Positions 1 through 22,244 of a DNA stretch of 22,244 nucleotides are shown here, piece by piece. The DNA is from a virus. The notes beneath the pieces are model-generated. The model saw only the letters and a list, made by a program, of their open reading frames with translations, did no database searches and was not told the origin of the DNA. The DNA is taken from IMG/VR virus record IMGVR_UViG_3300007236_000073, positions 1-22,244 of that record; one strand, written 5' to 3'. Each line of letters opens with the position of its first letter. The first letter of the stretch is position 1. Position numbers and translations under genes: made by a program.

Positions 1-1
1 T

Positions 2-79
2 AAATGCCCAGAATGCGAGCATGAATATTCACAAGCCTTTACATTGGACATGGTAAGTTTTTTCGATCCCGCCTCCTGA
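2..79 (+). CDS. 26: C-terminal end of a gp26-like baseplate hub protein (partial)
   Basis: Only the last 25 codons lie in the window, open from base 2 to a TGA at 77-79. They encode a CPEC zinc-ribbon-like pair followed by a tail ending FFDPAS. This matches my recollection of the C-terminus of the T4 gp26-type baseplate hub family (T4_baseplate) in marine T4-like phages: a Cys-x2-Cys motif, then a short aromatic end. The next gene begins two bases after the stop and looks like the usual downstream partner, which supports the call. The fragment is short, so the assignment rests on the motif, the ending and the neighbour. Confidence 0.55.
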   Translation, partial: KCPECEHEYSQAFTLDMVSFFDPAS

Positions 80-81
80 CC

Positions 82-294
82 TTGTCCTTTGATGAAATCA
101 GCAAGTGGGTTGATGACATGGAGCGGGAGGCGAACCTAATACGTAAAGAAGGCTTAAAAATGAGCTGGTACATGCGCGGCGGGATGACCTACGAAGATGT
201 CATGAATTTAAGTTTTGGAGAAAGAGAACTAGTTGGTGATCTTATCAAAGACAACTTAGAAACAACTAAAAAATCAAAGATGCCATTTTTCTAA
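82..294 (+). CDS. 51: small baseplate hub assembly protein, gp51-like
   Basis: A 70-residue acidic protein that starts SFDEISKWVDDMEREA and ends ETTKKSKMPFF, with a central WYMRGG motif. This pattern (an amphipathic N-terminal helix, W-Y-M-R-G-G, then an ENLETTKKS-like tail ending PFF) recalls the small protein after gp26 in T4-like marine phages, usually named baseplate hub assembly catalyst gp51. The start is a TTG at 82. No ATG or GTG occurs upstream in frame back to a TGA at 22-24, and the residues right after TTG already fit the family. It is probably translated by coupling from gp26, which stops at 79. Its own stop overlaps the next ATG by one base (TAATG). The family name is from memory and less certain than the coding call. 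Confidence 0.6.
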   Translation: MSFDEISKWVDDMEREANLIRKEGLKMSWYMRGGMTYEDVMNLSFGERELVGDLIKDNLETTKKSKMPFF

Positions 295-800
295 TGCTAG
301 ATATAGATATTGTTAAACAAGATATACACAATTGGATTGTAAACTTCCTAGAAGTTAGAAACCCTAACTTGGGTAATCGCAGTCCTTGTCCGTATGCCCG
401 TGGCGCTAGAATAAAACAAAGTTATGATGTAAGAATTGGCACTGAGTTACTTGACGACTTGAATCAAATTGCTCAGCAAGGCTTGGGCAAGTTTGAAGTT
501 ATTATATGTGCTTACCCTAGCAACAAGTATAGCGCAGATGAATTTTATGAACTAGTTCAGCATGCAAATAAAAACATACTAGTCGAAAAAGATATACTTG
601 TACTAGACGACCACCCTGACCACAAAGAAGAAGTTAATAGTGTATGCTTTAATCAAGGAAAGTACACACTTGCATTAGTGCAATGTTTAAGTGACTTAAA
701 TGAAAAGGCTAGATTTGTTGCAAAACAAGGGTTTTATGATGAATGGCCAGATGAATATTTAGAATCTTTGTTTACACACAGAGAAGACCCAAGGAGTTAA
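294..800 (+). CDS. conserved phage protein of unknown function (possibly DUF1415-like)
   Basis: A 168-residue soluble protein with no signal peptide or membrane segment. Visible landmarks are SPCPYARGARI near residue 30, a central hydrophobic strand FEVIICAYPS near 87, LVLDDHPDH near 121, and a helical C-terminus. The CPYA motif, a segment about how fast a count or distance can be judged, and a late acidic/His segment loosely resemble the bacterial DUF1415 family (which begins around CPFA); that link is weak. It opens the accessory cassette, overlapping the previous stop by one base. Its own end carries the AAGGAG ribosome site (791-796) of the first amidinotransferase gene, so the genes are probably co-expressed. 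I do not recognise a function. Confidence 0.7.
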   Translation: MLDIDIVKQDIHNWIVNFLEVRNPNLGNRSPCPYARGARIKQSYDVRIGTELLDDLNQIAQQGLGKFEVIICAYPSNKYSADEFYELVQHANKNILVEKDILVLDDHPDHKEEVNSVCFNQGKYTLALVQCLSDLNEKARFVAKQGFYDEWPDEYLESLFTHREDPRS

Positions 801-801
801 T

Positions 802-1932
802 ATGTTTAGTGTACACCAACACTGGGATCCGCTTAAAGTTTGTATACTAGGAAGAGCATATCCGCCAGAATTTTATTCTTGGATTAAAAATCCTAAAACA
901 CGTTCATTATTTGAACGGATGGCAATCGAAACTGAAGAAGATTTTCAAGCAATTCAAAGAAAACTTGAAGAATTTGGTGTAGAAGTATTGCGTCCTAACT
1001 TGCCCAAATACCAAGGTGTTATCAACGGAAGTTATGTAAGACCTCCAATGACTCCTCGAGACTACACTGTAATGATTGGTAGCGAATTTTACGAATCGTA
1101 TTCATCAGATTTAAGTGCTTGGTATAACAAACTCAAGGACCCAAGTTGGCCTGATTGTTATACTGTTGAAGATTTATTAGCTTTGCCCAACAAAGCAATT
1201 GATGAATTAAAATTTCGTGGAATGGACAAATTTTTAAATCATTATAACTCAGTTAATTGTTACAACGATATTTTTGAACGTATAAAACAAGAAGGCAACA
1301 CAATTAACAACAAAGCACATCCGTTGTTGTCGGGTGCAATGGTTAGTCGCATTGGTAAAGACTTATACTTTGGAACATTTGACACTGAAGATCAAAGTAT
1401 AAAACCGCATTTTGAAAAAATGTTTCCCGACCACAGAATACATGTAGTTGACACCCAAGCACACAGCGATGGATCTTATTGTCCGGTTGCACCTGGGTTG
1501 ATTATTAGTTTAGAAGATGTTGCAAATTACAAAGAATCATTTCCCAACTGGGAAGTTGTATATTTGCCAGATCAGTCATGGGAGGCAGTTAAACCATTTC
1601 TGGATCTCAAAGCTAGAAACTTCGGTAAATGGTGGATACCTGGACACGAATACGATGATGATGTGCTAGAAACTGTTGAAACATGGCTCGACGATTGGGT
1701 TGGATATGTTGAAGAAACTGTTTTTGACGTTAACATGCTTGTTATTGATCCAAAAAATGTTTTAGTGTTTAACTACAATAAAAAAGTCTTTGATGCACTT
1801 GAGCGCCATGGCATAACGCCGCACATTGTTACATTTAGACACCGATTCTTTTGGGACGGTGGAATTCATTGTATTACAACTGATTTGCACAGAGAAGGCT
1901 CAATGAATGACTACTTCCCCGAACGTAGCTAA
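802..1932 (+). CDS. glycine-amidinotransferase-like enzyme, copy 1
   Basis: A 376-residue protein of the guanidino-group-modifying (GME) fold, closest to glycine and inosamine-phosphate amidinotransferases, which move an amidino group from arginine to an amine. Family landmarks are visible in order: WDPLKVCILG near residue 8, a substrate-loop MTPRDYTVMIG near 83, HSDGSYCPVAPG near 221 (the HxD of the catalytic His), and GGIHCITTDLHREG near 353 with the nucleophilic Cys at 357. Aligned from memory to human AGAT, His303 and Cys407 correspond to H221 and C357, but the triad Asp254 falls on S177. A segment of about 45 residues (roughly 103-150) is absent from copy 2. A strong AAGGAG sits six bases before the ATG. 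The family is well supported; the acceptor substrate is unknown, and a deiminase or hydrolase activity is possible. Confidence 0.82.
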   Translation: MFSVHQHWDPLKVCILGRAYPPEFYSWIKNPKTRSLFERMAIETEEDFQAIQRKLEEFGVEVLRPNLPKYQGVINGSYVRPPMTPRDYTVMIGSEFYESYSSDLSAWYNKLKDPSWPDCYTVEDLLALPNKAIDELKFRGMDKFLNHYNSVNCYNDIFERIKQEGNTINNKAHPLLSGAMVSRIGKDLYFGTFDTEDQSIKPHFEKMFPDHRIHVVDTQAHSDGSYCPVAPGLIISLEDVANYKESFPNWEVVYLPDQSWEAVKPFLDLKARNFGKWWIPGHEYDDDVLETVETWLDDWVGYVEETVFDVNMLVIDPKNVLVFNYNKKVFDALERHGITPHIVTFRHRFFWDGGIHCITTDLHREGSMNDYFPERS

Positions 1933-2875
1933 CAACAACATATGGGATAGACTCAAATCTTGCGTGTTAGGAAGTGCTTGGGGTCCGGAGTTTTATGATT
2001 GGATTCCAAGTGTAACTGCAAGAACAGCGTTTGAAAAAATTGCTGTTGAAACTAACGAAGATCTTAATAACTTAAAAACTTGTTTAGAAAAGTTAGGCGT
2101 TCAAGTGTTACGGCCAACACTTCCTCGTAGTTTGAATCGCACACTTATGCCGCCCATCTCTCCAAGAGATCATATGTGTATGTTAGGAAATACACTGTAC
2201 GACATATACAATTTTAGCGAGTTGTATTACAAAGACATTTTTAAGTTTGTTGAACGTCAGGGGTGTAATGTAGTAAAAAGCAACAACACCACACTGTGTG
2301 GATCAATGTTGTATCAATTTGCAGATCAAATTGTTTTTTCGACTTGGGACAAAACGCAAAAAAATACAACTGGAGATTTGTTGGCCAGAAAAACCGGAAA
2401 GCCTGCAAACTGGTATTATTTGCCAGGACACATTGATGGATGGTTTTGTCCAGTAACACCAGGATTAATTGTATCATCATCAGAAGAACACAGGCCAGAA
2501 TTGTTAGATCTGTTTTACAAAACGTATTTTCCAGATTATGAAGTAGTGTATCTTGGCCCTACATTTGAAAATACATACAGTGCAAGTCAATGGAGCAATC
2601 AAAAATGGTATGTTCCTGGCGAAGAAACAAATTTAGATTTTATTAATTCAGTTAATACTTATTTTGTTGACTGGGTAGGTAATATGTCAGAAACAGTTTT
2701 TGAAGCAAACATGATTGTTGTTGATAAAAATAATGTTATTGTTAGTCAATACAACCAAGAATTGTTTAAGAAATTTGAACAATACAACGTTACACCACAT
2801 GTGTGTGAACTCAGACACAAAATGTTTTGGGATTCAGGTGTAAACTGTGCAATAGCAGATTTAGAAAGGGGATAG
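1907..2875 (+). CDS. glycine-amidinotransferase-like enzyme, copy 2
   Basis: A 322-residue paralogue of the preceding gene, overlapping its 3' end by 26 bases in another frame. It keeps the same landmarks: LKSCVLGSAWGPEFY near residue 16, ISPRDHMCMLG near 84, GHIDGWFCPVTPG near 174 with the likely catalytic His at 175, a conserved WVGNMSETVFEANM stretch, and WDSGVNCAIADLERG at the C-terminus with the likely nucleophile C314. The position of AGAT Asp254 is occupied by C131. It lacks the roughly 45-residue insertion of copy 1 and ends soon after the catalytic Cys. The ATG at 1907 is supported because homology with copy 1 starts about ten residues in. Tandem but diverged copies suggest either a heteromeric enzyme or two substrates; both are inferences. 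Confidence 0.8.
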   Translation: MTTSPNVANNNIWDRLKSCVLGSAWGPEFYDWIPSVTARTAFEKIAVETNEDLNNLKTCLEKLGVQVLRPTLPRSLNRTLMPPISPRDHMCMLGNTLYDIYNFSELYYKDIFKFVERQGCNVVKSNNTTLCGSMLYQFADQIVFSTWDKTQKNTTGDLLARKTGKPANWYYLPGHIDGWFCPVTPGLIVSSSEEHRPELLDLFYKTYFPDYEVVYLGPTFENTYSASQWSNQKWYVPGEETNLDFINSVNTYFVDWVGNMSETVFEANMIVVDKNNVIVSQYNQELFKKFEQYNVTPHVCELRHKMFWDSGVNCAIADLERG

Positions 2876-2878
2876 ACT

Positions 2879-3211
2879 ATGGACGTATACACAATTTACG
2901 CAGATCACAGCGAAGAAACAAATGCCCATGAATTTGTAAGACTCATGAGGAAATTTTTAGACAAAATGGTTGAACTAAATCGTATGGAAACATATCGTAT
3001 TACACGCATGAAGTTGGGATTTAGAAGTATGGATCTTCCTGAATTTCGTATAGACATGGAATTCAACAACATGCAACAACTAGATGATGCTATGACTAGT
3101 GTTATTCGAAATGAACAAATGATTGAAAACGAACACATTGGATTTAATCATCTAGTAGATGTTGAAACTATACAACATTTTTTATATAGAGATTTTCCAG
3201 ATAACCTTTAA
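2879..3211 (+). CDS. small DUF6614-like protein
   Basis: A 110-residue protein beginning MDVYTIYADHSEE. It has a central YRITRMKLGFRSMDLPEFRI segment and ends FLYRDFPDNL. This order (MD-Y-I opening, a helix, RITR-KLG, EF-I-ME strand, a second helix and a closing LYRDFPD) matches my memory of the short alpha/beta bacterial family DUF6614, thought to be a small ferredoxin-like dimer of unknown role. The call is from remembered family features, not a search. It follows copy 2 by three bases, with AAAGGGGA as ribosome site, and is the last gene of the cassette. A steric or accessory role to the amidinotransferases is possible but unsupported beyond position. Confidence 0.65.
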   Translation: MDVYTIYADHSEETNAHEFVRLMRKFLDKMVELNRMETYRITRMKLGFRSMDLPEFRIDMEFNNMQQLDDAMTSVIRNEQMIENEHIGFNHLVDVETIQHFLYRDFPDNL

Positions 3212-3229
3212 GAACTACTTCGTAGTTCT
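3211..3229 (+). terminator. hairpin at the end of the plus-strand cassette
   Basis: A perfect 8-bp stem (3211-3218 with 3222-3229) closed by a three-base loop begins on the last base of the preceding stop codon. Only a short TGTTT follows, so it is a poor intrinsic terminator by the usual U-tract rule. It may act as a 3'-end stabiliser. A run of seven T at 3269-3275 lies further on without an adjacent hairpin. A 7-bp pairing between 3234-3240 and 3303-3309 is also possible, so this leader may belong to the structured region that follows. Confidence 0.4.
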
Positions 3230-3321
3230 GTGTTTCGCTTACGCTCACACATTAATATTAGAAATAGATTTTTTTAATTTAAAGCCACAATCAATGATTT
3301 TAAAGCGAAGCGATATTACGT

Positions 3322-3401
3322 ATTATCCAGATAAAGTGGTCACACTTAGCCCGTTGCCGGGCTAAGAAGTCTGTCGCATTATCCGAGTAGCGCAGTCACA
3401 C
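3322..3401 (+). repeat. pair of direct repeats ATTATCC-N10-GTCACAC
   Basis: ATTATCC at 3322-3328 and 3378-3384 is each followed, after exactly ten bases, by GTCACAC (3339-3345 and 3395-3401). The two copies are 56 bases apart, and the ten spacer bases differ. A 9-bp hairpin sits between them. The equal spacing of the two conserved halves suggests a real duplicated element, either a protein-binding site or a repeated RNA motif. I did not notice the paired motif elsewhere in the window. Confidence 0.5.
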
Positions 3402-3741
3402 AACGTTAGATCTATAATGTATTATATATAGTACATAAGGGTTTCAAATGTACTGTATATAATACACAGCGCAGGCGGTTAGCCGGTACCTGCTCGATCC
3501 GTCTTATTCCAACGGCACATTGCATTAGTATACGTTGTCATCTAATGCAATGCTGTAGGCGTTTGTAAAACCCTACATCTTTTTGGCCTATATTAACTCT
3601 ATTCAAACAGCAAAACCGCAGGCATTTTGCGATCGGCGTCCTGTTAAGGATAGTTGCTGAGTGCTTGTTGCCGCAACAAGACTTCCGCACCCTCTCACAG
3701 CAGAAGGGACTTGGGCACACGAAATTGACCTGTGCGAGTCG
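3345..3741 (+). ncRNA. candidate large structured RNA between convergent operons
   Basis: About 400 bases without a credible gene, holding consecutive stems: 9 bp at 3345-3353/3358-3366 with a four-base loop; CTG-CGC/GCG-CAG at 3371-3395; 19 bp at 3418-3436/3448-3466; 8 bp with a bulge at 3471-3493; 11 bp at 3518-3528/3542-3552; 9 bp with a bulge at 3555-3576, followed by a T5 run; a two-part 11-bp helix 3599-3610/3641-3653 enclosing CAAAA/TTTTG (3611-3615/3625-3629); TGCTG/CAGCA (3655-3659/3698-3702) stacked on a 7-bp hairpin at 3664-3680; and a 10-bp bulged hairpin at 3708-3740. The three non-Watson-Crick pairs I find (3429/3455, 3603/3649, 3712/3736) are U-G if the RNA is plus strand but A-C if minus, which favours plus. 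The 3' half is visibly richer in G and C than its surroundings. It ends one base before the convergent gene's stop. It lacks tRNA, tmRNA and group I intron signatures that I can recognise. Boundaries and function are unknown; a multi-site terminator or processing region is the main alternative. Confidence 0.5.
3418..3466 (+). repeat. 19-bp inverted repeat with 11-base loop
   Basis: Bases 3418-3436 pair with 3448-3466 over 19 positions, 18 Watson-Crick and one T-G (3429/3455). The loop is 3437-3447. The arms are almost all A and T. This is the longest stem in the window. It could be a helix of the candidate RNA or, as DNA, a cruciform or binding site. A TATAAT hexamer at 3413-3418 touches its left edge, but I see no matching -35 box. 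Confidence 0.7.
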
Positions 3742-4704
3742 TTAAACAGCTAATTGGTGTTGATTTGGTTCTAGTAAATTATGGAGTTGTTTTGTGTTGA
3801 GAAATTTTTCTAGTTGCCAGGTTTTTAAGTTTAAATTGTGTTTGTATATAAGTGTGTGTTGTATTGCGGCTTCTTGTATGATATCTAGATTAAATCTAGA
3901 TAAATCCATGTCCCAACCTTTAACAATTGCTTCAACAATAGTATCAAAATACCAAACAAATCGCATACGCTCTTTGTGTATATTTTGCCATTTGCGATAA
4001 ACTGAAATCCAGTTATCCCATCGTGACTCGTCGATAGTTAAATCAAGATGATCAAATAAATCTCTAACAGTGTTATCAAAACAATTGAATAAGTCAAAAG
4101 CCTCTAGAAAAAAATGCCCGTTAATGCTCTGAAACTTTGGTTCTATACGTGTAACATAATGAGGTTTAAGATTTAAAGCTAGAAATTCTCTATGATCCCA
4201 TACATCATTAAGTTGTAATTTTTGCCAAACTGCGTTGCTTTCGTTAAAGTAAGTGTCAATGAATTTTTTGTGATGTTCTATTGTTGCCTCTTCAGTATCA
4301 ATTGCTCGTATAGCATACATGCAACTGTATAATGAATGTTTTTGTTGATTTGAAAGTATTACAATTTTAGTGTTGTCCAGTAACTGGACATGTTTTATTG
4401 CCTGTTCAGTGCCTTTGCTAACTTCAGGTGTTTCGCCACGGAAGTTATGAAAATATATAGTATTAAAAGTGCCTGGTTCTGTGTTTTCTATATCCAAAAT
4501 AATTTTGTAAAATTCTTCAAGTGTTTCGGGTTGATTAGCATCAAACCCATGAGCATTGTCTTTGACAATTGGGTTGTCTACTAAAGTTTCGTAACGCTGA
4601 GAATAACAACTGTAATAGTTATCTTTTCCAGACAAATACAATATTGACCAGTTTAAGAAGTGACCTCCTTTGCCAGGATCAGTTATAAAAGCAACCAATG
4701 ACAT
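3742..4704 (-). CDS. sulfotransferase-like phage protein (terminal operon gene)
   Basis: A 320-residue soluble protein. It opens with a hydrophobic strand and a glycine-rich turn, VAFITDPGKGGHFLNW (residues 4-19), in the place of the nucleotide-sulfate-binding loop of sulfotransferase folds. A strand TKIVILSNQQ follows near 113, and a late FDLFNCFDNTVRDLFDHLDL near 208 resembles the DL-(x)n-L--FL-GL helix of that fold. The protein at 10886-11764 has the same architecture, suggesting distant paralogy. Both lie in the gp55-gp46/47 operon. No activity can be assigned: key sulfotransferase residues are not certain, and the link is by layout only. It is the last gene of the minus-strand operon, its stop one base from the structured region. 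Confidence 0.7.
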   Translation of the reverse strand: MSLVAFITDPGKGGHFLNWSILYLSGKDNYYSCYSQRYETLVDNPIVKDNAHGFDANQPETLEEFYKIILDIENTEPGTFNTIYFHNFRGETPEVSKGTEQAIKHVQLLDNTKIVILSNQQKHSLYSCMYAIRAIDTEEATIEHHKKFIDTYFNESNAVWQKLQLNDVWDHREFLALNLKPHYVTRIEPKFQSINGHFFLEAFDLFNCFDNTVRDLFDHLDLTIDESRWDNWISVYRKWQNIHKERMRFVWYFDTIVEAIVKGWDMDLSRFNLDIIQEAAIQHTLIYKHNLNLKTWQLEKFLNTKQLHNLLEPNQHQLAV

Positions 4705-4705
4705 G

Positions 4706-5134
4706 CTATTTGTCCCTCAACCCTTCTCTAAGAATTTTTGAACCGCCTACCCTGACATTTATTATACCGTTGTAATATTCGTCTGTCAAGAGTACACGTC
4801 TATCAAATTGTTCTTTTGCTTCAAGATAGCTAGCAATACCCCTGCTAGCACAAAAATATAATATTTCTCTAGTAAAATTTTCCTCGCCAATCTCTGCAAC
4901 ATCTGCTTTAAGATTGTCACTGCTGCCCCAGTACTCACGCCAATCGCTTTCTTTAGTACCTTTGCGTTTGCGCTTTTTACCTTTTAAAGGAGGCTTACTA
5001 GTTTTAAATTTGGCAAGTTTTTTACCAACATATTTCATGTTGTTTTGATTGTTGGTAATAAGATACACAAATGCTTCGCACCCTTCGGGCAATTCTTCAA
5101 CAATTTTATTATTATAAAGCCAAGGGCTAGGCAT
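4706..5134 (-). CDS. SegE-like GIY-YIG endonuclease family protein
   Basis: A 142-residue protein of the compact phage GIY-YIG type related to T4 SegE. Near the N-terminus, FVYLITNN (22-29) and KYVGKK (34-39) correspond to the two halves of the GIY-YIG motif. A basic stretch KGKKRKRKG (51-59) follows, then SDWREYWGSS (63-72), an FTREIL strand near 87, and SYLEAKEQF (102-110), whose E105 is the expected metal-binding glutamate. Asparagine follows in YYNGII. All catalytic positions look intact, so it may be active as a free-standing homing or group-exclusion endonuclease. It has no intron around it. It starts three bases after the radical SAM gene stops. Confidence 0.8.
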   Translation of the reverse strand: MPSPWLYNNKIVEELPEGCEAFVYLITNNQNNMKYVGKKLAKFKTSKPPLKGKKRKRKGTKESDWREYWGSSDNLKADVAEIGEENFTREILYFCASRGIASYLEAKEQFDRRVLLTDEYYNGIINVRVGGSKILREGLRDK

Positions 5135-5137
5135 GTG

Positions 5138-6166
5138 CTACCACTCTAACGTATGATTTTCATCTAGCAGCTTCTCTTTTGTGCATTTTGATTTGCACTC
5201 AAAACTGCTAAACTCTAAGAACTTAGTAGACCAAAATGTATCTGCTAAGATATCCTCAATTGTTTGTTTGTAAAGATTAAACTGTGTTTTTGCCAAGTTG
5301 TGCCATTCACTGTTGTGTGAGTATCTATTGGCAGTCCAGCAACAAGGATAAAACTCTCCTTGACTATTTAAGAAAACACCTTTATTTCCAATTAAACAAA
5401 TTCCTGAGTGTGTGTTATGTTTAGTTAAATTTTTAGCCCTAGTAGAAAAAATTGTTTTCAACTCTTTGCCCGGGCGCAGCCTATTGGTTATTGGGGTTAA
5501 TACACGTTCAAATCTGTGTCCTTGGGCAACGTATTCACTGCTTGGTTCTAGATCGTCATTGGGATAAGCGTCAGGATAATGACTGTTAAACTTGGTGCTT
5601 TTAGTTAACTGAAACAAGTCAAATCCAAGATCAACACTTTGTCTAAACATTGTTGGAAACAGCTCTTGTTCGTTAAATTTAAAAGCAATTGTATCACGCA
5701 CTAAAAATGTTGTATGGTTAACACTTCTAAATGCTTTTATGCCCTGTACAATACTTTCCCAATTACAGTTAATTCTGTATTTTTGATTGCTTTCCTGATC
5801 CCACCCGTCTAAACTAAAATGTAATTCATCATGTATATCTAATACTCTACCCAAATACTGCCACCAATCAGCAGGCTTGTAGCTTCCGTTGGTGACTATT
5901 ACAATTTGTATTGATGGGTTAAGGGTTTTAAACCAAATACATATTTCAATTAAGTCTTTGCAATATATTGGATCACCGTCATTGCCGCAAAATGTAATTT
6001 TTTTAATTTTTCTAGCAATTGTTTCGCCAATTTGATTTTTAAAAAAATCTAATTTAAGTTGTTTGTTAAGCAAAGATTCGGGCAATTCTGCTCGTGGGCA
6101 TCGTGGGCACTTTAACGTGCAGATACTTGATGGTTCTATATGCCAATGATCAATTGCTAACAACAA
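5138..6166 (-). CDS. radical SAM protein with a SPASM-like C-terminus
   Basis: A 342-residue enzyme. The IEPSSICTLKCPRCPR motif supplies CX3CX2C (C16, C20, C23) for the 4Fe-4S cluster that cleaves S-adenosylmethionine. It is followed by ITFCGNDGDPIYC near 58, comparable to the GGEP glycine-rich element, and the strands IVIVTNG and ELHFSLDG of the partial TIM barrel. The C-terminal ICLIGNKGVFLNSQG, FYPCCW and CKSKC groups suggest an auxiliary-cluster SPASM/twitch domain, as in peptide-modifying enzymes. The start is a TTG at 6166 that overlaps the dCMP deaminase end by 17 bases; a second TTG follows directly. No peptide precursor is evident beside it, so the substrate is unknown. Confidence 0.85.
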   Translation of the reverse strand: MLLAIDHWHIEPSSICTLKCPRCPRAELPESLLNKQLKLDFFKNQIGETIARKIKKITFCGNDGDPIYCKDLIEICIWFKTLNPSIQIVIVTNGSYKPADWWQYLGRVLDIHDELHFSLDGWDQESNQKYRINCNWESIVQGIKAFRSVNHTTFLVRDTIAFKFNEQELFPTMFRQSVDLGFDLFQLTKSTKFNSHYPDAYPNDDLEPSSEYVAQGHRFERVLTPITNRLRPGKELKTIFSTRAKNLTKHNTHSGICLIGNKGVFLNSQGEFYPCCWTANRYSHNSEWHNLAKTQFNLYKQTIEDILADTFWSTKFLEFSSFECKSKCTKEKLLDENHTLEW

Positions 6167-6605
6167 ACTCTACCTGTACGTCAGACATTCGCAAAAACTC
6201 AAGACCACGTGTATCGCGGTATTTGTTTTTGTAATACACAGTAGTGATACCACTTTGATAGATTAGTTTTGCACAATCTATACAAGGTGCATGTGTAATA
6301 AAAATAGTTGCGCCTTCGCCACTTTCAGGGCTACGAGCTAGTTTAGCAATTGCGTTGGTTTCTGCATGCAGCACTTCTGGCTTGGATTTGTACAGTGACG
6401 CATCATAGGGTTTACCCTCATTTGAAAATGTTCCTGTGTATGTTTCACAATCATTATCCCAACCGCTAGGCATACCATTGTAACCAATAGAAATAATGCG
6501 ATCATTTTTTACAACAATTGCTCCTACTTGTAATCTTTTTGCAGAACTAAGTTGTGCAAATCTTTGTGCAACGTCCATGTATGCATTAATAAATTTTTGT
6601 TTCAT
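6150..6605 (-). CDS. cd: deoxycytidylate (dCMP) deaminase
   Basis: A 151-residue zinc enzyme that converts dCMP to dUMP, feeding dTMP synthesis for phage DNA. The zinc site is complete: HAE at 80-82 (His ligand and catalytic Glu) and PCIDC at 107-111 (both Cys ligands). The N-terminal RLQVGAIVVKNDRIISIGYNG segment is typical of the family. The length is slightly under the T4 enzyme. It overlaps the upstream small gene by 20 bases and the downstream radical SAM gene by 17, so translation is likely coupled. Allosteric residues were not assessed. Confidence 0.93.
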   Translation of the reverse strand: MKQKFINAYMDVAQRFAQLSSAKRLQVGAIVVKNDRIISIGYNGMPSGWDNDCETYTGTFSNEGKPYDASLYKSKPEVLHAETNAIAKLARSPESGEGATIFITHAPCIDCAKLIYQSGITTVYYKNKYRDTRGLEFLRMSDVQVEFVVSN

Positions 6606-6828
6606 TTTTTCTCATTAGATATATCAAGTATTCGTGCTTTGTATATATAAATTTCCAACTATTGCTACGCAATGGGTGACTCATGGCGCTATCATGATAA
6701 CACTCCATTTCAAAATACTTCTGAAGCCAAATAATACTTTTGTTAAAACTGCTACGTGTTGGTAGCCAAGCAAATTTTTCTGTTACTTTTTCTGATGCTT
6801 CTCCGTAATACACACTAGCTGGCTTCAT
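6586..6828 (-). CDS. small conserved phage protein of unknown function
   Basis: An 80-residue protein rich in aromatic residues: KFAWLPTR, IIWLQKYF, WKFIYTKHEYLIYL. It resembles short conserved proteins seen next to nucleotide or recombination genes in T4-like phages, but I cannot name a family. The ATG at 6828 gives MKPASVYYG; a GTG at 6840 would add four residues and begin directly after the gp46 stop. The AGG at about 6842 is better spaced for the ATG. It overlaps the deaminase gene by 20 bases. Confidence 0.6.
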   Translation of the reverse strand: MKPASVYYGEASEKVTEKFAWLPTRSSFNKSIIWLQKYFEMECYHDSAMSHPLRSNSWKFIYTKHEYLIYLMRKNETKIY

Positions 6829-6840
6829 AACAATACACAC

Positions 6841-8604
6841 CTACAGCATTTCAACATCAGTATTGTAACTTGTAAATCCGTTTTCTTTAACTACTCTTAG
6901 AATATTTTCTACTCTCCCAGCAAGCTCATCTCTGTGACTTACGAGCCAAATACTTTTTTGTCTTTCTCGACTCATTTTCTTTAACAGTGCAAGACTGTTT
7001 TCAACACCCTGTGTATCCATGCCGCTGTCGACCAGTTCGTCAATAAACAGTACATTGATGCTACTGTACAAACTTTCCCAAACATCGCGGAATGCCCAAC
7101 TCATACTCAGTATAAGTCTATTGCGTTCCCCGCGACTCAAGTTATCAAAGTCAAGTTCTCGCCCTAGCTCGCTAATTTCAACGCTTAAATCATTTTGGAA
7201 CACAACACTATGCGGCAATCCAATGCGATCAAGATAGTGCGTTAATCGTTGATTTAGATAACTTAGATTTTGATCAATGATCTTTTTACGAATAAAACTG
7301 TCTTTGTTTGTTAACAATTTCAACAAAAAGTCTTGGTGTTCTTGCAAGTTGGTTAGTCTGTTTAGTTCTTCATAATCAACTTCTTGTAGAGCCTGTGTTT
7401 TCATATCATCAATTTGATCTTGATATGGGTCTTGTTCTTGTTGTTTTGTTTCAATTTGTATTTCAAGAGTATTCAGCGTAGTACGGTGTTGTATTGCATC
7501 CTCTTCGTTGTCGTAAAACATTTTAGGAGGTGTGCCAAGTTCACCTAGATCATCTATTTCATTTTTTAATTCTTCTAAGAATGAAACATGCTCTGCGTGT
7601 TGTGTTTTTGCATCTTCTAAATCTTTGTTCTTTTTTCTCAAAACCTCTTCGTGTTTGCTGTCATGAAAAGTTTGACCACAAGCATAACAAGTGTGATCTT
7701 CAAGTGCCTGTATATCTTCTTGTAATTTTTTTATTGACTTTTCTTCTCTGCTAACATCAAGTGTTGCACGACTTATCTGACTGTTTAAATCGTCAATTGT
7801 TTTGCGTTTTGAATCCCACGATTCGTGGTCTTTGTGTGCTTGTATTTCATTGTCAATATTAATATTTTGTAAATCTTGCAATGCTTTTAATAGTTCTTCG
7901 AGATCTTCTTTGTGTTTTGCACGCCATAATTTTTGTCTGCGTCCTAAATTTTCAATTTGTTCTTCAATTCGTTTGTTTGCTTCGTTAATTGCTTGAATAC
8001 GAAACTCTTCTTGTTTAATATCGTCTTTTGTCTTTTTGTGCAATTCTTTAATACGATCCGCTTTTTCACTGAGCATGGTAATGCCCAATAATTGTTCAAT
8101 AATAGCTCTTTGATCGTTTGCTTTTAAACTTAAAAATGGTAAAGTATATGTGTTCAAACCAACAATGTGTTGGAACATAGTATGGCTCATTCCAAGTATG
8201 TTTTCAATTGCACCTTGTGTTTCTCTGCTATCACCTTGTGCATCATCATCGGGGACTTTTTCTTGATTGTTTATGTAAAACTTTAACAAGTTTGGTTTGC
8301 GTCCACGCTCAATTTTGTAATCAACACCGTCAACTTGAAATTCAGCACTGACCAACATGTTTTTACCATTGGTCTTGTTAATTAGATTGTCTTTGCGTAT
8401 GCTTGTTAATGCATTTCCATATAATGCAAAGCTCAACGCATTAATAATAGTAGTCTTTCCTGTACCATTTCGCGAACCATCACCACCGAGGTCCATGTTT
8501 TCGCCTAGCACTAGTGTTAAGTCATGCCGATCAAAGTCAATTGCTTGAGTAACGTTGCCTACACTCATGAAGTTTTTTACTGTCAATTTTTGCAGATTAA
8601 TCAT
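6841..8604 (-). CDS. 46: recombination endonuclease subunit gp46 (Rad50-like)
   Basis: A 587-residue SMC/Rad50-type ATPase that pairs with gp47 to resect DNA ends for recombination-dependent replication and host DNA breakdown. Visible elements, in order: N-terminal KLTVKNFMSVG, Walker A GSRNGTGKTT ending at residue 52, a heptad-rich coiled coil from about 180 to 300, the zinc hook CYAC (C306, C309), a second coil to about 430, ABC signature LSRGERN (489-495), Walker B INVLFIDE (516-523) and the H-loop SHRDE (H557). All catalytic motifs are intact, and the length is close to T4 gp46. It is separated from gp47 by a glycosyltransferase-like gene. Confidence 0.95.
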   Translation of the reverse strand: MINLQKLTVKNFMSVGNVTQAIDFDRHDLTLVLGENMDLGGDGSRNGTGKTTIINALSFALYGNALTSIRKDNLINKTNGKNMLVSAEFQVDGVDYKIERGRKPNLLKFYINNQEKVPDDDAQGDSRETQGAIENILGMSHTMFQHIVGLNTYTLPFLSLKANDQRAIIEQLLGITMLSEKADRIKELHKKTKDDIKQEEFRIQAINEANKRIEEQIENLGRRQKLWRAKHKEDLEELLKALQDLQNINIDNEIQAHKDHESWDSKRKTIDDLNSQISRATLDVSREEKSIKKLQEDIQALEDHTCYACGQTFHDSKHEEVLRKKNKDLEDAKTQHAEHVSFLEELKNEIDDLGELGTPPKMFYDNEEDAIQHRTTLNTLEIQIETKQQEQDPYQDQIDDMKTQALQEVDYEELNRLTNLQEHQDFLLKLLTNKDSFIRKKIIDQNLSYLNQRLTHYLDRIGLPHSVVFQNDLSVEISELGRELDFDNLSRGERNRLILSMSWAFRDVWESLYSSINVLFIDELVDSGMDTQGVENSLALLKKMSRERQKSIWLVSHRDELAGRVENILRVVKENGFTSYNTDVEML

Positions 8605-8611
8605 AGTTGTA

Positions 8612-9844
8612 TTATAACTGATCTAAAACGGATTGTAAATCCCTTTTTGAAAATCTTTCCCAATAAATGTTAATGTTGTGTTCCAAAATTGGAACTGTTT
8701 CTTCAACAAGTGCCTTGACTTGTAATAACGGTAAGTTTGCTATTTTTTCAATTATATCTGCAATAGCACAGATTCGTTCTGATGTATTTTCAATATTATC
8801 ATAACTTTCATCCCAAAAATCATGAAATGTTTTAAAACCAAAATCTTTAATACGCTGTAACGAACGTGGCGTACTAGCAAGTATAAATGGTCTTGAGTAC
8901 ATAATACTTTTCCAAGTTTTTTCAGTAAAATAAGGATAAGGATATTCCATAACACTTTCTACTACTAGCTGCACACCAGAACGTTGCATAAAATAACTTG
9001 AAGCATCGTTGTTGTTTGCATCTTTTGGAACAGTGTCGTCTGCTAGTATAAATCTTTCAAAATTTTCGTAACTGTCAACTAACGGGTGTTGTTTGGTTTG
9101 ATACAAAAATGTATTGGCATGATTTATATTAGCAGTAATTAATGCATGATTTTTTTTGTAAAGATTGTTATTTCGAGAAAACGGAACAGTGGTTCTGTAA
9201 AGTATTCCTTTTTCTTGTATGTTGTCTGGTGTTAACACCGATGAACTTGATTCGTTTGGACCATATGGAATTATTTCTGAATCAAAATTATATGTTACAA
9301 TGCCTTTATTAATTAAGTCTTTTTCGGCAAGCATGCAAAGCATATCAACACGATGAGGGCGCATACGCCCATTTAAACACATGTATGGACTTACAATTTC
9401 GTCAATGTTAATTTCAGGAACATTAGTAATACCAGGTCTGACCCTATCTACCCAGTGTTCTGTTTCAACTATATGAGGCATTGGTAAAGAAAATAAATCA
9501 CAAAGTTCTTTGATTTCTCTTTCAGCTGGATAGTTAACAAGAAGTATTAAAAAATCACTAGGAATATCAAAGTGATGAAGTGTAGCAAACAAATTATATA
9601 ATGACAATCCGGTGTCGTTTAGGTTTGAATAATAAGTTAATTCGTGGTTAATAACCATTATACGTTCGTTTGGTGCAAAAACTTTTCCTTGAAACTTTTG
9701 CCAGTAATTGTATAATGATTTTAAGTCAGAGTCGTACTCGCTGACCCAATACCAATCTAGTACTTTGTATTTGTTTTCGCAATAGTCTACAATATCGGGC
9801 CATGGTGTTGGATGCCACCATTGATCTTTGATGTCGTTTGTCAT
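8612..9844 (-). CDS. glycosyltransferase-like phage protein
   Basis: A 410-residue protein with no membrane segment. Its C-terminal third carries YFTEKTWKSIMYSRPFILA, then RIKDFGFKTFHDFWDESYD. I associate this TEK-W-(x)-PFI-(x)-GFKTF-FWDESYD block with a fucosyltransferase/GT10-like domain in many marine phage proteins. The N-terminal half (NHELTYYSNL, FLILLVNYP, CLNGRMRPHR near 175) could be the other Rossmann-like half. Possible roles are glycosylation of DNA or virion components; neither is shown. The start ATG overlaps the gp47-side stop (ATGA), and gp46 begins seven bases past its own stop, so it is embedded between the two nuclease subunits. Confidence 0.7.
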   Translation of the reverse strand: MTNDIKDQWWHPTPWPDIVDYCENKYKVLDWYWVSEYDSDLKSLYNYWQKFQGKVFAPNERIMVINHELTYYSNLNDTGLSLYNLFATLHHFDIPSDFLILLVNYPAEREIKELCDLFSLPMPHIVETEHWVDRVRPGITNVPEINIDEIVSPYMCLNGRMRPHRVDMLCMLAEKDLINKGIVTYNFDSEIIPYGPNESSSSVLTPDNIQEKGILYRTTVPFSRNNNLYKKNHALITANINHANTFLYQTKQHPLVDSYENFERFILADDTVPKDANNNDASSYFMQRSGVQLVVESVMEYPYPYFTEKTWKSIMYSRPFILASTPRSLQRIKDFGFKTFHDFWDESYDNIENTSERICAIADIIEKIANLPLLQVKALVEETVPILEHNINIYWERFSKRDLQSVLDQL

Positions 9845-10857
9845 AGAGTTTGATATATCTGTAATAATAATTTTGAATCATAAAAATCAGATTCAATATT
9901 CAAAATTTGATCAGTAACAATTTGATCAACACTTTCGAATTTAATTTCGCCAGGCGATAAATCTTCGCCAACTTCTTGAGTTTTAATTGGAATCAAACTC
10001 ATGTCTCTTAAATTATATTGATTAATAAATGTGTCTCTGATATACCCCGCTTCTTCGTAGCTAATATCAATGTCAAGATGAACTCTAACGTGTTGGTTTG
10101 CTTTAAGAAGTTTTTGATTTTCGTCAAGCAATTGACTCAGTTTATATACATTGTACAAAGGCTGATCGGGCCATGCATGGTATTCAATTTCTTTGCCCCA
10201 TTCAAGTATACCGCATCCTCTGTTTTCGTCACCAGCATCTGCGTAGTTGTGCGGAAAAGCATTGCCCATATATGTAATGTTTCCACGAGTTTGACGCATA
10301 TGGAAATGTCCACTAAAAACAGTTTCAACGCCGCCAAAGTGTTCTGCTTGTAATTCACCATGATCAGGCATTTCTACCATTGCATTCATTTTAAAATGCG
10401 GTAGTTCAAAATGCCCCATTACATATCGTGTGTTTAATTTTGAAATACGTTTATGGTCATCGCCAACTAGCCAAGGAGCAATAGTAACATCTCCTTCGGT
10501 ATACCAATCGTTTACAATTTGAATATTAGGAATATGTTTTGCCCATTCAGCGCCGTGAATATCTCTTTTGTCTCGATAGTATAAATCGTGGTTACCAGGT
10601 ATAAAGTACACAACATCAAAAGCATCAGACAGTCTTTCAAGACTTCGCAAACTGAAATTCAATGTTTGTAAGTTAATACTAGCACGATGGTGATGCCAGT
10701 CACCCAAAAAGAAACAAGTTTCGCAACCCTTTTCTTTTCCTAATTTAATTGCCCATTCAACAAAGTTCTCGCAATCACGATTGTGTTGCAGGCTGTTGGA
10801 CTTCATTCCAAAATGAATGTCTGTAAATAGTAATGCACGTTTAAATAAATTGTTCAT
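9841..10857 (-). CDS. 47: recombination endonuclease subunit gp47 (Mre11-like)
   Basis: A 338-residue calcineurin-like metallophosphoesterase, the nuclease partner of gp46. Metal-binding motifs are in order: FTDIHFG (D13, H15), GDWHHH (D53), GNHD (N89, H90), GHFE (H149) and GHFH (H184, H186), all intact. I chose the ATG at 10857 because the family starts just before the DIHFG motif. The frame stays open to a TTG at 10893, which would add 12 residues and overlap the upstream gene. The AGGAG near 10871-10875 is unusually far (about 16 bases) from the ATG, so the start is uncertain. Confidence 0.93.
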   Translation of the reverse strand: MNNLFKRALLFTDIHFGMKSNSLQHNRDCENFVEWAIKLGKEKGCETCFFLGDWHHHRASINLQTLNFSLRSLERLSDAFDVVYFIPGNHDLYYRDKRDIHGAEWAKHIPNIQIVNDWYTEGDVTIAPWLVGDDHKRISKLNTRYVMGHFELPHFKMNAMVEMPDHGELQAEHFGGVETVFSGHFHMRQTRGNITYMGNAFPHNYADAGDENRGCGILEWGKEIEYHAWPDQPLYNVYKLSQLLDENQKLLKANQHVRVHLDIDISYEEAGYIRDTFINQYNLRDMSLIPIKTQEVGEDLSPGEIKFESVDQIVTDQILNIESDFYDSKLLLQIYQTL

Positions 10858-10885
10858 AGTATACAGTATAACACTCCTATATTGA

Positions 10886-11764
10886 TCATGCAACTAAATC
10901 GAGTAATTGTTTAGTAGTAGTTGGGAATTGGTTTAAGTTGTTGCATTTAAGTTCAATGCCTTTTTCTCGTAACAAGTATTGTACAAATACTTCGTCAATA
11001 AAAGTTAACTCACAGTATGAATAATCATAAGACACATCTTCGCTTAAAATACTATCAACAATACATTCACATTCGTGTTGATGTGACAAATATTTTTGGT
11101 TAGCAATCATATTAGCGTGTATTTCAGATATGTCTTTGCTGGAACTTAGCCCGCACTCGTCTAATAACTTTGGCCATGTATAAGCACTAAAGTTGTACAA
11201 AATATCATTTACATTAAGTACAAAAACATTTGCAGGTATGTCATCATTAACTGTGGTTAACTTTTCCCATGCTGGCATCAAGTAATAACTAAAAAACTCA
11301 CGCAGTATCCATTTTGGTATATCACTAATTGGTGTGTTTTTGGCAACAGGCCAATTTTTGTAAATTGTATCAATGTCAATTGAGTCATTGAATTGATGTT
11401 GTTCCCAATTATCCCAAATTTTACTGTAATAATTGTTTAATACTAAAAGTTTTGATTTAGGATCAACGTTTATTAGTATTGCTTGATCAACACTGTTGGC
11501 AACTTCTTTAATATTACAATTGATATCTTCGTCTGCGTGTGTTTTTGGATGAAATCGTACAAACTTATCTTGTTGATTGTACTTGCGCCATCCAGACATG
11601 TCCAGCAGGTGGCGACCAATATAAGCATGACTACTGCCTGTATTGGTAAACGGTAACTGTGATTGATTTATTTGTTCGCCTTGATCAGTCCAAGTGTTTA
11701 ACAAATATTCAATATATGTACCGTAAGCACCACCGGTGAACATAACAGGAATTGTTGAAGGCAT
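10886..11764 (-). CDS. sulfotransferase-like phage protein (gp55-proximal)
   Basis: A 292-residue protein beginning MPSTIPVMFTGGAYGTYIEYLL. The strand plus GGAYGTY loop at residues 8-17 sits where sulfotransferases bind the phosphate of PAPS. A late VFVLNVNDILYNFSAYTWPKLLDECGL near 191 resembles the D-L-L helix of that fold. The terminal operon gene at 3742-4704 shows the same plan. The PAPS 3'-phosphate residues are not certain, and neither the substrate nor an active site can be named. It overlaps nothing upstream (one base from gp55) and starts the stretch before gp47. Confidence 0.65.
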   Translation of the reverse strand: MPSTIPVMFTGGAYGTYIEYLLNTWTDQGEQINQSQLPFTNTGSSHAYIGRHLLDMSGWRKYNQQDKFVRFHPKTHADEDINCNIKEVANSVDQAILINVDPKSKLLVLNNYYSKIWDNWEQHQFNDSIDIDTIYKNWPVAKNTPISDIPKWILREFFSYYLMPAWEKLTTVNDDIPANVFVLNVNDILYNFSAYTWPKLLDECGLSSSKDISEIHANMIANQKYLSHQHECECIVDSILSEDVSYDYSYCELTFIDEVFVQYLLREKGIELKCNNLNQFPTTTKQLLDLVA

Positions 11765-12664
11765 TTATTCTTCTGAAGGTTGTTGCATTTCTTCAATAAT
11801 CCGGGCGCTCTGATTAGAGTTTTGAAATTGTCTTGTCCAGCTTGGATTTAGACCATTTTGCTCTAAGATGTCATCGCGAATGTTTTGATTTTTCTTTTCA
11901 ATGTTCAACACACGAGTAAACGAGTTGGTAATTGCGGCAGTATAATATGCAAATGGATTTTGACTTTTTGATTCGTCAAATTGCAAGCCAATCTGGGACA
12001 ATTGCAACAATGCTTGCCCTCGCATTTCATCATTATAGGTGTAGCCACGCCAATTTGATCGAGTTGCATATCTTTCACATAGTTTCATAAACATCATAGC
12101 AAGTTTGTTGGTCATTTTTCCGTGATCTTTGTTGAACTTACCGTTGCTTAATCCACCTTCCCAATGACTGCGTCCAACAACATATGGTTGTTTGTTTTCA
12201 TCTAAACGATAATGCTCAAAGGGAGGAAAATTACAACGAATATGCACTAAATCTTCTTTGTTTTGCGGTTTTACGTCAGAATCATCGTCGTCAGCTGATG
12301 CTTTATCATCCTCTATAATATCAAACAATTCAGCTAAGTCGCGCTTTTTTTGTTTTTTCTTTTGTGCTTTTGTTACTTTTTTAGGAGCAAGTGGTACATG
12401 ATCCCAGCAAGTAACTCTAAAAACTAATTCCGAGTTGTCAATTTTCTTTTCGTTTACTGGTTCTCCCAACTCTTTTGTTAGACGTGCGGCACGATTGCGT
12501 CTTGCTTCTGCAATTGTGCGAATATTGATTTTGTCTACGCTGGGTAAGATAATGTCAAATTGATGATCGTTATCTGGGTCTACAAAGTAGCAATATGTGT
12601 TCTTGCTTTTGTGAATTTCTTTTAAAATATCTTTGTTGTTAAGATAGTTAACTTTTCTAGCCAC
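11765..12664 (-). CDS. 55: late transcription sigma factor gp55, with an N-terminal extension
   Basis: A 299-residue protein whose C-terminal half matches T4 gp55, the sigma factor that directs host RNA polymerase to TATAAATA late promoters. Recognisable: MTNKLAMMFMKLCERYA (184-200), NWRGYTYNDEM (204-213), LQFDESKSQNPFAYYTAAITNSF (around 227-249) and the NIEKKNQNIRDDIL helix (254-267), covering sigma region 2 and the DNA-melting helices. T4 gp55 is 185 residues; here about 140 extra residues precede it, with a basic run (96-108) and an acidic run (118-130). The T4-style hydrophobic sliding-clamp motif at the C-terminus is not apparent. The start is GTG, seven bases after AGGAG. Confidence 0.88.
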   Translation of the reverse strand: MARKVNYLNNKDILKEIHKSKNTYCYFVDPDNDHQFDIILPSVDKINIRTIAEARRNRAARLTKELGEPVNEKKIDNSELVFRVTCWDHVPLAPKKVTKAQKKKQKKRDLAELFDIIEDDKASADDDDSDVKPQNKEDLVHIRCNFPPFEHYRLDENKQPYVVGRSHWEGGLSNGKFNKDHGKMTNKLAMMFMKLCERYATRSNWRGYTYNDEMRGQALLQLSQIGLQFDESKSQNPFAYYTAAITNSFTRVLNIEKKNQNIRDDILEQNGLNPSWTRQFQNSNQSARIIEEMQQPSEE

Positions 12665-12688
12665 TATAATTCTCCTGTATATGCTTGT

Positions 12689-12716
12689 ATTATAACATAA
12701 TAATTTAAAGTGTCAA
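12689..12716 (-). promoter_or_regulatory. consensus host sigma-70 promoter for the gp55 operon
   Basis: On the minus strand, TTGACA (12711-12716) and TATAAT (12689-12694) are both perfect, with a 16-base spacer and a TG one base before the -10 hexamer (extended -10). Upstream of the -35 lies an A/T tract at 12719-12740, usable as an UP element. The gp55 start codon lies about 25 bases downstream. It is the only such complete promoter I noticed in the window and would drive the whole minus-strand operon early in infection. Confidence 0.85.
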
Positions 12717-12765
12717 CCTTTTTTTTTAAAAATTTTTAAAGTTAAGTTAGCCGTTTATACGGTAA

Positions 12766-12773
12766 TATAAATA
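12766..12773 (+). promoter_or_regulatory. T4-type late promoter TATAAATA
   Basis: An exact match to the T4 late promoter -10 octamer on the plus strand, 63 bases before the first baseplate gene's TTG start. gp55, encoded about 100 bases away on the other strand, is the factor that recognises this octamer in T4. Expected transcription start is a few bases downstream, leaving a leader of roughly 50 bases that contains a ten-codon reading frame. Confidence 0.82.
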
Positions 12774-12800
12774 CACTGGTAGTTTGAGAATACTATACTT

Positions 12801-12833
12801 ATGGCAAAACCACAAGTAACTATAGGAGAATAA
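12801..12833 (+). CDS. possible ten-codon leader peptide
   Basis: ATG at 12801 opens MAKPQVTIGE and stops at TAA 12831-12833, within the mRNA leader. Its first 15 bases match the start of the next gene (12836-12850) at 12 of 15 positions, including CCACAA. Its reading frame covers that gene's AGGAG (12824-12828). It may be a translated leader, or a duplicated start region. No clear ribosome site precedes it. Confidence 0.3.
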   Translation: MAKPQVTIGE

Positions 12834-12835
12834 CT

Positions 12836-13903
12836 TTGGCTAATCCACAACCACAATCTAGTACAGCAGATGATCCCGCATCACAACCAATCATATATGA
12901 TGAGTTTGGCGATCTTTTGCCTGGTTGGGAAATTGATCCTAACACCAATGAGCCAGTATACGTTGGTGAAGGTCCGGGTCAAGAAGAGCCCGAGCCGGTT
13001 GAAGAAGCTGAAGAGGAAGATCAAGAAGATCCAAACGCACTTGACCTTATTGGTAACACTGTATTGGCGGCTGCAGATTACACAAAAAAACTACTAGCAC
13101 AGTCGCAAGCAACACTTGACGCACAATCAAAGTCAATAAACAACTCTGAGTGGCGAGTAAAACTAAGTCTTGCTCCGGGCGCTGACTATTTGTACAGAAG
13201 TGGTGCACCAGGAATTCTCTCTCCATTGGCTGGTACTGACGGAGTTATTTTTCCATATACGCCAGAAATAGACACACAGTATAGAGCAAATTATGATAGC
13301 GCAAACCTAACACACAGTAACTACAGGGGTTATTTTTATCAAAGCAGTTTTACTGATCAAGTAAACATTATGGCAGATTTTACAGCTCAAGACACTGATG
13401 AAGCTGAATACATGCTAGCTACTATTCACTTTTTTAGAAGCGCAACTAAAATGTTTTATGGATTAGATGCAGAAAGAGGAGCGCCACCTCCATTGGTGTT
13501 TCTTAAAGGACTAGGAGATTATCAGTTTAATAATCATCCTTGTTTGATAACCAATTTTAGCTACCGTCTCCCTCCTGATGTTAACTATATACGTGCTTTG
13601 AGCAGAAATATTCCTGGCGGTGTTGACATGCTATCTCGCCGAAACAGAACAGTTACACCACAAGGATTGTTTGCAAGTGCAGTGTCAAGACTGTTTTCAA
13701 TTGGTTTGCAAAAAGGTGCTGAGCCAGAAACATCAGCTGCACCAGCACCGCCAAGATTAGGTTTGGATCAGCCAACATATGTTCCAACAAAAATGCAAAT
13801 GCAAATTACATTATTGCCTGTACAAACACGTAAACAAGTTAGTAAACAGTTTAGTCTTAAAGATTATTCTAACGGTAACTTGCTCAGAGGAGGATTTTGG
13901 TAA
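12836..13903 (+). CDS. baseplate tail-tube junction protein, gp48/gp54-like
   Basis: A 355-residue structural protein. Residues 1-75 are acidic and Pro-rich, probably disordered. The folded part carries LSLAPGADYLY near 111, VIFPYTPEID near 137, HSNYRGYF near 159, a DEAEYMLATIHFFRSATKMFYG helix near 187-208, PPPLVFLKGLG near 217, and LPPDVNYIRALS near 246. I recall the FPYTP / SNY / EA-YLL-IHFLRS-TKM / PPPV / LP-DVDYI series from tail-tube or baseplate junction proteins (gp48/54 type) of T4-like marine phages. The first gene after the late promoter starts with TTG at 12836, seven bases after AGGAG. Which of the two T4 genes it corresponds to is uncertain. Confidence 0.65.
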   Translation: MANPQPQSSTADDPASQPIIYDEFGDLLPGWEIDPNTNEPVYVGEGPGQEEPEPVEEAEEEDQEDPNALDLIGNTVLAAADYTKKLLAQSQATLDAQSKSINNSEWRVKLSLAPGADYLYRSGAPGILSPLAGTDGVIFPYTPEIDTQYRANYDSANLTHSNYRGYFYQSSFTDQVNIMADFTAQDTDEAEYMLATIHFFRSATKMFYGLDAERGAPPPLVFLKGLGDYQFNNHPCLITNFSYRLPPDVNYIRALSRNIPGGVDMLSRRNRTVTPQGLFASAVSRLFSIGLQKGAEPETSAAPAPPRLGLDQPTYVPTKMQMQITLLPVQTRKQVSKQFSLKDYSNGNLLRGGFW

Positions 13904-14202
13904 TGGCAAAGTACAATGTGTTAAGTCCTTATTATAACACACAATATAGACAGTTTTTCTTGGATGCCATGATTAATCGCGCCATTCCCAGGGAGAATGA
14001 TGATTTGACCATGACTATTAATGCAACCTATGAGTATAGGCCAGATTTATTAGCACACGACTTGTATGAAAGTGCAAATCTTTGGTGGGTGTTCTATCAA
14101 AGAAATCCAAACACACTATCTGCACCTCCGCTTGATTTTAAAGCAGGCACTACAATTTTTGTGCCAAAAATGTCTACACTACGAAAAGTTTTGGGATTCT
14201 AG
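13903..14202 (+). CDS. 53: baseplate wedge subunit gp53
   Basis: A 99-residue protein beginning MAKYNVLSPYYNTQY. YEYRPDLLAHDLYESANLWWVFYQRNPNT (about residues 46-75) and GTTIFVP (near 86) are the LysM-like signature of the gp53 family, which holds neighbouring baseplate wedges together. The ATG at 13903 is preferred: it overlaps the previous stop (TAATG) and lies nine bases after AGGAGG at 13888-13893. A TTG at 13897 would add two residues. The length is about half of T4 gp53, as in other marine relatives. Confidence 0.87.
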   Translation: MAKYNVLSPYYNTQYRQFFLDAMINRAIPRENDDLTMTINATYEYRPDLLAHDLYESANLWWVFYQRNPNTLSAPPLDFKAGTTIFVPKMSTLRKVLGF

Positions 14203-14205
14203 TAA

Positions 14206-17200
14206 ATGCCATATCAAGATAACTTTGTCCAAAAACCAGCTAGTGCTGGACAGATTGCTAGCCAAGACGATAGCGCAAATCCGTCAGCACCCGGGGGTGG
14301 CAGTCTTGTCGCTGGCCCAGACGGTAGAGTACAATCTGCAAGCCCAACTACAAATCCAACAAACGCACAAATACCAGGCGAACCAGAAACGTTTGGCGAC
14401 ACAGGCACTGACGCTCAGGTACGTAAAAACAATCAAACACAAAGCACCGATGGTTCCCAAGGTCAAGGCAAAAATCCAGTAACTGGAGAAACAAATCCGC
14501 AACCCAGTGCCAACACTGAGGAAGGAGCATCAGCTGAAGGTGATGATAACGAAGCAACACTTAATGAGACTCAAACCAGAGTAGACGAAATTTTTGGACA
14601 ACAATTTATTTTTCCTCAAGAAAATGTGCTTGATCAATATGCAAGTTATACTTGGAATGCTTCAGTATACATGTTAACTGATAGAGATCTTAGAGGACTT
14701 TATACAAGAAAACGCAAGTCTGTTCCCAACACACAACTGCTATTTCGCAGCGGCGGAGCTGGCAAACGCGGAATAGGCAATACTTTTAATCTGTCTGACA
14801 TTGAAAACATCATTATGGGTAAAGGTGTCGCTTTTGACTTAGATTATTATATTGAAGAAATCAACATGAAAAGTCTTGTTACCGGGGGTGGCGCAGGACT
14901 AGCAAACAACGTAGTTGAGTTTGACATGAAAGTTATTGAACCCAACGGATTTACTCTAATAGATAAACTTTATCAAAGTTGTGTAAATTTAGCCGCTGAT
15001 CCTACTAAACCAGCAAACTATGCAGCTCAACCTTATCTTTTGGTAATACGTTTTTGGGGTTACGACGAAAACGGAAACCTAGTCAAAGCAGGCACACTAG
15101 ATCCTCTGGGATTAGGATTGCCCGGGCTCATTGTTGAAAAACACATACCTTTTGTTATAGGAAATGTTACAACATCTGTTGAATCTAAACTAGTAGAATA
15201 CAACTGGACATGCAAAGTTATTCCTTACCAAATTGCACTAAGTCAAGCAAGAGGAAGTATACCTTATAACATTGAAATATCAGGTGCTAATTTAAAACAA
15301 CTACTGGGAACAAACGATCCACCTGAGACAGATCAAGGTAATGCTAGTGGCAATGGCGCCAATGAAGACGACACCGACTCTACAGATGCTGGCACAGACG
15401 AAGCAGTGAGCGGGTCAGGCCAAACTTCAACAGATTCCACCACCGAAGCTGATACTGCGCCACCTGCACCAGAGAATGCAAATGCTGCACAACCTGCACT
15501 AAAATCATCTATTACTGGATTAATGGACACACTTAATCGTTTCCAAAGAAAACTTGTGCGTGATGGAATTTACGAAGTAGGCGACGAATACAGTCTTGAA
15601 TTCACCGAAGACATATTGGCAACAGCAACAACACGAAAACTTGGCGAAGGACTTGATAAATCAACAACACCAATGGATAGTAGTAACAGTCCAGATAAAG
15701 AATTGCCTGACAAACAAAAAATGGACACTGAGATGCGAACGTATCAAGCAGTTGCTGGTACACAAATTGTACAGTTTATGGATCAGGTAATTAGAAATAG
15801 CAGTTACATTCAAGACCAAGCATTGTTTAACTATGATGAAAAAACTGGAGCAATTATTCCCAACGGAAACATTGCAGGGAAAAGTGTTGCATGGTATAAA
15901 ATTTCAGTTGAATCATCACCTATTGCAATGGATGCCAAAAGAAATGATTATGCTTATAAAATTAAATTTATTGTTAGCCCATACAAAGTTGATAACTTAA
16001 ACAGTGTCTATTTTCCAAGACCACAATTTAGCGGTGTACACAAACGCTATGATTACTGGTTTACAGGTCAGAACACACAGGTACTAGATTTTAAACAAGA
16101 TTTTAATTCATTGTACTACAATGTGATCAGCGGCGCACAACAGGATATTCTTGCTTCTAGTACTGCACACGGCAAAGTTTTAACAAAAAGATTTTATCAG
16201 CCAAACAGCGGACAAAGCTCACAAGGCGCAAGCGGAAAAACAAACGAACCAGCTGCCAATGCTGCAGATTATTTGTACAGTCCAGCTGATCAAGGAACTG
16301 TTAGCATGAAAATTATTGGTGATCCTGCTTGGATTCAACAAGGCGAATCGTTTGCTGGATTTCACCCATCACAGTTTAACTATAGTGCGTTTTTGCCCGA
16401 TGGATCAATTAACTATGATGCGCAGCAAATATTGTTTGAATTAAATTTTAATTTGCCAAGTGACTATGATTTAAATAAAGGACTTATGCAACCCAGCGGA
16501 AGCGGCGGGGCAAGTGGCACAGGCTTGTTTGGATCAATATTAAGCATGCTTGGCTCATCAGCAAACGCAAGACAAAGTTACGTGTATTATGCAACTGAAG
16601 TTTATCATAGATTCAAAGGCGGAATGTTTACACAAGACCTTAAAGGAAAATTACGTATTGTACCTCTTGAAGAAGAAAAATTGCAAGGTATTACTGTTAC
16701 AGAACTACAACCAGGCACAACAATAGGAGATACTTGGTATCCTCCGGGTTATGATGTTGAAACTGAACAAACTGAAGGAAGAGATATTCCTACTCCAGTA
16801 CAAGGTGTAGCTGCGCCCGACACAGTTGGTGTTGATGCTGTAAATCCTGATCTTGGTGATGCTCTTAGTACATTTAGTGGAGTTGGAGAAGCAGTTGACA
16901 GCGCAGACATGCTGGTTTCAGGAACTCAAGGGTATGACTCTGCAGCACAAGGGGCTCAGCCACCAACCAGTGACGGCGAAGAAATTGGATTAGTTGAGAT
17001 GTTAGACATAGCACCGTCGAGCGCAACTGCAACTACACTTGGAGCACTTATTGATGCTCCAGACAATCTACCTGTAACAAACGAAATGGTTAATCCACAA
17101 CCATTGCCAAACATTTCTAGTGCTGGTGTTAACATTATGCAAACACAAGAATATCAAACTCTGCAGGAAGCCAATCAAAATGTAGAAACAACTTTTGCTG

Positions 17201-17442
17201 AATGGCAAGATCTTCAAGCACAGTCAGTGACAGGAAACTTCCCGGGCTGGGAAACCAGCGGCGCCGCTAGAGAAGCATTAAATGCTGCAAGATTTATAGC
17301 ATCAGAAGCAAAAGCAGATTATGATTCTGCTGTAGAAATAAGAAACGAAGCAGAAAAAGCATTGAATACTCTTCAGTCGCAAACTCAAACCAACACAACA
17401 CAAGACCCACAAATAATCAATAGAGAGTCACAGGGAGGCTAG
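14206..17442 (+). CDS. large baseplate hub protein (gp27-like core with disordered linkers)
   Basis: A 1078-residue protein. Residues 1-120 are rich in Gly, Ser, Asn, Gln and Thr. A folded section follows with VAFDLDYYIEEINM near 205, VVEFDMKVIEPNGFTLIDKLY near 236, and PYLLVIRFWGYDENGN near 275. Another acidic, Thr/Ser-rich linker spans about 375-435, then a second folded part to about 820, and a low-complexity end with a final coiled-coil-like stretch. The F-M-I-EP-G-L / YLL-I-F-GYD pattern fits tail hub proteins placed just before the gp5 spike, so gp27-like hub is the best call. It is far longer than T4 gp27 (391 residues). It may combine hub with another baseplate part. Confidence 0.6.
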   Translation: MPYQDNFVQKPASAGQIASQDDSANPSAPGGGSLVAGPDGRVQSASPTTNPTNAQIPGEPETFGDTGTDAQVRKNNQTQSTDGSQGQGKNPVTGETNPQPSANTEEGASAEGDDNEATLNETQTRVDEIFGQQFIFPQENVLDQYASYTWNASVYMLTDRDLRGLYTRKRKSVPNTQLLFRSGGAGKRGIGNTFNLSDIENIIMGKGVAFDLDYYIEEINMKSLVTGGGAGLANNVVEFDMKVIEPNGFTLIDKLYQSCVNLAADPTKPANYAAQPYLLVIRFWGYDENGNLVKAGTLDPLGLGLPGLIVEKHIPFVIGNVTTSVESKLVEYNWTCKVIPYQIALSQARGSIPYNIEISGANLKQLLGTNDPPETDQGNASGNGANEDDTDSTDAGTDEAVSGSGQTSTDSTTEADTAPPAPENANAAQPALKSSITGLMDTLNRFQRKLVRDGIYEVGDEYSLEFTEDILATATTRKLGEGLDKSTTPMDSSNSPDKELPDKQKMDTEMRTYQAVAGTQIVQFMDQVIRNSSYIQDQALFNYDEKTGAIIPNGNIAGKSVAWYKISVESSPIAMDAKRNDYAYKIKFIVSPYKVDNLNSVYFPRPQFSGVHKRYDYWFTGQNTQVLDFKQDFNSLYYNVISGAQQDILASSTAHGKVLTKRFYQPNSGQSSQGASGKTNEPAANAADYLYSPADQGTVSMKIIGDPAWIQQGESFAGFHPSQFNYSAFLPDGSINYDAQQILFELNFNLPSDYDLNKGLMQPSGSGGASGTGLFGSILSMLGSSANARQSYVYYATEVYHRFKGGMFTQDLKGKLRIVPLEEEKLQGITVTELQPGTTIGDTWYPPGYDVETEQTEGRDIPTPVQGVAAPDTVGVDAVNPDLGDALSTFSGVGEAVDSADMLVSGTQGYDSAAQGAQPPTSDGEEIGLVEMLDIAPSSATATTLGALIDAPDNLPVTNEMVNPQPLPNISSAGVNIMQTQEYQTLQEANQNVETTFAEWQDLQAQSVTGNFPGWETSGAAREALNAARFIASEAKADYDSAVEIRNEAEKALNTLQSQTQTNTTQDPQIINRESQGG

Positions 17443-17444
17443 TA

Positions 17445-18884
17445 ATGGCAGAGGACATTGGACGTAATAAAGGTAGAGGCAGTGGATATAAAGTTGACCG
17501 CGGCGGCATGCCTTCTGAATCAGGGCCTTTTGTTGCTACAGTAGTAAACACCACAGATGGAACGCGGTCTGGCAGAATACAAGTTGTATTGGATAGATTT
17601 ACTGATGGAACGCCCGATGCAGCATTGTACATTAGTGACAAGGCATTGTGGAGAACAGTTCGCTACCTAAGTCCTTTTTATGGCCAAACACGACAAGGTG
17701 CTACTGACGGAGCAGGACAATTCTTAGACGGAAACCCACACAGCTACGGCATGTGGTTTACTGCGCCAGATATTGGGACAAAAGTACTTTGCTTTTTTGT
17801 CAACGGCGATCCTAGTCTAGGATACTACATAGGCTGTGTTCCTATACCAGGACTAAATCATATGGTTCCTGCAATTGGGTCAACTGGAAATTATTCTACC
17901 CAAAACGACGAACAAGCCGCACAGTTTGAAGGGAAAACTGCTGTTCCTGTAATTGAGATAAACAACGCTAACTCTGAAATTACAAACAATCCTAAATTCT
18001 TTGATGAAGCAAAGCCAGTACACAGTATACAAGCCGGTATTTTACTTGCACAAGGCTTACTTGATGATCCTATTAGAGGCTCTATTTCAACAAGTGCGCA
18101 ACGCGAAAGCCCCAGTAGAGCATTTGGAGTAAGCACTCCTGGCAGGCCAATCTATCAAGGCGGCGCTGAAGCAACAAGCTCAAGTGCTAGAGCCAGTGGC
18201 GATACAACTGTTGAACAATTAAAAATTATTGGTAGGCAAGGTGGTCACAGCATCATCATGGACGATGGCGATATTGACAACAACAATAATCAAATTCGTA
18301 TTAGAACCAGCAAAGGTCATCAAATAACTATGAGCGATGACGGGCAATGTTTTTTTATTACACATGCCAATGGACTAACATGGATTGAACTTGGTGCAAG
18401 CGGCACTGTTGATGTGTATGCAACAAATAGTGTAAATGTTAGAACTCGCGGATCAATAAATCTTCATGCTGACCAAGATATTAACATGTATGCTGGTGCA
18501 CAATTTAATGTAAAAGCAAATAAAATTGCCATGGAAAGTGCTACATCTTTGAGTGTATCGGGTACTGAAAGTGCAACATTGTACAGTGAAGCCCTAGTCG
18601 GTATTAAAAGTGACGGAACAGTTGCTATAGAAAGCAGTTCAACTGGCAGTATTAAAAGTTCAGAGTTGAATATTGTGGCTACACCAATTAATTTAAACAG
18701 TGGTGCAGCAGAAGCAGTAGAAGCCCCTGAGCCAATACCTATTACGTCAGCAGGAGATTCAGAAAGCATTGTATCACGTGGGCCAACACATATGCCGTTT
18801 GCAGACCTTGGCAAGGGAACAGTTGGGTCTGACGGAACAACACCCGAAGAGCCAGCAGGACCTGGTGGTAATGGAGGAGTGTAA
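17445..18884 (+). CDS. 5: baseplate central spike protein gp5-like, without lysozyme domain
   Basis: A 479-residue protein. Residues about 25-150 form an OB-fold (VATVVNTTDGTRSGRIQVVL; GTKVLCFFVNGDPSLGYYIG). The region 270-415 is a repeating beta-helix (GHQITMSDDGQ, INLHADQDINMYAGAQFNV, ESATSLSVSGTESATLY), as in the trimeric gp5C/VgrG needle. T4 gp5 has a lysozyme domain between these; here the connecting stretch shows no lysozyme motif. The C-terminal 60 residues are Pro/Gly/Thr-rich. It starts two bases after the hub gene, with AGGGAGG as ribosome site. Confidence 0.85.
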   Translation: MAEDIGRNKGRGSGYKVDRGGMPSESGPFVATVVNTTDGTRSGRIQVVLDRFTDGTPDAALYISDKALWRTVRYLSPFYGQTRQGATDGAGQFLDGNPHSYGMWFTAPDIGTKVLCFFVNGDPSLGYYIGCVPIPGLNHMVPAIGSTGNYSTQNDEQAAQFEGKTAVPVIEINNANSEITNNPKFFDEAKPVHSIQAGILLAQGLLDDPIRGSISTSAQRESPSRAFGVSTPGRPIYQGGAEATSSSARASGDTTVEQLKIIGRQGGHSIIMDDGDIDNNNNQIRIRTSKGHQITMSDDGQCFFITHANGLTWIELGASGTVDVYATNSVNVRTRGSINLHADQDINMYAGAQFNVKANKIAMESATSLSVSGTESATLYSEALVGIKSDGTVAIESSSTGSIKSSELNIVATPINLNSGAAEAVEAPEPIPITSAGDSESIVSRGPTHMPFADLGKGTVGSDGTTPEEPAGPGGNGGV

Positions 18885-19654
18885 TGGCAACAACAATAAC
18901 AAAGTTTCAACGCTTGCTAGCTGGAACAGTAGTTGTTGATGGGATAACTGCAAGTGACTTTGCTGTTCAACCTTTGGTAGCAAGAGTAATTGGCAAACTT
19001 ACAAAAAATGATTTAAGAGCAATGTCAGCTCAAGCAGTTAAAACAGCAGGACAGCCTAACGTTACTAAAAGCAATACAACAGGATTTGGAAGATATGGAT
19101 TTTCGTCAGCGCAACTTGAACAAGTAGGATATCTTAAAAAAGGAACTACTGCGAGATACGTTCAGCCAAGTGGTAACGCAGTTAGTGCTTTAGGAAGTCC
19201 TCTTGTTTGGACAGGAAAAAATGGAATTAAAAATCTTAACGATTTATTAGTTCTAATACCTTCCAAACAAGACTTTGTTCAATTTGAATTATATTTAGAT
19301 GCGTATGAATATTTGAAATTACGCAAATTAAAACTTGATAATATCAGCGTTACTGATTTACCTGCTGAAGAACTTGGAGGCCTGTTACAAGGTGCTGCAA
19401 AGTTTGGACCAAGTGTAGTACATCAGTGGGCACAAGAACTTCCGCTATTGCCCAATTTCCAAAGTCAAATAACTCAAATTAAAACAAGTATTAGAATGGG
19501 CAACTATGCAGTTCACAGTGTAAAAAAATTCAGTAACAATGTTAAAAATATTTCTGATACTACCAATGTATTAGATACAGTGAATACACAAAATGTTGCA
19601 AACACAGTTGCAGCAATTGTTGGATCTGCAAAGGTTGATCCTCGAGCCTTTTAA
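18884..19654 (+). CDS. tail-associated protein with a GRYGF-QLE-GYLKKGT module
   Basis: A 256-residue protein. TTGFGRYGFSSAQLEQVGYLKKGTTARYV (from about residue 65) and SPLVWTGKNGIKNLNDLL (about 105-122) make a module I recall from large tail proteins of marine myoviruses, where it resembles peptidoglycan-binding or lytic tail modules (G-KYG-QLE-AG-KPGT / P--WTG--GI). No catalytic residues can be assigned. Position between gp5 and gp25 and the TAATG overlap with gp5 indicate a baseplate/spike function. Because gp5 lacks lysozyme here, this protein could stand in for wall contact; that is speculative. Confidence 0.6.
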   Translation: MATTITKFQRLLAGTVVVDGITASDFAVQPLVARVIGKLTKNDLRAMSAQAVKTAGQPNVTKSNTTGFGRYGFSSAQLEQVGYLKKGTTARYVQPSGNAVSALGSPLVWTGKNGIKNLNDLLVLIPSKQDFVQFELYLDAYEYLKLRKLKLDNISVTDLPAEELGGLLQGAAKFGPSVVHQWAQELPLLPNFQSQITQIKTSIRMGNYAVHSVKKFSNNVKNISDTTNVLDTVNTQNVANTVAAIVGSAKVDPRAF

Positions 19655-19669
19655 GGAAATAAATATACT

Positions 19670-20044
19670 ATGCCAAAGTTCATCGGATTTAGCACAATTA
19701 ATCGATATAAAAAGTTCACAGTGACTGACTACGATTTAATCAAACAAGACCTTCTTAATGCGTTAAACATACGCCAGGGAGAATTGCCCGGCAGACCAGG
19801 CTTTGGTACAACTATTTGGGAATATGTTTTTGAACCACAAACACAAGATGTGCTTACTGCAATGGAACAAGAAATGCAACGTGTATGTGGAAGTGATCCA
19901 AGATTATATATTGAACGTATCAATACCTTTCCTCAAGAAAATGGTGTGTTAATTGAAGTACTGCTCAGTGTAGTACCCAGCACCGACACCGAACGACTAG
20001 CAATCTTTTTTGATCAAGAGGTTCGCAATGCAACCTATGTATAA
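19670..20044 (+). CDS. 25: baseplate wedge subunit gp25
   Basis: A 124-residue member of the gp25/GPW family, the wedge protein that nucleates the tail sheath. The family core is clear: DLIKQDLLNALNIRQGELPGRPGFGTTIWEYVFEP runs from about residue 24 to 57, and IERINTF near 84 is the following strand. Length is close to T4 gp25 (132). The conserved catalytic-looking EPR core of the family is represented by GELPGRPGFG. An AAGGAA lies eleven bases before the ATG. Confidence 0.94.
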   Translation: MPKFIGFSTINRYKKFTVTDYDLIKQDLLNALNIRQGELPGRPGFGTTIWEYVFEPQTQDVLTAMEQEMQRVCGSDPRLYIERINTFPQENGVLIEVLLSVVPSTDTERLAIFFDQEVRNATYV

Positions 20045-20064
20045 TATGCGCGGTTTATATTATA

Positions 20065-20072
20065 CATAAATA
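20065..20072 (+). promoter_or_regulatory. possible late promoter before gp6 (CATAAATA)
   Basis: CATAAATA matches the late octamer TATAAATA at seven of eight positions and lies 27 bases before the gp6 ATG, in the only real gap of the baseplate operon. AT-rich sequence precedes it. A similar AATAAATA at 19658-19665 is only five bases before the gp25 ATG and is a weaker candidate. Confidence 0.45.
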
Positions 20073-20098
20073 GTTTTATTACAAAGAAACAGGCGGCC

Positions 20099-22244
20099 AT
20101 GGCAAGAACAACTAGACAAACAGCAATTTTTGGGGTTGAGGATTGGAAGAAAATTTACCAAACCTATCGCGAAGCTGACTTTCAAAGTTATGATTTTGAA
20201 ACGCTTCGAAAAAGTTTTGTAGATTATATTCGTCTATACTATCCTGAGCAATTCAACGATTATATCGAATCAAGTGAATTCATTGCACTACTTGATGTAA
20301 TGGCATTCATGGGTCAATCTCTTGCATTTAGATCAGATTTAAACACAAGAGAGAGTTATCTAGATACTGCCGAACGTAGAGACAGTGTGGTTAGATTAAG
20401 TAATTTAGTCAGCTATACACCAAAACGTAATACGGCCGCGCAAGGATACCTAAAAGTATTTTCAGTTGTAACAACTGAAAATGTTTTTGACTACAATGGT
20501 GTTAATTTAAGTAATGTTACAGTGGATTGGAACGACCCAACAAACACTGACTGGCAAGAGCAATTTACATCAATAATAAATGCTGCGCTGGTTAGTAATC
20601 AACGCATTGGAAAACCAGCAAATAGCCAATCTATACTAGGTGTTGACACAAACGAATACACTATTAACTTAGTTCCTGGATACCTGCCAGTTGTTCCATA
20701 CAACTCAACAGTAAACGGTGTTACTATGCCATTTGAGGCTGTTAGCAGTACCAGTGTTGGTAAAACTTTTGTGTACGAACCCAGCCCAAAGCCTAACGGA
20801 AGATTTAACTTTTTATATCGTAACGATCAACTTGGGTTCGGCAGCGGCGACACTGGATACTTCTTTTTGTTTAAACAGGGTGTACTACAGAATCAAGATT
20901 TTAATTTAGCTGAGAGAGTTTCAAACCGTACAGTAAACATTAATATCGAAGGCGTCAACAACGAAGATGTTTGGCTATATCAAATTGACAATGTTGGTTC
21001 AATTGCAACTGAATGGGAATATGCTGAAAATGTTTATGCTGGTGCTGTTGAGCAGCTTGCTCCAGATTTGCGCAAACTCTTTTCAGTTGCAAGTCGAACC
21101 AATGATCAAATTACAATGAATTTTGGCGACGGCGTGTTTAGTGAAATACCAGTTGGACTTTTTAGAGCCTATGTTCGTGCAAGCAACGGATTAGAGTATA
21201 TTATTAATCCTGAAGAAATGCAAAGTGTAACAATTCCAATCAGCTATGTAAGTCGTGTTGGTAGAGTTGAAACAGTTACTTTTACATGCGGGATTTCATC
21301 TCCGGTAACAAATGCAGATGCACGTGAAACAATTGCAGAAATTAAACAACGTGCGCCGGCTCGTTATTATACACAAAATCGCATGGTAAATGGGGAGGAC
21401 TACAACAACTTCCCATTTACAAGATACAGTAGTATTCTCAAAAGCAAAGCAATAGCACGTAGCAGTGTTGGCACAAGTAGATATTTAGAGTTAGTTGACA
21501 ACACAGGAAAGTATAGTAGCACAAACACTTTTGGAAGTGACGGAGCACTGTGGGAAAATGACACTGTAACTTCGGTGTTTCAATTTGAATGGTTTAGCCG
21601 CAATGATATATCTAGTATGATTACAAATACGCTTCAACCTGTGATTAGTAATCCATACATGTTGCAATTCTATTATTCAAAATTTCCAAGACCACAAGTG
21701 TCGACACTGTTTTGGAATCAAAGCACAGTTTCAACTAACGAAACTTCGGGATATTTTACTGATGTTAACGGTACGCCACAACCAGTGGGCGTATTTGTTA
21801 CAACAAACGCACAGTATATTGCAACTGGAGCATTAATTAAATTTACTGCACCTGCAGGGCAATACTTTGATGCTGACAATCGTTTGCAAACCGGAACCCC
21901 AACAAAAAATAATGAAAAAACTTCAGTGTGGGCTAGTCCAACCGCAGTAATCGGGACAGGCGACAACCAAGGTGTTGGGAATTTAGATGATGGCAGTGGA
22001 CCGGTTATTCTAAACAATAACATTCCAACCGGTGCAGCTGTAACAGAAATTATTCCAGTTTTTGTAACAGACCTTCCAACAACCATTGAAAATCAAATGA
22101 TTGAACAAGTTGTGTTGTATAGAAACTTTGGCTTAGGATTCAACAACGAAACAGGCGTGTGGTATTTGATTACATCAACTAACCTAGCAGTCGATGCTGA
22201 ATTTAGTTTAGCAAACGCTGGCAACACCACAGGCACAAACGTTG
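20099..22244 (+). CDS. 6: baseplate wedge subunit gp6 (partial, 3' end beyond window)
   Basis: The frame is open from ATG 20099 to the end, at least 715 codons. The N-terminus has YDFETLRKSFVDYIRLYYPE, FNDYIESSEFIALLDVMAFM, LAFRSDLNTRESYLDTAERR and LSNLVSYTPKRNTAAQGYLK: the standard gp6 opening, which forms the inner baseplate ring. A GDGVFSEIPVGLFRAYVRASNG block near residue 343 and APARYYTQNRMVNGEDYNNFP near 420 are the J-type fold also found in Mu gp47-like wedge proteins. It already exceeds the T4 protein (660 residues), so an enlarged C-terminus is likely. AGGCGG precedes the ATG as a weak ribosome site. Confidence 0.93.
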   Translation, partial: MARTTRQTAIFGVEDWKKIYQTYREADFQSYDFETLRKSFVDYIRLYYPEQFNDYIESSEFIALLDVMAFMGQSLAFRSDLNTRESYLDTAERRDSVVRLSNLVSYTPKRNTAAQGYLKVFSVVTTENVFDYNGVNLSNVTVDWNDPTNTDWQEQFTSIINAALVSNQRIGKPANSQSILGVDTNEYTINLVPGYLPVVPYNSTVNGVTMPFEAVSSTSVGKTFVYEPSPKPNGRFNFLYRNDQLGFGSGDTGYFFLFKQGVLQNQDFNLAERVSNRTVNINIEGVNNEDVWLYQIDNVGSIATEWEYAENVYAGAVEQLAPDLRKLFSVASRTNDQITMNFGDGVFSEIPVGLFRAYVRASNGLEYIINPEEMQSVTIPISYVSRVGRVETVTFTCGISSPVTNADARETIAEIKQRAPARYYTQNRMVNGEDYNNFPFTRYSSILKSKAIARSSVGTSRYLELVDNTGKYSSTNTFGSDGALWENDTVTSVFQFEWFSRNDISSMITNTLQPVISNPYMLQFYYSKFPRPQVSTLFWNQSTVSTNETSGYFTDVNGTPQPVGVFVTTNAQYIATGALIKFTAPAGQYFDADNRLQTGTPTKNNEKTSVWASPTAVIGTGDNQGVGNLDDGSGPVILNNNIPTGAAVTEIIPVFVTDLPTTIENQMIEQVVLYRNFGLGFNNETGVWYLITSTNLAVDAEFSLANAGNTTGTNV

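What the first reader, a model, noticed from the sequence alone, without database searches (positions are those of the whole stretch)
3345..3741. Candidate undescribed large structured RNA in a phage genome
Nine or more stems sit head to tail in about 400 bases with no gene, several perfect over 7-19 bp. Some are nested (3599-3610 with 3641-3653 enclosing 3611-3629; 3655-3659 with 3698-3702 stacked on 3664-3680). Every wobble found fits a plus-strand RNA and none a minus-strand one. The 3' part is less AT-rich than the neighbours, as is common for structured RNAs in AT-rich genomes. Large ornate phage RNAs (GOLLD, ROOL) are known, but I cannot tell whether this belongs to any known class.
Basis: partly seen in the sequence, partly recalled or inferred. 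Interest (0 to 1): 0.8.

Follow-up and report, generated by a model that had tools for sequence, protein, structure and literature searches.

The report
Large structured RNA of uncultured phages
The gene-free stretch encodes, on the strand opposite to the one first proposed, a roughly 540-base folded RNA shared by hundreds of uncultured T4-like phages and by phage-satellite-like islands in water bacteria; only its first quarter was known (Polynucleobacter-1 RNA, function unknown), and it carries two short repeats that always change together.

Summary
The stems are real and belong to a conserved RNA on the MINUS strand, about 3749 to 3212, wider than the given interval. Rfam's Polynucleobacter-1 (RF01718, 141 nt, function unknown) matches 3740-3605 (-) at 92 bits; the remaining ~390 nt are in no Rfam family. 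I found relatives in 392 loci, 283 full length, almost all uncultured T4-like phage contigs. In 50 diverse sequences, 49 of 62 proposed pairs show changes on both sides, including two pseudoknots; G-U cells outnumber A-C cells 4:1, fixing the strand. Syntenic phages lacking an Rfam match carry the same 3' domain. The RNA usually starts at the stop codon of a segE-like GIY-YIG gene. Copies also sit in tRNA-Phe-integrated, satellite-like islands of Polynucleobacter. The strongest covariation is not base pairing: two direct repeats (3390-3377, 3334-3321) keep an identical hypervariable core in 293 of 294 loci. Best reading: a stable trans-acting ornate RNA, comparable in kind to GOLLD/ROOL but unrelated in sequence, with twin recognition segments. 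Existence and strand are near certain; the mechanism is inferred (~0.35).

The parts
3212..3749 (-). whole ornate RNA, inferred extent (5' end near 3749, 3' end near 3212)
   Evidence: conserved blocks and helices in 283 full-length homologues; 3' hairpins recur after the RNA; ends inferred, not mapped
3605..3740 (-). 5' domain = Polynucleobacter-1 RNA, RF01718, 92.3 bits (gathering 37)
3670..3749 (-). stem P0: about 3749-3746 with 3673-3670, enclosing the 3735-3731/3719-3715 hairpin; its 5' strand overlaps the last codons of the 320-aa ORF
   Evidence: covarying helices 1 and 2
3608..3659 (-). outer stem 3659-3654 with 3613-3608 around near-invariant UAUCC..GGACG
   Evidence: helices 5-8
3525..3545 (-). 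variable-stem hairpin; its loop (3537-3532) pairs with 3406-3401 (pseudoknot PK2)
   Evidence: helices 9 and 10, 6 of 6 PK2 pairs with double changes, 94.9% paired
3471..3513 (-). most conserved block GGUACCGG..ACCGCC with pseudoknot PK1 (3513-3509 with 3482-3478)
   Evidence: 98.8% paired, covarying UA/CG/GU
3418..3466 (-). 19-bp AU-rich hairpin, a variable insertion at this place
3377..3390 (-). direct repeat R1, CUACUC-GGAUAAUG
   Evidence: identity covariation with R2
3345..3366 (-). hairpin CUUAGCCC..GGGCUAAG between the repeats
   Evidence: helix 14, 96.5% paired
3321..3334 (-). direct repeat R2, UUAUCU-GGAUAAUA
3229..3251 (-). 3' hairpin N5-GAGC-GUAA-GCGAA-N5'
   Evidence: such a hairpin lies within 150 nt after R2 in 216 of 359 loci; background 0.0048 per kb
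3212..3228 (-). terminal hairpin, possible transcription end
   Evidence: sequence; function inferred
4706..5134 (-). segE-like GIY-YIG gene (PF19835), in most relatives the gene directly before the RNA
3742..4704 (-). 320-aa ORF of unknown family, here between the segE-like gene and the RNA

Best explanation
A minus-strand noncoding RNA of about 540 nt in a T4-like phage, read off downstream of the segE-like gene and folding into a compact, pseudoknotted structure that acts in trans rather than as a switch for the next gene. Shown: existence of the conserved fold, strand, extent from the 5' domain through R2, phage and island distribution, co-evolution of R1 and R2 by identity. Inferred: that it is a stable transcript; that R1 and R2 are two exposed copies of one recognition segment that both read the same partner (a nucleic acid or subunit outside this locus), the partner's drift forcing both to change together; that the role lies in the phage cycle (virion assembly or take-over), since satellite-like islands carry it too and capsid-targeting-like genes often sit next to it. 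I hold the ornate-RNA part at about 0.95 and the twin-recognition step at about 0.35.
For: RF01718 hit on minus. 49 of 62 pairs with changes on both sides, 524 such cells against 161 +- 13 shuffled, 90.8% paired against 35-45% when slid; two pseudoknots at 94.9 and 98.8%. Orientation 1411 GU to 355 AC. 392 loci, one copy each. Clade B: same 3' domain at the syntenic site without an Rfam match. R1/R2: top covariation score of all column pairs in both alignments; columns 327/378 change 38 and 38 times, 33 on the same branch, 31 identically; 293 of 294 loci with the ACUCr/AUCUr frame keep the same next 5-mer; also in bacterial chromosomes with quite different cores. Downstream gene on the opposite strand in 165 of 318 loci with the upstream gene co-directional and both flanks seen, so not a leader. 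Capsid-targeting-like N-terminus in 94 of 127 first co-directional downstream ORFs against 36 of 2867 others. Chromosomal copies in tRNA-Phe-flanked islands with integrase.
Against: No expression data. No partner complementary to the repeats found: not in the RNA (own 1, expected 2.7), not within 4 kb (229 against 230.6 +- 13.6), no clear excess in 23 long phage contigs over the reversed control pattern. Identity could also come from an unusual structural contact. Capsid-targeting likeness rests on a short N-terminal motif only, and the window itself has no such gene beside the RNA. Eight sequenced phage records with a segE homologue lack the RNA, so it is not needed by that gene or by T4-like growth in general.
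Confidence: 0.6

Rival explanations
1. RNA-only homo-oligomer, as GOLLD, ROOL and OLE form: many copies join into a ring, cage or dimer, and R1 of one copy lies against R2 of the next, so identity is kept by a like-with-like contact.
For: Size, pseudoknots, phage context and conserved 3' with variable 5' domain resemble GOLLD; in the OLE dimer a symmetric helix of A-A pairs joins chains (PMC12286853).
Against: All four like pairs (A.A, G.G, C.C, U.U) would have to be tolerated in register, which I know of in no RNA helix over 7-8 positions; no 3D evidence.
Confidence: 0.3
2. Cis-regulatory element or riboswitch for a neighbouring gene, as Polynucleobacter-1 was provisionally classed in 2010.
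For: Classed 'probably cis-regulatory'; an integrase gene follows it in the same direction in Polynucleobacter islands.
Against: In the window and in 165 of 318 loci the downstream gene is on the opposite strand; downstream families vary; size and 3' hairpins suggest a complete transcript.
Confidence: 0.1
3. The repeats act at DNA level (recombination core, replication iterons or operators) and the RNA fold is separate.
For: Identical cores in direct orientation are typical of such sites; a tyrosine recombinase lies beside chromosomal copies.
Against: No further exact copies in 39 kb around the islands, whose ends are 45-bp tRNA-Phe repeats instead; R1 and R2 constantly differ at CUC versus UCU; repeats lie only 55 nt apart around a covarying RNA hairpin.
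Confidence: 0.15
4. Two independent RNAs side by side: Polynucleobacter-1 and a second RNA holding R1/R2.
For: No significant Watson-Crick covariation links the two halves; clade B varies the 5' half.
Against: 283 loci have both halves in fixed order and spacing; bacterial islands keep both; clade B has its own conserved 5' block of like size.
Confidence: 0.15
5. Chance hairpins and terminators in AT-rich DNA.
For: Low-GC genome; terminal hairpins exist.
Against: Covariation and homologues.
Confidence: 0.01

Closest known systems
Polynucleobacter-1 RNA (Rfam RF01718; Weinberg et al. 2010, PMC2864571)
   Same: The 5' 136 nt are a full-length match, 92.3 bits
   Different: Family ends at model position 141; the ~390 nt further RNA with the pseudoknots and R1/R2, the phage and satellite-like setting and the clade without an RF01718 match are outside it
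GOLLD RNA
   Same: Large ornate RNA of phages and water metagenomes, conserved 3' and variable 5' region, unknown function (PMC12286853)
   Different: No covariance-model match; no tRNA in the window; about 540 against more than 800 nt in many GOLLD members; R1/R2 not described for GOLLD in the passages read
ROOL RNA
   Same: Phage-borne, multi-pseudoknot, large
   Different: No covariance-model match; different conserved sequence
OLE RNA dimer
   Same: Only precedent I read of for a like-with-like helix (A-A pairs) between RNA chains
   Different: No match; four A-A pairs between chains, not a hypervariable identical core
Nuclease-associated guide RNAs (HEARO/IscB, TnpB) and IS110 bridge RNAs
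   Same: RNA directly beside a nuclease gene; two sequence segments that share a core
   Different: No Rfam match; the segE-like gene is widespread without the RNA; the window has a gene between them; no target found (comparison otherwise from general knowledge)

Membership tests
Polynucleobacter-1 (RF01718) | covariance-model score above gathering score | tested here: met
   92.3 against 37 bits, full model 1-141, minus strand
Polynucleobacter-1 (RF01718) | probable cis-regulatory position (2010 classification) | tested here: not met
   downstream gene on the opposite strand in the window and in 165 of 318 loci
Polynucleobacter-1 (RF01718) | RNA limited to the 141-nt motif | tested here: not met
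   covarying conserved structure continues through R2 and 3' hairpin
GOLLD | match to the Rfam covariance model | tested here: not met
   no hit at gathering or at E up to 5 and 3
GOLLD | RNA-only multimeric cage | not testable with these tools
   needs cryo-EM or native sizing
GOLLD | often near tRNA islands | tested here: not met
   no tRNA in the 22-kb window
ROOL | match to the Rfam covariance model | tested here: not met
Nuclease-associated guide RNA | adjacent RNA-guided nuclease that depends on the RNA | tested here: inconclusive
   segE-like gene directly before the RNA in most loci but present without it in eight sequenced records
Nuclease-associated guide RNA | guide segment matching a target | tested here: inconclusive
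   no complement enriched in the RNA, within 4 kb or in 23 long contigs

The most novel reading that the evidence does not exclude
A new class of large phage RNA in which two direct repeats are held identical by function: a twin-recognition (or self-matching) RNA whose hypervariable code works like an identity tag, shared and diversified between T4-like phages and the satellite-like islands of their hosts.
Probability: 0.35. Interest if true: 0.92.

Novelty: new variant of a known kind. Interest (0 to 1): 0.74.

Why it matters
It turns an orphan 141-nt motif of 2010 into the 5' end of a large ornate RNA found in hundreds of uncultured water phages, gives it a phage and satellite-like setting, and defines a feature (identity covariation of two repeats, as tight as base pairing) that I know of in no RNA family and that can be tested by simple mutation. 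Large ornate phage RNAs have no known function; here the neighbouring genes and the twin repeats give concrete handles.

Tried and rejected
Plus-strand RNA. Known Rfam classes other than RF01718. Named phages and plasmids by blastn with the window and two relatives: no match. R1-R2 antiparallel pairing as RNAalifold drew it: broken by the GCAU-type cores and by identity at both ends, so dropped. Palindromic self-pairing of R2: holds for AUCUAGAU, fails for other cores. Partner search: complement of the core in the RNA, near it and in long contigs; an apparent excess 1.0-1.5 kb upstream proved to be a conserved coding motif (YYL) in the gp46-like gene. Repeats as integration sites of the islands: rejected. 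Gene conversion between repeats: would have to skip the constant CUC/UCU triplet each time; considered unlikely, not tested further. Some first-scan loci (L041, L050, L075, L079, L083, L089, L106, L111) have no core match; most look like chance pattern hits, L083 and L089 may be very distant relatives. My first search pattern fixed ACTATCC..GGACG, so the absence of covariation there was judged only on sets that include unbiased scans. The covariance model R1 of the 3' domain has only 11 pairs, missed the Polynucleobacter copies, and was used for presence only.

Full report
Observation. The interval is rich in stems and free of credible genes. Both strands of 3200-3745 fold better than every shuffle, the minus strand more so. 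In conserved helices the window has G-U pairs that exist only on the minus strand, and over 209 homologues non-Watson-Crick cells are 1411 G-U against 355 A-C in minus orientation.

Identity of the 5' part. Rfam's Polynucleobacter-1 model (RF01718) matches 3740-3605 on the minus strand over its whole length at 92.3 bits; nothing else in the window matches Rfam. The family comes from Weinberg et al. 2010 (PMC2864571), where it is listed as probable RNA, probably cis-regulatory, from Burkholderiales and fresh or estuarine water. The held library has no other paper that names it.

The RNA is far larger. A scan of viral contigs with the most conserved 5' motif gave at least 120 contigs, in most of which the downstream 250 nt are conserved as well. 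Scans seeded in the 3' part, free of the 5' bias, gave many more. A profile search over all loci found 392 with a match, 283 of them full length and none with two copies. The 3' part alone recurs at the syntenic place in relatives found through the neighbouring 320-aa ORF; most of these have no RF01718 match and a different but conserved 5' block. Relaxed Rfam search of such a locus gives nothing credible. A hairpin of the form N5-GAGC-loop-GCGAA-N5' lies within 150 nt after the second repeat in 216 of 359 loci, against a background of 0.0048 per kb. In the window it is 3251-3229, followed by a terminal hairpin 3228-3212. I therefore place the RNA at about 3749 to 3212 minus; the ends are inferred.

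Structure. On 50 diverse sequences a 62-pair structure with two pseudoknots has 90.8% paired cells, against 35-45% when slid by 1-3 columns. 49 pairs show changes on both sides and 524 cells such changes (shuffles 161 +- 13). The structure was derived from related alignments, so the slide control flatters it, and relatedness inflates the shuffle contrast; the number of pairs with double changes is the more robust figure. A tree-based null on 91 and 209 sequences, of my own making after the idea of R-scape, also puts pairs of both halves above the null. Pseudoknot 1 joins 3513-3509 with 3482-3478, pseudoknot 2 the hairpin loop 3537-3532 with 3406-3401.

The strange part. The top-scoring column pair in both alignments is not a base pair. 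Two direct repeats, R1 (..ACUC-r-core) and R2 (..AUCU-r-core), about 55 nt apart around a conserved hairpin, keep the same core. Columns 327 and 378 change 38 times each on the tree, 33 times on the same branch and 31 times in the same way; 331 and 382 change 14 times each, 13 together and alike. Base-paired columns such as 271/289 show the same tightness with complementary changes. Of 294 loci with the ACUCr...AUCUr frame, 293 have the same following 5-mer. Chromosomal copies keep the rule with other cores (AGAGAAAG, AGCGAAAG, AACAAAAG, ACUUAAAGAG), as do divergent phage groups. The CUC/UCU difference between the repeats is itself constant in the main groups. I looked for a partner and found none: no complement in the RNA, none in fixed places within 4 kb, no clear excess in 23 long contigs. 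The repeats are not the integration sites of the islands.

Setting. In most loci the RNA begins at the stop codon of a segE-like GIY-YIG gene (PF19835; median offset -8 nt); in the window a 320-aa ORF without Pfam or PHROG match lies between them. gp46- and gp26-like neighbours mark T4-like phages (by sequence resemblance). In 165 of 318 loci the next gene faces the RNA, so it is not a leader. Where the next ORF is co-directional, 94 of 127 start like the T4 capsid-targeting sequence, against 36 of 2867 other ORFs (likeness by motif, the T4 precedent from general knowledge). Sequenced phages with a segE homologue, including Methylophilales phage Melnitz at 72% identity, lack the RNA. In bacteria it occurs in some Polynucleobacter and a Methylococcaceae bin. 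In Polynucleobacter MWH-HuK1 two copies lie in neighbouring islands bounded by 45-bp repeats of the tRNA-Phe end, with integrases and a protein with the same N-terminal motif. That is the make-up of phage satellites, though mobilisation is not shown.

Mechanism. The common features of its phages and of the islands argue for a trans-acting RNA of the phage cycle. The repeats behave like two copies of one reading segment that must both match the same partner: I rate this about 0.35. A like-with-like contact between copies in an RNA oligomer is the next choice (0.3); OLE gives a small precedent of A-A pairs between chains (PMC12286853). DNA-level sites and a cis element are less likely.

Known or new. 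The 5' domain is a member of RF01718; the whole is not described by it. It resembles GOLLD and ROOL in kind and is not a member of either by model. Novelty: a known motif shown to be the end of a new large ornate RNA with a repeat constraint that is, to my knowledge, without precedent.

Noticed in passing
window 3742-4704 (-): 320-aa ORF without Pfam or PHROG match; 46 viral-contig relatives (29-100% identity); in many it lies on the other side of the RNA
   Followed up: partly
loci with a co-directional gene after the RNA, e.g. L005, L008, L046, L088: Strong enrichment (94 of 127 against 36 of 2867) of T4 capsid-targeting-like N-termini in otherwise unrelated proteins next to the RNA
   Followed up: partly
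L572/L573 (Polynucleobacter MWH-HuK1 392110-422184): Neighbouring tRNA-Phe-integrated islands with integrase, ATPase, DUF6641 and the RNA; look like satellites of T4-like phages
   Followed up: partly
L183 (Polynucleobacter Latsch14-2, 5742-base contig): Small contig with integrase, Fic-like protein, DUF6641 and the RNA, titled with coverage 141; possibly an episomal or excised element
   Followed up: no
window 802-1932 and 1907-2875 (+): Two tandem paralogous ORFs, amidinotransferase-like at a glance; no Pfam match for the second, weak PHROG match of unknown function
   Followed up: no
window 5138-6605 (-): Radical SAM protein (PF04055) overlapping a dCMP-deaminase-like ORF, in the cluster that precedes the segE-like gene
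   Followed up: no
L083, L089: Carry the UAUCC..GGACG motif and faint likeness to the RNA but no profile match; perhaps very distant relatives
   Followed up: no
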